Assembly (NCBI GenBank): GCA_947643715.1
Contig: CANRXB010000010.1
Span: 1 to 64,000, forward strand
From: an uncultured bacterium
GTDB lineage: Bacteria > Bacillota > Clostridia > Oscillospirales > Oscillospiraceae
Reading direction: 5' to 3'
Length of the DNA: 64,000 nt
In this document: in pieces, positions 1-64,000 of the stretch
How the letters are laid out: every line of letters starts with the position of its first letter
Position numbering within the stretch: the stretch's first letter is position 1
Translations under genes and position numbers: made by a program
Notes under the pieces: generated by a model
The model's input: the letters and a program-made list of their open reading frames with translations, nothing else
Told to the model about the DNA's origin: nothing
Database searches by the model: none

Positions 1-17
1 GACGAGAACAAGCAAAC

Positions 18-929
18 TTACTTTGCAAGTTTGGCGATCTCTTCAGCAAAATTTTCTTGCTTCTTTTCGATGCCCTCGCCCTTTTCAAAACGTACAGCAT
101 CCTTCAGGACGATGGAACCACCCAGCTTTTTAGCCACAGCATCCTTATATTGCTCAACGGTGACTTCATTGTCCTTTACGAAAGTCTGCTGCAGCAAGCA
201 ATTCTCAGCATAGAACTTGTTCAGCTTGCCCATGACGATCTTCTCTTTCACCTGGTCAGGCTTGTTGGCCATCTTGGGGTCATTAGCCATCTGAGCCAAA
301 AGGATCTTCTTTTCCTCATCCAACACTTCTTGAGTGACCTGACTCTTATCCAAGAAGCGGGGATTCAATGCTGCGATCTGCATGGCCATGTCCTTGCCGA
401 CCTCGGTCGCATCGATGTCGCCAGTGACTTCCAGATTGACCAGAACGCCGATCTTACCACCAGCATGGATATACGGAACAGAAACACCATCAGAAAAACG
501 GGCAAAGCGGCGGACCTTGATGTTTTCGCCGATCACGAGCACCATTTCCTGCTGCTGCTGGGTGACAGTCAAATCAGTGCCGTTATATTTGCATTCCATC
601 AGGGCATCCATGTCGGCAGGATCGCAGGTGGCGACGGTAGCGGCCACACCCTTGACAAAATCCACGAACTTCTCGTTCTTACCGACGAAGTCGGTCTCAG
701 CGTTGACCTCGACCACTACACCTACACCGTCGATGACAGTGGCATAGGCCATGCCCTCGGCAGCGATGCGACCGGCTTTCTTCGCTGAAGCAGCCAAGCC
801 TTTCTCGCGCAGCCACTCGACAGCTTTGTCCATATCGCCATCGGAAGCGGCCAAAGCTTTTTTGCAGTCCATCATACCTACGCCGGTCATCTCACGCAGG
901 GCTTTTACATCCTGTGCAGTGATTGCCAT
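18..929 (-). CDS. tsf: Elongation factor Ts
   Basis: Guanine-nucleotide exchange factor that regenerates EF-Tu-GTP in the cytoplasm during translation. The 303-residue product has the usual N-terminal UBA-like domain (residues 1-50, including LREMTGVGMMDCKKAL) and the EF-Tu-contacting motif TDFV at 79-82, followed by the two dimerisation-type core subdomains. Length is normal for the family. The start is supported by GGAGG about 8 bases upstream. It lies downstream of rpsB on the same strand and is presumably cotranscribed with it. The stop lies 17 bases from the window edge, so no terminator can be judged. Confidence 0.97.
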   Translation of the reverse strand: MAITAQDVKALREMTGVGMMDCKKALAASDGDMDKAVEWLREKGLAASAKKAGRIAAEGMAYATVIDGVGVVVEVNAETDFVGKNEKFVDFVKGVAATVATCDPADMDALMECKYNGTDLTVTQQQQEMVLVIGENIKVRRFARFSDGVSVPYIHAGGKIGVLVNLEVTGDIDATEVGKDMAMQIAALNPRFLDKSQVTQEVLDEEKKILLAQMANDPKMANKPDQVKEKIVMGKLNKFYAENCLLQQTFVKDNEVTVEQYKDAVAKKLGGSIVLKDAVRFEKGEGIEKKQENFAEEIAKLAK

Positions 930-963
930 ATATCGTTACCTCCATAATATTGTGGATTCGATC

Positions 964-1016
964 GGTCTCCCCGCATAGCAGGCGACCGAATGATGAGATG
1001 CGTCAACAAAGACGCA
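964..1016 (-). promoter_or_regulatory. Two small hairpins in rpsB-tsf spacer
   Basis: The 97-base spacer contains TCGGTC...GACCGA (about 965-992) and TGCGTC-AACAAA-GACGCA (1001-1016). Neither has a T-run on the minus strand, so they look like processing or attenuation structures, not terminators. Confidence 0.3.
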
Positions 1017-1026
1017 GAGATGTCCC

Positions 1027-1764
1027 TTATTCAGCGGCAGCGGTGGTCTCCTCCGCCTTCTCGGCGGCGGGAGCGGCATCCTGGCCCTGACGGCCCTCTT
1101 GGACGGCATTCGCCATGACAGAGGAGATCAGCTTGATGGCGCGGATGGCATCGTCGTTGCCCGGGATGACGTGATCGATCTCATCGGGATCGCAATTGGT
1201 GTCCACGATAGCCACGATGGGGATGTTCAGCTTGCGGGCCTCGTTGATGGCGTTGCGCTCCTTGCGGGGATCGACGACGAACAAAGCGCCGGGCAGCTTT
1301 TTCATCTCAACGACGCCGCCAAGATACTTCTCAAGCTTGCTGATCTCGCCCAGGAGCTTCATGACCTCTTTCTTAGGGAGCATGTCGAAGGTGCCGTCCT
1401 CCTGCATCTTCTTCAGCTTGTTCAGGCGGTCCACACGAGTGCGCATGGTCTTGAAGTTGGTCATCATGCCGCCCAGCCAGCGGGCGTTCACGTAGAACAT
1501 GCCGCAGCGGGAGGCTTCCTCCCGGATAGCGTCCTGAGCCTGCTTCTTGGTGCCCACGAACAGAAGGGACTGACCATTGCCAGACAACTCACGAACGAAA
1601 GCGTACGCCTCTTCCAGCTTCTTCACCGTCTTCTGGAGATCGATGATATAGATGCCGTTGCGCTCGGTGTAGATGTAGGTGGCCATCTTCGGGTTCCACC
1701 GCCGAGTCTGGTGACCAAAATGCACACCGGCCTCCAAAAGCTGCTTCATAGATACGACTGCCAT
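1027..1764 (-). CDS. rpsB: 30S ribosomal protein S2
   Basis: Primary small-subunit ribosomal protein, needed for S1/bS21-side assembly of the 30S body. The 245-residue sequence begins [20 protein letters not shown], followed by [20 protein letters not shown], both diagnostic for S2. It ends in an Ala/Glu-rich acidic tail of about 20 residues typical of Clostridia. AGGAGG lies 8 bases before the ATG. It is the first gene of an rpsB-tsf unit with its own promoter and a structured leader. In most Firmicutes this pair is followed directly by pyrH-frr on the same strand, but here it points the other way. Confidence 0.97.
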
Positions 1765-1782
1765 TGTCTTTTCCTCCTAAAA

Positions 1783-1872
1783 TATGGTTTGCCTCCGAAA
1801 GCGTCAGCTTTTTCGCCTACCCCTTAATATTAAAGAGGCACCGAGCGAAAAATCAGCTTCCGTGCGGAATGC
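1783..1872 (-). promoter_or_regulatory. Structured 5' leader of rpsB
   Basis: Between the predicted promoter and the rpsB ribosome site, TTTTTCGC (1809-1816) pairs with GCGAAAAA (1845-1852), enclosing a smaller C-rich/G-rich stem around TTAATATTAA. Ribosomal protein leaders often bind their own product. Such a role here is inference from position and pairing only. Confidence 0.35.
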
Positions 1873-1878
1873 CTGGAT

Positions 1879-1907
1879 ATTTTACCATACGAGTTGGGGA
1901 AGCGCAA
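1879..1907 (-). promoter_or_regulatory. Promoter of rpsB-tsf
   Basis: Minus-strand TTGCGC (1902-1907), a 17-base spacer and TAAAAT (1879-1884), with TGG immediately before the -10 as an extended -10. The transcript would start near 1872 and have a leader of about 100 bases. Confidence 0.6.
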
Positions 1908-2115
1908 GTCTTTTCCAACGGTTTTTTAGAAAAAATCAGTGTCTTGGATCTTTAGCCGCCATCAGATATCGGAGTCTTTTGGCACGTCAGGCAGCTAGTA
2001 TGCCCACATTTCTCCTTTTACATCTATGAGCGGGATGACGCCGGCCATTCCATCCTTCAGCAAAAATACACGGAAAATTTTCATTTGACCTCTATGCAAA
2101 TGAGAGATTTTCCAG

Positions 2116-2121
2116 TATAAT
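2116..2121 (+). promoter_or_regulatory. -10 element upstream of pyrH
   Basis: A perfect TATAAT lies 49 bases before the pyrH start in AT-rich DNA. No good -35 is placed at 17 bases; TGCAAA at 16 is the best match. The rest of the roughly 400-base divergent intergenic region (1765-2169) holds the rpsB promoter and leader, and no further gene was seen. Confidence 0.45.
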
Positions 2122-2169
2122 GCTATTTATGTGTTAGGATCAAATCATGGATGAAAGAGGATGAGAGCC

Positions 2170-2907
2170 ATGAGCGAGTTGAAATACAAGCGCGTCTTAT
2201 TGAAAGTCAGTGGGGAAGCGCTGGGTGGCGCGGCTGGCCGGGGACTGGACTTTGATGTGATCGAAAAGGTATGCGATGTCGTGGCCCGATGCGCCCGACT
2301 GGGCGTACAGGTCGGCATCGTGGTGGGCGGCGGCAACTTCTGGCGCGGCCTGAAGGACGGCAAAGGGATGCATGAGCGTGTCAGAGCCGACCACATGGGC
2401 ATGTTGGCCACCAGCATCAATTGTCTGGCGTTGGCCGATGTCTTGGAGCGAATGGGCGTGGACGTGCGGGTGCAGACAGCGATCGAGATGCGTTCCATCG
2501 CCGAGCCTTACGTTCGGTCTCGAGCCATCCGGCATTTGGAAAAGGGCAGGGTAGTCATTTTTGGCTGCGGGACCGGAAGCCCATTCTTCTCCACTGATAC
2601 GGCGGCAGTGCTCCGGGCCGCAGAGATCAATGCGGAGATCATCTTGCTGGCCAAGAACGTAGACGGCGTGTACAGCGCCGATCCGATGAAGGATCCTGGA
2701 GCGATAAAATACGACAGCATCACTTATGATGACGTGTTGGCCAACCATTTAGGCGTGATGGACTCCACCGCTACGTCCCTGTGTATGGACAACAACATCC
2801 CCATCATCCTTTTCGCACTGAAAGATCCAGAGAACATCCTTCGTGTAGTACACGGGGAGAAAATAGGAACGATTGTGAAAGACATAGGAGGAAACGATCA
2901 TGACTGA
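2170..2907 (+). CDS. pyrH: UMP kinase (uridylate kinase)
   Basis: Phosphorylates UMP to UDP with ATP in pyrimidine nucleotide synthesis. The bacterial enzyme belongs to the amino-acid-kinase fold, not the eukaryotic P-loop type. Seen: the N-terminal lysine-containing KVSGEAL motif, the glycine-rich GGGNFWRG loop, DHMGMLAT, and the C-terminal nucleotide-binding [13 protein letters not shown]. An in-frame ATG at 2161 abuts the AAGAGG at 2155-2160, leaving no spacer, so the ATG at 2170 (9-base spacing) is chosen, giving 245 residues. The 3' end overlaps frr by 8 bases, indicating translational coupling. Confidence 0.97.
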
Positions 2908-3454
2908 ATTCTGCAAGGCTTATGACGAGAAAATGGGCAAGACCATCGAGGTAGTCAAAGGGGATTTTGCCAGTGTGCGCGCCGGTCGGGCCAACGCCGG
3001 TGTGTTGGACCGCATCCAGGTGTCTTATTACGGCACGCCCACACCCATCCAGCAGGTGGCCAGCATCTCGACCCCCGATCCCCGCACGTTGGCCATCCAG
3101 CCTTGGGACACGTCTATCCTGAGGGATATCGAGAAAGCCATCCAGGCATCCGACCTCGGGATCAATCCCCAGAACGACGGGCGGATCATCCGTCTCGCGT
3201 TTCCCCAATTGACGGAGGAGCGCCGTGTAGAACTCACTAAGCAAGTGCGTAAGTACGGAGAGAACGGCAAGGTAGCCATCCGTAATATCCGCCGGGACGC
3301 CATGGATACCCTCAAGTCTCTCGAAAAAAAGTCGGAGATCACTGAGGATGACCGCAAGGAACGGGAAAAAGAGCTCCAGGAGATCACAGATAAGCGTTGT
3401 AAGGAGATCGATGGTCTCACCACTGCCAAGGAAAAGGAACTCATGGCGGTCTGA
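2900..3454 (+). CDS. frr: Ribosome recycling factor
   Basis: Splits post-termination ribosomes together with EF-G. The 184-residue protein has the standard length and landmarks: [16 protein letters not shown] near the N-terminus, [20 protein letters not shown], the [17 protein letters not shown] region, and the helical C-terminus with [15 protein letters not shown] precedes the ATG inside the end of pyrH, giving an 8-base overlap. The pyrH-frr pair is conserved across bacteria. Confidence 0.97.
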
Positions 3455-3468
3455 GTTGTCATCGTGGT

Positions 3469-3500
3469 GCATACAAGGGGGGAGCGACCCCCTTGTATGC
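3469..3500 (+). other. Perfect 13-bp hairpin between frr and uppS
   Basis: GCATACAAGGGGG pairs exactly with CCCCCTTGTATGC around the hexaloop GAGCGA. No T-tract follows, so it does not look like a simple rho-independent terminator. It may be a processing or stability element separating frr from uppS expression. Confidence 0.55.
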
Positions 3501-3564
3501 TGTTCAGATATCATGGATCGGTTCTTTTTTGTCAACACTTTCAATAAAGTTAGGATGGGTGCGT

Positions 3565-4311
3565 ATGGCTTTCTTTTCCCGCCGGAGGGTACAGGTCCCA
3601 AAGGTAGACTTGGAGGATCTGCCCCGCCATGTCGCTATCATCATGGATGGCAATGGCCGTTGGGCAAAAGGCCGTGGATTGCCGAGGAAAGCAGGCCATG
3701 CTGCCGGGGCAGAGACGTTCCGGACCATCGCCACGTTTGCTAAGGAACTCGGGCTCGAATACCTGACCGTGTATGCCTTTTCCACCGAGAACTGGAAGCG
3801 GCCTGCCGACGAGGTGTCGTCTATCATGACGCTTTTGGAAAAATACCTCCATGAAGCCATAGAGACCATGGCCAGAGACAAGGTGAAGATGGCCTTTTGG
3901 GGGGACTTGGCTCCGCTCGCGCCCCATCTTCGAGCGCTGTGCCGGGAGACGGAGGAGATCTCAAAACAGTATGATGGTTGCCAGGTGAACATCTGCCTGA
4001 ATTATGGCGGACGAGATGAATTGGTCCGAGCGGCCAAAGCATTCGCTCTGGATTGTGTGGAGGGACATGCGGACCCAGGCCATCTCACTGAGGAAGCTTT
4101 TTCGGGATATCTGTATTCCGCCGGCGTGCCCGCCCCAGATCTGGTGATCCGGCCCAGCGGTGAGCTGCGCCTATCGAATTTCCTGTTGTGGCAGGCTGCT
4201 TACGCGGAATTCTATGTGACCGATGTTCTCTGGCCCGATTTCAGCAAAGAGGACCTGCTGCGTGCTTTAGCAGCTTATCAGAGCCGCTCTCGGCGGTATG
4301 GAGGTATATGA
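3565..4311 (+). CDS. uppS: Isoprenyl transferase (undecaprenyl diphosphate synthase)
   Basis: Cis-prenyltransferase that condenses isopentenyl diphosphate units onto farnesyl diphosphate to make the C55 lipid carrier for peptidoglycan. From the chosen ATG the protein is 248 residues, with the catalytic IIMDGNGRWA (Asp at about residue 28), FSTENW, GRDELV, RPSGELRLSNFL and the terminal WPDF motif. A longer reading frame opens at 3493, but the extra 24 residues are not family-like and overlap the frr-uppS hairpin. The ribosome site for the ATG at 3565 is weak; GTG at 3559 is an alternative. It works with dxr and ispG downstream to supply and use isoprenoid precursors. Confidence 0.95.
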   Translation: MAFFSRRRVQVPKVDLEDLPRHVAIIMDGNGRWAKGRGLPRKAGHAAGAETFRTIATFAKELGLEYLTVYAFSTENWKRPADEVSSIMTLLEKYLHEAIETMARDKVKMAFWGDLAPLAPHLRALCRETEEISKQYDGCQVNICLNYGGRDELVRAAKAFALDCVEGHADPGHLTEEAFSGYLYSAGVPAPDLVIRPSGELRLSNFLLWQAAYAEFYVTDVLWPDFSKEDLLRALAAYQSRSRRYGGI

Positions 4312-4312
4312 C

Positions 4313-5137
4313 ATGGCGAAACGGATCATCGTAGCGGTCATACTGATGCCGGTCATGTTGTGGATCATGCTGGTCCCGCCCCCACTGGCATGGACGGCGC
4401 TCGTGTGCTTCATCTCAGCCATGGCGGCATTCGAACTGCTGCGGGCTGTGGGCGAAGGAAAGATCTCTGTGTCCATGCGTGTGGTGACCATCGCGTCCGC
4501 TGCGCTGCTGCCATTCGGGAGCTGGGCTGGGCTGGGGATGGCTTATGTGAACCTGCTGTCCTTCATCGTGATGGCAGTATGCTTTTGGCATGCCATCCGG
4601 GCCTATGACGGAAGCAGTGTCCCGGTAGGTTTTTTCCACGTTTTGGCGTCGTTGTTCGCGGGGATCATCATCCCCTTGGCTCTGTCTGCGTTGGTAGAGC
4701 TGCGCAGGATGGATCATGGTAAGTATCTGGTGCTGTTGGCCGTGCTGCTGACCTTCGTCACCGATGCAGGGGCATATTTTACCGGGGTGTTTTTGGGGAA
4801 GCATAAAGGCATCACCAAAGTCAGTCCCAACAAAAGCGTCGAGGGATACATCGGCGGCTTCATCACTGGCATGTTGTTCGCTATCCTGTATGGACTGGTC
4901 GCCAGTAGGCTGGCAGGGGACAGTGTGGATCTGCTGGCCTTGGCACTGTGTGGCCTTTTTGGTGCGTTGGCCACAGAGGTAGGGGATCTTGCGTTCTCCT
5001 TCATCAAACGGCAGTATGGAGTGAAGGATTACGGGCATCTTTTGCCTGGACATGGCGGGATGTTGGATCGATTCGACAGCATGATGTTCTGCGGACCAGT
5101 GGTGCTGTTCATCGTCCAGTTCCTCCCGGTGTTTTGA
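4313..5137 (+). CDS. cdsA: Phosphatidate cytidylyltransferase
   Basis: Integral membrane enzyme making CDP-diacylglycerol from phosphatidic acid and CTP, the precursor of anionic phospholipids. The 274-residue protein has about seven hydrophobic segments and a full family signature near the C-terminus (SFIKRQYGVKDYG, then LLPGHGGMLDRFDS). An ATG at 4298 lies inside uppS without a good ribosome site, whereas GGAGG at 4300-4304 is 8 bases before the ATG at 4313. The gene starts one base after the uppS stop. Confidence 0.95.
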   Translation: MAKRIIVAVILMPVMLWIMLVPPPLAWTALVCFISAMAAFELLRAVGEGKISVSMRVVTIASAALLPFGSWAGLGMAYVNLLSFIVMAVCFWHAIRAYDGSSVPVGFFHVLASLFAGIIIPLALSALVELRRMDHGKYLVLLAVLLTFVTDAGAYFTGVFLGKHKGITKVSPNKSVEGYIGGFITGMLFAILYGLVASRLAGDSVDLLALALCGLFGALATEVGDLAFSFIKRQYGVKDYGHLLPGHGGMLDRFDSMMFCGPVVLFIVQFLPVF

Positions 5138-5149
5138 GGGGATGAAGAT

Positions 5150-6301
5150 ATGGTGTGCAGGACGCTTTCTATCTTAGGCTCCAGCGGTTCTATCGGGCGT
5201 CAAGCGCTGAAGGTCGCAGAGTCCTGCGGCCATCAGGTGGCTGCGATCACAGTGAACAGGAGCGTGGAACTGGCTGAGGCTCAGGCGCGGCGATTCCGCC
5301 CCCGGCTTGCAGTGGCCGTCGATGGTGCGGCCGCTGCCGACCTGCGGGTGAGGTTAGCCGATACAGGGGTAAAGGTGCTGTCGGGGCAGGAAGGACTACT
5401 GGAGGCTGCGTCTATCCCTGATGCGGACACTGTGGTCACAGCCATCGTTGGTGTGGCCGGACTTCGGCCGACGCTTACCGCGATCGACCATGGCAAACGC
5501 ATCGCTTTGGCAAACAAGGAGACCCTCGTCTGTGCAGGAGAACTCGTGATGTCCCGCGCTAAAGAAGCAAAGGCTGAGATCGTCCCTGTCGATTCAGAGC
5601 ACTCAGCGATCTTCCAGTGTTTGCAAGGCTGTCGGGATCGGGGCGAGGTGAAACGGCTCATCATCACCGCGTCCGGCGGTCCATTTTACGGCAAAACCTG
5701 TAAAGAACTTTCGCTTGTCACGAAAGAGCAGGCGCTGAGGCATCCGAACTGGAGTATGGGAGCAAAGATCACCATCGACTCGGCGACCTTGATGAACAAA
5801 GGGCTTGAGTTCATCGAAGCCATGCGATTGTATGCTATGCCTCCAGAACGCATCCAGATAGTGGTCCATCGGGAAAGCATCATCCACTCTATGGTGGAGT
5901 TCGAGGACGGCGCCATCTTGGCCCAGTTGGGGAGTGCAGATATGTGCCTGCCCATCCAGTATGCTCTCACTTGGCCGGAACGGACAACAGGCCCTGCAAA
6001 GCCGCTGGATCTGTTGTCCTGCCCGCCGTTGACGTTCCGAAAGCCTGATCCCGACACGTTCCGTTGCCTTCGATTGGCCTTGGAGTGTGCAGAGAAGGGA
6101 GGGACGTCCACCGCTATCCTGAATGGCGCGAACGAAGCGGCGGTGGAACTGTTCCTAAACGACAAGATCTCGTTTTTGGATATTCCCCGTTTGGTAGAAA
6201 GAGCGTTGGACACAGTGCCTATGTCAGATGCTCCCGGATTGGAAGAGATCTTGGATGCCGACCGTGCCGCCCGGCAGGCCGTATACGATTTTGCGAGGTG
6301 A
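5150..6301 (+). CDS. dxr: 1-deoxy-D-xylulose 5-phosphate reductoisomerase
   Basis: Second step of the methylerythritol phosphate (MEP) pathway, converting DXP to MEP with NADPH and a divalent metal. The 383-residue sequence has the N-terminal NADPH-binding ILGSSGSIG, ALANKETLV, the metal-binding VDSEHSAIFQ, the flexible-loop region around ASGGPFYG, and MNKGLEFIEA. Length is normal. It sits between cdsA and rseP in the order usual for Firmicutes and shares the pathway with ispG downstream. Confidence 0.97.
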   Translation: MVCRTLSILGSSGSIGRQALKVAESCGHQVAAITVNRSVELAEAQARRFRPRLAVAVDGAAAADLRVRLADTGVKVLSGQEGLLEAASIPDADTVVTAIVGVAGLRPTLTAIDHGKRIALANKETLVCAGELVMSRAKEAKAEIVPVDSEHSAIFQCLQGCRDRGEVKRLIITASGGPFYGKTCKELSLVTKEQALRHPNWSMGAKITIDSATLMNKGLEFIEAMRLYAMPPERIQIVVHRESIIHSMVEFEDGAILAQLGSADMCLPIQYALTWPERTTGPAKPLDLLSCPPLTFRKPDPDTFRCLRLALECAEKGGTSTAILNGANEAAVELFLNDKISFLDIPRLVERALDTVPMSDAPGLEEILDADRAARQAVYDFAR

Positions 6302-6308
6302 CTTGATC

Positions 6309-7379
6309 ATGGCGAGGTTCCTTTATGTCCTGTTAGCGATTCTGCTGTTTGGTGTACTCATCGCGATCCACGAATTCGGACACTTTTTCACAGCGAAGCT
6401 CTTGGGCGTGAAGGTGAACGAGTTTGCCATCGGTATGGGTCCTGCTCTATGGTCCAGGCAGAAAGGGGAGACCCTTTACGCCCTGCGTGTTTTCCCGGTC
6501 GGCGGCTACTGTGCGATGGAAGGGGAGGATGAGGACACTGGGGATCCCAGGGCTTTCTCCAGACAGGCTGGTTGGAAAAAGGTCATCATCCTCTGTGCTG
6601 GATCCTTCATGAATCTTGTGCTGGGGCTTGTCATCACGGTCGTGTTGTTTCTCGGCATCGATCAGACCCGGGTGCCTGTGATCACTCGATTCGCCGATGG
6701 GTTCCAGCACCAAGGGGCAGAGGGGCTCATGGTGGGCGACCGTATCCTCGAGGTAGATGGTCACAGCATTTGGCTGTATGCCGACGTGCAGACCTATCTT
6801 TCTCGTAATGATGGCAAAGGCGTGGATTTGACCGTCGAACGTGACGGGGTGCGGATCGTGTTGGATGACTTTCCCATGGAGCGCTATGATTATGAGTTCG
6901 AAAATGGGCAATATCATGGTTTTGGCCTGATATTCGGGCAGGTAGAGGATCTGACGATACTGGAACGCATCGGTCAAGGGTTTGCCCAGACCTTCGATTT
7001 CGTACGCATCGTCTGGATCAGCTTGAGCGACTTGGTGACAGGCCAGGTGGCGGTCTCCGAATTGCAAGGTATCATAGGCGTGGTGGACGTAGTGTCCGAG
7101 GCCGGCGCAGCATCAGACACGGTGGCCATCGGCATTCAAAACGTTTTTTATTTTATGGCGCTCATCGCTGTCAACTTGGCGGTGATGAACATGATGCCTA
7201 TCCCGGCGCTGGATGGCGGGCGTATCTTCTTTGTGCTGCTCAATGGGATCATCTATGCGATCGGACGCCGGCGGATCCCAGAAAAATATGAAGGCTACGT
7301 TCATGCGGGGGCGTTCGTGCTTCTCCTGGCTCTGATGGCGGTCGTAGCGCTCCATGATGTATGGAACATTTTCGTTTAG
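6309..7379 (+). CDS. rseP: RIP (site-2) zinc metalloprotease, RseP family
   Basis: Intramembrane protease that cleaves membrane-bound anti-sigma factors or signal-peptide remnants (RasP/RseP type). The 356-residue product has the zinc-binding HEFGH at residues 21-25 in the first membrane segment, a central PDZ domain (roughly 115-200, including GLMVGDRILEVDG) and the second active-site motif PIPALDGGR in a late membrane helix. A longer frame begins inside dxr at 6228, but the ATG at 6309 follows GAGGTGA and starts at the conserved membrane helix. Confidence 0.95.
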   Translation: MARFLYVLLAILLFGVLIAIHEFGHFFTAKLLGVKVNEFAIGMGPALWSRQKGETLYALRVFPVGGYCAMEGEDEDTGDPRAFSRQAGWKKVIILCAGSFMNLVLGLVITVVLFLGIDQTRVPVITRFADGFQHQGAEGLMVGDRILEVDGHSIWLYADVQTYLSRNDGKGVDLTVERDGVRIVLDDFPMERYDYEFENGQYHGFGLIFGQVEDLTILERIGQGFAQTFDFVRIVWISLSDLVTGQVAVSELQGIIGVVDVVSEAGAASDTVAIGIQNVFYFMALIAVNLAVMNMMPIPALDGGRIFFVLLNGIIYAIGRRRIPEKYEGYVHAGAFVLLLALMAVVALHDVWNIFV

Positions 7380-7392
7380 GCAGGTGTTCGAA

Positions 7393-8430
7393 ATGACGAG
7401 ACAGATCGATGTGGGAGGGGTCTTGGTCGGCGGGGGAGCTCCCATCTCCATCCAGTCCATGACCAACACACCTACCCACGATGTGGAAGCGACCTTGCGA
7501 CAGATCCGTATGCTGTCGGCGGCGGGATGTGATATCGTCCGTGTAGCTGTACCGGACATGCGGGCAGCAAAAGCCGTCGGTGCGCTGAAAGCAGGCAGTC
7601 CTGTACCTTTGGTGGCGGACATCCATTTCGATCACCGTTTGGCTTTGGAAGCGGCAGCGCAGGGTATCGACAAGATCCGTATCAATCCGGGAAACATCGG
7701 CGCCCCGGAACGGGTGGCTGAAGTGGCCTGCGCTTGTAAGGAACGGGGCATCCCCATCCGGGTGGGCGTGAACGGAGGCTCATTGGAAAAAGAACTGTTG
7801 GCCAAATATGGCGGTCCGACTCCGGAAGCTATGGTGGACAGTGCGTTGGGCCAAATCAGATCGTTGGAGCGGTATGGCTTCCATGATATCTGCGTATCGC
7901 TGAAGACCTCCAGTGTGTCTACCACGATGCGTGCCTACCGGCTGATGGCGGAGCGTTATGACTATCCACTGCATCTCGGAGTCACAGAGGCAGGCACACC
8001 GGAGCTGGGAGAGTTGAAGTCGGCAGCCGGCATCGGAGGACTGCTGGCTTTGGGCATCGGAGATACCATTCGTGTGACCCTCACCGCCGATCCGGTGGAA
8101 GAGGTCATCGCGGCGCGGAAGCTCTTGAAGGCGATCGGTCTGCGCAGGGAAGGCCCAGAACTGATCGCCTGCCCCACCTGCGGCCGGACGAAGATCAATC
8201 TCATCCCGATGGCCCGGCAAGTGGAGGAGCTGCTGAAGGATGTGGACAAACCGATCACAGTAGCGGTGATGGGGTGTGTGGTCAACGGCCCCGGTGAGGC
8301 AAGCCACGCCGATGTAGGAATCGCCGGAGGCTGCGGCGAGGGTGTGTTGTTCAAGCATGGACAGATCGTATCCAAGGTGCCGGAGGACCGCTTGGTGCCA
8401 GAACTGATGAAGCTGATCGAGACGCTGTGA
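7393..8430 (+). CDS. ispG: 4-hydroxy-3-methylbut-2-enyl-diphosphate synthase (IspG/GcpE)
   Basis: Penultimate MEP-pathway enzyme, a [4Fe-4S] protein that reductively opens MEcPP to HMBPP. Seen over 345 residues: the substrate-barrel start SIQSMTNTPTHDVEAT, KIRINPGNIG, and the three cluster ligands Cys260, Cys263 (ACPTCGR) and Cys295 (GCVVNGPGEA), all present. The ATG at 7393 follows AGGTG; the upstream in-frame ATG at 7354 lies within rseP. The gene follows rseP as in many Clostridia. Confidence 0.96.
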   Translation: MTRQIDVGGVLVGGGAPISIQSMTNTPTHDVEATLRQIRMLSAAGCDIVRVAVPDMRAAKAVGALKAGSPVPLVADIHFDHRLALEAAAQGIDKIRINPGNIGAPERVAEVACACKERGIPIRVGVNGGSLEKELLAKYGGPTPEAMVDSALGQIRSLERYGFHDICVSLKTSSVSTTMRAYRLMAERYDYPLHLGVTEAGTPELGELKSAAGIGGLLALGIGDTIRVTLTADPVEEVIAARKLLKAIGLRREGPELIACPTCGRTKINLIPMARQVEELLKDVDKPITVAVMGCVVNGPGEASHADVGIAGGCGEGVLFKHGQIVSKVPEDRLVPELMKLIETL

Positions 8431-8564
8431 GGAAAGATACGATGTGCCTTTTGTGAGCATGGATCGTCGTGCTGAACGTGGACGGTCCCGAGGGAACGTC
8501 AGACACACTGTGATGCCCTGCCGTCACTTCATCGGGCACGGAAACAGATAAGGAGCGGAGACAT

Positions 8565-11500
8565 ATGACCGGCAGTATGCCAACCTTTCAGCAGACCTTT
8601 GCCACATGCGGCCTCCCGAAAGAAATCTTGGCTGTTTTGGGGGAGTATCCTGTCCGTGTTCGGGTACTGCGTGCACAGCGGGCCATGGAAGTGACCGCCA
8701 TGGGAACAGGGGTCCCCCAGGAGCTCTTGGTACAAGCGGCTGATGGATTGAAGCAAGCGTTTCGGCTCAATTCGGCCGCAGTGGTGGTGGAGCTGCCTCA
8801 TGACGATCTTGGTCAAGCTGCGCCGGCCCAACCAACAGATATTCCAGATGGACGGCCCTTGGCAGAAAGGAAGGCTGCGGAGAATGGTGTCCAGGTGCTT
8901 GATCCGGTACGTTCTTCTGGCGAAGCGTCTTTGCCGGAACAGGGAGCAGAGCGTCCGCTGGACGGACCACCCGCTGGATCGAAGGAGCCGATGGACTTAG
9001 AAGCCCAAATGAAGGCTATGCGCCATAAATTGCTTCGGTCGGATGTCCTTGCCTCTGGCCATGGGAAAAAGCGAGTGAAGCAGATCTATGGCAAGATCAG
9101 CGGAAAGAAGAGACCTGTCCCCATGCGGGAACTGGTGTTGGACATGGGCAGCGTATTGGTGGAGGGAGAGGTGTTCAATACCGAGCATCGTGAATTGCCT
9201 CGACGCAAAGCCTGGGTGGTGTGCTTTGACATCACGGATCTCACCAGTTCTATCCGAGTGACCAAGTTCATGGAGGGGGATGAAGCCAGACCGATCATCG
9301 ATCAGGTGAAAAAGGGCCAACGGCTCCAAGTCCAAGGACGTCTGACCTTGGGCCGTTTCGATAACAACGATCTGGTATTGGAGCCTTTTGGCATCAACGA
9401 GGTGCCAAGACCGGAGGGACGGAAGGACTCTGCTCCGGAAAAGCGGGTAGAGCTGCATCTACATACCAAAATGTCAACTATGGACGCTTTATGCGACACG
9501 AAAACAGTCGTGAAGCGGGCTATCGAATGGGGCCATCCTGCTATCGCTATCACCGATCATGGGGTGGTCCAATCTTTTCCCGATGCCTATAGCGCCTCGG
9601 GCCGGGGAAAGAAGATCAAGATCCTGTATGGAGTCGAGGCGTATTACCAAAACGATGTGAACGAGCACGTCCCTGTCCATGGGCCGGGGGACATGCCTTT
9701 GGATGGCGAGTTCGTGGCGTTCGATCTGGAGACTACCGGTTTGGATTCCCGCACAGATGCCATCATCGAGATCGGCGCTGTCCGCATACAAGGGGGAGAG
9801 GTGGTCGATAAGTTTGCTACCTTTGCTCAGCCAGGCTGTCCGCTCAGCGCAAAGACCGTGTCACTCACTGGCATCACCGACGAATTGCTGGTGGGGGCTC
9901 CGACACCGGAACAGGCTGTGGACGCCTTTTTGGATTGGGCTGGGGATGCGCCGCTTTGTGCCCATAATGCTGCTTTCGATACTGGCTTCGTTCGTGAGTA
10001 TTGCCGACGGTCAGGCCGGACTTTCGATCCGCTGTATTTCGATACCATGGTATTGGCCCAGTATCTTTGCCCCCGATTGCCGAACCACAAGTTGGACGTG
10101 GTGGCCAATGCCCTGGGCTTGCCCCCATTCCAACACCACCGAGCTTATGATGATGCGGCGATATGCGGCCAGATCCTGGTGGCATTGCTGCCGATGCTCC
10201 AAGAGCAGGGGGTGGACCGAGCGGCCAAGATCAACAGCGCCCTTATAGGCAAGAAGCGGGGAGGACGGGGCAGACGCAACCCACATCATTTGATCCTGCT
10301 GGCAAAAAATCAGATCGGTTTGAGGAATCTCTACAAATTGGTGTCTAAAGCGCATCTGGAGCATTTCAACCGCTTCCCGATCGTGACGAAATCCTTGGTG
10401 GATGAAAACCGAGAAGGACTCATCATCGGCTCTGCCTGTGAGGCGGGAGAGCTGTTCCAGGCGATCGTGAACGGCAGCGAGGATAGGGAACTGGAGCGCA
10501 TCGCGGCTTGGTATGACTATCTGGAGATCCAACCGTTGGCGAACAATGCTTATATGCTCACGCCAAATAAAGAAGGCCGGCGCATCGCTCGGGACATGGA
10601 AGATCTGCGTGCATTCAATCGTCGGGTGGTGGCGTTGGGAGAACGGTTGGGCAAACCGGTATGTGCTACCTGTGACGTACACTTTATCGATCCTGAGGAA
10701 GAGGTCTACCGCCATGTGCTTTTGGCTGCCAGGGAGTTTGAGGACGCAGATAAGCCAAATCCGCTCTATTTCCGTACTACGGATGAGATGCTGGAGGAAT
10801 TCTCCTATCTGGGGGAAGAAACTGCGCATCGGGTGGTGATCGATGGGCCGAAGCTGATCTCCGACTGGTGTGATGATGTGCAGCCATTGCCGGATGGATT
10901 GTTTGCCCCCAAGCTGGAGGATTCCGATCGAGAATTGAACGATCTGGTCTGGGGGAAAGCCCATCGCCTTTACGGAGAGGATCCACCTAAGATCGTAGTG
11001 GACCGGATAAACGCTGAGTTGGTGGATATCATCCGCTGTAAATATGATGTCATTTACATGTCCGCTCAAAAGCTGGTCCAGAACTCGCTGGAGCACGGAT
11101 ATCTGGTGGGTTCCAGAGGGTCGGTAGGGTCGTCGCTCGTGGCATTCATGTCGGGCATCACGGAAGTCAACTCGCTGCCGGCTCATTACCGCTGCCCTAA
11201 CTGCAAGCATGCGGATTTCGACTATGCTCAAGATCCCAGTCACCCTTATGGCTGCGGGGCGGACATGCCGGACATGAAGTGCCCTGTCTGCGGCGCGGAT
11301 TATGAGAAAGACGGGTTCAATATCCCCTTTGAGACGTTCCTGGGCTTTGGTGGGGACAAGGTGCCCGATATCGACTTGAACTTTTCCGGCGAATATCAAT
11401 CCAGCGCTCACAGATATACCTTTGAGCTGTTCGGGAAAGACCATGTGTTCCGGGCGGGCACCATCGGCACTGTGGCGGAAAAGACTGCCATTGGTTACGC

Positions 11501-12815
11501 AAAGAAATATCTCGAAAATGTAGGACGCCTGGACGCGCCCTTCGCTGAGGTGCTTCGGTTGGCCAAGGGGTGTGAAGGTGTGAAACGCACCACCGGGCAG
11601 CATCCTGGCGGCATGGTGGTCATCCCGCAGGACAAAGAGATCTACGATTTTTGTCCTGCCCAACACCCTGCGGATGACAAGGAATCGGATATCATCACCA
11701 CACATTTTGAATATCATTCCATGGAATCGAATCTGCTGAAGCTGGATATGCTGGGGCACGACGATCCGTCTATGATCCGGATGCTGGAGGACCTCACCGG
11801 AGTGAACGCTCAGAGGATACCGTTGGATGATCCGGATACCATGAGTCTATTCACCGCATCAGAGCGATTGGGCTTTGCTGACGATCCTGTCATGGGACCC
11901 ACAGGGGCGGTGGCCATCCCTGAGTTCGGCACCTCCTTCGCACGTGGGATGCTGATCGATACCCAACCGTCGGACTTCAACACCCTGATCCGGCTTTCCG
12001 GCTTTTCCCATGGTACTAATGTGTGGTTGGGCAACGCACGAGATCTGATCGTCAGCGGCACTGCCTCGGTTTTGGAGTGTGTTGGCTGCCGAGACGACAT
12101 CATGCTCTTTCTCATCTCAAAGGGGTTCAAGGACACGAGGGCGTTCAAGATCATGGAAGCAGTACGCAAAGGGCGTGGGTTGCCTGATGGAGCAGAGGAC
12201 GAGATGAAGGAACATGATGTGCCTGAGTGGTATATCGAGTCCTGCAAAAAGATCGAGTATCTGTTTCCCAAGGCCCACGCAGTGGCTTACGTGATGATGG
12301 CCTTCCGTATCGCTTGGTTCAAGGTCCATGAACCACTGGCGTTCTATGCCGCCTACTTTTCGATCCGGGCAAAAGCTTTCGACGAGAAATTCATGTGCCG
12401 GGGGATGGATGTGGTGAAGCGTAAGATGGCGGAGATCAACGCCAAAAAGAACGCGAAGGAGAAAAAAGACCGTCCGTCTGCGGTAGAAGAGGATATGCTC
12501 ACCACACTGGAGGTGTGTTACGAGTTCTATCTCAGAGGTTTCAACTTTACCCGAATGGATATATGCCGGTCTCACGCTGTCAATTTTTTGGTGGACAAGG
12601 ATAAAAAAGCGCTCATCCCGCCGTTTACCTCGGTAGCTGGGCTGGGAGAGACCGTGGGTTGGGACATCATGGACAAGCGGCAGGGAAAAGATTTTCTATC
12701 TATCGAAGAGTTCTCTTTGGCTTGCACCAAGGTCTCATCTACCCATTTAGACCAGCTCAAAGAGGCAGGCGCCTTTGGTGACCTGCCGGACAGCAGCCAG
12801 TTCAGCTTGTTTTAG
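8565..12815 (+). CDS. polC: DNA polymerase III PolC-type alpha subunit
   Basis: Main replicative polymerase of low-GC Firmicutes with built-in 3'-5' proofreading. The 1,416-residue protein shows, in order, an N-terminal domain, an OB-fold region (about 190-290), a PHP domain opening with ELHLHTKMS near 295, the inserted DnaQ-like exonuclease with FDLETTGLDSRTDAIIEIGA near 384, a rest of PHP/palm region, a zinc-binding stretch with CPNC and CPVC (876-910), and the catalytic PDIDLNFSGEYQ near 933. The last residues SQFSLF match a beta-clamp-binding motif. AAGGAG is placed correctly for the ATG. proS, often between rseP/ispG and polC, is absent. Confidence 0.97.
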   Translation: MTGSMPTFQQTFATCGLPKEILAVLGEYPVRVRVLRAQRAMEVTAMGTGVPQELLVQAADGLKQAFRLNSAAVVVELPHDDLGQAAPAQPTDIPDGRPLAERKAAENGVQVLDPVRSSGEASLPEQGAERPLDGPPAGSKEPMDLEAQMKAMRHKLLRSDVLASGHGKKRVKQIYGKISGKKRPVPMRELVLDMGSVLVEGEVFNTEHRELPRRKAWVVCFDITDLTSSIRVTKFMEGDEARPIIDQVKKGQRLQVQGRLTLGRFDNNDLVLEPFGINEVPRPEGRKDSAPEKRVELHLHTKMSTMDALCDTKTVVKRAIEWGHPAIAITDHGVVQSFPDAYSASGRGKKIKILYGVEAYYQNDVNEHVPVHGPGDMPLDGEFVAFDLETTGLDSRTDAIIEIGAVRIQGGEVVDKFATFAQPGCPLSAKTVSLTGITDELLVGAPTPEQAVDAFLDWAGDAPLCAHNAAFDTGFVREYCRRSGRTFDPLYFDTMVLAQYLCPRLPNHKLDVVANALGLPPFQHHRAYDDAAICGQILVALLPMLQEQGVDRAAKINSALIGKKRGGRGRRNPHHLILLAKNQIGLRNLYKLVSKAHLEHFNRFPIVTKSLVDENREGLIIGSACEAGELFQAIVNGSEDRELERIAAWYDYLEIQPLANNAYMLTPNKEGRRIARDMEDLRAFNRRVVALGERLGKPVCATCDVHFIDPEEEVYRHVLLAAREFEDADKPNPLYFRTTDEMLEEFSYLGEETAHRVVIDGPKLISDWCDDVQPLPDGLFAPKLEDSDRELNDLVWGKAHRLYGEDPPKIVVDRINAELVDIIRCKYDVIYMSAQKLVQNSLEHGYLVGSRGSVGSSLVAFMSGITEVNSLPAHYRCPNCKHADFDYAQDPSHPYGCGADMPDMKCPVCGADYEKDGFNIPFETFLGFGGDKVPDIDLNFSGEYQSSAHRYTFELFGKDHVFRAGTIGTVAEKTAIGYAKKYLENVGRLDAPFAEVLRLAKGCEGVKRTTGQHPGGMVVIPQDKEIYDFCPAQHPADDKESDIITTHFEYHSMESNLLKLDMLGHDDPSMIRMLEDLTGVNAQRIPLDDPDTMSLFTASERLGFADDPVMGPTGAVAIPEFGTSFARGMLIDTQPSDFNTLIRLSGFSHGTNVWLGNARDLIVSGTASVLECVGCRDDIMLFLISKGFKDTRAFKIMEAVRKGRGLPDGAEDEMKEHDVPEWYIESCKKIEYLFPKAHAVAYVMMAFRIAWFKVHEPLAFYAAYFSIRAKAFDEKFMCRGMDVVKRKMAEINAKKNAKEKKDRPSAVEEDMLTTLEVCYEFYLRGFNFTRMDICRSHAVNFLVDKDKKALIPPFTSVAGLGETVGWDIMDKRQGKDFLSIEEFSLACTKVSSTHLDQLKEAGAFGDLPDSSQFSLF

Positions 12816-12884
12816 CTGAGATCTGTGGAGAGTACGTGATGTGTTTGGAGTGGCGTAGGTGAGGACAGTTCGGCAAAGTGATCG

Positions 12885-12913
12885 TTGACAGGTGGATGGA
12901 GATGTGGTATCAT
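12885..12913 (+). promoter_or_regulatory. Promoter of histidine operon
   Basis: Consensus TTGACA (12885-12890), 17-base spacer, TATCAT (12908-12913), preceded by TGG as an extended -10. The expected 5' leader is only about 35 bases before the hisZ start, so there is no room for a T-box or peptide attenuator. Regulation by histidine, if any, must act otherwise, for example by HisG feedback. Confidence 0.75.
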
Positions 12914-12953
12914 TCATTGCATTAGCGAGCTAAAGAATTTGGAGGCTATCCCA

Positions 12954-14120
12954 ATGGACATCCACATCAATACTCCTGAAGGAACGCGGGATCGATTGTT
13001 TTCCGAGTGTCTGGAACGCCGCCAGGTGCAGTCTGCTTTGGTAGAGTTGTTCTGCCGCCGTGGCTATACCGAGGTCATCACGCCAGAGGTGGAATTCTAC
13101 GACCTGTTCGTCCAGTCCGGCAACCCTATCTCTCAGGAATCCATGTTGAAGATCATCGATCGTTCCGGCAAGATCATGGTCATGCGCCCTGACTGTACAG
13201 CTCCCATCGCTCGTGTCGCAGCTACGAAGCTGAAAGGGCTGGCCTTGCCCCAGCGGCTGTACTACGACCAGACTGTGTTCCGTTCCGGCCAAGCTCACCA
13301 GGGAGGCAGCAGCGAGATCGCCCAGTGCGGCATCGAGATGATCGGGGCAGTCGGGGAAAAAGCCGATCTGGAAATGATTGCTATGGCGGTGGATTCCTTG
13401 CGCTGTTGCGGCCTGCAGCAGTTCCACATAGAATTGGGCCATGTAGGGTTCTATCGGACATTGGCCGGACGGGTGAACATGCCCCAGGACGAACTGGAAC
13501 GGCTGCGTGGAGCGATCGAAAGCAAGAACTTTGCGTTACTCAACGATCTTTTGGAGCCTTACCGGGGCGAAAGCGTCTATGCTGCTTTGCGCCGGCTGCC
13601 ATATCTGTTCGGTGGGGCGGAGGTGCTGGACGAGGCCCAAGCGTTGGCGGGCCCTTGTGAAAGTTTGGAACACCTCCGACGGTCATATGAGGAGCTGTCC
13701 GCTGCTGGATATGGTGGATGTGTACAGTTCGATCTAGGGATGGTCCATCAATTGGATTATTACACCGGCATGGTGTTCCGTGGCTATGCAGAGGGGGCAG
13801 GAGCCCCAGTGTTGTCTGGTGGACGGTATGACGGCCTGATGGAACAGTTTGGCCGAAAGGCGGAGGCGATCGGCTTTGCGGTGGATGTGGACGCAGTGGG
13901 CGCCTGTCTCCCGGTAGAGGTCCCCAAACTGGAGACGATTATACACTATGGGCCTGGTCTGCTGTCTCGAGCGTTGGCTGTGGTGGACAGCAGTCCAGCG
14001 GGGAGCTGCGAACTGTCTCCCTGCCGCACCTTGGACAGTACGATGAACTTGGCCAGAGAAAAGGGCGCTATTCGTGTGCTGCTGCTGGACAGTGAGGGAG
14101 AGAGGTGGCTGACGGTATGA
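12954..14120 (+). CDS. hisZ: ATP phosphoribosyltransferase regulatory subunit HisZ
   Basis: Histidyl-tRNA-synthetase-like subunit required by short-form HisG for activity and feedback inhibition by histidine. The 388-residue protein has class II aaRS core motifs (MRPDCTAPIAR, YYDQTVFR) and a HisRS-like YYTGMVFRGY near the C-terminal third, but lacks the anticodon-binding domain of a true HisRS. GGAGG at 12941 is 8 bases from the ATG. First gene of the operon, overlapping hisG by 4 bases (ATGA). Confidence 0.93.
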   Translation: MDIHINTPEGTRDRLFSECLERRQVQSALVELFCRRGYTEVITPEVEFYDLFVQSGNPISQESMLKIIDRSGKIMVMRPDCTAPIARVAATKLKGLALPQRLYYDQTVFRSGQAHQGGSSEIAQCGIEMIGAVGEKADLEMIAMAVDSLRCCGLQQFHIELGHVGFYRTLAGRVNMPQDELERLRGAIESKNFALLNDLLEPYRGESVYAALRRLPYLFGGAEVLDEAQALAGPCESLEHLRRSYEELSAAGYGGCVQFDLGMVHQLDYYTGMVFRGYAEGAGAPVLSGGRYDGLMEQFGRKAEAIGFAVDVDAVGACLPVEVPKLETIIHYGPGLLSRALAVVDSSPAGSCELSPCRTLDSTMNLAREKGAIRVLLLDSEGERWLTV

Positions 14121-14758
14121 GTGAACGGCTGAGGATCGCGCTGACGAAAGGGCGTTTGCAAGATCGATCGGTGGAGCTCTTCGAGGCGATGGGGCTTGAC
14201 TGCGCTCCGGTCCGAGATCCCGGGCGGCGTCTCATCCATACCTTGCCCAACTATCCCTTGGATGTAGTGCTGGCCAAAGCGCCTGACGTCATCACTTACG
14301 TGGAGCATGGCGTATGCGATATGGGCGTAGTGGGAAAGGACACGATCTTGGAAAAGGGCGGCTCTTTTTATGAGGTGATGGACCTGGGGTTTGGGCAATG
14401 CAGGTTCGCCTTGGCGGTAAAAAAGGGAAGCGGCTTTTATGATACTTACAAGACGCGACGTATCGCATCAAAATATCCTAATGTCACCCGGTCCTTTTTT
14501 GAGCGCAAAGGATTGGATGTGGATATCATAAAGATCGAAGGCAGTGTGGAGCTCGCCCCTATCCTGGATCTGGCTGATGGTATCGTGGATATCGTGGAGA
14601 CAGGGGCCACCCTTCGGGAGAACGGCTTAGAGCCCATCGAGGACGTGGCTCAGGTCTCGGCGCGGCTCATCATCAACACCGCGTCCATGAAGCTGTGTAA
14701 AAACGAAATCGCAGACTTTTTGTCCCGTGTGGAACGGGAATTGGGGGGGCAGACATGA
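14117..14758 (+). CDS. hisG: ATP phosphoribosyltransferase, short form
   Basis: First committed step of histidine synthesis, joining PRPP and ATP to PR-ATP. The 213-residue length and lack of the C-terminal ACT-like domain define the short, HisZ-dependent form, consistent with hisZ upstream. Motifs: RIALTKGRL at the N-terminus, DMGVVGKDTI, and the PRPP-binding DIVETGATLRENGL. A GTG at 14105 is in frame, but the ATG overlapping the hisZ stop has the better ribosome-site spacing. Confidence 0.95.
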   Translation: MSERLRIALTKGRLQDRSVELFEAMGLDCAPVRDPGRRLIHTLPNYPLDVVLAKAPDVITYVEHGVCDMGVVGKDTILEKGGSFYEVMDLGFGQCRFALAVKKGSGFYDTYKTRRIASKYPNVTRSFFERKGLDVDIIKIEGSVELAPILDLADGIVDIVETGATLRENGLEPIEDVAQVSARLIINTASMKLCKNEIADFLSRVERELGGQT

Positions 14759-16029
14759 TCACGATCGTCAAGGCGGATGGTGTGGCGGAACGCCGTCAGT
14801 TGGACGCTATGCGTTCGCGTGCGGCGGAGAAAAATGCCGATATCGAGCTGATCGTTAAAGATATCATGGAGGCTGTGCAGTGTGAGGGGTTGCCGGCAGT
14901 GGAGCGATATTCACTGCGATTCGATGGTCAAGCGCCCTATGAACTGTCAAACCAGCGGTTGGAGCAAGCGTATAGGGCTTGTCCATCGGAATTGATCACA
15001 GCCCTCGAACATGCCGCACGCAATATCCGAGACTATAACGAAAAGTTGCTGCCCAAAACACAGGAATGGATCTCTCCCGATGGGGGCCGGGTGGGCCGCA
15101 TCGTTCGGGGTCTGAGCCGGGTGGGCATCTATGTCCCCGGCGGTACGGCTGCTTATCCCAGTTCAGTCCTGATGAATGCCATCCCCGCTAAAGTAGCAGG
15201 AGTGGAAGAGGTAGTCATGGTCACACCGCCGACCGAAAACCTCAGCGATGGGGTGTTGGCCGCAGCCAAGATCGCTGGTGTGGACCGGGTCATCGCGGTA
15301 GGCGGGGCCCAAGCGGTGGCCGCCATGACGTTCGGCGCGGGGTTCATCCCCAGAGTAGACAAGCTCGTAGGGCCAGGGAACGCATATGTAGCTGCCGCGA
15401 AACGATCGGCCTATGGCAGATTGGACATCGACATGGTGGCAGGGCCCTCCGAGGTGTTGATCGTCGCCGATAGCACGGCTGACCCGGAGTTCGTAGCTGC
15501 GGACATGCTCAGTCAAGCCGAGCATGACAGGTTGGCTTCCGCCGTCTTGCTCACTGATTCCATGACCTTGGCTCAAGCTACAGGGAAAGAGATCGTTCGT
15601 CAAACCGGGTATCTCAGCCGTTCGGATATCATGGAAGCATCCTTGAGAGACTTTGGCTGCGTCATCGTGTGCGATGACCTGACTCGATGTGTAGAACTGG
15701 TCAATGAGATCGCACCAGAACACCTTGAGATCATGACGAGAGCCCCAAGAGAACTTTTACCCGCAGTGAAGAACGCAGGAGCAGTGTTCTTAGGCGCATA
15801 CACGCCGGAACCCCTTGGGGATTATCTGGCCGGGCCGGACCACGTGCTGCCGACCAGCGGGACCGCTCGATTTTTCTCTCCCCTCAGTGTGGACAGTTTC
15901 CTGAAGACCATGAGTGTGCTAGAATTCGACCGGGCCGCCTTGGATCCCATCTCACAGGAGATCGTCACGTTGGCCGAGGCGGAAACGCTCACAGCTCATG
16001 CCAACTCCATTCGGGTACGATCGAAATGA
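14755..16029 (+). CDS. hisD: Histidinol dehydrogenase
   Basis: Zn-dependent NAD enzyme performing the last two oxidations from histidinol to histidine. The 424 residues include VPGGTAAYPSSVLMNAIPA, VGPGNAYVAAAKR, AGPSEVLIVAD, the zinc/active-site SQAEHD, and EHLEIM. Start codon overlaps the hisG stop by 4 bases (ATGA) and is preceded by a G-rich ribosome site. Length is normal. Confidence 0.97.
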   Translation: MITIVKADGVAERRQLDAMRSRAAEKNADIELIVKDIMEAVQCEGLPAVERYSLRFDGQAPYELSNQRLEQAYRACPSELITALEHAARNIRDYNEKLLPKTQEWISPDGGRVGRIVRGLSRVGIYVPGGTAAYPSSVLMNAIPAKVAGVEEVVMVTPPTENLSDGVLAAAKIAGVDRVIAVGGAQAVAAMTFGAGFIPRVDKLVGPGNAYVAAAKRSAYGRLDIDMVAGPSEVLIVADSTADPEFVAADMLSQAEHDRLASAVLLTDSMTLAQATGKEIVRQTGYLSRSDIMEASLRDFGCVIVCDDLTRCVELVNEIAPEHLEIMTRAPRELLPAVKNAGAVFLGAYTPEPLGDYLAGPDHVLPTSGTARFFSPLSVDSFLKTMSVLEFDRAALDPISQEIVTLAEAETLTAHANSIRVRSK

Positions 16030-16048
16030 ATGAAGGGAGGATGCCTCC

Positions 16049-16624
16049 ATGCGTCAAGCAGCTATCCAGCGCACGACAAAAGAAACGGATATCAGCCTGT
16101 CCCTTTGCCTGGATGGGGGAGAGGTGAGCGTGTCCACCGGCATCGGTTTTTTTGACCATATGCTCACTGCGTTGGCTTTTTATGCGGGTTTTGGTCTGGA
16201 GCTATCCGCTCTGGGCGATCTGCATGTCGATGGTCATCACACGGTGGAGGATGTGGGCATCGTGTTGGGTCAAGCGTTCAAAGAAGCTCTGGGGGACAAG
16301 ATCGGCATCCGACGATATGGGACTTCTTTCGTCCCGATGGACGAGGCGCTATGCAGAACGGTGTTGGATTGCTCGAATCGGCCGTTTTTGGTCTTTGATG
16401 TGCCTGTGCCTCAACCCATGATAGGGGACTATGACAGTTGTCTCACCGTGGAGTTCATGCGGGCATTTGCCACAAATGGCGGGGTGACGTTACACCAAAA
16501 ATGCGAATATGGCGGCAATGCCCATCACATCACAGAGGCGTTGTTCAAATCTTTAGGTATGGCGCTCAAGGAAGCTGTGCGGATCGAAGGGGACGGTGTC
16601 GTCTCCACAAAAGGAGCGCTTTGA
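16049..16624 (+). CDS. hisB: Imidazoleglycerol-phosphate dehydratase
   Basis: Dehydrates imidazole-glycerol phosphate to imidazole-acetol phosphate using two Mn ions. The 191-residue protein is the monofunctional form: no HAD phosphatase domain as in enterobacterial HisB. Metal-binding motifs GFFDHML, DGHHTVEDVGI, and the repeated C-terminal CEYGGNAHHITEALFK are intact. Because the phosphatase half is missing and no hisK/hisN-like gene is in the operon, histidinol phosphate must be hydrolysed by a product encoded elsewhere. Confidence 0.96.
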   Translation: MRQAAIQRTTKETDISLSLCLDGGEVSVSTGIGFFDHMLTALAFYAGFGLELSALGDLHVDGHHTVEDVGIVLGQAFKEALGDKIGIRRYGTSFVPMDEALCRTVLDCSNRPFLVFDVPVPQPMIGDYDSCLTVEFMRAFATNGGVTLHQKCEYGGNAHHITEALFKSLGMALKEAVRIEGDGVVSTKGAL

Positions 16625-17232
16625 TGAGATATACAGCTATCATAGACTATGGTGTAGGCAACTTGAAAAGTGTGGCCAACGCTATGACGTATATCGGGCA
16701 TGAGACCAAGATCGCCAATGTCCCTGAGGTGTTGGAACAGGCAAATGCCATCATCCTTCCAGGCGTAGGGGCATTCCCTGATGCAGCCGCCAAGCTGAGG
16801 GAGATGGGGATGGAAAAGGCACTTTTAGCTCAAGTAGGCCGCAAGCCGATCTTGGGCATATGCCTGGGGATGCAGTTGCTCTTCGACTGTGGAGAAGAGG
16901 GGCATTTCTGTAAGGGACTTGGACTTGTCAGCGGGTGTGTAAAGCGCATCTCGACTGATTTGAAGCTGCCCCATATCGGCTGGAACGGTCTGGAACTCCA
17001 AAATGGCTCCCCACTGTTTCGAGGGCTGGACGATGGGGTCTATGTATATTTCGTCCACTCCTTTTCCGGTCGAGCCGATCGTGAGGAGGATGTGATCGCC
17101 CGCACCTCATATGGAACTTCGATCATTGCCGCAGTAGCCCACGATGGTGTGTACGGATGCCAATTCCACCCGGAAAAAAGTGGAGAAGTGGGGCTGCAGA
17201 TCCTAAAGAATTTTGGAGAACTGACACGATGA
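16624..17232 (+). CDS. hisH: Imidazole glycerol phosphate synthase, glutamine amidotransferase subunit
   Basis: Class I glutaminase that feeds ammonia to HisF. Catalytic triad visible: Cys80 in LGICLGMQLLF, and His182 and Glu184 in CQFHPEKSGEVG. The N-terminal DYGVGNLKSV and the oxyanion region PGVGAF are also present. The ATG overlaps the hisB stop (TGATG), with AAGGAG just upstream; 202 residues. A longer frame from 16438 is an extension into hisB. Confidence 0.96.
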   Translation: MRYTAIIDYGVGNLKSVANAMTYIGHETKIANVPEVLEQANAIILPGVGAFPDAAAKLREMGMEKALLAQVGRKPILGICLGMQLLFDCGEEGHFCKGLGLVSGCVKRISTDLKLPHIGWNGLELQNGSPLFRGLDDGVYVYFVHSFSGRADREEDVIARTSYGTSIIAAVAHDGVYGCQFHPEKSGEVGLQILKNFGELTR

Positions 17233-17954
17233 TCTTATTACCAGCTATCGATTTGAAAGACGGGCGGTGCGTCCGCCTGAAAAAAGGAAACTTCGACACG
17301 GCCAGTCAAGTGGCAGAACGTGCTATGGATGTCGCGAGGGCTTTTGCTGACGCCGGCGCCAGATGGGTCCATATGGTCGATCTGGATGGCGCTCGAGACG
17401 GTGTGCGGGTCAATTCCCCTCATATCGGCGAAGTGATCCAGCGATCCGCTCTGTCTGTCGAGTTGGGTGGTGGGATCAAAACAAAGGACGATGTGGACAC
17501 GGTAGCCGAGACAGGTGTTGCCAGGCTGGTCATCGGTTCTGCAGCCGTCACTGCCCCTGAAGTGGTGAGTCATGCTTTGGCCCGGTACGGAAGAGATCGG
17601 GTGGCAGTGGGAATCGATTGCCTTGACGGTCAGGTCCGTACCAAGGGGTGGGAAGAGGCTGCCGGGCTGAGCGGTCTGGAGCTGGCAAAACAGATGGAAG
17701 CTCTCGGGGTCAAGACTTTGATCTTTACTGATATCGCCACCGATGGGATGCTGTCCGGCCCGAACCTCGATCAGCTTTCCATGCTGCAAGATACAGTGGG
17801 CTGTGATATCATTGCTTCTGGTGGAGTGACCACGCTGGACGATGTGAAGCGTCTGCGGGACATGGGGCTATACGGCGCGATCATCGGAAAAGCATATTAT
17901 GCCGGCACGATCGATCTGGCCGAGGCGATCCGAGAAGCAGGGCCTCAAATATGA
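17229..17954 (+). CDS. hisA: ProFAR isomerase (HisA)
   Basis: TIM-barrel isomerase converting ProFAR to PRFAR. The 241-residue protein begins ILLPAIDLKDGRCVRL with the catalytic Asp in AIDL, has MVDLDGARDG, GGGIKTKDDV, the second catalytic Asp in FTDIATDGMLSGPN, and the phosphate-binding ASGGVTTLDDV. The start overlaps the hisH stop (ATGA). The 3' end overlaps the next gene by 4 bases. Confidence 0.96.
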   Translation: MILLPAIDLKDGRCVRLKKGNFDTASQVAERAMDVARAFADAGARWVHMVDLDGARDGVRVNSPHIGEVIQRSALSVELGGGIKTKDDVDTVAETGVARLVIGSAAVTAPEVVSHALARYGRDRVAVGIDCLDGQVRTKGWEEAAGLSGLELAKQMEALGVKTLIFTDIATDGMLSGPNLDQLSMLQDTVGCDIIASGGVTTLDDVKRLRDMGLYGAIIGKAYYAGTIDLAEAIREAGPQI

Positions 17955-18460
17955 AGGTCGCAGTGATCGGATACAGCGGTGCGGGAAAGTCTACCGTTGC
18001 CCGGGCCTTGGGAAAGCAATATCAGTGTCCGGTCCTCCATATGGATCGAGTCCACCATGCCCCTGGTTGGCAGGTCCGGGATAGGGGGGAGGCTCATCGG
18101 ATCGTGCAGGAGTTCATGGAACAGCCTTCATGGATCATTGACGGGAATTACACAAAATTCGACTATGGACGCAGGATGGCAGAAGCGGATAAGATCGTTT
18201 TTCTCGACCTGCCAAGGCACATCTGCTTTTATCGGGCGGTAAAGCGTTTCGTCCACTATCGGGGACGGACCAGAGAGGACATGGCAGAAGGCTGTACAGA
18301 AAAGATGGATCTGGAATTCATTTGGTGGCTATTGTGGAAGGGACGCGGTAGTCAAAAGCGGAAATGGTTCGAAGCTGGTTTGGGTAAATATTCTGAAAAG
18401 ATGATTATCCTGAAGAGCCAAAAGGAGATCGACCGATATTTGGAGGGACTTTCATGTTAG
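17951..18460 (+). CDS. P-loop kinase-like protein (FlaR/topology-modulation family)
   Basis: A 169-residue P-loop NTPase with Walker [10 protein letters not shown] at residues 7-15, then LHMDRVHH, the conserved [20 protein letters not shown] segment and FLDLPRH. These features match proteins annotated as adenylate-kinase-related or DNA topology modulation protein FlaR. True substrates in this family are poorly defined. It is inserted between hisA and hisF, overlapping hisA by 4 bases and hisF by 7, so it is translationally coupled within the histidine operon. It does not resemble a histidinol-phosphatase or HisC. A role in histidine synthesis is not shown by sequence. Confidence 0.8.
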
Positions 18461-19209
18461 CCAAGCGGATCATCCCATGCCTGGATGTAAAAGACGGTCG
18501 AGTGGTGAAGGGCGTCAATTTTTTGAATATCAGGGATGCAGGCGATCCGGTCGAACTGGCCAAACACTACTCGGACCAGGGAGCGGACGAGATCGTTTTT
18601 TTAGACATCACGGCTACCAGCGACGATCGGGATACCGTAGCGGATGTAGTGGAGCGTACTGCCGCTCAAGTGTTCGTACCGTTGACGGTGGGCGGTGGCA
18701 TACGCACCTTGGATGACTTCCAACGGCTTCTCCGAGCCGGGGCAGACAAGATTTCTATCAATTCCGCTGCTGTAAAGGATAAGACCTTGATATCACGTGC
18801 AGCAACACGGTTTGGATCTCAGTGTGTGGTATTGGCCGTAGATGCCCGCCACCGCGCAGAGGGCGGATACGAGGTAGTCGTGGCCGGAGGGCGCATCCCG
18901 ACTGGAATCGACGTGTTGGAGTGGGTCCGTCGTGGTCAGGAGCTTGGAGCCGGAGAGATCCTGCTCACCTCTATGGATGCAGATGGTACGAAGTGCGGCT
19001 TTGATATCGAGATGACTCGAGCGGTGACGCAGGCTGTCTCCATCCCTGTGATTGCGTCCGGAGGCTGCGGTGCATTGGGGCATTTTTCCCAAGTCATTGA
19101 GGCGACGGGCTGTGATGCAGCGCTTGCCGCCTCTTTGTTCCATTTTGGAGAGCTGACGGTCCCCCAAGTGAAGGAACATTTACGTGAGCAGGGCATCCCT
19201 GTGAGATGA
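18454..19209 (+). CDS. hisF: Imidazole glycerol phosphate synthase, cyclase subunit
   Basis: TIM-barrel cyclase that uses HisH-derived ammonia to make IGP and AICAR. The 251 residues begin [19 protein letters not shown] with the catalytic Asp in CLDV, followed by [24 protein letters not shown] and the second catalytic Asp in [14 protein letters not shown]. The start overlaps the P-loop gene, so hisF follows an unusual neighbour; normally it directly follows hisA. Confidence 0.97.
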
Positions 19210-19262
19210 GCAGCAGATCTCTTGGTGGGGCAGTGGAGCAGTTGAAGGAGGGACATGTTTCG

Positions 19263-19583
19263 ATGTCTGATTTGGAGCGGCTTTTCCAAAAAGGAACTCT
19301 CATCCCTGTCGTGATCCAGGATGCTGAAAGCAGGGAAGTGCTCATGCTGGGGTTCACGAACAAAGATGCAGTAGAGCGCACGATCGAGACCAAGACAGCT
19401 TGGTTCTGGAGCCGCAGCCGGCAAAAGCTGTGGAACAAGGGAGAGACCAGCGGCAACTTCCTCCATGTCAAAGAGGTATATGCCGACTGTGATGCGGACA
19501 GTCTGCTTTATATCTGCGTACCGGATGGTCCTACCTGTCACACTGGAGCGCGTAGTTGCTTTTTTGATCGGATCGAGTTATAA
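19263..19583 (+). CDS. hisI: Phosphoribosyl-AMP cyclohydrolase
   Basis: Opens the adenine ring of PR-AMP (third step). The 106-residue monofunctional protein carries [12 protein letters not shown], the W-rich [17 protein letters not shown], and the metal-binding DCDADSLLY with [11 protein letters not shown]. The ATG at 19263 follows AAGGAGG; an in-frame ATG at 19206 that overlaps the hisF stop would add 19 residues not typical for the family. HisI and HisE are separate genes here, not fused. Confidence 0.94.
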
Positions 19584-19615
19584 TGGTCCTCAGGAAACTC
19601 TGGGAGGGATATGTG

Positions 19616-19942
19616 ATGGATGAGACGTTGGAAGCACTGTACAAAGTGGTGCTGGATCGAAGATCGGCTCCGCAGGAGGGGTCGTATACCTGTTACCTGT
19701 TCGCCCAGGGACTGGATAAGATCCTGAAAAAAGTAGGAGAGGAGTGCACCGAGACCATCATCGCAGCTAAAAATGATTCTCCCGCCGATACTGTGGGGGA
19801 GATCTCTGACTTGATCTATCATCTGATGGTCATGATGGTAGAAAAGGGCATCCCATTGGAAGATGTATTGGCCGAGTTGGATCGACGCGCAAAAAAAATC
19901 GGAAACTTGAAGCACATGAAACAAGTGGATAAGGAGAGTTGA
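19616..19942 (+). CDS. hisE: Phosphoribosyl-ATP pyrophosphatase
   Basis: MazG-like all-alpha pyrophosphatase converting PR-ATP to PR-AMP (second step). The 108 residues contain SYTCYLFAQGLDKILKKVGE, EECTETIIAAKN and DLIYHLMVMM, the metal- and substrate-binding core. The ATG at 19616 follows GGAGGG. It lies 32 bases after hisI and is the last his gene of the operon. Confidence 0.94.
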   Translation: MDETLEALYKVVLDRRSAPQEGSYTCYLFAQGLDKILKKVGEECTETIIAAKNDSPADTVGEISDLIYHLMVMMVEKGIPLEDVLAELDRRAKKIGNLKHMKQVDKES

Positions 19943-19944
19943 GC

Positions 19945-20667
19945 ATGGAAGAACGAAATGTCAACCGATTTGACTTCGACAGTGATTATGCCCGAGCCGG
20001 CCTGACGCTGAACCAGTATGTGACCCAAACGTTCGGCTGGATGTTCATGGGATTGATGATCACGTTCCTGTTGGCGGCAGCACTGGCGCTGACCAGTATC
20101 GTGTATTACCTCTTCATGATCCCGTATATCATGCCGATCCTGCTCATTGCAGAGTTGGTAGTGGTGTTGGTGATGTCTACCGGGATCCTGGAACGGTCGG
20201 TAGGCGTTACACGGACTTTGTTCGCAGTGTACTCTATCCTCAATGGCATAGTGTTTTCCGTGTATTTCGTGGCCTATGATGTGATCAATCTGATCTTCAT
20301 CTTTGGCTTGACCGCCCTGTTCTTCGGCGCATTCGCTCTTTATGGACGCTTCACCAAGACCGACCTGTCCAAGCTGCGTCCGCTGCTCATTGGCGGACTG
20401 ATCTTTCTGGTCATTGCGAATCTGATCACGATGTTCATCGATCTGACCAGTATGGAACGTGTGATCTGTATGGTCGGCATCGTCGTTTTCCTGTGCTTCA
20501 CCGCCTTCGACGTCCAAAAGATCAAGGCGAACTATGAGTATTTCAATGGCAACGAGGAGATGCTGCAAAAAGCGTCCATCTATTCGGCTCTCCAGCTCTA
20601 CTTGGATTTCATCAACCTCTTTCTCTATTTGCTGCGCTTCCTTGGCAGAAGCAGGAGCAGCAGGTGA
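19945..20667 (+). CDS. BAX inhibitor-1 / YccA family membrane protein
   Basis: Bacterial member of the BI-1 family of seven-helix membrane proteins, related to pH-gated calcium-leak channels such as YetJ. The 240-residue protein has a short polar N-terminus, seven hydrophobic segments and the family landmarks LNGIVFS and FTAFDVQKIK near the C-terminus, ending in a basic tail. It starts 2 bases after hisE with AAGGAG. It is therefore probably read through from the his operon, although its function is unrelated as far as can be seen. Confidence 0.88.
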   Translation: MEERNVNRFDFDSDYARAGLTLNQYVTQTFGWMFMGLMITFLLAAALALTSIVYYLFMIPYIMPILLIAELVVVLVMSTGILERSVGVTRTLFAVYSILNGIVFSVYFVAYDVINLIFIFGLTALFFGAFALYGRFTKTDLSKLRPLLIGGLIFLVIANLITMFIDLTSMERVICMVGIVVFLCFTAFDVQKIKANYEYFNGNEEMLQKASIYSALQLYLDFINLFLYLLRFLGRSRSSR

Positions 20668-20751
20668 GTGGATAGTACGAAGGGCCTTTGATCGGGTAGT
20701 GTCTTGAGGCTTCGGCTGGTAGCATCAGGCCAAGGTAGGATTGGAAGTGAA

Positions 20752-20797
20752 AAGCACATCATATCCAGCTTCATAACTGGATATGATGTGCTTCTTT
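20752..20797 (+). terminator. Terminator of his operon / BI-1 gene
   Basis: A 17-bp perfect stem (20752-20768 with 20777-20793) around an 8-base loop, followed by CTTT. The near-perfect symmetry may also allow it to act on the opposite strand. Confidence 0.8.
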
Positions 20798-20821
20798 CCG
20801 TGGATGGACGCACTCACTTCC

Positions 20822-20860
20822 AAAAAATTCGGAGCAAACGTCATATCGCTTGCTCCGAAT
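20822..20860 (-). terminator. Terminator of tRNA-Gly
   Basis: On the minus strand, ATTCGGAGCAA pairs with TTGCTCCGAAT and is followed by a run of six T residues, directly downstream of the tRNA 3' end. Confidence 0.85.
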
Positions 20861-20934
20861 TGGAGCGGGTGAGGGGAATCGAACCCCCGTGTTCAGCTTG
20901 GGAAGCTGACATTCTGCCATTGAACTACACCCGC
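20861..20934 (-). tRNA. tRNA-Gly (anticodon CCC)
   Basis: A 74-base cloverleaf read on the minus strand: acceptor GCGGGTG pairs with CACCCGC, discriminator T and encoded CCA at the 3' end, D-arm with AATGGCAGA, anticodon loop TTCCCAA flanked by TCAGC/GCTGA, T-arm with GGTTCGATTCC. The anticodon CCC reads GGG glycine codons. Confidence 0.96.
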
Positions 20935-20943
20935 GTTTTCTTC

Positions 20944-20972
20944 ATTATAGCAGACCTAGCAAAAAAAAGCAA
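20944..20972 (-). promoter_or_regulatory. Promoter of tRNA-Gly
   Basis: Minus-strand TTGCTT (20967-20972), 17-base spacer, TATAAT (20944-20949) with a TGC extended -10, about 10 bases before the tRNA 5' end. Confidence 0.75.
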
Positions 20973-21031
20973 GCATTTTTTTGCAAAGTGATTTACAGGA
21001 TATGGAATTTGGTTTTTTCACAAAAACCACT

Positions 21032-21060
21032 TTACAAATCAAGGGATTATTGCTATAATA
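21032..21060 (+). promoter_or_regulatory. Promoter of the 26-residue peptide unit
   Basis: TTTACA, a 17-base spacer and TATAAT preceded by TGC (extended -10), ending near 21060. It is one of the strongest-looking promoters in the window and leads into the small reading frame at 21090. Confidence 0.7.
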
Positions 21061-21089
21061 CACAATAAGAAGAATGAGGAGGTGATGGT

Positions 21090-21170
21090 ATGAAGATGTT
21101 TCGTTCTGCGCCCGTTGATATCGACGAGCTGATCTTTGCCGGAGAAACTACTGTTCCCAGCGACCGCTGA
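21090..21170 (+). CDS. Putative 26-residue peptide of unknown function
   Basis: A short reading frame with every element of a dedicated gene: a strong promoter 30 bases upstream, AGGAGGTGAT ribosome site, ATG, 26 codons, TGA, and a terminator hairpin with T-run about 33 bases after the stop. The peptide starts MKMFRSAPVDIDELIFAG and is acidic in the middle, with no cysteine and no membrane segment. No family is recognised. It could be a small functional protein or a leader peptide, but no downstream gene lies in the same transcript before the terminator, which argues against a leader. Confidence 0.6.
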   Translation: MKMFRSAPVDIDELIFAGETTVPSDR

Positions 21171-21202
21171 GCACGCAGGGTCTCAATGGATAAGATTGAA
21201 CT

Positions 21203-21231
21203 CGTCCCCTTTGTGGGGCGTTTTTATTTTT
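21203..21231 (+). terminator. Terminator after the 26-residue peptide
   Basis: Stem CGTCCCC/GGGGCG with a short loop followed by TTTTTATTTTT. It closes the small transcription unit. Confidence 0.8.
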
Positions 21232-21270
21232 AGTCGTAATGCAGACCAATGGAAAGTCTCGTCGATCTTG

Positions 21271-21312
21271 AGGAACGGCATGGTTTCGGCCATACCGTTC
21301 CTTGCTTTTCTT
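21271..21312 (+). terminator. Second hairpin downstream of the peptide unit
   Basis: AGGAACGGCATGG pairs with CCATACCGTTCCT (one mismatch) around TTTCGG, followed by TGCTTTTCTT. It is likely a backup terminator. The rest of 21171-21473 holds this pair of hairpins and a sporulation-type promoter, with no further gene seen. Confidence 0.5.
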
Positions 21313-21413
21313 ATCCGCTCCCGAGGTAGAAGGATCGCGATACGGATCGTTTTGATTTGAGTGCTACGATGATGCTCGCCGCTTTTTCGTGCCGATCCGC
21401 ATTTTGGTGGTTT

Positions 21414-21442
21414 GCATAAAATCCTACTCTTGGACATACAGT
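21414..21442 (+). promoter_or_regulatory. SigE-like promoter of spoIVFA-like gene
   Basis: GCATAAA (21414-21420), 14-base gap, CATACAGT (21435-21442), 32 bases before the GTG start. This fits the mother-cell sigma-E pattern (ATA-type -35, CATACAnT -10) known from Bacillus subtilis, where the spoIVF operon is sigma-E dependent. Confidence 0.5.
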
Positions 21443-21473
21443 AATCCAGATCGTATGAACAGGAGGGATAGCT

Positions 21474-22475
21474 GTGGACGGTGTATCCAGACGCGGGGTG
21501 GCGAACAGAGGGCGTAGGCCCATCCAGAGGACGAAACGCGCCCCCCGGAGCAGTGGAAGGGAGGAGGACCGACGCAGGCTCATCCAGTTGGTGGCCAGTT
21601 TTGCGCTATTCTTGTTAGTTTACATTGGAAGAGGCGTGTTTCCAGGCCAACTGGAGGCATGGAGGGAAGCAGCGGCGGCAAATGTCGATTTCAAAGCGGC
21701 GTTCCAGCAGTTCAGTACCGATCTGTCACAAGGAAAGCCCATGCAAAGTGCGATTGAGACACTATGTTTCATGTTATTGGGTGGAGAGCTGGAAGAACGA
21801 CCTCCATACATCCCACTGGATGAGAAGCCGCAAGCTTTGGTCCTGTTGAGTCAGACCCCGAACGGAGGTCTGGATTATTTGAGGGAGCATGGCATTTTGG
21901 CTGGAACGAGTTTTTCTCAAAAAGAGGACGAGCGATCGGATGCAGAGCAAACACCTACCCAGCCCGATTCTCCCATGCCAGAAGAGACTCAGCCTGTCGT
22001 GGTGACAGCGGTGGCCCAGGCCTATACCGATGACGGCATCGAACTGCCGAGAAATGTGAGCATGGCTTTTTATGAGCTGGGTCTGAGCGAGACCGCTGTC
22101 CCTGTAGCCGGCACTGCGACATCAGGTTTTGGTTATCGAGACAGTCCGATCAACGGCAAACACGAGTTCCATCTCGCATTGGACATCGGTGCAGCAGAAG
22201 GGACGGAGATCGGCGCTTTTGCCTCGGGAGTGGTGGAGTATATTGGAGAGAGCGATGAATTCGGCAATTATCTGAAAATCCGGCACGAGAACAACGTCAG
22301 CAGCTTTTATGCTCATTGCAGTAAACTGCTGGTGCATAAAGGAGACGAGGTGTCCTGTGGCCAGACCGTTGCCCTGGTCGGGCACACAGGTAACGCCACT
22401 GGCCCACACCTCCACTTGACCATAGAAAAAGACAATATCCGATTGGACCCGGCGTACTATGTGGAGCTGCCATGA
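21474..22475 (+). CDS. M23-domain membrane protein, SpoIVFA-like
   Basis: A 333-residue protein with a basic N-terminus, one membrane segment at about 36-55, an acidic/proline-rich linker (roughly 150-175) and a C-terminal LytM/M23 domain. The zinc-type motifs HLALD and the final PHLHL are present, with YAHCSK between, so the peptidase site looks intact. The next gene is an M50 protease. This pair matches the spoIVFA-spoIVFB arrangement, where SpoIVFA tethers and inhibits the pro-sigma-K protease in the forespore outer membrane. Start is GTG with AGGAGGG upstream. A general cell-wall peptidase is the alternative reading. Confidence 0.75.
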   Translation: MDGVSRRGVANRGRRPIQRTKRAPRSSGREEDRRRLIQLVASFALFLLVYIGRGVFPGQLEAWREAAAANVDFKAAFQQFSTDLSQGKPMQSAIETLCFMLLGGELEERPPYIPLDEKPQALVLLSQTPNGGLDYLREHGILAGTSFSQKEDERSDAEQTPTQPDSPMPEETQPVVVTAVAQAYTDDGIELPRNVSMAFYELGLSETAVPVAGTATSGFGYRDSPINGKHEFHLALDIGAAEGTEIGAFASGVVEYIGESDEFGNYLKIRHENNVSSFYAHCSKLLVHKGDEVSCGQTVALVGHTGNATGPHLHLTIEKDNIRLDPAYYVELP

Positions 22476-22485
22476 CCGGCCTCGA

Positions 22486-23049
22486 ATGGAGGCGAGCCCG
22501 GGCTTTTTCCTGTTGCTGGGGATATCATTTTGGCTGGATGAAGGAGTTGGGCTGTTACCTTGGGGGCTGCTGGCCTGCGTGCTCCATGAACTGGGCCATA
22601 TGGTTGCCGCAACAGTCATGGGCGGGCGGGTAGAGGCATTGTCTTTGACGGTGGTCGGAGCGGAGCTTCGTATCGATTACCGTGCGCCGCTGACCTATCT
22701 CCAAGACAGTTTGGTGGCCCTGGCTGGACCAGCAACCAATCTGCTTTGGGGCATAGCCGCTTTGGCCCTGCACCTGGAATTGGCGGCAATGCTCACCCTG
22801 GCGATCGGGGCGTTCAATCTGCTGCCGATCTCTCCATTGGATGGTGGCCGGGTCGTCCATGGCCTGTTAGCCAACCGATTGGATCCTGATTGGGCGGACC
22901 GGGTGATGACGGTCATGTCTGGCTGTCTCGTGGGGATCTTGGTCGGTGTGGGAGCGGTGGCCGCGATCCATTACGCCAACATAACACTTTTGCTCACTGC
23001 TCTTTGGTTGCTGGCAGGTATGTTCCACCAAGGACGAGACTCGATATGA
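22486..23049 (+). CDS. M50 intramembrane metalloprotease, SpoIVFB-like
   Basis: A 187-residue site-2 protease with zinc motif HELGH at residues 34-38, a membrane segment with [11 protein letters not shown], and the third ligand motif ISPLDGGR. In Bacillus subtilis the equivalent SpoIVFB cleaves pro-sigma-K in the mother cell. The neighbour upstream is the M23 protein expected as its regulator. The start is uncertain: a GTG at 22459 overlapping the upstream gene would add 9 residues, and no clear ribosome site precedes either, suggesting translational coupling. It lacks the PDZ domain of RseP. Confidence 0.8.
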
Positions 23050-23078
23050 AAAAGTATCCGACATTATGGAAAAAACTC

Positions 23079-23107
23079 TTGCATATCAGTACGAACTGTG
23101 ATAGGAT
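23079..23107 (+). promoter_or_regulatory. Promoter of rplS
   Basis: TTGCAT (23079-23084), 17-base spacer, TAGGAT (23102-23107), leaving a leader of about 75 bases before rplS. Confidence 0.5.
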
Positions 23108-23189
23108 ACAAAAGTATCAAATAGGGTGGTCCTCTGCGCGGCTGGACAGGCTGACGCAAGAACGCCTGAAACTAGGAGGAAAACATCAA

Positions 23190-23531
23190 ATGGAACTGCT
23201 AAAGCAATTCAGCGAGAAGTACATGAAAGCGGAAGTCCCTTCCGTCAGCGTTGGCGACACGGTCCGGGTCCATATCCGGGTCAAGGAAGGTAACCGTGAA
23301 CGTATCCAGGTGTTCGAGGGCACGGTCATCGCTAAGAAGCATGGCGGTGTGGAGGAGAGCTTCACCGTGCGGCGTATCTCCTACGGTGTCGGTGTGGAAA
23401 AGGTGTTCCCGCTGCACGCGCCCACGATCGAGAAAGTTGAGACCATCCGTCGGGGCAAGGTCCGTCGGGCCAAGCTGTATTACCTGCGCGATCGTGTGGG
23501 CAAGGCAGCCAAGGTCAAAGAGGACCTGTAA
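23190..23531 (+). CDS. rplS: 50S ribosomal protein L19
   Basis: Large-subunit protein at the 30S-50S interface. The 113-residue product has the typical [53 protein letters not shown] and [21 protein letters not shown] lies 9 bases before the ATG. It is followed by a strong terminator, so it appears to be monocistronic, with rbgA starting a separate unit or read through. Confidence 0.97.
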
Positions 23532-23541
23532 ACTGCGTGAT

Positions 23542-23572
23542 AAAAAAGGAGCGGGTGACCGCTCCTTTTTTA
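23542..23572 (+). terminator. Terminator of rplS
   Basis: AAAAAAGGAGCGG-GTGA-CCGCTCCTTTTTT, a textbook rho-independent terminator. Confidence 0.92.
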
Positions 23573-23613
23573 TTACGCAGGGATCGCAGACCACACGGAA
23601 GGAGGCCGTTTCA

Positions 23614-24468
23614 ATGAATATCCAGTGGTATCCAGGGCATATGACCAAGACTCGCCGGCAGATGGAGGCAGATGTGAGATCGGTGGACCTGGTGGCAGAG
23701 ATCGTGGACGCACGCATCCCCATTTCCAGCCGAAATCCAGACATTGACACGATAGTAGGCGACCGGCCTAGGCTCATCATCTTCAATCGGATCGATCTGT
23801 CTGACCCCGCCATGAACACACGATGGATCGCTTGGTTCAAAAGGAAGGGCTACGGAACATTGGAGACGGACGCCAAGTCTGGCAAAGGGGTCGGCCGATT
23901 CTCTGATGCGGCCAGAGCGGTCCTCAAGGACAAGCTAGCCATATGGCAGGCCAAAGGGCAGATAGGACGTCCGATTCGTACCATGGTGGTAGGAGTGCCC
24001 AATGTAGGTAAATCCACCTTCATCAACAAGGTAGCTCATCGGAAATCAGCAAAAGCCAGTGACCGTCCTGGTGTCACCCGCGGAAAACAATGGGTGAGCG
24101 TAGATACCGGGCTGGAATTGCTGGATACGCCGGGCATCCTTTGGCCAAGATTCGAAGATGTGACTACGGGGCTTCATCTGGCTTTCACGGGGGCTGTAAA
24201 AGATGAGGTGACCGATATGGAGGAGCTGGCCTGTGCCTTGTTGGAGCTATTACAAGAGCGGTATCCCCAAGCGCTGGAAGATCGATACAAACTGTCCGAC
24301 CTGGCCGATCTCCAAGGTTGGGAACTGCTGGAGCGGTGCGCGAAGAAGCGTGGGATGCTGATCTCCGGCGGTGAGGCGGATACGGAGCGGATGGCGAAAG
24401 TACTTCTGGATGAATTCAGAGGCGGTAAGTTAGGACGCTTTACATTGGAAGTTCCGGAAGAGATCTAG
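23614..24468 (+). CDS. rbgA: Ribosome biogenesis GTPase RbgA (YlqF)
   Basis: Circularly permuted GTPase needed for late 50S assembly. In the 284 residues the G4 motif FNRID comes before the P-loop GVPNVGKST, then GVTRGKQ (G2) and LLDTPG (G3), the order that defines the permuted class. The N-terminal NIQWYPGHMTKTRRQM is diagnostic. GGAGG precedes the ATG. Its place next to rplS and rnhB is conserved in Firmicutes. Confidence 0.96.
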   Translation: MNIQWYPGHMTKTRRQMEADVRSVDLVAEIVDARIPISSRNPDIDTIVGDRPRLIIFNRIDLSDPAMNTRWIAWFKRKGYGTLETDAKSGKGVGRFSDAARAVLKDKLAIWQAKGQIGRPIRTMVVGVPNVGKSTFINKVAHRKSAKASDRPGVTRGKQWVSVDTGLELLDTPGILWPRFEDVTTGLHLAFTGAVKDEVTDMEELACALLELLQERYPQALEDRYKLSDLADLQGWELLERCAKKRGMLISGGEADTERMAKVLLDEFRGGKLGRFTLEVPEEI

Positions 24469-24487
24469 AGAGAAGGGGAGAGGCGTC

Positions 24488-25093
24488 ATGCCTGACTGGG
24501 AGCTGGAGCGAGCAGCTATGGCACAAGGATCCGCTGTCATATGCGGATGTGACGAGGCGGGGGCTGGTCCTTTGGCTGGCCGTGTGTATGCCGGAGCGGT
24601 CATCCTGCGGGAAGGGGCAGACCTGCCAGGTATCGATGATTCCAAAAGGCTAACGGAGAAACAACGGGAAGCCTTATACGACCAGATCATCGACCGGGCT
24701 GTCGCATGGTCAGTGGCTTGGCTGGAGCCCCAGGAGATCGATGAGATCGACATACTCAACAGCCGCATAAAGGCTATGCAGTGTGCCATCGATACACTAG
24801 GGACGAAAGTAGACTTCGCGCTCATCGACGGGAACAGAGACCATGGCAGCCGGTATGCGATCGTTACGCCGCATCAGCTAGTCGTAAAGGGAGATAGCTT
24901 GTCTATATCGATCGCAGCGGCCTCGATCTTGGCCAAGGTCAGCCGAGATCGGCATATGAAAGAGATGTCTGTGCTCTATCCTGGATATGGCTTTGAACAG
25001 CATAAAGGATACCCTACCAAACGCCATTATGAACTGCTGCGGGAATTGGGGCCATGTCCCATACACCGCCGCAGCTTCCTGAAAAAGCTGTGA
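24488..25093 (+). CDS. rnhB: Ribonuclease HII
   Basis: Removes ribonucleotides misincorporated in DNA and RNA of RNA-DNA hybrids. The 201-residue protein has the active-site CGCDEAGAGPLAG, a DDSK-like DSKRLTEKQR, and AAASILAKVSRD with the conserved acidic and basic residues. The start follows an A/G-rich ribosome site 19 bases after rbgA. The end overlaps the next gene. Confidence 0.96.
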   Translation: MPDWELERAAMAQGSAVICGCDEAGAGPLAGRVYAGAVILREGADLPGIDDSKRLTEKQREALYDQIIDRAVAWSVAWLEPQEIDEIDILNSRIKAMQCAIDTLGTKVDFALIDGNRDHGSRYAIVTPHQLVVKGDSLSISIAAASILAKVSRDRHMKEMSVLYPGYGFEQHKGYPTKRHYELLRELGPCPIHRRSFLKKL

Positions 25094-25461
25094 GCGGCGG
25101 GAGCAAAGCCAGGCTGCTGGGTCAGTGGGGCGAGATGCAGGTTGCGGAGGACCTGCGCCGGAGGGGATGGACCATTGTGGCCACTAATTTTCGCTGCCGG
25201 ATGGGTGAATTGGATATCGTAGCTGAGAACGAAGCATTTTTGATATTCGTAGAGGTCAAACTAAGGAAGGATGGGCGGTCCGGTGCGCCGCGAGAGGCCG
25301 TCACTTGGGCCAAACAGCAAAAGCTCCGGGCGGCGGCACAGTCTTATCTGATAGAGTGTCCTACAACGCTACAGCCTCGGTTCGATGTGGCAGAAGTGTA
25401 TGCCCCTCATGGTATCGAAACATCGAGGCCGGACATACACTACATCGAGAACGCTTTTTGA
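25054..25461 (+). CDS. YraN family (UPF0102) nuclease-fold protein
   Basis: Conserved protein with a restriction-endonuclease-like fold, often adjacent to rnhB. Seen: GQWGEMQVAEDLRRRGW, the acidic GELDIVAEN and FVEVKLR (the E-x-K motif). No experimentally settled role for the family is known to me. The reading frame from ATG 25054 overlaps rnhB by 40 bases (135 residues). A GTG at 25090 overlapping the rnhB stop would give 123 residues, closer to the family length, so the exact start is open. Confidence 0.88.
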   Translation: MSHTPPQLPEKAVSGGSKARLLGQWGEMQVAEDLRRRGWTIVATNFRCRMGELDIVAENEAFLIFVEVKLRKDGRSGAPREAVTWAKQQKLRAAAQSYLIECPTTLQPRFDVAEVYAPHGIETSRPDIHYIENAF

Positions 25462-25472
25462 GGGGGACATCT

Positions 25473-26381
25473 ATGGGACCGATCTCTGTATTCGACGCTC
25501 ATTGCGATACTATCTCACGTTGTTGGGATGCAAAAGAGGGGTTGGCGCATAATACTGGCAGTTTGTCGTTGGACCGAGTGACCAGCTTTGAGCGATATTG
25601 CCAACTATTTGCCCTGTGGACCGCAAAGGACGATCCAACTGCATACCAAACTCTTTTGAGTTTCTTCCAAGAAGAGATGGGCCGCAATTCGGACAGGATC
25701 GTTCAATGCCGTACCGCCTCCGAAGCAGCGCGAGCGGTTCGTCAAGGAAAGACGGCCGCATTCCTGTCGATAGAAGGGGCAGAAATGATTGGCTGCGATC
25801 CAACTCGATTGGAGCAGGCGGCAGCGGACGGTGTGGTGGCCATCAACCTGACCTGGAATCGCGCCAACGCGCTGTCGGGAACTCATAAAGATGAGCCGAA
25901 TCGGGGATTATCTCCAATCGGGCGTCGGTTCGTGGCCAAAATGGAAGAGCTCCGTATCTTGGTAGACGTGTCCCACTTGTCTGAAACAGGCTTTTGGGAC
26001 GTGGTCGAGATGGCCTCTCGACCTATCATAGCCAGCCACTCTGATGTAAAATCTGTGTGGGATCACACAAGGAACTTGACGGATGGACAAATAACTGCGA
26101 TAATAGAGAATCAAGGCGTGATCGGTTTGAACTTCTACGCGGAGTTCATAGGGGGGAGCCGGGACCTGGACATGGTGCGGGCCCACCTGGACCATGTGCT
26201 GGAATTGGGAGGCGCGGCCAGTGTGGCTTTGGGGGGCGATTGGGACGGCGGCGACACCATCGCCGCACTGCCCGCTATCGACAGTCTTCCTCGGCTCTAT
26301 GAGCACCTTTTGCGTCATGGGTACAAAGAAACGGTCGTCCAAGACCTGTTTTACAACAATTTAATGAGAGTAGTGAGATGA
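25473..26381 (+). CDS. Membrane dipeptidase-type peptidase (family M19)
   Basis: Zinc-dependent dipeptidase of the amidohydrolase superfamily. Seen over 302 residues: FDAHCDTISR with the first two ligands, the bridging Glu in LSIEGAEMIG, LTWNRANALSGT, DVSHLSETGFWDV and ASHSD with His ligands, and GGDWDGGDT. No signal peptide is visible, so it is probably cytoplasmic. AGGGGGA precedes the ATG. A longer frame from 25305 lies over yraN and is not used. Substrate is unknown. Confidence 0.9.
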   Translation: MGPISVFDAHCDTISRCWDAKEGLAHNTGSLSLDRVTSFERYCQLFALWTAKDDPTAYQTLLSFFQEEMGRNSDRIVQCRTASEAARAVRQGKTAAFLSIEGAEMIGCDPTRLEQAAADGVVAINLTWNRANALSGTHKDEPNRGLSPIGRRFVAKMEELRILVDVSHLSETGFWDVVEMASRPIIASHSDVKSVWDHTRNLTDGQITAIIENQGVIGLNFYAEFIGGSRDLDMVRAHLDHVLELGGAASVALGGDWDGGDTIAALPAIDSLPRLYEHLLRHGYKETVVQDLFYNNLMRVVR

Positions 26382-27871
26382 CCATGAACTATCTTAGCAC
26401 GAGAAATAAAGACCTGCGTTTGAGCGCCTCCCAGGCCATCGCTAAGGGCCTGGCTCCGGACGGAGGGCTGCTGACCCCGGCGGTACTGCCGCGGCTGCCA
26501 GCCTCTTCGCTGGAGACCATGAAGGAGATGTCCTACCAGCAACGGGTGGTATACATCATGAACAGCTTCTTGGAGGGGTTCGCCGCCTCAGAACTGACCT
26601 CTTATGCCGCCGAAGCATACGGCGGCGGTAAGTTCTCCCATGAGGACATTGCCCCAGTACGAAAGCTGGACGATGGTACCTATTGCCTGGAACTGTGGCA
26701 TGGACCTACTTGTGCCTTCAAAGACATGGCCCTTCAGATCTTGCCCCATCTGCTCACCGCATCCTTGGACAAGAACGATGAAAAAAAGACGGTATGTATC
26801 CTGGTCGCTACCTCCGGCGATACGGGCAAAGCCGCTCTGGAGGGGTTCCGGAACGTAGACAGGACCAGGATCCTGGTGTTCTACCCCAAAGACGGTGTGT
26901 CTGATATCCAGGAGCTCCAGATGGTCACCCAGGAGGGGGGCAATGTAGGCGTCAGCGCTGTGCTCGGCAATTTCGACGACGCTCAATCGGGGGTGAAGAA
27001 GCTCTTCGCTGATGAGGCTTTGGCTGCCGAACTGGCTGAACGAGGTTATTTCCTGTCCTCCGCCAACTCCATCAACTGGGGCCGTGTGCTGCCGCAGATC
27101 GTCTATTATGCCTCTGCGTACTGCGACATGCTCAAAAGCGGCGCTATCTCCAAAGGGCAGCCGATCAATGTCTGCGTCCCTACCGGAAACTTTGGCAACA
27201 TCCTGGCCGCAAATTACGCTAAAGTGATGGGCATCCCCATCAACCGGCTGATCTGTGCCTCCAACCAAAACAATGTGCTCACTGATTTCATCAACACCGG
27301 CACATATGACCGCAACCGTGCCTTCTACAATACGATTTCTCCCTCTATGGACATCCTCATCTCCAGCAATCTGGAGCGGATGCTCTTCGAACTGTCCGGC
27401 CGGGACGACAAGCTGGTGCGGGAATATATGTCCCAACTGGCGGAGTATGGCAGCTATCGGGTGGACAGTTCTATCCGCACGAAATTGAAGAAGGAATTCA
27501 GCGCAGGTTCCTGTGACGATGTACAGACCAAGGCGATGATCGCCAAGATGTGGAACGAGCGAGAGTATCTGATCGATCCACATACCGCTGTGGCTTTCCA
27601 TGTATTGGAGGAGTACCGGAAGGAAACCGGAGACGACACTGTGACTGTCGTAGTGTCTACAGCAAGTCCCTTCAAATTCTGTTCCAGCGTGCTCACAGCA
27701 TTGGGCGTGAAGGAACAGCGGGCTGGAGTGGATATCTTGGACCAACTCAGCGAGACCACCGGTATACCGACTCCAGCACCTCTGGCCAGGCTGAAAAAAT
27801 GCCGCCGCCGTTTCGACAGCGTGGTCGATAAGGATGCTATGGAGACCTGTGTGCTGGAGATGCTGAGATAA
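26378..27871 (+). CDS. thrC: Threonine synthase
   Basis: PLP enzyme converting O-phosphohomoserine to threonine. The 497-residue length and YLSTRNK N-terminus fit the long bacterial/yeast-type class. The PLP lysine is Lys115 in TCAFKDMALQ; the phosphate-binding ATSGDTGKAAL and VPTGNFGNILA are present. Start overlaps the dipeptidase stop (ATGA); an ATG two codons later (26384) is equally possible. No other threonine gene is in the window. Confidence 0.96.
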   Translation: MTMNYLSTRNKDLRLSASQAIAKGLAPDGGLLTPAVLPRLPASSLETMKEMSYQQRVVYIMNSFLEGFAASELTSYAAEAYGGGKFSHEDIAPVRKLDDGTYCLELWHGPTCAFKDMALQILPHLLTASLDKNDEKKTVCILVATSGDTGKAALEGFRNVDRTRILVFYPKDGVSDIQELQMVTQEGGNVGVSAVLGNFDDAQSGVKKLFADEALAAELAERGYFLSSANSINWGRVLPQIVYYASAYCDMLKSGAISKGQPINVCVPTGNFGNILAANYAKVMGIPINRLICASNQNNVLTDFINTGTYDRNRAFYNTISPSMDILISSNLERMLFELSGRDDKLVREYMSQLAEYGSYRVDSSIRTKLKKEFSAGSCDDVQTKAMIAKMWNEREYLIDPHTAVAFHVLEEYRKETGDDTVTVVVSTASPFKFCSSVLTALGVKEQRAGVDILDQLSETTGIPTPAPLARLKKCRRRFDSVVDKDAMETCVLEMLR

Positions 27872-27882
27872 GGGGTGATGGG

Positions 27883-28572
27883 ATGGCACTCTACGCCATC
27901 GGCGATACCCATCTGTCTCTGGGGGCGGACAAGCCCATGGACGTGTTCGGCGGCGGTTGGGAAGGATATGTGGACAAGCTGCGGGACGGATTCGCTCCAG
28001 TGGCGGATACGGATTCGGTGGTGCTGTGCGGCGACCTGTCTTGGGGGATGAGCCTGGAGGAAGCCCGGGACGATTTCGCTTTTTTGAACAGCGAGTTGCC
28101 AGGCGAGAAATGGCTGATAAAAGGAAACCACGATTACTGGTGGAACACTGCCGCCAAAATGGACCGCTTTTTTCAGTCCAACGGCTTCACGCGTCTGCAT
28201 ATCCTGCATAACGATTGTGCTCTTTATGGCAGTGTGGCCCTGTGCGGCACGCGAGGCTGGTTCTTTGAGGAGAACGGCGGACCGCAGTCGGAAAAGGTCT
28301 TTCGCAGGGAACTGATACGGTTGGAAACGTCTCTGAAAGCGGCAGGGGATAGGGAGAAGCTGTGTTTCCTCCACTACCCGCCCCTCTATCGAGGCTATCG
28401 CTGCCAGGAGATCATCGATCTGCTGGGACAGTATCGGGTGACTGCCTGTTATTATGGCCATCTCCATGGGCCAAGCCACCGGCTGGCTATCGAAGGAGAG
28501 CAGGATGGAGTGGGATATCACCTGGTGTCCGCGGACTTTGTCGGATTCTGCCCAAAAAAAATTTTGGAATAA
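27883..28572 (+). CDS. Calcineurin-like metallophosphoesterase
   Basis: A 229-residue phosphoesterase with all metal motifs: GDTHLS, CGDLSWG, KGNHDYWW, the HYPP late motif and YGHLHGPSH. This subgroup is commonly annotated as a predicted phosphohydrolase, substrate unknown. It follows thrC by 11 bases with a GGGGTGATGGG ribosome site, so both are likely on one transcript. Confidence 0.88.
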   Translation: MALYAIGDTHLSLGADKPMDVFGGGWEGYVDKLRDGFAPVADTDSVVLCGDLSWGMSLEEARDDFAFLNSELPGEKWLIKGNHDYWWNTAAKMDRFFQSNGFTRLHILHNDCALYGSVALCGTRGWFFEENGGPQSEKVFRRELIRLETSLKAAGDREKLCFLHYPPLYRGYRCQEIIDLLGQYRVTACYYGHLHGPSHRLAIEGEQDGVGYHLVSADFVGFCPKKILE

Positions 28573-28681
28573 ACTCAAAAAACAGTGGAAATCTCTACGC
28601 CTATCTGATAGAATAGGTTGGATGATTTAGAAAGAAGGCCCAAGCGATCCAAGACCAGGGCCAAGCTTGGAGGAATACACA

Positions 28682-30022
28682 ATGAACATCAAGAGCAACG
28701 AGAAGAAAGAGAACAGCACGTTTGAACTGGTGATCGAAGTCGGGGCCGCCGAGTTCCAGGCTGCTGTAGACAAAGTGTACAACCGTCAGAAGAGCCGCAT
28801 CAATATCCCTGGTTTCCGCAAGGGCAAGGCTCCTCGGAAGATGGTCGAAAAGATGTATGGCGCCGAGATATTCTTTGAGGACGCCATCTCTCTGGCCTAT
28901 CCTGACGCATACGAGGCCGCGCTGAAAGAGACAGGGATCGAGCCTGTGGCCTACCCCCAACTCGAGGTCCTGGAAGTGAGCGCCAGCGGCTTCACATTCA
29001 AGGCGACCATAACGGTCAAGCCTGAGGCTACCATCAAGGATTACAAAGACCTTCCGGTGACCAAGCCCGAAGTAAAGGTGTCTGCTGCGGATGTGAAAGC
29101 GGAGCTGAAACCCTACATCGACCGGGCGTCCCGTCTGGTGAGCGTGGACAGAAAGGCCAAGAAGGGCGATACCGCCGTCATCGACTTCGAAGGTTTCCGG
29201 GACGGCGTTCCTTTCCAGGGCGGCAAGGGCGAGAACTTCAGCTTGGAATTGGGTTCCGGTTCCTTCGTTCCTGGTTTTGAGGATCAGGTCATCGGCATGA
29301 AGGCTGGCGACGAGAAAGATTTGGACATCACGTTCCCGGAAAACTATACGCCCGAGCTGGCCGGTGCGCAGGTAGTGTTCAAGGTCAAGGTCCATGAGGT
29401 GAAAGAGAAGCAGGAGCCCGAGGTCGATGATGAGTTCGCCAAGGACGTGTCTGAATTCGATACCTTGGACGAGTTCAAGAAAGACCTGGGTGAGAAGCTG
29501 AAGGTCCGCCGCCAGGAGCAAGCCGACCGGGATTTTGAGAATGCCGTCATCGATGCCCTGATCGAAAAGCTGGAATGCGATGTGCCCCAGGCTATGATCG
29601 ACTACCGGGCGGACAAGATGTTGGAGGATTATGCCAACCGGATCCAAAGCCAAGGCATCGGTTTCGAAAATTATCTGCAGATGATGGGCATGTCCATGGA
29701 CGATATGCGTGCCCAGTCCAAGACTTCCGCAGACCGGGCAGTGCGCAGCGATTTGGCTCTGGAGGCCGTGGCCGCCGCTGAGGGCATCGAGGTGTCAGCA
29801 TCCGATGTGGAGGAGGAGATCTCCAAACTGGCCGAGCGGTACGCTATGGAGGCGGACAAGGTCCGTGGCATCATCAAGGAAGAGGATTTGCGCCGCGATT
29901 TGTCTATACGCAAGGCCCTCGAATCGGTGAAGGCTGCGGTCAAAAAACCGGCAAAGCGGTCCTCCAAAAAAGCAGATAAGGCTGAAGACAAGCCGGCCGA
30001 TGATGAAAAGACGGAAGAGTAA
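28682..30022 (+). CDS. tig: Trigger factor
   Basis: Ribosome-bound chaperone with peptidyl-prolyl isomerase activity. The 446 residues show the ribosome-docking GFRKGKAP (44-51), a FKBP-type domain (about 155-245, including FEGFRDGVPFQGGKGENFSL), and a long helical C-terminal chaperone domain ending in a Lys/Glu-rich tail. The GGAGG at 28669 decides for the ATG at 28682, not the in-frame TTG at 28667. First gene of the tig-clpP-clpX-lon-ysxC proteostasis cluster. Confidence 0.97.
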   Translation: MNIKSNEKKENSTFELVIEVGAAEFQAAVDKVYNRQKSRINIPGFRKGKAPRKMVEKMYGAEIFFEDAISLAYPDAYEAALKETGIEPVAYPQLEVLEVSASGFTFKATITVKPEATIKDYKDLPVTKPEVKVSAADVKAELKPYIDRASRLVSVDRKAKKGDTAVIDFEGFRDGVPFQGGKGENFSLELGSGSFVPGFEDQVIGMKAGDEKDLDITFPENYTPELAGAQVVFKVKVHEVKEKQEPEVDDEFAKDVSEFDTLDEFKKDLGEKLKVRRQEQADRDFENAVIDALIEKLECDVPQAMIDYRADKMLEDYANRIQSQGIGFENYLQMMGMSMDDMRAQSKTSADRAVRSDLALEAVAAAEGIEVSASDVEEEISKLAERYAMEADKVRGIIKEEDLRRDLSIRKALESVKAAVKKPAKRSSKKADKAEDKPADDEKTEE

Positions 30023-30059
30023 GCATATCTATGCCTTTTTGAGAGAGGGAGGGAATGAT

Positions 30060-30096
30060 CGCTGGCAAACGATGGGCATAATAGCCCGTGCCAGGG
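30060..30096 (+). promoter_or_regulatory. Hairpin upstream of clpP
   Basis: CTGGCA...GGGC-ATAATA-GCCC.TGCCAG forms an interrupted stem about 40 bases before clpP, with no T-run. It does not match the CtsR direct repeat or the CIRCE element. It may be mRNA structure only. Confidence 0.3.
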
Positions 30097-30137
30097 TGGA
30101 TTGCGGATATCCCCCCATCTGAAAGGAGAAGCATTTT

Positions 30138-30719
30138 ATGAGTTTCATTCCATATGTAGTAGAGCAGACGAGCCGTGGCGAGCGGTCTTATGACATCTTT
30201 TCCCGTTTGCTGAATGACCGTATCGTTTTTCTAGGCGAAGAAGTCAATGCGACCACTGCCTCCCTCGTTGTCGCGCAGTTGCTCTATTTGGAAGCCCAGG
30301 ATCCAGATAAGGACGTCCAGTTCTATATCAACAGCCCAGGTGGTTCTATCCCCGACGGCATGGCCATCTACGACACGATGCAGTACATCAAGTGCGATGT
30401 GTCCACCATATGCGTGGGCATGGCTGCTTCCATGGGAGCGTTCCTGCTGTCCTCCGGCGCTAAGGGCAAGCGTCTCTGCCTGCCTAACGCAGAGATCATG
30501 ATCCATCAGCCTTCTGCTGGGACGCAAGGCCAGATCACCGATATGGCTCTCCACTTGAAGCGGTTGGAGGCTGTGAAGAAACGTGTCACCAAGATCTTGG
30601 CTGACAACGTTGGAAAAAATGTGGAGCAGGTCACCATAGACTGTGAGCGAGACAACTTCATGACTGCTGAAGAAGCAAAAGAGTACGGTCTCGTTGATAA
30701 GATTATCTACAATCGCTGA
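30138..30719 (+). CDS. clpP: ATP-dependent Clp protease proteolytic subunit
   Basis: Serine peptidase forming the tetradecameric chamber of ClpXP. The 193-residue sequence has the catalytic Ser98 in [11 protein letters not shown] and His123 in [12 protein letters not shown], plus the [10 protein letters not shown] oxyanion loop. AAAGGAGAAG lies before the ATG. It precedes clpX with a hairpin between. Confidence 0.97.
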
Positions 30720-30727
30720 GCGAGCTG

Positions 30728-30754
30728 AAGAGCGAAGGTCCGTCTTCGCTCTTT
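30728..30754 (+). terminator. Attenuator-like hairpin between clpP and clpX
   Basis: AAGAGCGAAG-GTCCGT-CTTCGCTCTT followed by TGG. The short T stretch suggests partial termination, which could set a higher clpP than clpX level. Confidence 0.5.
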
Positions 30755-30782
30755 GGTGCTTTCCTGAAAGGAAGACCAGAAT

Positions 30783-32099
30783 ATGGCAAGAGACGATTAT
30801 AAGTCGGTGCGTTGTTCCTTTTGCGGCAAGCATCAGGAACAGGTGGAGCGGATCATCGCAGGTCCTGGAGCTTATATCTGCAATGAGTGTGTCCATTTGT
30901 GCATGAGTATCCTTGGGGATGATATCGATGACGATCCTACCCCTTCTCCGGACATCCCTGATGTGATCCCGACCCCAAAAGAGATGGTAGCTGTGCTGGA
31001 CGATTATATCATCGGTCAGGAGAGCGCCAAAATGGCTTTGTCAGTGGCAGTGTATAACCACTATAAGCGCATCTATTTTGGCGGTGGTGACAATGTTGAA
31101 CTGCAAAAAAGCAACATTTTGATGGTGGGACCCACTGGCTGCGGCAAGACCCTGTTCGCTCAGACCCTGGCCCGCATTTTGAAAGTGCCTTTTGCTATCG
31201 CTGATGCTACCACCCTCACTGAAGCAGGTTATGTGGGCGACGACGTGGAGAACATCCTGTTACGGTTGGTGCAGGCCGCAGACTATGACATCGAGTTGGC
31301 GCAGCGCGGCATCATCTATGTGGACGAGATCGACAAGATTGCCCGCAAAAGCGAGAACACTTCGATCACTCGGGACGTGTCCGGTGAAGGTGTCCAGCAG
31401 GCGTTGTTGAAGATCTTGGAGGGGACCGTGGCCAATGTGCCGCCTCAAGGCGGGCGTAAGCATCCCCACCAAGAGTTCCTGCAGATCGACACGAAAAATA
31501 TCCTGTTCATTTGTGGCGGCGCTTTTGATGGATTGGATAAGATCATCGAGCGTCGTTTGGATCAAAAGACCATTGGTTTCGGCTCTGATGTCAAGACCTC
31601 AGCAGAGCGTGAGAAAGAGGATGTGCTCAAAGAAGTCCAACCTCACGACCTGTTGAAATTTGGCATCATCCCGGAGCTGGTGGGCCGTCTGCCCATCATC
31701 ACGACGCTGAAAGCTTTGAATCGGGGGCAGTTGGTGCGGATCCTCACGGAACCCAAGAACGCTTTGGTGAAACAGTACAAGTGCCTGATGGATTATGATA
31801 ATGTGGAGTTGGAGTTCACTCCCGATGCTTTGGACGCTGCAGCCGATAAGGCACTGGAGCGCAAGATCGGTGCTCGAGGCTTGCGGGCAGTGCTGGAAGA
31901 GGTGATGACACCTGTGATGTACGAAGCTCCTTCTGATCAAAGCATGGCCAAGGTCACCATCACAGCACAAGCGATCAAAGGCGAGAGCGGAGCTGACATC
32001 CAGCGGCAGGAGGGACGTCCAGCGCGTCCCAGGCTGGGTGCTGCTGCATTGCGCGCAGAAAAAGGCGGGCAGGCCTCTCCAAGAGGGAACGTGTCTTGA
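30783..32099 (+). CDS. clpX: ATP-dependent Clp protease ATP-binding subunit ClpX
   Basis: AAA+ unfoldase partner of ClpP. The 438 residues contain an N-terminal C4 zinc-binding domain (Cys11, Cys14, Cys33, Cys36), Walker A GPTGCGKT, Walker [12 protein letters not shown], the pore motif GYVGDDVE and the arginine-finger/sensor region [12 protein letters not shown]. The C-terminal tail is somewhat long and rich in Ala, Arg and Gly. Confidence 0.97.
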
Positions 32100-32113
32100 T
32101 ATCTATTTTGTTG

Positions 32114-32139
32114 GAGGGGTGGGCGGTAGCCTACCCCTC
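32114..32139 (+). other. G/C-rich hairpin between clpX and lon
   Basis: GAGGGGTGGGC-GGTA-GCCTACCCCTC forms an 11-bp stem with one G-T pair, 28 bases before the lon start. There is no T-run, so it resembles the frr-uppS hairpin more than a terminator. Confidence 0.45.
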
Positions 32140-32166
32140 TTCGAGTGTGGAAAGGAGTGGTCTCTG

Positions 32167-34587
32167 ATGGCAGATATGCGGATGACAGGACCAGCAGCGA
32201 TGATCGTCCCCGTTTTGGCTTTGCGAGGGCTGACTGTGTTCCCGCAACTAATGCTTCACTTCGATGTGGGACGTGCTGCATCGATCCAAGCTCTGGAAGA
32301 GGCCATGGGAGAAAATCGAGAGATATTCTTGGTGACGCAGCGTGACCTGACGGTAGAAAATCCGGCTCAAGGCGATCTGTATGCTATCGGCACTGTGGCT
32401 GATGTGAAACAGATCCTGCGTTTACCGGAGAATGGTGTCCGAGTCATGGTGGAAGGGCGTGGGCGAGGACGGCTGTTGCGCTTGGTTTCGTCAGAACCAT
32501 ATATCACGGCAGAGGTCGAATGCCTGGCAGAACCGTCAGCCCCAAAAGGGAATTCTCCACGGACGGAAGCTTCGATCCGTCAGATATACAACCAGATGGA
32601 ACGGTATACCGAGCTGTCTGACCGGGTACCGCCTGAGATCTATCTGAAACTGTTGGCCAGTGACGATCCGGGCTATATCGCCGACTATGCTGCCCAGAAC
32701 TTGCCGCTACGGTTCGAAGACAAACAAGCTGTGTTGGAGGAGTTGCGTCCTGTCCGGCGATTGGACCGGCTATGCCGTATTTTAGGCAGGGAAGTGGAGA
32801 TATTAGAGGTGGAGAGCGAGCTCGCGGCCAAGATCCACGAACAAGTGGCAGCGAGCCAAAGGGACTACTTCCTGCGGGAACAGCTCAGGGTCATCCAACG
32901 GGAATTGGGTGATCCTGAGGATGACAATGAGATCGCAGAGTATCGTCAGCAGATCGCCCAAGCCAAACTGCCTGTAGAAGTGGAGGAGAAACTGCTCAAG
33001 GAATTGAAGCACTTGGAGAAGCAACCGTATAGCTCCTCTGAGGCGGCAGTGATCCGCACTTATCTGGATACTTGCTTGGAACTGCCATGGCACGTGAGGA
33101 CACGGGAACGAACGAGTGTGTCTGCGGTATCCAAGGCATTGGATACCGCTCACTATGGTTTGGAAAAGGTGAAGAGGCGGATCATAGAATTCGTTGCAGT
33201 AAAACAGCTCGCTCCGGAGCTGAAGGGACAGATCATCTGTTTGGTAGGCCCTCCAGGAGTGGGCAAGACCTCTATCGCCATGAGTGTGGCCCAGGCCATG
33301 AACCGCAAGTTGGCACGGATCTCTCTCGGAGGTATCCGTGATGAAGCAGATATCCGAGGGCATCGCAAAACTTATGTCGGAGCCATGCCTGGCCGCATCA
33401 TCGCCGGTATCAAACAGGCGGGGAGCTCGAACCCGATACTGTTGCTGGACGAGATCGACAAGGTTTGGAACGACCACCGCGGGGACCCGGCTGCTGCGCT
33501 GCTGGAAGTGCTGGATGGAGAACAGAACAGCACCTTCCGAGACCATTACCTGGAACTGCCTTTCGATTTGTCAGAGGTCATGTTCATCACCACAGCGAAC
33601 ACGACCGATACCATTCCCCGGCCGCTGTTGGACAGGATGGAAGTCATCGAGGTGGCCAGCTATACGGATAAAGAAAAAGTGCAGATCGCCAAGCGTCATC
33701 TGCTGCCGAGGGAGTTGAAACGTCACGGCTTGTCTCGAACTCAGGTGAAGATCAGCGATCGTGGGTTGGAAGCGATCATCTCTGGGTATACGAGAGAGTC
33801 CGGTGTACGTCTGTTGGAGCGGAAGCTAGCCGCGATATGTCGGAAGAGCGCAGCCATGATTGTCGAGAATGGTGTAAAGCATATCCACGTTACAGAAATG
33901 GATCTACAGGAGTTTTTGGGGCCTCGCCGCTACTTGGATGATGCGATCTCCCGGGAACCGATGATAGGCGTCGTCAATGGACTTGCTTGGACCTCCGTGG
34001 GCGGAGAGATATTAGAGGTAGAGGCCAATGTGGTGCCTGGTACAGGGAAGGTAGCTCTCACAGGCAACTTAGGGGACGTGATGAAGGAGTCTGCGAAAGC
34101 GGCATTGTCCTATATCCGCAGCAGGACCACACAACTGGGCGTCGATCCTGATTTCCACAGCACCAAAGATGTCCATGTCCACTTTCCTGAAGGTGCGGTG
34201 CCCAAGGATGGCCCATCTGCTGGGATCGCTATCACGACTGCGATCGTGTCTGCTTTGACTGGTGTGCCAGTGCGGCGGGACATGGCTATGACAGGTGAGA
34301 TCACTTTGAGAGGGAGGGTATTGGCCATCGGCGGATTGAGAGAAAAGACGATGGGGGCCCTGCGCAGGGGAGTGCGGACCGTGATCATTCCAGCAGACAA
34401 TGAAAAAGACCTGGAGGAGATCGATCAGACCGTCCGAAATGCACTCACGTTCGTTCCAGTGCATCAGATGGACGAGGTCTTAGCCCAGGCTTTCGCAGGC
34501 AGCGTAGCTGCGCCAGAAATGGACCCTGTGAGAAAAATGCCGGATCACTTGAGGACCGTTGGGCACACCGTCAATCTTCGTCAGTGA
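32167..34587 (+). CDS. lon: ATP-dependent protease Lon
   Basis: AAA+ serine protease degrading misfolded and regulatory proteins. From the ATG with AAAGGAG upstream it has 806 residues: an N-terminal substrate-binding domain (LRGLTVFPQLMLHFDVGR), the AAA+ module with Walker A GPPGVGKTS and Walker B LLLDEIDKV, and the Lon protease domain with catalytic Ser in PKDGPSAGIAITTA and the downstream Lys in TGEITLRGRVLAIGGLREK. A frame starting at 32038 inside clpX lacks the family-like start. Confidence 0.97.
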   Translation: MADMRMTGPAAMIVPVLALRGLTVFPQLMLHFDVGRAASIQALEEAMGENREIFLVTQRDLTVENPAQGDLYAIGTVADVKQILRLPENGVRVMVEGRGRGRLLRLVSSEPYITAEVECLAEPSAPKGNSPRTEASIRQIYNQMERYTELSDRVPPEIYLKLLASDDPGYIADYAAQNLPLRFEDKQAVLEELRPVRRLDRLCRILGREVEILEVESELAAKIHEQVAASQRDYFLREQLRVIQRELGDPEDDNEIAEYRQQIAQAKLPVEVEEKLLKELKHLEKQPYSSSEAAVIRTYLDTCLELPWHVRTRERTSVSAVSKALDTAHYGLEKVKRRIIEFVAVKQLAPELKGQIICLVGPPGVGKTSIAMSVAQAMNRKLARISLGGIRDEADIRGHRKTYVGAMPGRIIAGIKQAGSSNPILLLDEIDKVWNDHRGDPAAALLEVLDGEQNSTFRDHYLELPFDLSEVMFITTANTTDTIPRPLLDRMEVIEVASYTDKEKVQIAKRHLLPRELKRHGLSRTQVKISDRGLEAIISGYTRESGVRLLERKLAAICRKSAAMIVENGVKHIHVTEMDLQEFLGPRRYLDDAISREPMIGVVNGLAWTSVGGEILEVEANVVPGTGKVALTGNLGDVMKESAKAALSYIRSRTTQLGVDPDFHSTKDVHVHFPEGAVPKDGPSAGIAITTAIVSALTGVPVRRDMAMTGEITLRGRVLAIGGLREKTMGALRRGVRTVIIPADNEKDLEEIDQTVRNALTFVPVHQMDEVLAQAFAGSVAAPEMDPVRKMPDHLRTVGHTVNLRQ

Positions 34588-34596
34588 GGGATGCGT

Positions 34597-35190
34597 ATGA
34601 CGGTGAATTGGAATATGGCGGAATTCATCCGCTCTGCTGCCAAGCCGGCAGACTTTATACACGACGGATCGCCGCAAGTGGTGTTCGCCGGACGTTCCAA
34701 TGTGGGGAAGTCCTCGGTGATCAATCGTTTGCTCAATCGAAAAAACTTCGCAAGAGTTGGCTCTGCACCGGGAAAGACCACACATATAAACTACTTTTGT
34801 ATCGACAAGAAGCTTTATTTGGTAGACCTGCCTGGCTATGGGTATGCTAAGGTGTCTAAACAGGAGCGGGATCGTTGGGGACGGCTCATCGAAGCGTGGT
34901 TCGCCGATCCTGAACGGATAGCTTTGGGGATGCTCATCGTAGATGCCAGGCATCGCCCCACTGCGGACGACTGCACGATGGCAGAGGTATATTTGAATGC
35001 GGAAAGACCTTTCCTGGTAGTAGCGAACAAATTGGATAAGTTGAAAAAAAGCGAGGTCGAGGGGAACATGCTTCTTATCCGGGAAACCTTGTCCTTGCCG
35101 GATACTGTCCCACTCGTCCCGTTCTCTGCCGAAAAAGGAGATGGCAAGGAACAGCTTATGGGTCATATCATAGATCATCTAGGGGGATAG
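34597..35190 (+). CDS. engB: Ribosome biogenesis GTP-binding protein YsxC/EngB
   Basis: Small essential GTPase for 50S assembly. The 197 residues show P-loop AGRSNVGKSS, G2 SAPGKTTHIN, G3 VDLPGYGYAKV, G4 VANKLDKL and G5 FSAEKG. An ATG at 34591 is in frame but touches the AGTGAGGG ribosome site; the ATG at 34597 has proper spacing. Adjacency to lon is conserved in Firmicutes. Confidence 0.95.
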   Translation: MTVNWNMAEFIRSAAKPADFIHDGSPQVVFAGRSNVGKSSVINRLLNRKNFARVGSAPGKTTHINYFCIDKKLYLVDLPGYGYAKVSKQERDRWGRLIEAWFADPERIALGMLIVDARHRPTADDCTMAEVYLNAERPFLVVANKLDKLKKSEVEGNMLLIRETLSLPDTVPLVPFSAEKGDGKEQLMGHIIDHLGG

Positions 35191-35192
35191 AT

Positions 35193-35945
35193 ATGAAATA
35201 TGTGCGCATCGACCGTCCAGGTGGCCCATGTTGGGGCGTGGTGAAAGACACAGACGTCCTTACTCTGTCCAAGCCTCCCTATGATCGATTGGAATATGAT
35301 GGCGGAAAACTTCCTTTCAAGCAGTGTAGGCTACTTGCGCCTTGTGAACCTACAAAGATAGTATGTGTCGGTAAAAACTATGTCGAACATGCAAAAGAGA
35401 TGGGTGGAAGCCCTCCTGGTTTCCCAGTGCTGTTCCTGAAAGCTCCCAATACGTTGAACTGCCCTAATGGGGCCATCCATGCTCCAGGATTCGTGGGCCG
35501 TCTGGACTACGAGGGAGAATTGGCTTTGGTGATCCGCAAACAGGCAAAAGACATCAAAGCAAAAGACTTTTTGGACTATGTGTTGGGCTACACCTGTCTC
35601 AACGATGTCACTGCCCGCGATATCCAACAACACGACGGTCAGTGGAGCCGGGGAAAATCTATGGATGGGTTCTGCCCGATCGGGCCTTTAGTAACAGATG
35701 AGGTGGATCCATCAGCGATGAACCTGGAGACTCGCCTCAACGGAAAAGTCGTACAGCAGGGGAGTACCGCTGGCTTCATCACGCGCATCCCACAATTGCT
35801 AGAATTCATCACCGCTGCTATGACACTGGAGCCAGGTGATGTGGTGACTACGGGCACTCCTGCAGGGATCGGTCCCATGATCCCTGGGGATGAGGTCGAA
35901 GTGGACATCGAGGGCATCGGGATCTTGAGAAATTCAGTGATTTGA
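35193..35945 (+). CDS. Fumarylacetoacetate hydrolase family protein
   Basis: A 250-residue enzyme of the FAH superfamily (2-hydroxyhepta-dienoate isomerase / acylpyruvase type). Metal and substrate motifs: KIVCVGKNYVEHAKEMG, DYEGELALVIRK with the acidic metal ligands, YTCLNDVTARDIQ, and TGTPAGIGPM. The exact substrate (acylpyruvates or oxaloacetate tautomers are known in the superfamily) cannot be told. It starts 2 bases after engB and ends the cluster before a terminator. Confidence 0.88.
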   Translation: MKYVRIDRPGGPCWGVVKDTDVLTLSKPPYDRLEYDGGKLPFKQCRLLAPCEPTKIVCVGKNYVEHAKEMGGSPPGFPVLFLKAPNTLNCPNGAIHAPGFVGRLDYEGELALVIRKQAKDIKAKDFLDYVLGYTCLNDVTARDIQQHDGQWSRGKSMDGFCPIGPLVTDEVDPSAMNLETRLNGKVVQQGSTAGFITRIPQLLEFITAAMTLEPGDVVTTGTPAGIGPMIPGDEVEVDIEGIGILRNSVI

Positions 35946-35951
35946 GATGTT

Positions 35952-35990
35952 CCCCCAGCAGACATATCAGTCTGCTGGGGGAGTTCTATC
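35952..35990 (+). terminator. Terminator after the FAH-family gene
   Basis: CCCCCAGCAGAC-ATATCA-GTCTGCTGGGGG, a 12-bp perfect stem, followed by AGTTCTATC. The T-run is weak but the stem is very strong. Confidence 0.7.
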
Positions 35991-36145
35991 ATAGCCAAAT
36001 TCTATTTGTTTACCTCAAGCTGAGCTCAAAAAGCTGTCGGTCGAAGTCACGTGCCTGATCTTGCCGATGATCCATAGGATGGTGGTCCCGTTTTTTCTAC
36101 ATTTAACGCTTGACATTTTATTTTGAAGAATTTTTGAAAAAGGGG

Positions 36146-36173
36146 TTGACAAATGCAGCCAATTTGGTATAAT
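36146..36173 (+). promoter_or_regulatory. Promoter of tRNA-Gln
   Basis: Consensus TTGACA (36146-36151), 16-base spacer, TATAAT (36168-36173), 28 bases before the tRNA. Confidence 0.85.
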
Positions 36174-36201
36174 GGCTACTGTCCTCAAGAGAACACGACA
36201 T

Positions 36202-36275
36202 AGCGGATTAGTGTAATGGTAGCACACCAGACTCTGACTCTGTTTGTGAGGGTTCGAATCCTTCATCCGCTGCCA
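36202..36275 (+). tRNA. tRNA-Gln (anticodon CTG)
   Basis: A 74-base cloverleaf with acceptor AGCGGAT/ATCCGCT, discriminator G as expected for glutamine, encoded CCA, D-loop with AATGGTAGC, anticodon loop CTCTGAC (anticodon CTG, codon CAG) and T-arm GGTTCGAATCC. It has its own promoter and terminator. An integrase relic lies just downstream. Confidence 0.95.
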
Positions 36276-36319
36276 TGAAAAAACCTTGGAGCTAATATAG
36301 TTCCAAGGTTTTTTCATGG
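36273..36319 (+). terminator. Terminator of tRNA-Gln
   Basis: An 18-bp stem (36273-36290 with 36302-36319) containing AAAAAACCTTGGA/TCCAAGGTTTTTT. The inner A/T part supplies the U-tract. The arm begins within the CCA end of the tRNA. Confidence 0.85.
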
Positions 36320-36342
36320 TTATTTGACTTTTGCCAAGTTTT

Positions 36343-36479
36343 TAGATGTCATCGATGTACTGCTGCATCCAGTTAGCGCTGTCCTCTTTCATGCGTCTGA
36401 AACGTGGCCGTATACGTCCAGGGCAAAGGCGGCGGTGGCATGGCCCAGATTGCCCTGGACGGTCTCGATGGTGTCACCT
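36343..36479 (-). pseudogene. Remnant of a tyrosine recombinase (phage-type integrase) C-terminus
   Basis: On the minus strand the sequence reads GDTIETVQGNLGHATAAFAL, then DVYGHVSDA and a stop; shifting the frame by one base continues MKEDSANWMQQYIDDI. Together these match the C-terminal box of integrases, with the LGHATAA-type motif and the catalytic Tyr in DVYGHV, followed by the usual last helix. The core with the Arg/His catalytic residues is missing, and a single-base deletion breaks what is left. It lies beside tRNA-Gln, a classical integration target. The remaining part of 36276-36616 (about 36480-36616) shows no recognisable gene. Confidence 0.8.
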
Positions 36480-36616
36480 AAATCGCTCGACCCAGAACGA
36501 AGTTGGAAAATCGCTATCACTGCCCCTAGGGACGCGTTGTCGTGTACGATAAGGCCGATGAAGGATACAGATCATTCTGGGATCAGTTTGGACTATGTCG
36601 TTCGATGCTGCCATGT

Positions 36617-38005
36617 TCAGGTGTGCCGCATCACCTTGAAGCGTTCCAATGTATATCGCTCATGAGCGCCGATACCTCCCTTTTGACGAGCGATATCGAT
36701 CTGCTGCTCCACTGTGTCTACACCATCCAAATCAGGAAGGAGAAGCCCCCTACGGCTGCCGCTGGATACGATGACGCCATACTGCCTCACATCCAACTGA
36801 GCAGGGGAGGAGATGGATTCCGGTTCATCTAACACGTCTACATCGTACTCCAGCAGATTCAATTCATCCGGCACCACAGATGGGAAGCGTGGGTCGCGAG
36901 TCCCGGCGGCCACAGCATTCTGCACGATCTCCCAGACCACACTGGCAGTAGTAGGACCAGTGGTACCGATGCAGCCACGCAGTTGACCATGGATATGGAT
37001 AGAAACAAAGGCTCCGGCAGCTTTTCCTGTCATTTCCCGGGGCAATCCCTGCGGCAAGATATGAAGTCGTCTACCTGTGCGTACATAGGTCTCTAACGAC
37101 ATACGGGCCAGCCGTACCCAAGGATCTTCAGCGGCCCTGCGCTCTGCCAAACGAGCACGTTCGATCGCTCCAAACTGTTGGGCGAACCTACGGTCATCAT
37201 CTGGACCAGTGACAGTGAAAGTGGCCACACCATAGCCTACGCCGGTGACCCCTTCATAGCTGAGCAGTTCCGGTTCCACACCAAGGCCGTCTAACGCACC
37301 AGCCATGATTTGGAATGAACGCAAGCCACATTCTGCCGCTCGGTCGCACAGGCGTGGATCCATAGTGAGGAACCTCAGGAAATCTCCAACTCCCATAGCA
37401 GCAGTCACCTGTTCATCGAACACGGGGCCTTCTGGAGCATAGCCGTAAGGGCCATCGTGCCTCAGTTTATGAGACAGATCTCCACTGGCGATGAATACGG
37501 CACGCCGGCCCAACTTTTCGACCGCTTGTGCGACACATCGTCCGAGACGATAATGTTGTAAGGGAGAACAGCCTGACAGACCGATCCGAAGGATGGGGCG
37601 ATCGATCTGTGCCCTTTGAAGGAACCACAGCGGCAGAAAAGTGCCGTGGTCTAAGTTCGGGTCGCGTTCGCCCAGCGTCCCTGCGTCGAGGCCAGACGCT
37701 TCCGCCTGATGGATCAACGCCTGCCGCAGTTCTGTATCGTACTTTACTTTGATCTGGGCCTGAGGTGCGCCAAAAGCGGCCATGCTGCCAGATGCGCTTG
37801 GTCCTGGGGGGATGTGGAAATGATCTGCATACATGACTATATGCGGCGAGGCGATCACCAGGACTTCCGGATCCCATGTCGCGACTCTTCGCGCGGCGGC
37901 ATGGTAGGCATCGATAGTGGCCTGGACCCGAACTTCCTGTCCTCGTCCTACGCTGGGGAGGAGAAGTGGTGGGTGAGGGACGATGATGGTTCCTAGCATG
38001 GGCAT
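36617..38005 (-). CDS. Memo-like dioxygenase fold plus AMMECR1 domain fusion protein
   Basis: A 462-residue two-domain protein. Residues 1-265 are a class III extradiol dioxygenase/Memo-like domain (TIIVPHPPLLLPSVG, VIASPHIVMYADHF, LDHGTFLPLWFL, FIASGDLSHKL). Residues about 285-460 are an AMMECR1 domain with the hallmark GQLRGCIGTT and RDPRFPSVVPDEL. Fusions of this kind are components A and B of the so-called AmmeMemoRadiSam system, whose third part is a radical SAM enzyme. None of that type is next to it here. AAAGGAG is 9 bases before the chosen ATG; an upstream extension to 38032 is less likely. Biochemical function unknown. Confidence 0.85.
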   Translation of the reverse strand: MPMLGTIIVPHPPLLLPSVGRGQEVRVQATIDAYHAAARRVATWDPEVLVIASPHIVMYADHFHIPPGPSASGSMAAFGAPQAQIKVKYDTELRQALIHQAEASGLDAGTLGERDPNLDHGTFLPLWFLQRAQIDRPILRIGLSGCSPLQHYRLGRCVAQAVEKLGRRAVFIASGDLSHKLRHDGPYGYAPEGPVFDEQVTAAMGVGDFLRFLTMDPRLCDRAAECGLRSFQIMAGALDGLGVEPELLSYEGVTGVGYGVATFTVTGPDDDRRFAQQFGAIERARLAERRAAEDPWVRLARMSLETYVRTGRRLHILPQGLPREMTGKAAGAFVSIHIHGQLRGCIGTTGPTTASVVWEIVQNAVAAGTRDPRFPSVVPDELNLLEYDVDVLDEPESISSPAQLDVRQYGVIVSSGSRRGLLLPDLDGVDTVEQQIDIARQKGGIGAHERYTLERFKVMRHT

Positions 38006-38039
38006 AAGATATCGCTCCTTTCTTAAAAGCAAAAAAGCT

Positions 38040-38453
38040 TTATAGCACCATCAATAGAGTGCCTACGCCGATCAGGATGCACCCTAGACCAGATTTGAAG
38101 GTAAACCTCTCATGGAGGAACACGGCTGCCATCACCAATGTGATCACCACGCTCAGTTTGTCGATGGGCACCACCTTCGATGCCTCGCCAAGCTGGAGCG
38201 CCCGATAATAACACAGCCAAGACGCACCTGTGGCCGATCCGGACAGGATGAGGAACAGCCAGCTTTTTTGACTGATTGCTGAGATACCGCCTTGGGCGTC
38301 AGTCAAAAATACCATCCCCCAAGCCATGACGACCACCACTACAGTGCGGATGGCTGTGGCCAAGTTGGAGTTGACACCGTCGATACCCACTTTAGCTAGG
38401 ATGGAAGTAAGCGCCGCGAACACGGCAGAGAGCAGTGCGAAGATAGACCACAT
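38040..38453 (-). CDS. Small EamA/DMT-family membrane protein
   Basis: A 137-residue hydrophobic protein with about five membrane segments, corresponding to one EamA domain; usual DMT exporters have two. The C-terminal half shows KLSVVITLVMAAVFLHERF, typical of the family. It may function as a homodimer, like small multidrug transporters. AGGAGG precedes the ATG, and an inverted repeat TGATGAC-GTCATCA (38473-38490) lies in its upstream region. Confidence 0.85.
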   Translation of the reverse strand: MWSIFALLSAVFAALTSILAKVGIDGVNSNLATAIRTVVVVVMAWGMVFLTDAQGGISAISQKSWLFLILSGSATGASWLCYYRALQLGEASKVVPIDKLSVVITLVMAAVFLHERFTFKSGLGCILIGVGTLLMVL

Positions 38454-38471
38454 GGCGATCCCTCCTGATGT

Positions 38472-38490
38472 GATGACATTTCCGTCATCA
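38472..38490. promoter_or_regulatory. Inverted repeat upstream of the EamA gene
   Basis: TGATGAC-ATTTCC-GTCATCA lies about 20 bases upstream of the EamA start. It may be an operator or leader hairpin; no known regulator consensus is recognised. The remaining sequence to 38659 is probably the tail of the IS110-family element. Confidence 0.3.
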
Positions 38491-38659
38491 GTTTAACACG
38501 ATGTGCGCCGCTCTGCAATCCTGATACGCGTTTTGAACTGAAAGATTAACTATTAGATGTCAACCCCTAAAATGAAGGATGGTGGAAAAAGTTAGACGGT
38601 TCCAAAAGGGCATAGCAAAACAGAGGTCCAGGAGGACCCCGGATGGCTATTGAGGCAAA

Positions 38660-39835
38660 TCAAGCAGCGGGGCAGTAAGACTGCCTGGATTTTTCCAAAG
38701 CAAAGATGAGCCGCACCAGCTTCTTAGCGGCATGAGATAAGGCCATGTTGTAGTGCTTGCCCTCCGCTCGTTTCTTGGCAAGGTAGGCGGCAAAGGTGGG
38801 GTCCCAAAGGCAGACGTACTTGGTGGCGTTGTAAATAGCGAAACGCAGGTATCTGGAGCCTCGTTTCTCCATGTGTGCATAGCAGTTGTTGAGCTGCCCA
38901 GATTGGTAAGTAGAGGGGGACATCCCCGCATAGGCCAGCAGCTTATCAGGGGAATCAAACCGGGAGAAGTCACCAACTTCGGCCAAGATCATGGCGCCCA
39001 TGCGGCAGCCAATGCCCGGAATAGTGGTAATGGGAGAGTGCAGTTCATCCATGATAGCCTGGATCGCAGCCTCGATTTCTTCAATCTCAGCGTCCAGCTC
39101 TCGAATGAGGCGGATGGTGTGCTGCAATTCCAAAGACTTGGCGGGCATCCTGGAGCCGATCGAGCTTCTGGCGGAATCCCGGATATCCACTGCCATATCC
39201 CGTCCGTAGCGGCCCTTAGAGGCATCGGCCAGCAGGGCTTTCAGCCTGGTCAGGTGTGCGGCAGCGATTTGCTGGGCCCCTGGGAACTCAGACAGCAGCG
39301 CATAAACAGACGCCGTGTGAAGTGTCGGAACCAGATGTTCCAGTTCGGGGAAGAGGATGCACACCAGCCTGGAAACGGACTGCTTCAATTTGGCCCATTC
39401 TTTTACCTTATCAAAACGATATCTGGTCAGTGACTTTAGCTCCTCGTTGTGGTATGCTGTATCCGTGTAGGGCTTGAGGCCCGCATCGGACAGAAGCATA
39501 GCCGCAATCGTTCGCGCATCCACACGGTCTGTCTTCGTCTTCCTGAGACTGAGACTTTTTCGGTAAAGGTTGGTGCGCAGAGGGTTCAAGACATAGGTGG
39601 CCAGACCGTTGTCAAGAAGAAACCCAAGGATGTTGTAGCTGTAATGCCCGGTCGCCTCAAGCCCTACTTTTATGCTGTCCTGGGGCGTGGAGCAGGCCCA
39701 GAGCTTGTCCAGCAGAGTGTTGAAGCCCTCCAAGTTGTTAGGGATGGTGAATACATCCGCCAGGACTGTGCCCTCCGAGCTGAGGATGAAGCAGTCGTGC
39801 TTATCCTTGGCCACATCAATACCAACGCAAATCAT
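38660..39835 (-). CDS. IS110-family transposase (RNA-guided recombinase family)
   Basis: A 391-residue transposase. The N-terminal RuvC-like DEDD domain begins ICVGIDVAKDKHDCF with Asp7, followed by VGLEATGHYSY and KTKTDRVDARTIAAML. The C-terminal Transposase_20 domain has TTIPGIGCRMGAMILAEVGD and AYAGMSPSTYQSGQ, with the serine proposed as nucleophile. It is full length without frameshift, so it may be active. GGAGG precedes the ATG. IS110-family recombinases use a bridge RNA encoded in the adjacent non-coding end. Confidence 0.95.
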   Translation of the reverse strand: MICVGIDVAKDKHDCFILSSEGTVLADVFTIPNNLEGFNTLLDKLWACSTPQDSIKVGLEATGHYSYNILGFLLDNGLATYVLNPLRTNLYRKSLSLRKTKTDRVDARTIAAMLLSDAGLKPYTDTAYHNEELKSLTRYRFDKVKEWAKLKQSVSRLVCILFPELEHLVPTLHTASVYALLSEFPGAQQIAAAHLTRLKALLADASKGRYGRDMAVDIRDSARSSIGSRMPAKSLELQHTIRLIRELDAEIEEIEAAIQAIMDELHSPITTIPGIGCRMGAMILAEVGDFSRFDSPDKLLAYAGMSPSTYQSGQLNNCYAHMEKRGSRYLRFAIYNATKYVCLWDPTFAAYLAKKRAEGKHYNMALSHAAKKLVRLIFALEKSRQSYCPAA

Positions 39836-39837
39836 AG

Positions 39838-40070
39838 TAAAACCTCCAACGGCAAATTTGTGATGCTGCTTCCACAGGACACTTTGCTTTTGTAGCCTTG
39901 CTCCACATAAACCGTCTGGCGGTATTTAACTGATCAACAAAACTGCAAAGGGCTGCGGTTGGAACCTTTCAGGAACCATCTCGTGGTAGGAAGTGCAAAC
40001 CAATCCACAGCATCCCTTACAGTGTAGCACAGCCCTTGGAGAGGGGCTCTAATAACTACTACTCTATAAT
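39838..40070 (-). ncRNA. Candidate bridge-RNA region of the IS110 element
   Basis: About 230 non-coding bases lie upstream of the transposase on its strand, the place where the IS110 subgroup encodes its bridge RNA. Short stems are visible in it: AGCCCcTCTCCaaGGGCT, GGTTCC-TGAAA-GGTTCC-AACC and ACCG-CCAGA-CGGT. No binding loops can be assigned without the element's exact ends and donor/target cores. The other bases of 39836-40196 hold the DUF1858 promoter. Confidence 0.4.
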
Positions 40071-40128
40071 ACAAGGAAGTGCTGGACCCGGCGTCATTTT
40101 TCAAAAAGGTAAAATTTTCGGCAAACAC

Positions 40129-40157
40129 TTGAAAATCGATCACGTATTGGGTATACT
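40129..40157 (+). promoter_or_regulatory. Promoter of the DUF1858 gene
   Basis: TTGAAA (40129-40134), 17-base spacer, TATACT (40152-40157), 39 bases before the start codon. Confidence 0.65.
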
Positions 40158-40196
40158 ATAAGTCGTTCTACAAAACTATAAGGAGGCCATCCTGGA

Positions 40197-40394
40197 ATGA
40201 CCAAAATCACAAAAGATACCATCATTGGCGATATTTTGGACATCGCACCCGACACTGCCCCGATTTTTTTGTCCATCGGTATGCACTGCTTGGGTTGTCC
40301 CTCTTCCCGTGGAGAAACTGTGGAGCAGGCTTGTATGGTCCACGGTGTAGATGTGGATGCTTTGCTGGACAAGCTGAACACTTCCATCGCCTGA
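40197..40394 (+). CDS. DUF1858 domain protein (hybrid-cluster-associated disulfide fold)
   Basis: A 65-residue protein with the family core TIIGDILDIAPDTAPIFLSI followed by GMHCLGCPSS, where the CxxC pair is the presumed redox or metal site. DUF1858 proteins are common in anaerobes and are linked to hybrid-cluster proteins by fusion, but none is adjacent. AAGGAGG precedes the ATG. It has its own promoter and terminator, so it is a stand-alone gene. Confidence 0.88.
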   Translation: MTKITKDTIIGDILDIAPDTAPIFLSIGMHCLGCPSSRGETVEQACMVHGVDVDALLDKLNTSIA

Positions 40395-40408
40395 TTTGGA
40401 CATCGAAC

Positions 40409-40438
40409 GAAAAGAGCGGATGTTCCGCTCTTTTCATT
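40409..40438 (+). terminator. Terminator of the DUF1858 gene
   Basis: GAAAAGAGCGGA-TGT-TCCGCTCTTTTC, a 12-bp stem with a T-rich 3' arm. Confidence 0.85.
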
Positions 40439-40463
40439 TATCCCAAGGGAAGTAGGAGAAGAT

Positions 40464-41933
40464 ATGGAGATGTCACCTCGGCTTCGGGCGATCGCCCGGA
40501 AGGTCCCACAAGGCGCTCATTTGGTCGATGTGGGCACAGACCATGGCTATCTGCCTGTTTGGCTGCTGCTCAGTGGACGGATCGAGAAAGCCATCGCTGC
40601 CGATCTGCGGACAGGCCCGCTGGATCGGGCCAAAGAGACTGCCCGGAGATATGAGCAGTATGACCGTATCAGTTTCCGGTCATGTGATGGATTGTCCGGC
40701 ATCCGTCCAGAGGAAGTCGATACCGTGGTCATCGCTGGGATGGGCGGCGAAACCATCATGTCCATCCTAGCGGCTGCGCCCTGGACTCATCAGAATACAT
40801 TGCTGCTCCTCCAGCCAATGACCGGTATGCCCCAGTTGCGTATGTGGCTGCAAGGTAATGGGTATGCCATCCTGGATGAACGAGTGGTCCGTGAAGGGAA
40901 AAAGCTGTATAGCATCTGGACGGTCAGGGGCGGAACGATGCCGCCTCTTTCCTTGACAGAGTCCTGGGCGGGCGTGGATCGATGTGGTCCGATGCGGTTC
41001 GATCATCTGACGATGATGGAGGAAAAGGTCGAGAAGATACTGAGAGGCTGTCAGTCTGCCCAACTGCCAGATCGAGCTTTCATCGGCCAGATGGAGGAGA
41101 TAGCGGCTGGGTTACGACAGATGAAGAAGGAGTCGAGGCCGATGACCACAGTAAAAGAAATATTCTCTTTTTTACAAGGCAAAGCACCTTTCGAACTACA
41201 GGAGCATTTTGACAACGCCGGGTTCCTGGTCGGCAGGGAAGGGGCTGCCGTCAGCAAGGTCATCGTGTCGCTGGACATCACAGGACATGTGGTCCAGGAA
41301 GCTGTAGAGCAGGGGGCTGAGCTGATCGTATCGCATCATCCGGTGATTTTCGGCCCAGCCAGATCTGTGACCGATCAGACGACCACAGGGAAGATACTGT
41401 TGGATATGGCCGAAAACGGTATCGCTGCCATTTGTGCCCACACCAATCTGGACGCAGTGGAAGGTGGCGTCAATGATGCCTTAGCGTTGCGCCTTGGCCT
41501 GTCTGATATCGTCCAGTTGGAGCAGAAAGGTGTCGATGGGCAGGGGAGGCCCTATGGGATCGGCCGGGTAGGTATGGTCTCCGAACAGTCTCTGGACGAC
41601 TTCTCCCGGATGGTGAAGTCATCGTTGGGAGCCAATGGAGTTCGGATCGTGGACAGCGGAAGGGCAGTCCACAAGGTGGCAGTGGGAGGCGGCGCTTGTG
41701 CGGATATGATGGACACAGTACTCGCCTGTGGCTGTGATACTTTCGTCACCTCCGATGTGAAATACCATCAGTTCTTAGAGGCCAAAGCGTTGGGATTGAA
41801 TCTAGTGGATGCTGGGCATTTTCCTACAGAGGACGTCATATGCCCAGTTTTACGAGATTGGTTGGCCGAACGCTTCCCACAGATTTCTGTGGTCATCTCT
41901 CAGCGTCATACAGAGGTGTTCTCTTATCTATGA
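40464..41933 (+). CDS. TrmK-Nif3 fusion: tRNA (adenine-22 N1) methyltransferase plus Nif3-like protein
   Basis: One 489-residue frame holds two proteins that are normally separate neighbours (trmK/yqfN and yqfO in Bacillus). Residues 1-225: SAM methyltransferase with VDVGTDHGYLPVWLL and VIAGMGGETIM, and the TrmK-type helical C-domain. Residues 227-489: Nif3/NGG1p-interacting-factor-like dinuclear metal protein with HFDNAGFLVG, LIVSHHPVIFG, CAHTNLDAVEGGVNDAL and AGHFPTEDV. At the joint, an AAGGAG (41127-41132) sits 9 bases before an in-frame ATG (41142) at the usual Nif3 start, so the second protein may also be made alone. The YqfO-type PII-like insert seems present but short. Confidence 0.9.
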   Translation: MEMSPRLRAIARKVPQGAHLVDVGTDHGYLPVWLLLSGRIEKAIAADLRTGPLDRAKETARRYEQYDRISFRSCDGLSGIRPEEVDTVVIAGMGGETIMSILAAAPWTHQNTLLLLQPMTGMPQLRMWLQGNGYAILDERVVREGKKLYSIWTVRGGTMPPLSLTESWAGVDRCGPMRFDHLTMMEEKVEKILRGCQSAQLPDRAFIGQMEEIAAGLRQMKKESRPMTTVKEIFSFLQGKAPFELQEHFDNAGFLVGREGAAVSKVIVSLDITGHVVQEAVEQGAELIVSHHPVIFGPARSVTDQTTTGKILLDMAENGIAAICAHTNLDAVEGGVNDALALRLGLSDIVQLEQKGVDGQGRPYGIGRVGMVSEQSLDDFSRMVKSSLGANGVRIVDSGRAVHKVAVGGGACADMMDTVLACGCDTFVTSDVKYHQFLEAKALGLNLVDAGHFPTEDVICPVLRDWLAERFPQISVVISQRHTEVFSYL

Positions 41934-41989
41934 TGCCGGTATGAAACGTCCCCTATCCTCATATGGTGAAGGGAGGGGGGGACTGGCTT

Positions 41990-42709
41990 ATGAAACGAGA
42001 CATCTTACTTCTGTTATCCTGCTTGTGTATATTGGTGTGGGTAAATCTATTCAGCTCTGGCCAACCTGTACCTGCTGCCTCGACTGGCGTCTTGGGCGAA
42101 AAGTGGATCCTCATCCTGGATGCTGGACACGGCGGGGAGGATGGTGGCGCCAGCACGTCGGCAGGGGACAAAGAGAGCGACATCAATCTGTCGATCGTGC
42201 TGAAAACTCGTGCCCTGATGGCTTTTCTCGGCGTGGAACCTCAACTGACGCGAGATTCAGATATCTCTCTGCACAATGATGAAGCTCGGACCATCCACGA
42301 AAAAAAGGTATCTGATTTGAAGAATCGCGTGTCCTTAGTAGACGGCACCTCCAACGCCATGCTGATCAGTGTACATCAAAATCACTTTACAGATCCAAGA
42401 TATAGCGGGGCGCAGGTGTTTTTTGGCGACAGTGATATCAGCCGGCAATGGGGAGAACTTACCCAAGACACGTTCCGGCAGGTGTTGGACACCGGAAACG
42501 ACCGTTCTGCCAAACCTCTGCCAAGCGGCATCTACCTGTTCGACCATATCGATTGTCCGGCCATATTGGTGGAGTGCGGCTTCCTCAGCAACGGAGAAGA
42601 AGCAGCCCTGCTTCTCACCGATAACTATCAGCGGAAAGTAGCTCTGGCTCTCGCTGGGGCATACTTCTATGAGCTACAGATGATACCCACAGTTTGGGGA
42701 GGGGAATGA
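41990..42709 (+). CDS. N-acetylmuramoyl-L-alanine amidase, CwlD-like
   Basis: Amidase_3 family zinc enzyme of 239 residues with an N-terminal membrane anchor or signal (about 5-25) and the catalytic motifs ILDAGHGGEDGGAS, Glu in the KESDINL stretch, SVHQNHF and VECGFLSN. The short form with an N-terminal membrane anchor and no wall-binding repeats resembles CwlD, which makes muramic-lactam in spore cortex. A strong GGGAGGGGGG precedes the ATG. It lies 1 base before radA. Confidence 0.85.
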   Translation: MKRDILLLLSCLCILVWVNLFSSGQPVPAASTGVLGEKWILILDAGHGGEDGGASTSAGDKESDINLSIVLKTRALMAFLGVEPQLTRDSDISLHNDEARTIHEKKVSDLKNRVSLVDGTSNAMLISVHQNHFTDPRYSGAQVFFGDSDISRQWGELTQDTFRQVLDTGNDRSAKPLPSGIYLFDHIDCPAILVECGFLSNGEEAALLLTDNYQRKVALALAGAYFYELQMIPTVWGGE

Positions 42710-42710
42710 C

Positions 42711-44075
42711 ATGGCAAAAGCTAGGTCTTCGTTTTATTGCACTGAATGCGGGAACGAGACTTTGAAATGGCAGGGGAGATGTCCGGCCTGTGGGGCATGG
42801 AACACCATCGTGGAGCAACCGGTCAAGGAAACAAAGAAAAAAAGCGCTGGGGCCGTTCCTTCTACCTTTGGGATGCGCAAGCCAAGGCCCATAGCTGAGG
42901 TCGAGGCAGTAGATGAACTGCGCTTCAACACAGGCATGGATGAACTGGATCGAGTGTTGGGCGGCGGCGCAGTGAAAGGGTCTCTGGTGTTGGTAGGCGG
43001 AGCGCCAGGGATCGGGAAATCCACACTGATGTTACAGATATGCAATAATCTGTGCCGTTTTTCCGAAGTATTGTATGTATCTGGTGAGGAATCTGAAAGA
43101 CAGATCAAGCTACGGGCCCAGCGGCTTGGCGTCTGGGAGAAAGGCTTGTACCTGTTTTCTGAGACCAATTTGGACGACATCATAGCCGCTGTCCAGGAAA
43201 AAAGACCAGATATCCTCATCGTTGACTCCATCCAGACCATTTACAACGGAGATTCGAATTCCTCGCCAGGGAGCGTGGCCCAGGTGAAGGAGTGCACTAT
43301 GGCGCTGATGCACTTGGCAAAAGGCATGGGGGTCACAGTGTTCGTGGTAGGCCATATCAATAAGGAGGGCTCTTTGGCTGGACCTAAGGTCTTGGAGCAC
43401 ATGGTGGACTGCGTGCTCCATTTCGAAGGGGAGGAGCATAACTCTTACCGCATCTTGCGGGCAGAGAAGAACCGTTTCGGAGCCACCAATGAGATCGGTG
43501 TGTTCGAGATGGGAGATCAGGGATTGGTCGAGGTCCCCAACCCCTCAGAGGCCATGCTGTCCGGACGACCGGAGAACATGCCGGGTTCCTGTGTCACCTG
43601 CGTGATGGAAGGGGTCCGACCCGTATTAGCGGAGGTGCAGGCATTGCTGTCGCCCTCCGCTTATGGCAGTTCCAGACGATCCAGTAACGGCTTCGACTAC
43701 AACCGGGCCATGATGATGCTCGCAGTGCTGGAGAAGCGGGGAGGATTGCTGCTCTCAAATTGTGATTTTTATGTCAATGTCATCGGTGGCCTGACTTTGG
43801 ATGAACCAGCCGCCGACCTGTCGCTGATCGTAGCGCTGGCATCCAGCTTTCGAGACAAGCCTGTACCGTTCGATTTGGCCGCTATCGGCGAGGTAGGGCT
43901 CACCGGCGAACTTCGTTCCGTGAACGCGATCAGCCAACGGCTCAGCGAGGTACGCAGGCTCGGCTTCACGAAGTGTCTGATCCCGTCCAGGAACAGCGGA
44001 AAGATCGTTGCGCCAGACGGGCTAAGTTTGATCCAGGCCAGCAATATCCGAGAAGCCATCGCTGTGTTGGTTTGA
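42711..44075 (+). CDS. radA: DNA repair protein RadA
   Basis: RecA-like branch-migration helicase in recombinational repair. The 454 residues have the N-terminal C4 zinc finger (YCTECGNETLKWQGRCPACG), Walker A GAPGIGKST, Walker B DILIVDSIQTI, the RadA-specific KNRFG motif and a Lon-protease-like C-terminal domain that lacks the catalytic serine. Start is 1 base after the amidase. Confidence 0.97.
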   Translation: MAKARSSFYCTECGNETLKWQGRCPACGAWNTIVEQPVKETKKKSAGAVPSTFGMRKPRPIAEVEAVDELRFNTGMDELDRVLGGGAVKGSLVLVGGAPGIGKSTLMLQICNNLCRFSEVLYVSGEESERQIKLRAQRLGVWEKGLYLFSETNLDDIIAAVQEKRPDILIVDSIQTIYNGDSNSSPGSVAQVKECTMALMHLAKGMGVTVFVVGHINKEGSLAGPKVLEHMVDCVLHFEGEEHNSYRILRAEKNRFGATNEIGVFEMGDQGLVEVPNPSEAMLSGRPENMPGSCVTCVMEGVRPVLAEVQALLSPSAYGSSRRSSNGFDYNRAMMMLAVLEKRGGLLLSNCDFYVNVIGGLTLDEPAADLSLIVALASSFRDKPVPFDLAAIGEVGLTGELRSVNAISQRLSEVRRLGFTKCLIPSRNSGKIVAPDGLSLIQASNIREAIAVLV

Positions 44076-44282
44076 TTGACGGGGCGTGAAGTTCAGACAG
44101 GCATCGTTTGGAACGGCTTGTCCCATCGCTTGTGCTTGAGCCAGTGTGCACAATCCTTCATCCTGGAATTTGCAGTTTTGTGTGCATGGGATAAAACTCA
44201 TATCGAATCACCTTGAATCCACAGATTTGAAGATCCTGTAAGCGGGAAGCCTATAAAGAGAGGGAGGTGTCGGTCGGCACAG

Positions 44283-44316
44283 TCTACTCAACAAAATAAA
44301 AATTTTGTTGAGTAGA
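44283..44316. repeat. 15-bp perfect inverted repeat upstream of a tyrosine recombinase
   Basis: TCTACTCAACAAAAT and its exact complement are separated by AAAA. No T-run follows on either strand, so it is not a standard terminator, although it could stop radA transcription weakly. The remaining intergenic sequence from 44076 to the recombinase start shows no gene. Confidence 0.6.
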
Positions 44317-44417
44317 GAGGAAGGGAAACTCGTCATCATCGGCTCCGGAGCCGTTCGATGACCGCCTGCATTAGTCTTGCCCAACTGTCCCTGTGTTATG
44401 AATGTGCCGTCCTTTAT

Positions 44418-45449
44418 ATGATAGATTATCGACTCGAAGCTCCGCCTATCCTACGAGACTTTTTGACATATCACGAGACGATCCAAGGGCACTCCAGAAA
44501 AACTGTAGATGAGTATTTTTTGGACCTGCGTACATTTTTTCGTTACATCAAGATCGAAAAAGGCCGCGTCCCACGGTCAACGGCTTTGGACGACATCCCG
44601 ATCGACGATATCGATCTCGCCTTGGTCAAGTCGGTCACACTGACCGATATCTATGCCTATCTCAGCTTCCTAAGCCGCGACCGGGAACGGAATGCCAAGA
44701 ACCCAAGTCTAGGATATGGATTGGCTGCCTCTTCAAGAGCCAGAAAAGTGGCTACGATCCGATCTTTTTACAAGTATTTGGTGACGAAGGCCAAGCTTTT
44801 AGATGAAAACCCGATCCAAGAACTGGATTCTCCTCGGCTGCGGCAGGGACTGCCGCGTTATCTGACCTTAGACGAGAGCATCAGGCTGCTGGAATCCATC
44901 GAAGGAGACAATGCAGAACGGGATCTCTGCATCATAACGCTTTTTTTGAATTGCGGTATCCGTATCTCGGAATTGGTCGGCCTCAACCTTTCTGACATCC
45001 GCGAGGATCGTATGCGTGTGCTGGGCAAGGGGAACAAGGAACGGGTGGTCTACCTCAACGCTGCCTGTCAGAACGCTATCGACGACTGGCTGGAGGTGCG
45101 TTCCCGTTCTGGTGCGGTCGACCCGTATGCCCTGTTCATCACCCGCAAACATACTAGAATCACCAAGGCTGGGGTACATTACATGCTCAAACAGCGCTTC
45201 CTCGCTGCCGGGCTGGACAGCAGCAAATACTCCGCTCACAAATTGCGCCACACCGCCGCGACTCTCATGCTGCAAAACGGTGTAGATGTACGCACTCTTC
45301 AGGAAGTGCTGGGACATGAACACCTGAACACCACGCAGATATATACTCATGTGAACAGCGATGCCTTGCAGCAGGCTGCTGATTCCAATCCACTGGGAGC
45401 AGTCAGGCGCCGAGGCAGGCCAAAAAAAGAGCCTGGGAACGGGTCATGA
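44418..45449 (+). CDS. Tyrosine recombinase, XerC/XerD-like
   Basis: A 343-residue integrase-family protein with an N-terminal SAM-like core-binding domain (LRDFLTYHETIQGHSRKTVD) and the catalytic domain. Visible active-site residues: Arg in CGIRISELVGLNL, Lys region GKGNKERVVYL, HKLRHTAATLM (His-x-x-Arg), and GHEHLNTTQIYTHV with the nucleophilic Tyr. It is slightly longer than XerC/D because of an N-terminal insert and a basic C-terminal tail (RRRGRPKKE). The start is unclear: ATG 44358 would add 20 residues and neither has a good ribosome site. A true XerD is encoded at 55.1-56.0 kb, so this may act as XerC-like partner or serve an element. Confidence 0.85.
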   Translation: MIDYRLEAPPILRDFLTYHETIQGHSRKTVDEYFLDLRTFFRYIKIEKGRVPRSTALDDIPIDDIDLALVKSVTLTDIYAYLSFLSRDRERNAKNPSLGYGLAASSRARKVATIRSFYKYLVTKAKLLDENPIQELDSPRLRQGLPRYLTLDESIRLLESIEGDNAERDLCIITLFLNCGIRISELVGLNLSDIREDRMRVLGKGNKERVVYLNAACQNAIDDWLEVRSRSGAVDPYALFITRKHTRITKAGVHYMLKQRFLAAGLDSSKYSAHKLRHTAATLMLQNGVDVRTLQEVLGHEHLNTTQIYTHVNSDALQQAADSNPLGAVRRRGRPKKEPGNGS

Positions 45450-45482
45450 TCCGCAGGCTCCAAAGATAGCTCCATCTTTTTT

Positions 45483-45524
45483 GAGTGGATGGCGCGGAGG
45501 GTCAGACCTCCGCGCCATTCACTC
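45483..45524. terminator. Hairpin at the convergent gene ends
   Basis: An 18-base arm starting GAGTGGATGGCGCGGAGG pairs with CCTCCGCGCCATTCACTC (one G-T type mismatch). It covers the 3' end of the minus-strand amidase gene and lies just after TTTTTT on the plus strand. It is probably a shared transcription barrier; its T-run is on the wrong side for a canonical terminator. Confidence 0.5.
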
Positions 45525-46062
45525 GTCCCGATACAGGCGGTCTCCCCTCGACCACTTTCAAAGCGCCTACGATATGGAGGAACCTCCATTCTACCACGTT
45601 TTGATAACTGTCAAGAGGCCGGTAATCCGCATCATTGGAATGAGCGGCCAGTAAGATATTGTCCGGCCTGGGCGTTTCCCCTACCGACACGATCACCGGC
45701 GTATGGGCGAACACCTCTCCGCTGGTCTCGAAACGCAGTTGGACGAAATCCCCAGGACGAAGGAAATCCATATGCACTTGGATACCCACCGGGCCGTCGG
45801 TGGGTTGGGCCCTGGTCATGAACTCCCAGAAAAACGGCACACCGGTCCAGGATGGGGACCTGTCGGTCGCATCGATGTAGTACCAACCATAATCTGGCGT
45901 GAAGTTCATGATACCAGTCCCGGCATACAGGCATTGTGACGCGAAATTGGTGCAGTCTCCGCCGATCTCACTGAAATCATAAAAAGCTGGGTTGCGGCTG
46001 TATGCCCATTTGTGGGCATACGCCACCGCAGCCCGGCGATTGTACGGGCGCAGTTGGATCAT
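45502..46062 (-). CDS. Amidase-domain protein (putative amidase, Amidase_6-like)
   Basis: A 186-residue protein with YNRRAAVAYAHKWAYSRNPA, then GGDCTNFASQCLYAG containing the presumed catalytic Cys, and FAHTPVIVSVGE plus AAHSNDADYRPL with His. This is the pattern of the putative amidase domain found in Firmicutes, sometimes at the C-terminus of wall proteins. No signal peptide is seen. The GGGGGAGA ribosome site supports the ATG at 46062. Substrate unknown. Confidence 0.85.
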   Translation of the reverse strand: MIQLRPYNRRAAVAYAHKWAYSRNPAFYDFSEIGGDCTNFASQCLYAGTGIMNFTPDYGWYYIDATDRSPSWTGVPFFWEFMTRAQPTDGPVGIQVHMDFLRPGDFVQLRFETSGEVFAHTPVIVSVGETPRPDNILLAAHSNDADYRPLDSYQNVVEWRFLHIVGALKVVEGRPPVSGRVNGAEV

Positions 46063-46174
46063 GCTGTCTCTCCCCCTTTCCCACCATTGTATGCCAATCG
46101 TCATTTTGTTGACATCAGCAGGAAATCCCTTGCCTGTTTTGTGGGTTTTGACCTACAAAAGCTGGAGCTTTTGC

Positions 46175-46203
46175 TTGCATTTTCCTATGACAAATGTTAA
46201 AAT
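46175..46203 (+). promoter_or_regulatory. Promoter of fba
   Basis: TTGCAT (46175-46180), 17-base spacer, TAAAAT (46198-46203) with TGT extended -10, 49 bases before the start. Confidence 0.6.
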
Positions 46204-46251
46204 CATAACGGAAACTACCAAAAATTTTTTCTGATAAGGAGTTGGACAACT

Positions 46252-47220
46252 ATGCCACTGGTTACCTCGACCGAAATGTTCAAGAAAGCTTACAATGGCG
46301 GCTATGCGGTTGGCGCTTTCAACGTCAACAACATGGAGATCGTTCAGGGCATCACCGAGGCCTGCCGGGAGGAAAAGGCCCCTGTCATACTTCAGGTGTC
46401 CAAAGGCGCCCGGGCATACGCCAACCACACCTACTTGGTGAAGCTGGTTGAGGCTGCTGTCATCGAGTGTCCCGAGATTCCCATCGTGCTCCATCTGGAC
46501 CACGGCGACAGCTTCGAGACCTGCAAGAGCTGCATCGACGGCGGCTTCACCTCCGTGATGATCGACGCTTCCTCCAAGCCCTTCGAGGAGAACATCGAGA
46601 TTACCAAAAAAGTCGTCGAATATGCGCATGACCACGGCGTCGTCGTCGAGGCCGAGCTGGGCGCGCTGGCCGGCGTCGAGGACGAAGTCAACGTCTCCGC
46701 TGAGGAATCCCATTACACTCGCCCCGAAGAAGTCGAGGAGTTCGTCTCCAAGACCGGCTGCGACTCCCTGGCCATCGCCATCGGCACCAGCCATGGCGCT
46801 TATAAGTTCACTGCCGCCCAGTGCACCCGCAATGAAAAGGGCGAGTTGGTCCCCCCTCCCCTGCGCTTCGACATCTTGAACGAGGTAGTCAAGCGTCTCC
46901 CCGGCTTCCCCATCGTGCTCCATGGCTCCTCCTCCGTGCCCCAGGAGTATGTGAAGATGGTCAACGCCAATGGCGGCAAGATGCCTGATGCCGTCGGCAT
47001 CCCTGAGGAGCAGCTCCGCGAGGCCGCCCGCAGCGCCGTGTGCAAGATCAACATCGACTCCGACCTGCGCCTGGCTATGACGGGCACCATCCGTCAGTTC
47101 TACACGCAGCATCCTGATAAGTTCGATCCCCGCGAGTACCTGAAGCCCGCCCGCGCCAATATCAAGGAGCTGGTCCGCCATAAGCTGGTGGATGTGCTCG
47201 GCTGCAACGGCAAAGCCTGA
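46252..47220 (+). CDS. fba: Fructose-bisphosphate aldolase, class II
   Basis: Zinc-dependent aldolase splitting fructose 1,6-bisphosphate in glycolysis. The 322-residue protein has AFNVNNMEIVQGI, the metal-binding HLDHGDSFETC, GFTSVMIDAS, EAELGALAGVED, and a GTSHGAYK region carrying a zinc His, with HGSSSVPQEYV near the end. Codon choice is strongly biased to C/G-ending codons, as expected for high expression. TAAGGAG precedes the ATG. It is followed by a phosphofructokinase, making a two-gene glycolytic unit. Confidence 0.97.
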   Translation: MPLVTSTEMFKKAYNGGYAVGAFNVNNMEIVQGITEACREEKAPVILQVSKGARAYANHTYLVKLVEAAVIECPEIPIVLHLDHGDSFETCKSCIDGGFTSVMIDASSKPFEENIEITKKVVEYAHDHGVVVEAELGALAGVEDEVNVSAEESHYTRPEEVEEFVSKTGCDSLAIAIGTSHGAYKFTAAQCTRNEKGELVPPPLRFDILNEVVKRLPGFPIVLHGSSSVPQEYVKMVNANGGKMPDAVGIPEEQLREAARSAVCKINIDSDLRLAMTGTIRQFYTQHPDKFDPREYLKPARANIKELVRHKLVDVLGCNGKA

Positions 47221-47256
47221 TTATCATCACACCACGAGATAAAGGAGAGATTCGAC

Positions 47257-48495
47257 ATGGCACAGTTGAAAGGCGCTTGCGTCATCGGTCAGTCCGGTGG
47301 CCCGACCTCCGTCATCAATGCCAGTGCGTATGGTGTCATCCGCACTGCGTTGGACTGTCCGGACATCACGGCTGTTTACGGCGCGGCCCATGGCATCAAG
47401 GGCGTACTGGACGACAAGCTGTACGACATGGGTCAGGAAGATGCAAAGGAGCTGGAGCTGCTTTTGAACACCCCTTCCTCCGAGCTGGGCTCCTGCCGCT
47501 ATAAGATCGCCGATCCTGACGTGGATGACACAGATTACAAGCGCATCCTGGAGATCTTCAAAAAATATGATATCCGCTATTTCTTCTACAACGGCGGCAA
47601 CGATTCTATGGACACCTGTGCAAAAGTCAGCCGTTTCATGGCCAAATCTGGTTATGAGTGCCGGGTGATGGGCGTGCCCAAGACCATCGATAACGACCTG
47701 TTCGGGACCGATCATTGTCCCGGCTTCGCTTCCGCAGCCAAGTATATCGCTACCTCCTGTGCCGAAGTGTACAAGGACGGCCGGGTATATGACACTGGCA
47801 TGGTCACGATCATCGAGATCATGGGCCGTCATGCTGGCTGGCTGGCTGGCGCCGCCGCTTTGGCGGGTGTGGTGGGCTGTGCCCCCGACTTGGTCTATCT
47901 GCCTGAGGTGGACTTCGATATGGACAAGTTCCTGGCAGATGTGGACGCCATCTATAAGAAGAACGGCAATTGCATCGTAGCTGTCTCTGAGGGCATCCAC
48001 TATGCAGATGGTTCGTTCGTCTCGGAAGCCAAGACCTCCTCTACCGATGGGTTCGGACACGCTCAGCTCGGTGGTCTGGCCGCACTGTTGGCTAATGTGG
48101 TCAAGGAAAAGACCGGCGCCAAGGTCCGCGGCATCGAGCTGTCCCTGTTGCAGCGTTGTGGTGCACATCTGGCCTCTCAAACCGACATCGACGAGTCCTT
48201 CCTTGCCGGCAAGACTGCCGTGGAGGCCGCCGTGTCCGGTGAGACCGACAAGATGGTAGGGTTCGAGTGCACCCGCGAGGGTGGCCAGTACACCTGCAAG
48301 ACGAAGCTCTTCAACCTTTCTGAAGTGGCCAACTTCGAGAAGAAGGTGCCCTTGGAGTGGATCAATCAAGAGGGCAACGGTGTTACGCAAGCCTTCATCG
48401 ACTATGCGCTCCCCTTAATCCAAGGCGAGAACCACCGGGCCACCGAGAATGGTCTGCCCCGCTTTGCTCGGTTGAAAAAAGTGTTGGTGAAGTAA
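47257..48495 (+). CDS. 6-phosphofructokinase, pyrophosphate-type
   Basis: A 412-residue phosphofructokinase with IGQSGGPTSVINAS at the N-terminus. Two diagnostic positions point to a PPi-dependent enzyme: GGNDS, where ATP-dependent enzymes have GGDGT/S, and PKTIDND, where ATP enzymes have PGTIDND. The bulkier residues are known to exclude ATP. EIMGRHAGWLAG is the usual fructose-6-phosphate motif. Codon bias matches fba, with which it is probably cotranscribed (36-base gap with AAAGGAGAG). PPi-PFK is reversible and saves ATP in fermentation. Confidence 0.9.
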   Translation: MAQLKGACVIGQSGGPTSVINASAYGVIRTALDCPDITAVYGAAHGIKGVLDDKLYDMGQEDAKELELLLNTPSSELGSCRYKIADPDVDDTDYKRILEIFKKYDIRYFFYNGGNDSMDTCAKVSRFMAKSGYECRVMGVPKTIDNDLFGTDHCPGFASAAKYIATSCAEVYKDGRVYDTGMVTIIEIMGRHAGWLAGAAALAGVVGCAPDLVYLPEVDFDMDKFLADVDAIYKKNGNCIVAVSEGIHYADGSFVSEAKTSSTDGFGHAQLGGLAALLANVVKEKTGAKVRGIELSLLQRCGAHLASQTDIDESFLAGKTAVEAAVSGETDKMVGFECTREGGQYTCKTKLFNLSEVANFEKKVPLEWINQEGNGVTQAFIDYALPLIQGENHRATENGLPRFARLKKVLVK

Positions 48496-48507
48496 TCGAT
48501 ACCATCC

Positions 48508-48544
48508 AAAAGGACCGGACTCCCCAAAGGAGTCCGGTCCTTTT
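48508..48544. terminator. Bidirectional terminator between the two phosphofructokinase genes
   Basis: A 16-bp perfect stem starting AAAAGGACCGGACTCC around CCAAA. The A/T ends supply a U-tract in both directions for the convergent genes. Confidence 0.9.
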
Positions 48545-48554
48545 ATCGCTTACA

Positions 48555-49550
48555 TCACTTGTCGTCTTCAGCTACGCCAGTCATGGCTCGAGTCACAGCC
48601 TGTCCTCGTGCATCCAGTCCTTTGACCATCGCCAAAGCTTCGTTGATGTCATAATCGACCAAATCTTCGCCCTTCATGGCCACGATCCGGCACGTCTTTC
48701 CTTCTGCCAACAGCTTCACAGCCTCATGGCCCATATAAGTAGCCACCATACGATCCCGGGCGCTCGGTGAACCACCGCGCTGTACATGGCCAAGCACGGT
48801 GACACGAGTATCCAACGCCGTAGCGTCCTTGATCTGTTCGGCTACACGGTAAGCGCCACCAGGGACACCCTCTGCCACGATGACCATGAAGTGAGTACGC
48901 CCGCCCAATCGTGCTTGACGGATTGGCTCTATGACGTCTTTGTCGAAATCCACTTCTTTTTCAGGCACCAACACCACCGTCGCCCCACAAGCGATCGCTA
49001 CAGAGACCGCCAAGTGGCCGGCCCGGTGGCCCATGACCTCCACGACCGAACAGCGTTCGTGGGATTTCATGGTGTCACGCAGACGGTCGATGCTCTCCAA
49101 CGCAGTATTACAGGCGGTATCGTACCCGATGGTATACGTAGAACAGGCGATGTCGTTGTCGATCGTACCTGGGATACCGATGACCGAAATGCCGCTGTTG
49201 GCCAGACTGAGCAGGCCCTTGAACGTCCCGTCTCCGCCGATTCCGACCAGCGCATCCAACCCCAACAGTTTGCAGGTCGCCAGGGCCTTCTTCCGACCAG
49301 GCTCCTCGATGAACTCCAAGCTGCGAGCAGAATATAACAAAGTCCCACCGCGGCGAGAGATATCACTGACGCTCTCAAAATCCAGCCTGGTGAAGTCCCC
49401 ATTGAGCAGGCCGTGATAGCCTCGACGGATGCCGATACACTCGATGCCGTAATGCAGGGATGCCCTGACCACTGCGCGGATGGCAGCGTTCATACCAGGA
49501 GCGTCGCCTCCGCTGGTGAACACGCCGATACGGTGGACAGCAGATTTCAT
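48555..49550 (-). CDS. pfkA: 6-phosphofructokinase, ATP-dependent
   Basis: Classical allosteric-type bacterial PfkA of 331 residues: VFTSGGDAPGMNAAIRAV, GIGGDGTFKG and GIPGTIDND (the ATP-type residues), EVMGHRAGHLA, and LGHVQRGGSPSARDR for substrate and effector binding. AAAGGAA is placed for the ATG; an upstream TTG is in frame. It converges on the pyrophosphate-type enzyme and lies downstream of purB on the same strand with a 52-base gap. Confidence 0.95.
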   Translation of the reverse strand: MKSAVHRIGVFTSGGDAPGMNAAIRAVVRASLHYGIECIGIRRGYHGLLNGDFTRLDFESVSDISRRGGTLLYSARSLEFIEEPGRKKALATCKLLGLDALVGIGGDGTFKGLLSLANSGISVIGIPGTIDNDIACSTYTIGYDTACNTALESIDRLRDTMKSHERCSVVEVMGHRAGHLAVSVAIACGATVVLVPEKEVDFDKDVIEPIRQARLGGRTHFMVIVAEGVPGGAYRVAEQIKDATALDTRVTVLGHVQRGGSPSARDRMVATYMGHEAVKLLAEGKTCRIVAMKGEDLVDYDINEALAMVKGLDARGQAVTRAMTGVAEDDK

Positions 49551-49602
49551 GACGATCAATTCCTTTCCTTATCGATTATCACATTCGATCGTTGTCTTTC
49601 CA

Positions 49603-51039
49603 TCAGACCTTCAATTCCACTGCCTGGTCCGTCAAGGCAGCCTGGTAGCGCTCCAATACGGGCCTGACATACTCGGATAGGAGATCCTCCACTTGTTCCG
49701 GACAACGGCCGATGTATCGGGATGGCTCCATGTGGACAGACAGCTCCTCTTTGCTCATACCGAACAGTGGGTCTGCGGCCAGCAGATCGATGAGATCGTT
49801 CGTCAAACCGAGCTCTTTCACGTTTCGACCCGCTTCCAAGGAGTGGACCCTGATACGCTCGTGGAGCTGTTGACGGTCCCCCCCCTGCTTCACTTTGTCC
49901 ATCATGATGTTCTCGCTGGCCATGAAGGGAAGCTCCTCCATGATGTGCTTCTCGATGACTTTCTCGTGGACCACCAGACCAGAAGCTACGTTCTCATAGA
50001 TATTCAAGATAGCGTCCACTGCCAAGAACGCCTCTGGGATGGCGATCCGTTTGTTGGCGGAATCGTCCAAAGTCCGCTCGAACCATTGAGTCGCAGCAGT
50101 ATATGCTGGGTTGGCGGCATCTGCGATGACATAACGAGCCAATGAGCAGATACGTTCGCAACGCATGGGGTTGCGTTTATATGGCATAGCAGACGAACCG
50201 ATCTGATTGGCTTCAAACGGTTCCTCCACTTCCTTCAGATGACACAGCAGCCGCACGTCGGTCGCAAATTTGCAAGCAGACTGCGCAATCCCGGAAAGTG
50301 TGGCCAATATCGCGGCATCGACCTTTCTGGAGTAGGTCTGACCAGATACCGGCACGACCTCCTTGAAGTCCATCTCCCGAGCGATGCGGCGATCCAGTTC
50401 CTTACATTTCTCATGGTCGCCTTCGAACAGCTCCAAAAAAGACGCTTGTGTGCCAGTGGTCCCCTTGCAGCCAAGCAGGCGCAGCGTGGAGATACGATAC
50501 TCTACTTCATCCAGGTCCTGGAGCAGCTCGTTCATCCAAAGGGTGGCCCGCTTGCCCACTGTCACGAGCTGAGCGGCCTGAAAATGTGTGAAGCCAAGCG
50601 TTGGTAAGGACTTATACTTGTCAGCAAAACGGGCCAACGCGTCAAGCACACGCACCAGCTTGTCACGCACTAGAACGAGTGCTTCCCGCATGATGATGAT
50701 GTCGGTATTGTCTCCTACATAGCAACTGGTAGCGCCTAAATGGATGATGGGCATAGCCTGGGGACACTTGGCGCCGTAGGTATGGATGTGGGCCATCACA
50801 TCGTGACGCAATTCACGTTCCTTTTTAGCCGCGAGGTCATAATCTATGTCAGTGATATGAGCGGACAACTCGTCCACCTGCTCCTGAGTGACAGGCAGCC
50901 CCAACTCCATCTCCGCTCGGGCCAAGGCTACCCATAGGCGCCTCCAGGTAGAAAACTTTTTATCTGGCGAAAAGATATATTGCATCTGATCGCTGGCATA
51001 TCGGGACGACAAAGGGCTTTCATAAGCAGAGTTATTCAT
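49603..51039 (-). CDS. purB: Adenylosuccinate lyase
   Basis: Splits adenylosuccinate and SAICAR in purine synthesis. The 478 residues have LSSRYASDQMQYIFSPDKKF at the start (the form of the longer Clostridial/eukaryotic-like class), GATSCYVGDNTD, TLGFTHFQAAQLVTVGKR, and the fumarase-superfamily signature SSAMPYKRNPMRCE. AAGGTG lies 9 bases before the ATG at 51039; a GTG and ATG just upstream are within the ribosome site. Confidence 0.96.
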   Translation of the reverse strand: MNNSAYESPLSSRYASDQMQYIFSPDKKFSTWRRLWVALARAEMELGLPVTQEQVDELSAHITDIDYDLAAKKERELRHDVMAHIHTYGAKCPQAMPIIHLGATSCYVGDNTDIIIMREALVLVRDKLVRVLDALARFADKYKSLPTLGFTHFQAAQLVTVGKRATLWMNELLQDLDEVEYRISTLRLLGCKGTTGTQASFLELFEGDHEKCKELDRRIAREMDFKEVVPVSGQTYSRKVDAAILATLSGIAQSACKFATDVRLLCHLKEVEEPFEANQIGSSAMPYKRNPMRCERICSLARYVIADAANPAYTAATQWFERTLDDSANKRIAIPEAFLAVDAILNIYENVASGLVVHEKVIEKHIMEELPFMASENIMMDKVKQGGDRQQLHERIRVHSLEAGRNVKELGLTNDLIDLLAADPLFGMSKEELSVHMEPSRYIGRCPEQVEDLLSEYVRPVLERYQAALTDQAVELKV

Positions 51040-51095
51040 GAGATGCATCACCTTCGATCGATTTTTGGATGTGAAGATATAAGAAATCCAAAGTC

Positions 51096-51124
51096 ATTAT
51101 ATCATATCATTTATGGTCAGACAA
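51096..51124 (-). promoter_or_regulatory. Promoter of purB
   Basis: Minus-strand TTGTCT (51119-51124), 17-base spacer, TATAAT (51096-51101) with a TGA extended -10. No PurR box or purine riboswitch is seen in the about 50-base leader. Confidence 0.7.
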
Positions 51125-51157
51125 GCCGATAGCTGAAAAACTTTGTCATCAAAACAG

Positions 51158-51190
51158 AAAAAGGGCTGCGCTTTCAAAGCACAGCCCTTT
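51158..51190 (-). terminator. Terminator of the zinc-ribbon gene
   Basis: On the minus strand AAAGGGCTGTGC pairs with GCGCAGCCCTTT and is followed by TTTCTGTTTTG. Confidence 0.8.
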
Positions 51191-51207
51191 CGTTGGAATA
51201 TCCTTAC

Positions 51208-51486
51208 TCAGCCCTCGCCGCGCATCTTAGCGAAACACTCGCTGCAGTAGACCGGCCGGTCAGACTTCGGCTCAAAGGGGACTTTGGCCTCACCGCCACA
51301 GGCGGCACAAACAGCAGTGAAATACTCACGGGGACCACGAGCAGCAGCCTTGCGGGCATCGCGGCAAGTCTTGCAACGCTGGGGCTCGTTCTGGAAACCG
51401 CGCTCAGCGTAAAACTCCTGCTCACCTGCGGTGAACACGAACTCCTGGCCGCACTCTTTGCAAACTAAGGTCTTGTCTTCGTACAT
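51208..51486 (-). CDS. Small zinc-ribbon protein (four CxxC motifs)
   Basis: A 92-residue protein starting MYEDKTLVCKECGQEFVFTA with four CxxC pairs (CKEC, CKTC, CAAC, CSEC) that could hold two zinc ions, and the segment EQEFYAERGFQNEPQRC typical of a widespread Firmicute zinc-ribbon family. Function unknown; nucleic-acid or ribosome binding is a guess. AGAGGG precedes the ATG. It lies downstream of sigH on the same strand. Confidence 0.88.
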   Translation of the reverse strand: MYEDKTLVCKECGQEFVFTAGEQEFYAERGFQNEPQRCKTCRDARKAAARGPREYFTAVCAACGGEAKVPFEPKSDRPVYCSECFAKMRGEG

Positions 51487-51553
51487 GGAAATACCCTCTC
51501 TTTTGATGCCCAGAATCGGAAATACAACCTGCGCTGGGACTGTAATATTTGCG

Positions 51554-52144
51554 TCAGCTCTCGCTGAAAACGCCAAAATCACCGGCTACTTTGCGCCGGA
51601 CCCGCTGGACCGCATTGTCCACCGATTTGATCGGACGTCCCACCTGCTCACTGATTTCCTGATAGGACAAGCCAAGAAGGAACTGTTCCAACACCTTGTA
51701 CTCGAAAGGAGACAACCGCCGCTCCAAACGAGACAGCCGTTCAGCCTCCTCTTCCCTGCTGATATACAACTCCTCAGGACTGGCACCAGAACCAAGCATA
51801 GGTGATTCGAAGGGCACACTGTCGTTCAGAGGGGAATGTTTACTGCGCGAAGCATTGGTCACAGCAGAGCGGATACGATTACGGATGCACACTTCCGCAA
51901 AGGTCTTGAACCGGGCGTCACGGCTGATATCGAATTCCCGTATCGCCTTCAAAAGCCCGAACATGGCCTCTTGGATCAGATCCTCGCTGTCCCCCCCGGC
52001 TAAAAAATAGGGGCGGGCGCATATACGCACAATCCGAAGATATCGCTTGACCAATTCTTCTTCGGCGTCTCGGTGGCCACCAGCCACTAGGACACAGAGC
52101 TCTTCATCACTGTATCCACTCATATGGAAAGTTTTCGCATTCAT
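51554..52144 (-). CDS. sigH: RNA polymerase sigma-H factor
   Basis: Sigma-70-family factor of 196 residues resembling Spo0H, which drives early sporulation and stationary-phase genes. Region 2 includes SEDLIQEAMFGLLKAIREFD and the -10-recognition ARFKTFAEVCIRNRI; region 4 has SPFEYKVLEQFLLGLSYQEI followed by SEQVGRPIKSVDNAVQR, the sigma-H-type helix-turn-helix. ATG 52144 has AAGGT upstream; an internal ATG at 52123 has no ribosome site. Confidence 0.9.
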   Translation of the reverse strand: MNAKTFHMSGYSDEELCVLVAGGHRDAEEELVKRYLRIVRICARPYFLAGGDSEDLIQEAMFGLLKAIREFDISRDARFKTFAEVCIRNRIRSAVTNASRSKHSPLNDSVPFESPMLGSGASPEELYISREEEAERLSRLERRLSPFEYKVLEQFLLGLSYQEISEQVGRPIKSVDNAVQRVRRKVAGDFGVFSES

Positions 52145-52159
52145 GATCCGACCTTATAT

Positions 52160-52188
52160 ATTTAATCACAGAACTGCTGAAATGTCAA
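52160..52188 (-). promoter_or_regulatory. Promoter of sigH
   Basis: Minus-strand TTGACA (52183-52188), 17-base spacer, TTAAAT (52160-52165), 15 bases before the ATG. Confidence 0.65.
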
Positions 52189-52290
52189 TCGTTTTCAGTG
52201 ATTTTTTTAGAAAATCGACTAAATCACTCACAGGATTTATAGAAAATTACAGAACTGGGATAAACATCCATTTTTGGGTTCGTGAACAGC

Positions 52291-53352
52291 CTAAAAGGAT
52301 AGCTGTCCTGGGACCTCTGGACCACCGGGTATGGAGATCCCCAGGTGTCGATAAGCCTTTGGCGTGACACAGCGCCCCCGAGGCGTCCGTGTAAGGAAAC
52401 CAAGCTGCATCAGATAGGGCTCATAGACATCTTCCAATGTGACAGATTCTTCGTTGATGGTGGCGGCCAGCGTATCCAGGCCCACCGGCCCTCCGCCATA
52501 GTTCGTGATGATGCTCTCCATCATCCTCCGGTCTACATTGTCCAGCCCCAAAGCGTCGATCTCCAGCGCTTGGAGCGCCCGATCGGCCACAGTACGTGTG
52601 ATCACCCCGCCAGCGGTCACTTGAGCGAAATCCCGCACCCGGCGGAGCATCCTGTTGGCGATCCGAGGAGTGCCTCTGCTGCGTCGGGCAATCTCCAATG
52701 CTCCCTCTTGTTCGATCGGCACGTCCAAGATCCCGGCAGAACGAGTGACGATGCACGCCAGTTCCTCTGGAGTATACAACTCCAGCCGCAATGTGACGCC
52801 GAACCGGTCCCTCAAAGGAGCAGATAGCTGGCCTGCTCGGGTCGTCGCCCCGATGAGCGTGAATCTTGGCAGGTCCAAGCGAATGGAATTGGCGGACGGA
52901 CCTTTGCCGATGATGATATCGATGGCGTAGTCCTCCATGGCAGGGTAAAGTATCTCCTCCACAGAGCGGTTCAGCCGGTGTATCTCATCTACGAAAAGGA
53001 TGTCGTTTTCTTGGAGATTGGTCAACAGCGCCGCCAGATCGCCGGGTTTTTCGATGGCTGGGCCAGACGTGATGCGGACGTTCACTCCCATCTCGTTGGC
53101 GATGATACCGGAAAGAGTGGTCTTGCCCAGCCCCGGAGGGCCGTGGAGCAACACATGGTCCAAGGGTTCTCCGCGCATCTTGGCAGCTTGGATGAAGATC
53201 GACAGGTTCCCCTTCGCTTTCTCTTGGCCGATATATTCACCTAATGTCTTTGGACGAAGAGACCCTTCTGCCTCATCATCGTGAGTCAGCGAAGTGGTCA
53301 CCAGCGGGGCTGCCGTCTCAAAACCTCCGTTGTCGGAAAAATCGATGCTCAA
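52291..53352 (-). CDS. ruvB: Holliday junction branch migration helicase RuvB
   Basis: AAA+ motor that with RuvA moves Holliday junctions. The 353 residues contain [16 protein letters not shown], Walker [13 protein letters not shown], Walker [11 protein letters not shown], sensor [19 protein letters not shown] with the arginine finger, and the C-terminal winged helix ending before [10 protein letters not shown]. Normally ruvB directly follows ruvA; here a P-loop gene lies between. Confidence 0.97.
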
Positions 53353-53372
53353 AAGTCCACTTCCTTTTGTCC

Positions 53373-53879
53373 TTATGCTCGTCCGAGCTGTTCGACGACC
53401 AGTCGTGCCACCTCACTGGGCGACAGACGATCCGTCACGATCTTCACGGTGCTTTGTTCCTCGTAGAGCGGAAGATAGGCCGCGCTACGCTCCAGTGCGT
53501 CCATGCTGCGCAGCCCAGTTCGGATATCCTCCATCAAACGGCGACGTAAGGTATCCTCTGAACACAAAAGCGTGAATTGCCGTACCTCCACATCCTCCAG
53601 CTCCAACCGCTCCAAAATGCTTCGCGCGATCTCGGAGCGGTGCATGACCCAGCCAAGTATGACATGATCCAAAGCCGGACTGGCCAAAAAGCGAGAAAGC
53701 ACCGAAACGATGTTATCGCACACCATGGCCTTGGTCTCTTCTGTGACCAGAAAGGGGGCCATCTTCCAGCACCAGTCCCCATCCAAATAGGCGCTTGGCT
53801 GTAACGAACGCAGCAGCTCCTGACAGACCGCAGTCTTGCCCACGCCCATCGGTCCATTGACGAAGAGCAAACGCTTCAT
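53373..53879 (-). CDS. P-loop kinase-like protein inserted between ruvA and ruvB
   Basis: A 168-residue P-loop protein starting [20 protein letters not shown] (Walker A GPMGVGKT), with [13 protein letters not shown] and a C-terminal half rich in helices, ending [15 protein letters not shown]. It resembles small nucleoside/shikimate-kinase-like AAA proteins of unknown substrate. Its ATG overlaps the ruvA stop (ATGA) and it ends 20 bases before ruvB, so it is translated as part of the ruvCAB unit. The longer frame to 54005 overlaps ruvA and is not used. Confidence 0.8.
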
Positions 53880-54481
53880 GCCTTCACCATCTTTTTCAAC
53901 GCCTGTTTGATCACGTCCTCCAGTGAGAAAGCATCCAAATCGATCCCCTGCAAGGCCACCGAGATCTCGCTCTGGCTGTATCCCAACACAGCCAAAGCAG
54001 CACACGCCTCACTGGCCTTGTTTTCCGGGATGACGGTGATGCCGCCGGCGAAGGACTCTCCCCCGCTCACTGTGAGCTGGCCTTTGGCCAGCTTGTCCTT
54101 CAACTCCAGGATGATGCGCTGGGCGATCTTCTTGCCGATGCCTGGAGCAGAAGTGAGCGCCTTCTCGTTGCCGGAAACGATGGCCATAGCCAACCCTTCC
54201 GGGCTGTTGGCGGACAAGATGGCCAGTGCAGCTTTAGGTCCGACTCCTGACACGCCGATGAGCATCCGGAAGCAGCCCAGTTCGCTCTCGCTGCCGAACC
54301 CATACAGCTCGAATATCTCCTCGCGGACATGCAGATATGTATAAAGCTTCGCAGTTTTCCCCATCTCGAGCCTGCTCATCGTATGATCGGTAGTGCGGCA
54401 GGCATAGCCCACCCCGCCGCAGTCGATGACCGCCAGATAAGGCCCCACATGGGCAACGGTCCCATTCAAATAGTAAAACAC
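53876..54481 (-). CDS. ruvA: Holliday junction DNA-binding protein RuvA
   Basis: Tetrameric junction-binding partner of RuvB. The 201-residue length is standard when translation begins at the GTG (54481) that follows AGGAG by 8 bases; an ATG further upstream adds 21 unrelated residues. Seen: FYYLNGTVAHVGPYLAVIDC, helix-hairpin-helix motifs LIGVSGVGPKAALAIL and APGIGKKIAQRII, and the C-terminal RuvB-binding domain. Confidence 0.96.
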   Translation of the reverse strand: MFYYLNGTVAHVGPYLAVIDCGGVGYACRTTDHTMSRLEMGKTAKLYTYLHVREEIFELYGFGSESELGCFRMLIGVSGVGPKAALAILSANSPEGLAMAIVSGNEKALTSAPGIGKKIAQRIILELKDKLAKGQLTVSGGESFAGGITVIPENKASEACAALAVLGYSQSEISVALQGIDLDAFSLEDVIKQALKKMVKA

Positions 54482-54498
54482 ATCGACCTCTCCTGATA

Positions 54499-54996
54499 TC
54501 AATATAAAGTTTGTAGCCGCGAGGTAGACGACCGGGCATGACACAGAGCGATAGCCACTGCGTCGGCGGCATCATCCGGTTTCGGGACAGTGTTCAGGTC
54601 CAAGAGACGCTTCGTCATATCCATCACCTGCCGCTTTTCCGCCTTGCCATACCCCACGACCGCTTGCTTCACCTGGGATGGGTTATACTCACAAATAGGA
54701 AGCCCAAGTTTTTCCGCCGTCATGAGGATCACACCTCGAGCCTGAGCCACACCGATACCAGTGGTGACGTTGTGGTTGAAGAACAGTTCCTCGATGGCCA
54801 TCACATCCGGATGGAACCGGCCGATGAGCTCCTCCAGATCGGTGGCGATGCGCCACAGACGGGCCGGCAAACGGATCCCCGCCTGCGTGTTGATGGCGCC
54901 GCAGGCGACCAAACGATATTTCCCCTGGCCCGCCTCGACCAAACCAAAACCCACGATGGCATACCCAGGATCTATCCCAAGGATGAGCACCAACAT
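54499..54996 (-). CDS. ruvC: Crossover junction endodeoxyribonuclease RuvC
   Basis: Resolves Holliday junctions. The 165 residues carry the four acidic active-site positions: Asp9 in LGIDPGYAIVG, Glu69/70 in AIEELFFNHN, and the Asp pair in KPDDAADAVAIALCHA. It is the first gene of ruvC-ruvA-(P-loop)-ruvB. Confidence 0.97.
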   Translation of the reverse strand: MLVLILGIDPGYAIVGFGLVEAGQGKYRLVACGAINTQAGIRLPARLWRIATDLEELIGRFHPDVMAIEELFFNHNVTTGIGVAQARGVILMTAEKLGLPICEYNPSQVKQAVVGYGKAEKRQVMDMTKRLLDLNTVPKPDDAADAVAIALCHARSSTSRLQTLY

Positions 54997-55051
54997 ACCT
55001 CCCAGTGCGATTTCTTAAATGATATCACAAACGGTCTATAAAAACAAGCAA

Positions 55052-55082
55052 AAACGGCGGATGACGATCGTGTCATCCGCCG
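55052..55082 (-). terminator. Terminator of spoIIM-xerD
   Basis: Minus strand CGGCGGATGAC-ACGATC-GTCATCCGCCG followed by TTTTTGC, directly after xerD. Confidence 0.85.
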
Positions 55083-55096
55083 AAGCGTTCCGAGGC

Positions 55097-55984
55097 TCAA
55101 GCGCGTGGATGTGCTTTGGAATAGACGTCTCGCAGCTTTCGATCGACCACCTGAGTGTAGATCTGGGTCGCGGAGATGTCCGCGTGCCCCAGCATCTCCT
55201 GGATCGATTTCAAATCGGCCCCATTTTCCAGCAGATGGGCGGCGAACGAGTGGCGAAGGGTATGCGGGGTGATCTCCTTATGGATCCCCGCCTTGTCCTG
55301 ATAGCCTTTCACGATCTTCCAAAATCCTTGGCGGCTCATACGCTCTCCGTTCATGTTCACGAAAAGCGCAGGTTCCTCCAGGCTCTCCAACAGCAGGGGC
55401 CGCACATCGTTGACATAGAGCGCCAATGCCTGTACAGCGCCTTTGTAGAGGGGCACGATACGTTCTTTGCCTTTGCTCCGGCACCGCAAAAAACTCGCAG
55501 ATAGGTTCAGGTCCTGGATATCCAGGGAGATGAGTTCAGACACCCGGATCCCGGTGGCATAAAGGAGTTCCAGCATGGCTTTGTCACGACAGCCCTTGTT
55601 GTCGGACGGGTCGGGCTGATCCAGGAACAGGTCCACCTCACGATCGCTCAGGATGGCAGGCAGCTTACGCTCCACCTTGTTGGGCGCGAACCCCTTGGCA
55701 GGATTGACCTGTATCGTCCTGGTGGACATCATATACGTGTAAAAAGATTTCAGCGCCGCCACAGAACGGACCACAGTAGCACAGGATCTCCCCTTCTTCT
55801 CCAGGTACCGCGCATAACGCTCCACATCCTCCCGGCTGACCTGTGTAATGGGCAGACGTTCTCTTTCCACCCAAACGGAAAACTGGCGGACATCCCGTAA
55901 ATAAGAGCTGAGCGTATTGGCCGAGACCCGTTTTTCCTGAGTCAGCCATGTCTCATAGCCGATGATATGATCCAATGGGCCCAA
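55097..55984 (-). CDS. xerD: Site-specific tyrosine recombinase XerD
   Basis: Resolves chromosome dimers at dif. The 295 residues are of canonical XerC/D length: N-terminal YETWLTQEKRVSANTLSSYL, catalytic Arg in TGIRVSELISLD, Lys in RSKGKERIVP, HTLRHSFAAHLLENGADLK and GHADISATQIYTQV with Tyr. The order spoIIM-xerD is conserved in Firmicutes and supports XerD over other integrases. Confidence 0.94.
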   Translation of the reverse strand: MGPLDHIIGYETWLTQEKRVSANTLSSYLRDVRQFSVWVERERLPITQVSREDVERYARYLEKKGRSCATVVRSVAALKSFYTYMMSTRTIQVNPAKGFAPNKVERKLPAILSDREVDLFLDQPDPSDNKGCRDKAMLELLYATGIRVSELISLDIQDLNLSASFLRCRSKGKERIVPLYKGAVQALALYVNDVRPLLLESLEEPALFVNMNGERMSRQGFWKIVKGYQDKAGIHKEITPHTLRHSFAAHLLENGADLKSIQEMLGHADISATQIYTQVVDRKLRDVYSKAHPRA

Positions 55985-55990
55985 CTCCTT

Positions 55991-56611
55991 TCATGAGATG
56001 AAGAAGCGAGAGCATACCGCAGTGAACAGCGCAGGCATCAATGTCTGTTGCAACGCCACAGCCAGTACCAGCAGCCCCGCACAAGGCGACAACGCTTGGG
56101 CCCTCTGGTCCAAGGCAAAAGGCCGTTCTCCAAACGATCTGCTCAGTGACTGCCGGAACGCATCCGCCGAAAGTACGAACAGCACCGGCACTGCGACCAC
56201 AGCAGTGATTCCGAACGCGGCCAATGAAGCCGCCATTCCGGGCAAGCCGAACATGCGGGAAAAGGCGGATGCAGAATATGCCAAGAAAAAGCCACGTGCC
56301 CCAAGAAGGAGCGGGATCCCCACCACACCAAGCGCGGTGGATCCCAGCAGGAACGCGGCCAGCGGCCAACGAGCCAGGTCCCAAATCGAAGACCACAACG
56401 ACGGCTCTATCCCACTTCCCTGTCCTGCCGCTTGAAAGTAAGCCAGAAGGTGATCCAACAGCTCCGGACTATCGCCGCTCCAGCCTGAAAAAGAAAACCC
56501 GCCCAGCGTACCCAAAGAAAAAAAGATACCCAAGATCGCGAGCTGGGTCGATCTGCCCCATGTCGAAGCAGACCTGACACGGTCCCCCATTTTTCGGACA
56601 GTCACCCTCAT
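55991..56611 (-). CDS. spoIIM: Stage II sporulation protein M
   Basis: Membrane protein of the SpoIIDMP complex that remodels septal peptidoglycan during engulfment. About 206 residues with five hydrophobic segments and the family-like LGSTALGVVGIPLLLGARGF. Length and the position upstream of xerD agree with SpoIIM. Start codon choice is uncertain among GTG 56614, ATG 56611 and ATG 56590. A sigma-E-like promoter lies upstream. Confidence 0.88.
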   Translation of the reverse strand: MRVTVRKMGDRVRSASTWGRSTQLAILGIFFSLGTLGGFSFSGWSGDSPELLDHLLAYFQAAGQGSGIEPSLWSSIWDLARWPLAAFLLGSTALGVVGIPLLLGARGFFLAYSASAFSRMFGLPGMAASLAAFGITAVVAVPVLFVLSADAFRQSLSRSFGERPFALDQRAQALSPCAGLLVLAVALQQTLMPALFTAVCSRFFIS

Positions 56612-56646
56612 CACCCCAGCATCATATCATGGATAGGAACTGAAAG

Positions 56647-56675
56647 ATCATATGCTGGAGAACGAAGATATATGC
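56647..56675 (-). promoter_or_regulatory. SigE-like promoter of spoIIM
   Basis: Minus strand GCATATA (56669-56675), 14-base gap, CATATGAT (56647-56654), 35 bases before the start. It matches the mother-cell sigma-E pattern, in line with the known control of spoIIM in Bacillus subtilis. Confidence 0.5.
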
Positions 56676-56874
56676 AAGGCGGAGGTCCCTCTTCCCATGA
56701 CCACGAAAAGGCGATACGGCTGAAAAGGTCATGCACTTTTAATATAGACCTCTTTCTCTGGAAACGCAAGAGAAAATGAACAGATCATTAAATTTTTTAT
56801 AATTATGTAAACTGTTTATGTAAATCATATTATGTCTACTGATGGCACGGCAACCAAGAGACACAATATATAGT

Positions 56875-56929
56875 GAACGAACGATTCGCGGCCACCATAT
56901 ACCGGGCCACAAATCGTTCGTTCGATTTT
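56875..56929 (+). ncRNA. Orphan structured hairpin with T-run (possible small RNA end)
   Basis: GAACGAACGATT (56875-56886) pairs with AATCGTTCGTTC (56912-56923), with an inner GGCC/GGCC pair, followed by GATTTTTTATG on the plus strand. No plus-strand protein gene lies upstream in the gene-free 56612-56952 stretch; AT-rich, promoter-like DNA (around 56780-56850) precedes it. It could be a short non-coding RNA or a lone terminator, and nothing else is visible in this gap beyond the spoIIM promoter. Confidence 0.4.
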
Positions 56930-56952
56930 TTATGATCTTTTATGAAAGGGGC

Positions 56953-58320
56953 TTATCCCCCTGCCATGCCAACCCGAACGGCTTTCATCGCGATGGCGCA
57001 TTCCAGCCGCTTGCGCTGCATATCGCACCCGAAACGGTTCGGTTTTTTGATATCCCCATTGACGAGCAGGTTAGACGCAGAACATCCGCCGCTACAATAG
57101 AACCTGGCCCAACAATCCTTACAGTCAGGACGGGTATAGATGTTCAGCCCGGCAAATCGCCTGGAAAGCTCCATATCGAAAGTTCCATCGTAGAGGTTCC
57201 CTAGCTTGTACTCCTCATTGCCCACGAACTGGTGGCAGGGATAGATATCCCCTTCTGGAGTGATCGCTACATATTCGCAGCCAGCACCACAGCCCCGCAT
57301 CCGTTTGATCACGCAGGGACCTTGGGACAGATCGACATTGAAATGGAAAAAGTTCACATCGTCTCGTTCCAAAAGCGCCGCCGCGAGGCGTTCATACTCT
57401 TCCAGGATACCAGGCAGGTCCTCTTCCCGGAACGCATAGCCACATTCAGGGCTGCCCACCACTGGTTCCACCGACACATGCCGGAAGCCTTGGTCAGCGA
57501 TATGGATCACATCGGCGGCGAAATCAGGGTTGTAGCGCGTGAAGGTGCCCCGAAGATAGTAATCCTTCTCTCCCCTGCCCGCCACTAGCTTCTGGAATCT
57601 TGGTAGGATCACGTCATAGCTGCCGCCTCCACTCACTGTCTTGCGCATCCGGTCGTTGACCTCCGGCCTTCCATCCAATGACAGCACTACGTTGGACATC
57701 TCACGATCGATATATTCGATGTTCTCATCGTCCAAAAGCACGCCGTTGGTGGTGATCGTGAAGCGGAAGTTCTTCCCATGCTGCTTCTCGATAGAGCGGG
57801 CGTATCCTATGGTAGCTTTCACAGTCTCCATGGCCATCAGCGGTTCGCCGCCAAAGAAATCCACCTCGATGTTCCGGCGCGCTCCAGAGCGCTGGATCAC
57901 GAAATCGATGGCTTTTTTCGCCGTCTCTATATCCATAGTCATCCGGCGTCCGGTGCCAAAATCACCGGTGGACGCGAAACAGTACTGGCACCTCAGATTA
58001 CAGTCATGGGACACATGGAGGCACAGAGCCTTGATCGGCGCCTCCTGCTGCATCAGCACGGCTGCGGCAGGGTCGATGTAGTCGTCTTCGGTAAAAAGCA
58101 GACCATCCCGCTGGAGCCCCAGCAGTTCTGCCCACGCCTCGTCCACCACTGCCGGCGTATATTGAGGCAGTTTGCTATAGACGATCTGAGGACATGTGTC
58201 TGTTAGAGGCTCATTCAGCAGAGATAAGACATCGTAAGCGGTCTTGTCCAACACATGGACAGCGCCGCTATTGACATCCACTGCTATTGGGACCCCTAGG
58301 CAAATAAACGTGTGGACCAT
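56953..58320 (-). CDS. scfB: SCIFF peptide maturase (radical SAM-SPASM thioether-forming enzyme)
   Basis: Radical SAM enzyme that installs Cys-to-Thr thioether bonds in SCIFF-type ranthipeptides. The 455 residues start MVHTFICLGVPIAVDVNSGA, a PqqD-like recognition domain, then the radical SAM core with SHDCNLRCQYCFA (CxxxCxxC cluster) and the GGEPLM SAM motif, and a SPASM domain with the Cys series CGAGC, PCHQF, CKDCW and CSGGC for two auxiliary clusters. AGGAGGAGG is 10 bases before the ATG; an upstream frame extends to 58374 over the attenuator. The precursor gene lies just upstream. Confidence 0.95.
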   Translation of the reverse strand: MVHTFICLGVPIAVDVNSGAVHVLDKTAYDVLSLLNEPLTDTCPQIVYSKLPQYTPAVVDEAWAELLGLQRDGLLFTEDDYIDPAAAVLMQQEAPIKALCLHVSHDCNLRCQYCFASTGDFGTGRRMTMDIETAKKAIDFVIQRSGARRNIEVDFFGGEPLMAMETVKATIGYARSIEKQHGKNFRFTITTNGVLLDDENIEYIDREMSNVVLSLDGRPEVNDRMRKTVSGGGSYDVILPRFQKLVAGRGEKDYYLRGTFTRYNPDFAADVIHIADQGFRHVSVEPVVGSPECGYAFREEDLPGILEEYERLAAALLERDDVNFFHFNVDLSQGPCVIKRMRGCGAGCEYVAITPEGDIYPCHQFVGNEEYKLGNLYDGTFDMELSRRFAGLNIYTRPDCKDCWARFYCSGGCSASNLLVNGDIKKPNRFGCDMQRKRLECAIAMKAVRVGMAGG

Positions 58321-58351
58321 CTTTGGCCGACCTCCTCCTTTGGCGCGCAGA

Positions 58352-58379
58352 AAAAGGGTGGGACGGATCCCCACCCTTT
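58352..58379 (-). terminator. Attenuator between scfA and scfB
   Basis: Minus strand AAAGGGTGGG-GATCCGT-CCCACCCTTT followed by TTC. It likely stops most transcripts after the precursor gene, so that peptide outnumbers enzyme. Confidence 0.75.
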
Positions 58380-58395
58380 CATGCGCTTTGATGGA

Positions 58396-58539
58396 TCATC
58401 GATCGTTCTCACACTTTTGGTTGGCTACAGTACAAGAGGTCTTGCAGGCAGACTGGCAAGAGGTCTGGCACTCACCGCAACCGCCGTGAGCCGCGCTCTG
58501 CTTCAGCGTAGCGCCATTGAGCGTCTGGATGTGGGTCAT
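58396..58539 (-). CDS. scfA: SCIFF ranthipeptide precursor (six cysteines in forty-five residues)
   Basis: A 47-residue precursor starting MTHIQTLNGATLKQSAAHGG, with six cysteines at 21, 24, 28, 32, 36 and 43, and threonines at 26, 34 and 37 as possible thioether partners. This is the conserved Clostridial SCIFF family, nearly always beside its radical SAM-SPASM maturase, as here. GGAGGGAGAT precedes the ATG. The mature function is not settled; population-density signalling has been proposed for ranthipeptides. Confidence 0.95.
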   Translation of the reverse strand: MTHIQTLNGATLKQSAAHGGCGECQTSCQSACKTSCTVANQKCENDR

Positions 58540-58572
58540 GGGTATCTCCCTCCAATTCAATGATTTCATCTT

Positions 58573-58601
58573 ATTATATCATGCGTTCGAAAGAAATTCA
58601 A
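58573..58601 (-). promoter_or_regulatory. Promoter of scfA-scfB
   Basis: Minus strand TTGAAT (58596-58601), 17-base spacer, TATAAT (58573-58578), 34 bases before the scfA start. It is divergent from the cotJ genes. Confidence 0.75.
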
Positions 58602-58705
58602 TACAATTATTTTTTTCGACATTTCCCGTGGCACCGGGCAGCGGGGCAGCATAAGCTGGATTGACAGCGTTAAGCTGTCGAACTTTGATCGAAGGAGGGG
58701 TCCGC

Positions 58706-59167
58706 TTGAACCCTGATACCGGAATCACGAACCGCCCCTGCGCGGACACATGTGGGACATTGCCCGGCTGCGCGCCGCTGGCGGTGCCGTATGTGCCTTT
58801 CCAGCAAGAGGGCAGTCAAAAATATGATCAGACCAACGCTTTGGCCAACGGGACCATCTTCCCTGCCCTGAACCTTCCCTTCCACCTGAAGGTCAACGCC
58901 GCCGAGCTGCCCACGAGCCATTCGACCCAGCTCCAAGCGCTGTTGTTCGTGGTCACTGAGCTGGGGCTGTACCTGGACACCCACCAGGACGACACAGAGG
59001 CATTCAAGCTGTTCCAGCAATACACGGAGATGGCCAGGGAGGCAAAAAAGCGCTACGAAGAGATGCACGGCCCACTCACCAAACTGAGCGCTGGTCAAGA
59101 TAAGACCTACCGTTGGCTGGACGATCCCTGGCCCTGGGAATTCAATGGGAACGGAGGGGACAAATAA
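58706..59167 (+). CDS. Spore coat CotJA-CotJB fusion protein
   Basis: Residues 1-70 correspond to CotJA (proline- and cysteine-containing, with CAPLAVPYVPFQ), residues 70-153 to CotJB (LQALLFVVTELGLYLDTHQD, then a helical KLFQQYTEMAREAKKRYEEM and the terminal WPWEF). In most spore-formers these are two genes followed by cotJC. Here they are one frame. Start is a TTG 7 bases after AGGAGG; no ATG fits. The stop overlaps the ATG of cotJC. CotJ proteins are part of the spore coat or inner coat layers. Confidence 0.85.
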   Translation: MNPDTGITNRPCADTCGTLPGCAPLAVPYVPFQQEGSQKYDQTNALANGTIFPALNLPFHLKVNAAELPTSHSTQLQALLFVVTELGLYLDTHQDDTEAFKLFQQYTEMAREAKKRYEEMHGPLTKLSAGQDKTYRWLDDPWPWEFNGNGGDK

Positions 59168-59259
59168 TGTTCGTTTATGAAAAGAAGCTGCAGTATCCCG
59201 TCCGGATCAAGAATACCAACCCCAAGCTGGCAGCAGTCATAATCTCCCAGTACGGAGGT
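59167..59259 (+). pseudogene. cotJC: cotJC, 5' part (manganese-catalase-like coat protein), cut after 31 codons
   Basis: Begins MFVYEKKLQYPVRIKNTNPK, followed by LAAVIISQYGG, the standard CotJC N-terminus, then leaves the family at the GGAGG core (59254-59258), continuing into element DNA with a stop about 23 codons later. The ATG overlaps the cotJA-cotJB stop region. The missing continuation is found at 63,218. In this orientation no functional CotJC can be made. Confidence 0.92.
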
Positions 59260-59431
59260 CTTTACATCGTCAGCCTATCATGCCGGAGCCAACGCTCCCG
59301 ACCTTGCGCATCCGGCCCGGATCGATGAGCAAACGCGTCAGCATCGCTGGCAGGGCGGGGACCGCTCCTCTTTTACCGGTCGTTTCATCGGATACACCTT
59401 CTATTTTTGGGGCAAACTGGCCAGGAGGTGA
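59255..59431 (+). other. 3' part of an element reading frame cut by the left junction
   Basis: From the left core, the +1 frame reads 58 codons without a start, with AYHAGANAPDLAHPARIDEQ and later FTGRFIGYTFYFWGKLARR, then TGA inside the ribosome site of the next gene. Composition looks coding. The missing start lies at the right end: the ATG at 63216-63218 would join it in frame in a circular form, giving 59 residues. No family recognised. Confidence 0.55.
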
Positions 59432-59433
59432 TC

Positions 59434-59601
59434 ATGATGAACGATATGCCCATAGGGCTGATGATGACGCTGGCCGAGAACGAGCAGGCCATGCGCCGCT
59501 TCGCTGCGCTCTCAGAGCAGGAGCGAGGCCAAGTGGTAGCGAAAGCCAGCCAAGCCACTTCCCGGGCCGAGATGAAAGCTATCGTCCGGGGACTCGATTG
59601 A
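59434..59601 (+). CDS. Small conserved hypothetical protein (55 residues)
   Basis: Starts MMNDMPIGLMMTLAENEQAM with AGGAGGTGATC at ideal spacing; the second half is helical (FAALSEQERGQVVAKASQ), ending in a MKAIVRGLD motif. It resembles short helical proteins common in Clostridia, but I cannot name a function. It is probably cotranscribed with the next small gene. An alternative start is the second ATG (59437). Confidence 0.7.
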   Translation: MMNDMPIGLMMTLAENEQAMRRFAALSEQERGQVVAKASQATSRAEMKAIVRGLD

Positions 59602-59614
59602 GGGGGCGACCGGT

Positions 59615-59812
59615 ATGGCGAAGAAAGGAATGGCCCGGCCTGACCGGACCCACACCCGTCCCCGGAACGAGGTCCCGGCGGTCCCCGAGATCCAGGGGAA
59701 AGCCAAGCACACCAAGCAGCCCGCTCGGCCCATCATCGCTGGGACCGCTGGGCCGGAGCTGAAGGTCTACCACGCTCAGCCCCACTCCACAGATCATAAC
59801 GATCGGACATGA
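59615..59812 (+). CDS. Small basic hypothetical protein (65 residues)
   Basis: A proline-, lysine- and arginine-rich protein (MAKKGMARPDRTHTRPRNEV, then PEIQGKAKHTKQPARPIIAGT), likely disordered. It starts 13 bases after the 55-residue gene with a GGGGGCG ribosome site and is followed by a clear terminator. Function unknown; the charge suggests nucleic-acid or wall contact, which is a guess. Confidence 0.65.
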   Translation: MAKKGMARPDRTHTRPRNEVPAVPEIQGKAKHTKQPARPIIAGTAGPELKVYHAQPHSTDHNDRT

Positions 59813-59816
59813 CCTG

Positions 59817-59845
59817 CCGCCCCGGAGCCGGGGCGGTCTTTTTTG
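59817..59845 (+). terminator. Terminator after the two small element genes
   Basis: CCGCCCCGG-AG-CCGGGGCGG followed by TCTTTTTTG. Confidence 0.88.
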
Positions 59846-59881
59846 TCCCCATCTGTCCCCGCGCTCTGCCATCTCTTGGCC

Positions 59882-59983
59882 TTAGTTCCACTTCACTATG
59901 GTCTGGATGCCGCCACGGAACATAAGTTCCCCAGAAAGAGCCCCCTTGATGACCGTATCTTTGCGGCGATCCTCTCTGTTCAT
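59882..59983 (-). CDS. Possible 33-residue protein coupled to the upstream gene
   Basis: Starts MNREDRRKDTVIKGALSGEL with its ATG overlapping the stop of the 91-residue gene (ATGA), ending in IQTIVKWN. The coupling and the charged start make it plausible, but no family is known to me. Confidence 0.4.
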   Translation of the reverse strand: MNREDRRKDTVIKGALSGELMFRGGIQTIVKWN

Positions 59984-60255
59984 CCGCCCTCGATGGCCCT
60001 CCCGACCTGCTGAGGACTTCTTTTCAGCCGGAAAAGGCACTGCTCCCACTGCTCTTCTGATAAGCATCTTCCCATTTTGCCCTCCTTCATTGGATCGAAC
60101 TTGGCCTTTCCCTCGAACAAGGCATTGAGATATGTACACCTAATCCATGTGGCCAACTCCTGTTTCTGCACTGGGTCCAGGTCGGCAGTGTCCACCAGGC
60201 GGTCGCCTACATGGACATAGCCGACCGCCTTAATCTTCTGCTCTTTGCGCGGCAT
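59980..60255 (-). CDS. Hypothetical protein (91 residues) in the element
   Basis: Starts MPRKEQKIKAVGYVHVGDRL; the middle DLDPVQKQELATWIRCTYLN and LFEGKAKFD resembles small conserved proteins of Firmicute mobile elements. The AAGGGAGTGA ribosome site favours this ATG; the frame stays open to 60405 upstream. It is transcribed against the recombinase. Function unknown. Confidence 0.6.
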   Translation of the reverse strand: MPRKEQKIKAVGYVHVGDRLVDTADLDPVQKQELATWIRCTYLNALFEGKAKFDPMKEGKMGRCLSEEQWEQCLFRLKRSPQQVGRAIEGG

Positions 60256-60398
60256 CAGGCACTCACTCCCTTCCGCACATCCTATTCCCGGGCAAGGTCG
60301 TCCTATCTCATCGGCAGCCCCAAACACCGCGGCAACACGGCGAGGCCGGGACGTCCGGATAGCCGTGCGCTCATCTCCTTTATCACGGGTTTTTCTCA

Positions 60399-60427
60399 TT
60401 GACAAATGGGGGAACCTGTTTTAAGAT
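60399..60427 (+). promoter_or_regulatory. Promoter of the coiled-coil gene
   Basis: TTGACA (60399-60404), 17-base spacer, TAAGAT (60422-60427). The leader of about 220 bases to the coiled-coil start shows no gene. The rest of 60256-60656 also shows none. Confidence 0.6.
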
Positions 60428-60656
60428 GGAAATGATACCATAGGGTTCTGCCATGGATCGTCAAGCATATGTTTTGCAGCTCAGTCAGCCTATCGCGCCA
60501 AGGTCATACCGACGGAGGAACGCAGTGTCAAGATCACGATATATCCCCTCTCCCCTTTCCTCTGGACCCGTCCCAGCGATCGTATCCCATCGCGCTACTG
60601 TGGCCGTATATCCCTGATCGAACACCTTCCCTCTGCCGATCAGAAAGGAGTTCCCC

Positions 60657-61217
60657 ATGAGCACCGAAGAAAAGATCTTAGCGATACTTGAAAAGCACAG
60701 TGAGATGTTCGGACAGATACAGCAGGATATCTCTGGCCTGAAGGGCGACTTCTCCAGCATGCAGATGGATATCTTAGGTATAAAATGTGACATCTCCAGT
60801 ATGCAGGACGATATCTCCGGCTTGAAAGTGGACGTCTCTGGCTTGAAGCAAGATGTCGCTGATTTGAAGGAAGATGTCTCCGGTATGCAGGACGATATCT
60901 CCGGCTTGAAGGTGGACGTCTCTGACTTGAAGCAAGATGTGGCCGGTTTGAAGGAAGATGTCTCCGATATGCAGGTGGATATCGCCGGGTTGAAGGGTGA
61001 TTTCTCCGACCTGCGCCAGACAGTCACCCGAGTGGCGATCACCCAAGAGAACGTGGTGATCCCACAGATCAAGCTGTTGGCCGAGGGACATGACATGCTC
61101 TTGCAGACGCTGGCCCACAAGGAACATGTAGCCACGCTGGAGGACGACGTAGACCTTCTGAAGTCTGTTGTCAAGACCATGTCCCAGCGGATAACGGCCC
61201 TGGAAAAAGCACAGTGA
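60657..61217 (+). CDS. Heptad-repeat coiled-coil protein (186 residues)
   Basis: After an N-terminal MSTEEKILAILEKHSEMFGQ, residues about 24-122 form roughly 13 seven-residue units of the type D-[IV]-S-x-L-K-x, an almost continuous coiled coil, followed by a second helical part (LEDDVDLLKSVVKTMSQRI). At DNA level an 84-bp unit is tandemly duplicated (60819-60902 and 60903-60986). There is no membrane segment or enzymatic motif. AAAGGAG precedes the ATG. It may be a structural or scaffold protein of the element. Confidence 0.75.
   Translation: MSTEEKILAILEKHSEMFGQIQQDISGLKGDFSSMQMDILGIKCDISSMQDDISGLKVDVSGLKQDVADLKEDVSGMQDDISGLKVDVSDLKQDVAGLKEDVSDMQVDIAGLKGDFSDLRQTVTRVAITQENVVIPQIKLLAEGHDMLLQTLAHKEHVATLEDDVDLLKSVVKTMSQRITALEKAQ
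60819..60986 (+). repeat. 84-bp tandem duplication encoding four heptads
   Basis: Two copies (starting GGCTTGAAAGTGGACGTC and GGCTTGAAGGTGGACGTC) differ at few positions, showing expansion of the coiled coil by unequal exchange. Confidence 0.8.
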
Positions 61218-61405
61218 ACGAACCGGACACCGCAGACCCGCGAACCGACGTCCCATGACCCGGTCGGTCGGGGAACGTTCGGAGCCGACAAAGGAAGGAG
61301 TATAGACACCGTCACCAGATCCAAATGCAGCCTGTTCTATGATCTATCGATTTGAAAATGCTTTTGATCGTGTTCGTTGAATCCCCCACCAGGAAGGAGT
61401 TCCCT

Positions 61406-61495
61406 ATGAACACCGAAGAAAAGATCTTAGAGACGCTGGGAATATGTGGTGACGCGGCACGATGCGGCCACTCCGATTTGAAGGTGCTGCCATGA
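61406..61495 (+). pseudogene. Truncated copy of the coiled-coil gene start (29 codons)
   Basis: The ribosome site and first codons (AGGAGTTCCC, then MNTEEKILETLGI) repeat those of the gene at 60657, but the frame ends after 29 codons without any heptad. It may now serve as a coupling leader for the next gene, whose ATG overlaps its stop. Confidence 0.6.
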
Positions 61496-61662
61496 CGACG
61501 ACGATCATGGACGAATTCATCCTCCCGACCCTCATTCGCTACATAGACCATTACCACTGGAGCTTCAATATCGCTATGCGGCTCATCAACATGTATCATG
61601 GCACCGGATACACCGAAAAAGAGCTGAAAGCGCTTTACCGGAAGTCACAAAAGATATCCTGA
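61492..61662 (+). CDS. Small conserved element protein (56 residues)
   Basis: Starts MTTTIMDEFILPTLIRYIDH with an aromatic-rich middle (YHWSFNIAMRLINMYHGTGY), ending TEKELKALYRKSQ. It resembles short proteins found upstream of recombinases in Clostridial elements. Function unknown. Its ATG overlaps the stop of the 29-codon frame, and it lies 62 bases before the recombinase. Confidence 0.65.
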   Translation: MTTTIMDEFILPTLIRYIDHYHWSFNIAMRLINMYHGTGYTEKELKALYRKSQKIS

Positions 61663-61668
61663 TCCAAC

Positions 61669-61698
61669 ACAGCTCCGCAGTTATCTGCGGAGCTGTCA
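61669..61698 (+). terminator. Hairpin before the recombinase
   Basis: ACAGCTCCGCAG-TTAT-CTGCGGAGCTGT, a 12-bp perfect stem followed by CATATAT. It is a weak terminator or regulator limiting recombinase expression. Confidence 0.55.
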
Positions 61699-61723
61699 TA
61701 TATCATCCGAGGAGGCGTGGTCC

Positions 61724-63193
61724 ATGTCCACCCCTGCCCTGCCCCGCTGCGCCGCGGCTTACGTGCGCGTTTCCACCGACGATCAGACGGAGCTTTCCCC
61801 CGATTCCCAGTTGGAAGAGATCCGCAAGTACGCTCAGCGGGAGGGGCTGTGCCTCCTGGACGGACACATCTATATCGACGCGGGGATCTCCGGCAAAAAG
61901 GCGGACCGCCGCCCCGCGTTCATGCGGATGATCGCCCAGGCCAAAGAGGAGAACTGTCCTTTCTCGGTCATCCTCCTTTGGAAATACAGCCGCTTCGCCC
62001 GCAACCAGGAGGAGAGCATCTTTTATAAATCCATCCTCCGCTCCAAATGCGGCATAGAGGTGGTCAGCGTCACCGAACCTTTGCTCGCGGGTCCTTTCGG
62101 CAGCCTGATCGAGCGCATCATCGAGTGGATGGACGAGTTCTACTCTATCCGGCTCAGCCAGGAGGTCAAACGCTCCATGACGGTGAACGCCCAGCGGGGC
62201 AAGCTGCAGGCATCCCCCTCTTTCGGTTACTGCGCCAATGGTGGCAAGCTCATCCCCTTGTCAGAGGAGGCCGCTCATGTCCGCCATATCTTCGACAGCT
62301 TCGTGGCCGGAGCCGGCCTGTGGAACATCGCCAAGGAACTCAACGACCTGGGCGTGCGCACTCACCGGGGCAATCCCTTCGAGAACCGCACCATCGAGTA
62401 CATCCTCCGCAACCCAGTCTATATCGGCAAGCTCCGATGGAACCCTAACGGCCGCAGCCAACGGGATTTCTTCGATGAGAACATCATCATAGCCGACGGC
62501 GGACACGAGCCTCTCGTCCCCCAGGAGCTGTGGGATGCGGCGCAGGACCGCATGGACCGCATAAAGGCGCAGTTCGGCCATAAGGCCCGCCCTTCCTACG
62601 AACTGAAGCATTGGCTGTCCGGACTGGTGCGCTGCTCCGCCTGTGGTGGGACGCTGATCTACGCCAAACCCTATTATTTCAAATGCAACAACTATATCCG
62701 GGCACGCTGCCCCCACTCCCAACACATCAAAGCAGATCTGCTGGCCGAAAGCGTCATCACAAAACTGTTCGAGGACGCTCTCGGCTCTGTCCCCATCGTC
62801 CCCATCGCCCATGAAGTGACATATACATCAGCTCCAGGCGGCGATACGACCAAGCTGGAGGCCAAACTCAAACAGCTCCACAAGAAACAGGAACGTCTCC
62901 AGGAAGCATATCTCTCCGGTGTCCTGAATCTTGAAGACCTCGCAAAAGCGAAGAAGTCGCTGGACCACGACATCCTCCAGACCAAAGAGCACCTCGAGGC
63001 CCGGCGGATCGATCAGGACGGCAATTCCGCCGCCCCGGCCCTGCACTCTCCTATCGCAGCGGCGCTCCAGACCCTTTGCTCTTCTGATGCCACGACCGAG
63101 GAAAAGAACCTCGCCGCCCGGTCCATCCTGGAGTCCTGCGTGTTCGACAAAGCCTCCTCTACCCTTTCGGTCACATACCGGATCGCGCTGTGA
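61724..63193 (+). CDS. Large serine recombinase
   Basis: A 489-residue site-specific recombinase. The N-terminal resolvase domain has catalytic Ser17 in AAYVRVSTDDQTELSPDSQL and the Arg residues of WKYSRFARN. It is followed by a recombinase domain (FGYCANGGKLIPLSEEAAHV), a zinc ribbon (VRCSACGGTLIYAKPYYF, then Cys in KCNNY and ARCPHS) and a coiled coil of about 40 residues. This is the SpoIVCA/phage-integrase layout. GGAGG precedes the ATG. It ends 25 bases before the right core, as usual for integrases near their att site. Confidence 0.96.
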   Translation: MSTPALPRCAAAYVRVSTDDQTELSPDSQLEEIRKYAQREGLCLLDGHIYIDAGISGKKADRRPAFMRMIAQAKEENCPFSVILLWKYSRFARNQEESIFYKSILRSKCGIEVVSVTEPLLAGPFGSLIERIIEWMDEFYSIRLSQEVKRSMTVNAQRGKLQASPSFGYCANGGKLIPLSEEAAHVRHIFDSFVAGAGLWNIAKELNDLGVRTHRGNPFENRTIEYILRNPVYIGKLRWNPNGRSQRDFFDENIIIADGGHEPLVPQELWDAAQDRMDRIKAQFGHKARPSYELKHWLSGLVRCSACGGTLIYAKPYYFKCNNYIRARCPHSQHIKADLLAESVITKLFEDALGSVPIVPIAHEVTYTSAPGGDTTKLEAKLKQLHKKQERLQEAYLSGVLNLEDLAKAKKSLDHDILQTKEHLEARRIDQDGNSAAPALHSPIAAALQTLCSSDATTEEKNLAARSILESCVFDKASSTLSVTYRIAL

Positions 63194-63217
63194 CTGGATC
63201 ATAGTCTATCGCAGCAT

Positions 63218-63343
63218 GGAGGCCCCGATGGTGAACTGGGCGCGTCACTGCGCTATCTCTCTCAGCGTTACGCGATGCCCTATCCTGAGCTGAAGGGACT
63301 GCTCACCGACATCGGTACCGAAGAATCCGTACCAAAAGCTTAG
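63218..63343 (+). pseudogene. cotJC: cotJC, middle part, stopping after GTEE
   Basis: From the right core the frame reads PDGELGASLRYLSQRYAMPY followed by PELKGLLTDIGTEE, a near-perfect CotJC middle segment. It then gives SVPKA and a stop where family members continue with the metal-binding LGHLEM-type sequence. Joined with the 5' part it gives about 70 residues of an expected 190. The C-terminal two thirds are absent from the window. Confidence 0.9.
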
Positions 63344-63382
63344 AGACGATCTTATGCCGTCTCCCACGTCTGGGCACAGATG

Positions 63383-63414
63383 AAAGCGCCCCGGCACACC
63401 TTGGCCGGAGCGCT
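63383..63414 (-). terminator. Terminator of the 53-residue gene
   Basis: Minus strand AGCGCTCCGGC pairs with GCCGGGGCGCT (one G-T) around CAAGGTGT, followed by TTC. Confidence 0.65.
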
Positions 63415-63419
63415 TCCAT

Positions 63420-63581
63420 CTATGTCCTCTCTTCTTCTGACGCGGCGACGAGTCCTGCCTTCGCCCGAGACACGACCCGCTCGAGTATCCTTTGTATCTG
63501 TTCAGGCGTCGTATCACGAAAATAATCATCATGGATCCGTATCTTCGTGTTCTTGATCGTCCGCTCCAGAACGACAGCCAT
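63420..63581 (-). CDS. Small hypothetical protein (53 residues)
   Basis: Starts MAVVLERTIKNTKIRIHDDY, then TPEQIQRILERVVSRAK. GAGGTGATC lies 5 bases before the ATG. It resembles short IKINDDY-type proteins of Clostridial mobile elements. Its position directly after the second break of cotJC suggests it belongs to another element remnant. Confidence 0.6.
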   Translation of the reverse strand: MAVVLERTIKNTKIRIHDDYFRDTTPEQIQRILERVVSRAKAGLVAASEEERT

Positions 63582-63678
63582 TGCAGATCACCTCGTCCAT
63601 ATATCTATGGACCGTTCCATGGATCGTTTCCAGCTTTCGTTCCCCATGTCTCGTTACGATCCGACCATCCTGCATGGA

Positions 63679-63713
63679 ACGCCCTGCCGCCTCTCATATG
63701 GGCAGCAGGGCGT
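63679..63713 (-). terminator. Terminator of sigG
   Basis: Minus strand ACGCCCTGC pairs with GCAGGGCGT around about 17 bases, immediately after the sigG stop. The T-run is weak. Confidence 0.5.
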
Positions 63714-63722
63714 CCTCCCCTT

Positions 63723-64000
63723 TCACAGCTCTTTCCGTATCCGGCTCAGCGCGTTCTTCTCCAATCGCGACACTTGCGCTTGGGAGATCCCGACCTCGGC
63801 CGACACTTCCATCTGGGTCTTTCCCTGGAAAAATCGAAGGGCCAAGATCCGCCGCTCCCGCTCGTCCAGCTTACTGATGGCATCCTCCAAAGCGATGTGT
63901 TCCAGCCACGCTTCGTCGGTGTTCTTCTTGTCCTTCACTTGGTCCATGACGCATACGGTGTCCCCGCTATCAGAATATACCGGCTCGAACAGAGACACAG
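63723..64000 (-). CDS. sigG: RNA polymerase sigma-G factor, C-terminal part (gene runs off the window)
   Basis: The final 92 codons of a sporulation sigma factor. SLFEPVYSDSGDTVCVMDQV and region 4 with LRFFQGKTQMEVSAEVGISQ and AQVSRLEKNA are characteristic of sigma-G (late forespore); sigma-F differs in the segment before the helix-turn-helix. The start lies beyond position 64,000. Confidence 0.9.
   Translation of the reverse strand, partial: VSLFEPVYSDSGDTVCVMDQVKDKKNTDEAWLEHIALEDAISKLDERERRILALRFFQGKTQMEVSAEVGISQAQVSRLEKNALSRIRKEL

Follow-up and report, generated by a model that had tools for sequence, protein, structure and literature searches.

A spore-coat catalase gene in four pieces: recombinase-bearing elements at recurrent sites in cotJC

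Element A and the pieces of cotJC

The window analyzed here, a 64,000-nucleotide stretch of contig C10 from an uncultured member of the Oscillospiraceae, contains the beginning of cotJC, the gene for a spore-coat manganese catalase, followed by inserted DNA and then by the next codons of the same gene. Does such a split mark a coat gene that has been lost, or one that can still be put back together? The first-pass annotation had proposed a single, possibly developmentally excised element, here called element A, between two GGAGG cores. Both core positions and their 3,964-bp spacing proved exact to the base, with codons 1–31 running from 59168 (Table 1), and joining the ends core to core gives IISQYGG/PDGELGA, restoring the frame as had been claimed for a deletion. 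Piece 1 is 90% identical to the intact copy of a congener. The large serine recombinase noticed near the right end is also borne out, having Resolvase (6.5e-26), Recombinase (1.7e-23) and Zn-ribbon (7.1e-8) domains. In agreement with the annotation's view that phage structural genes are lacking, neither Pfam nor a PHROG scan of seven window ORFs made structural or packaging genes evident in element A, the PHROG structural matches being confined to the repetitive coiled-coil ORF. Element A is thus of the skin or gin type in its in-frame halves of a sporulation gene, short shared core and own large serine recombinase, and it does not show the combination of structural and packaging genes that defines a temperate prophage. 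Of its smaller ORFs, the 65-aa one recurs with 75% identity at site A in G047 (L090) and in Oscillibacter ruminantium GH1 (L169), and the 56-aa one has no homologue outside the window's genome among the compared loci at E 1e-3.

The idea of a single sporulation intervening element stands as far as the precise, skin-like in-frame ends are concerned, but not as to number. Because cotJC holds three insertions, at codons 30–31 (element A), codons 62–65 (element B) and codon 136 (outside the window), removing element A alone would not restore the gene. The second insertion begins inside the interval first described, at 63314–63325; the similarity of piece 2 to cotJC ends after codon 65 (63325) because element B starts there, and the frame runs on to SVPKA and a stop at 63343. 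The right counterpart of this junction, GGTACGGAAGAA, lies past the window end, from C10:67655, and the element B recombinase ORF occupies C10:65795–67633. The other two cotJC pieces are at C10:67643–67879 and C23:38783–38953. Intact cotJC elsewhere in related strains, along with a lack of junction reads, had been named as a sign of a dead insertion; in the window's genome only the four pieces match, at E up to 10.

Table 1. Features of the split cotJC locus (window coordinates unless prefixed C10)
Feature	Position	Strand	Remarks
cotJC piece 1, codons 1–31 including core	59168..59258	+	Mn_catalase model positions 1–31
Left crossover core of element A	59254..59258	+	GGAGG
Element A body	59259..63217	+	3,964 bp core to core
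65-aa ORF of element A	59615..59812	+	
Small divergent ORF of element A	59980..60255	-	~90 aa from ATG
Coiled-coil repeat ORF of element A	60657..61217	+	186 aa
56-aa ORF preceding site-A recombinase	61492..61662	+	
Site-A large serine recombinase	61724..63193	+	489 aa; phrog_95 integrase 1.2e-102
Right crossover core of element A	63218..63222	+	GGAGG
cotJC piece 2, codons 30–65	63218..63325	+	Mn_catalase model positions 27–66
Left junction of element B, codons 62–65	63314..63325	+	GGTACCGAAGAA
Start of element B	63326..64000, on to C10:67654	+	B2 recombinase lineage; ~4.3 kb
53-aa ORF of element B	63420..63581	-	
3' part of split sigG	63723..64000, continues to C10:64217	-	

Element B also contains part of a split sigG with its own recombinase (C10:64244–65704), and unless this gene is repaired the strain would be unable to make sigma-G. 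The location of sigG inside element B, taken as a real rearrangement, is not distinguishable from a misjoin. Could the splitting of cotJC itself be an artefact of assembly? The assembly comprises 93 contigs, with piece 4 on a separate one, but the breaks recur in the one-contig genomes G225, G179 and G429, and in G218 and G394 they fall inside one contig, so that we give this explanation almost no credence. At the cotJC contig break of G051, a strain mixture of excised and inserted alleles was considered and rejected; the break shows an exact 77-bp overlap, and no site-C recombinase exists in that genome at E 1e-60.

Recurrent sites, junctions and recombinase lineages

Comparison with related genomes, which the first-pass annotation had proposed, revealed both intact genes and the same insertion places: among the 35 genus genomes with a match, intact cotJC is common (12) and 21 carry same-place splits, as do 20 of the 62 genomes in an evenly drawn sample of the order. 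Elements across the split loci measure 2.3–52 kb, with up to three insertions per gene. Isolates with a split cotJC include O. ruminantium GH1 (L169), in which a single locus holds both pieces and the element is 5.2 kb, and Pseudoflavonifractor gallinarum DSM 107456 (L165). The site-A recombinase has 80 relatives kept from named genomes, and 64 of these end at most 127 bp from a cotJC piece interrupted near codon 31; this recurrence, together with 15 site-A junction pairs, makes a chance origin of the element A ends very unlikely.

All 59 left/right pairs hold one codon phase (15 at site A, drawn from 15 genomes, 26 at B and 18 at C, the B and C counts omitting genomes with one side only). Automatic joining restores the consensus in 14/15 pairs at A, 23/26 at B and 17/18 at C. 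The longest-core method gives no join or a wrongly placed core for G218 at site A, for G218, G328 and G394 at site B and for G053 at site C. Plausible joins can be read from the codon alignment for G328, for G053 and, at A, for G218; joining in G218 and G394 does not give the exact site-B consensus. That the pieces remain open reading frames would also suit a rescue at the protein or RNA level, with the pieces made separately or the insert removed as an intron. However, the insert carries the gene for a site-specific DNA recombinase, the middle piece in the window is preceded by an in-frame stop with no ATG, GTG or TTG from that stop to the core, and an Rfam search of 58500–64000 returned no intron family, only one weak sub-threshold sRNA match. 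We regard such a rescue as highly improbable.

Each cotJC site has its own large serine recombinase lineage: A at codons 30–31, B1 at 62–63, B2 at 65 and C at 136. A recombinase tree of 71 rows, in which one B-labelled row (L025_6244) is the sigG-associated recombinase, requires 5 changes of site label against a shuffled mean of 37.0, and 0/200 shuffles were as low. Site-C-lineage recombinases score >1,000 bits in the split genomes G053 and G005 and do not exceed 334 bits in any of the 12 intact genomes searched; G394 yielded no site-B recombinase. In the C clade, G185, which belongs to a different family, sits among rows from the window's family, and the lineages therefore look mobile. Among phage records, the site-A recombinase has 2 matches (E 1e-40) and the B2 recombinase 17 (E 1e-60), all below 60% identity. 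The att stretches have above-average conservation (ranks 54–238 among 583 windows from 11 intact copies); they are not the most conserved DNA of cotJC, and conservation as the cause of site targeting is weak at best. The window's genome has 14 PF07508 matches, three of them on contig C10; beside the other 11, inspection by eye of the ORFs listed from eight stretches did not reveal any split sporulation gene.

Constraint on the split gene and its rejoining

The split gene is under strong purifying selection, which speaks against a dead insertion. Across 20 split genus genomes (the 21 less G016, which was excluded when substitutions were counted), the aligned codons of cotJC hold no stops. In the B1 clade of six species, whose elements have homologous, largely collinear stretches in common, cotJC dN/dS is 0.000–0.042, with dS up to ~2.7. 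The elements of G006 and G011 match at 91% over 7,868 bp and the left parts of those of G001 and G020 at 75% over 9,437 bp; between G006 and G011, cotJC differs by 27 synonymous and 0 nonsynonymous changes over 193 codons (P=1.4e-17 under neutrality). The linked element stretches, the low dN/dS at such divergence and the lack of any nonsynonymous change among those 27 differences count against the view that ordinary phages or elements inactivated a dispensable coat gene, whose split copies would be relics not yet decayed, and we consider that view improbable. It is favored by a possible redundancy of coat catalases, described in part of PMC11222575, by cotJC pieces in an order or orientation not simply excisable (G133, G360, G192 and G420) and by right pieces whose similarity stops near codons 175–181, before the usual end (G016, G072, G218, G219 and G423). 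It is also favored by some viral contigs that carry these recombinases beside cotJC pieces, so that the sites serve predicted prophages. In addition, some site-C elements are recent relative to cotJC divergence: among G014, G015, G022 and G053, dS is 0.34–0.62 for the site-C recombinase versus 1.5–2.4 or saturated for cotJC. Where elements moved recently, part of the constraint on cotJC may be older than the insertion.

Split cotJC combines in-frame junctions at short cores common to both ends, a separate recombinase lineage for each site, repeated occurrence across the order and strong constraint. That mobile elements with their own recombinases split the gene at spots shared by many relatives suggests rejoining at the DNA level when it is needed. 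The evidence for excision is all genomic, with no excision product or read seen. We think it probable, with some confidence, that these are integrative elements whose excision remakes CotJC. Weighing against this are the split sigG, the sporulation promoter patterns that do not exceed their frequency in shuffles, the pieces that are not simply excisable, the inexact site-B joins of G218 and G394, the right pieces that lose similarity early and the constraint that may partly be older than insertion. In the mechanism that we propose, cotJC would be a favored integration target of several large serine recombinase lineages, each at its own codon stretch, and the joint presence of A, B2 and C in the window's genome leaves the gene in four in-frame pieces. 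Each element's recombinase would recombine attL with attR, excision would rejoin the reading frame, and the gene would be remade as DNA when CotJC is needed, as with skin (sigK), gin (gerE), SPbeta (spsM) and yin (yabG).

The cotJ operon is under sigE, which would place cotJC in the mother cell. By analogy with skin and gin, remaking would most probably be timed to the mother cell during sporulation, although this is less certain than remaking by excision. The fullest form of the proposal, to which we give even chances, is an exon-like gene at the DNA level, in which up to three serine recombinases, each dedicated to one site beside a metal-ligand codon, would excise three elements in the mother cell, a terminal cell, and leave the germline copy split, an arrangement maintained through much of the order and present beyond it. 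Reversible lysogeny free of developmental timing (active lysogeny), with stochastic excision and reinsertion and with constraint arising from an excised sub-population, is a possible but less favored account; its likelihood overlaps that of timed remaking, the excision step being common to both and the timing different, and the odds of the readings do not sum to one. For it speak the mobile look of the recombinase lineages, the yin element of Clostridium botulinum, reported in part of PMC10747680 to be excised at all time points, and the promoter scan: in each of four sets (16 A, 26/27 B, 17/18 C and 62/64 named site-A loci), the DNA upstream of the recombinases showed sigE- and sigK-like patterns no more often than shuffles did.

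Two small ORFs are candidates for control of direction. ORFs similar to the small divergent ORF of element A lie upstream of the recombinase, on the strand opposite to it, in 17 further cotJC-inserted loci, two of which (L127 and L159) look like one contig, and in 5 viral contigs; the ORF had no Pfam match in its 141-aa reading and no PHROG match, and is a candidate recombination directionality factor. The 53-aa ORF of element B, with homologues mainly in B2-lineage loci plus one site-A locus (L155), is a candidate B2 directionality factor.

Split cotJC and known intervening elements

Among the literature-search matches listed, there is no published report of a split cotJC, and the published sporulation gene rearrangements compared, as far as the available texts describe them, have one insertion per gene. 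If the proposed rejoining is true, several independent sites in a widespread gene, four dedicated recombinase lineages and a gene in up to four pieces would make this a common way for gut Clostridia to control genes, and the multiply split gene would permit asking whether excisions are ordered or coordinated. The elements supply several new recombinase sets, site-specific and with their natural attachment sites, and gene calling in one frame would miss whole cotJC in many genomes.

The available text of a survey of large serine recombinases describes one conserved coding site, in a prolyl isomerase gene, on which recombinases of diverse kinds converge (PMC10083194); in its main text spore, catalase and cotJC occur 0 times and sporulation once, in a reference title. 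The phi027 prophage of Clostridioides difficile is described as a temperate phage adjoining a CotJC homologue, not within the gene (PMC11222575, PMC12122855). Among the closest likenesses is gin in gerE of Bacillus cereus ATCC10987, a 28.6-kb element with three recombinase genes, a further factor, GirX, designated the directionality factor, and demonstrated excision (PMC5595907). As described there, gin shares with element A the lack of phage genes, a serine recombinase and a shared core (9 bp in gin), and its sporulation gene is rejoined; it differs in being one insertion per gene, compared with up to three in cotJC, whose elements measure 2.3–52 kb and have a predicted excision. Similarly, skin in sigK of Bacillus subtilis and C. 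difficile splits a sporulation gene by means of a serine recombinase and is excised to rejoin it (PMC6957869), but is a single insertion, a defective prophage in a sigma-factor gene, whereas cotJC encodes a coat enzyme and is split at several sites. SPbeta in spsM, vfbin in spoVFB, yin in yabG and MMB025 in sigK likewise are mobile DNA in sporulation genes, with reconstitution by excision shown or proposed (PMC10747680, PMC6957869, PMC13141910), and in the accounts available each, unlike the elements of cotJC, is one insertion per gene.

Four pieces of cotJC and the element in the window

The first-pass annotation had described cotJC, the spore-coat manganese catalase gene, as split by one element, and its coordinates are correct: the gene starts at 59168, breaks at a GGAGG core at 59254–59258 and resumes at a second GGAGG at 63218–63222. 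Joining at these cores does restore the reading frame. The intervening DNA, element A, encodes a large serine recombinase of 489 aa near its right end, in the same direction as cotJC, as well as small ORFs, and, as had been claimed, no phage structural gene is evident among them. Element A is thus real, but it is not the only insertion. The resumed gene covers only codons 30–65 and then continues into five codons that do not belong to cotJC before a stop at 63343, and a search of all contigs of the genome for Mn_catalase returned four separate matches and no other (table). Therefore, two more insertions (elements B and C) split cotJC, one of which begins inside the interval first assigned to a single element.

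Just upstream of the cotJ region, at 56953–58569 in the window, lie a SCIFF ranthipeptide gene and its radical SAM maturase. Among the cargo of element C, a response regulator paired with a sensor kinase was recognized by eye (L025:10090-11830, i.e., C10:68090-69830 on the contig of the window).

Pieces of cotJC and sigG in this genome (G000) and in the congeneric genome G015
Feature	Part	Location	Source
cotJC piece 1	codons 1-31	in window	Mn_catalase search
cotJC piece 2	codons ~30-65	in window	Mn_catalase search
cotJC piece 3	codons ~62-136	C10:67643-67879	Mn_catalase search
cotJC piece 4	codons ~136-198	C23:38783-38953, near contig end	Mn_catalase search
sigG, this genome	3' part	window 63723-64000 (to C10:64217)	
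sigG, this genome	other piece	G000:C25:884-1168	
sigG, G015		C19:11430-11921	
sigG, G015		C4:96298-96579	

Integration sites and their recombinases

Insertions occur at codons 30–31 (site A), codons 62–63 or codon 65 (site B, types B1 and B2) and codon 136 (site C). In an alignment to the solved manganese catalase 1jku, CotJC E35, E65/H68 and E136 match residues that we take to be metal ligands, and every integration site lies at or within 4 codons of one of these presumed ligand codons. The DNA of the sites is conserved above average, yet is not the most conserved in cotJC. Codon phase is kept in all 59 left/right junction pairs compared (15 at A, 26 at B, 18 at C), which were placed by protein alignment. 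Automatic joining yields GGPxGE in 14 of 15 pairs at A (exception, G218), GTEEL in 23 of 26 at B (G218, GANEL; G394, GADEL; G328) and AAEQKAR in 17 of 18 at C (G053), and re-placing the core within the codon alignment restored the motif in G328, G053 and, at A, G218. The usual cores are short and have variants (GGNGG at A, GGTAC at B1, CAGA at C); matching inverted arms at the ends of B1 elements, seen by eye, are clearest in G011.

Each cotJC site has its own recombinase lineage, and site B has two. A quick maximum-likelihood tree was built from 71 recombinases, of which 16 belong to site A, 27 to B and 18 to C and 10 are others from this genome; on it the site labels change 5 times, compared with a mean of 37.0 for shuffled labels and as few in 0 of 200 shuffles. 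A single branch (SH-aLRT 99) separates the site-A recombinases from the others. Those labeled B fall into two lineages, B1 with 22 rows (support 91) and B2 with 4 (support 100), the remaining row being a sigG-associated recombinase, while the 18 site-C rows form a clade together with one other recombinase of this genome. In G011, the B1 recombinase ORF continues into a DNA alkylation repair domain (L036:4980-7181 and neighbours); a 6-O-methylguanine methyltransferase domain and an M56 peptidase are encoded in this element as well.

A search of a named collection of 84,980 species genomes confirmed at least 554 relatives of the site-A recombinases, of which 80 were kept. In 64 of these, no more than 127 bp separate the recombinase end from a cotJC piece with a break near codon 31 (the right-hand piece in 36 loci, the left-hand one in 28), and named isolates among them include Oscillibacter ruminantium GH1, Pseudoflavonifractor gallinarum, P. 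phocaeensis, Mobilitalea sibirica and Hominifimenecus microfluidus. As to the other 16, two loci (L192, L166) still contain a cotJC piece, two (L146, L164) end at a contig edge, and the remaining 12 show no cotJC piece. By eye, six of the 80 lie in a non-cotJC gene with a TQWGS...EILR stretch (right part in L198, L209, L221 and L223; apparently the preceding part in L205 and L214).

Recurrence, constraint and age of the insertions

The first-pass annotation had pointed to related genomes for the same insertion sites and for an uninterrupted cotJC, and both occur there. Among 42 genomes of the genus, this one counted, 35 have a cotJC match. Of these, 21 carry breaks at one or more of the same sites, including G015, for which just the last piece turned up, and 12 have an uninterrupted gene in a single frame. 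G051 is also intact once a 77-bp overlap between contigs is bridged, and in G008 the gene runs off the contig. We also sampled the order evenly (68 genomes, completeness ≥97%, with this genome, at 96%, added as an exception) and assigned classes by reading search rows. Matches were found in 62. Of these, 20 have a split gene with every piece present and lack an intact copy, 4 show just fragments that end close to a site (G025, G062, G106, G112), 2 have both intact and split copies (G063, G120) and 36 are intact; in two of the 36 a single stop falls within the match. In a separate set of 40 order genomes picked for a partial best match, 38 are split near the same sites, by reading and with rearranged cases included; the other two, G145 and G153, are ambiguous. 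Several rows of this set have a stop inside the match, which in G073 and G379 lies past the junction, in the element.

Split genes are present in one-contig genomes (G225, G179, G429), and in G218 and G394 a single contig holds four pieces, correctly ordered and all on the same strand. A metagenomic viral contig (with loci L225 and L319) carries codons 29–63 flanked by site-A and site-B1 recombinases. In G133, G360, G192 and G420, piece order or orientation is not repairable by simple excision; the halves in G133 (one contig, 2.69 Mb) lie on one strand at C1:198620 and 873266, ~674 kb apart and in the wrong order. Similarity to cotJC stops near codons 175–181 in G016, G072, G218, G219 and G423; like the rearranged cases, this counts against remaking of the gene by excision.

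The split gene is under constraint. Of the 21 genus genomes with a split gene, 20 were counted (all but G016), and none has a stop in its aligned cotJC codons. By simple Nei–Gojobori counts, with dS saturated in many pairs, pairwise dN/dS within the six-species B1 clade (G001, G006, G010, G011, G018, G020) is 0.000–0.031 for codons 2–61 and 0.000–0.042 for codons 66–198; it is 0.000–0.084 for those pairs of two site-C groups with computable dS, up to 0.151 for pairs from different B1 clades, and 0.020–0.335 among six intact-cotJC genomes. Between G006 and G011, cotJC shows 27 synonymous and 0 nonsynonymous differences in 193 codons (P = 1.4e-17 against neutrality). The B1 elements of these two genomes are collinear (91% over 7,868 bp), those of G001 and G020 match in their left parts at 75% over 9,437 bp, and more homologous blocks connect G006, G010, G011, G018 and G020. 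Because of this shared element DNA, the B1 insertion most likely predates the six species, a possible alternative being transfer of the element among them. At site C, the elements of G014, G015, G022 and G053 are younger than the divergence of their cotJC genes, and thus part of the constraint there may predate insertion.

Proposed excision and a split sigG

Excision of the elements would rebuild cotJC, and we would place it in the sporulating mother cell. PMC3783163 describes serine integrases as not recombining attL with attR without an extra factor. Candidates for such factors are a short divergent ORF that precedes the site-A recombinase and is conserved in 17 further cotJC-inserted loci (two of which seem to be one contig) and 5 viral contigs, and a 53-aa ORF recurrent in B2-type loci. 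Promoter patterns upstream of the recombinases gave no supporting sigE- or sigK-like signal, which counts against sporulation timing.

The forespore sigma factor gene sigG is also split, in this genome and G015 (2 of 42 genus genomes); it is whole in 37, and no full sigG-like match is listed in G051, G008 or G054. In both genomes sigG breaks at TYGVPM, and a serine recombinase gene lies next to its 3' part. In this genome the 3' part and its recombinase lie inside element B (C10:63581-66040; window 63581-64000 and beyond), between the B2-type small ORF and the B2 recombinase, an arrangement that may reflect a rearrangement or misjoin. If sigG is not rejoined, this strain should make no sigma-G, which we count against excision during sporulation. 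A split forespore gene is itself unexpected because PMC6957869 places nearly all intervening elements in genes of the mother cell.

In titles and abstract openings of the open-licence matches listed, where subscription and bioRxiv coverage is thin, neither a split cotJC nor several insertions in one sporulation gene is reported. In C. difficile the phi027 prophage is described as next to a CotJC homologue rather than in it (PMC11222575, PMC12122855), and a survey of large serine recombinases (PMC10083194) has diverse recombinases sharing a conserved coding target, a prolyl isomerase gene. Mother-cell timing is suggested by the role that we take cotJC to have and by analogy with the known sporulation elements skin in sigK (PMC6957869, PMC5025042), gin in gerE (PMC5595907), and SPbeta in spsM and yin in yabG (PMC10747680, PMC6957869, PMC13141910).
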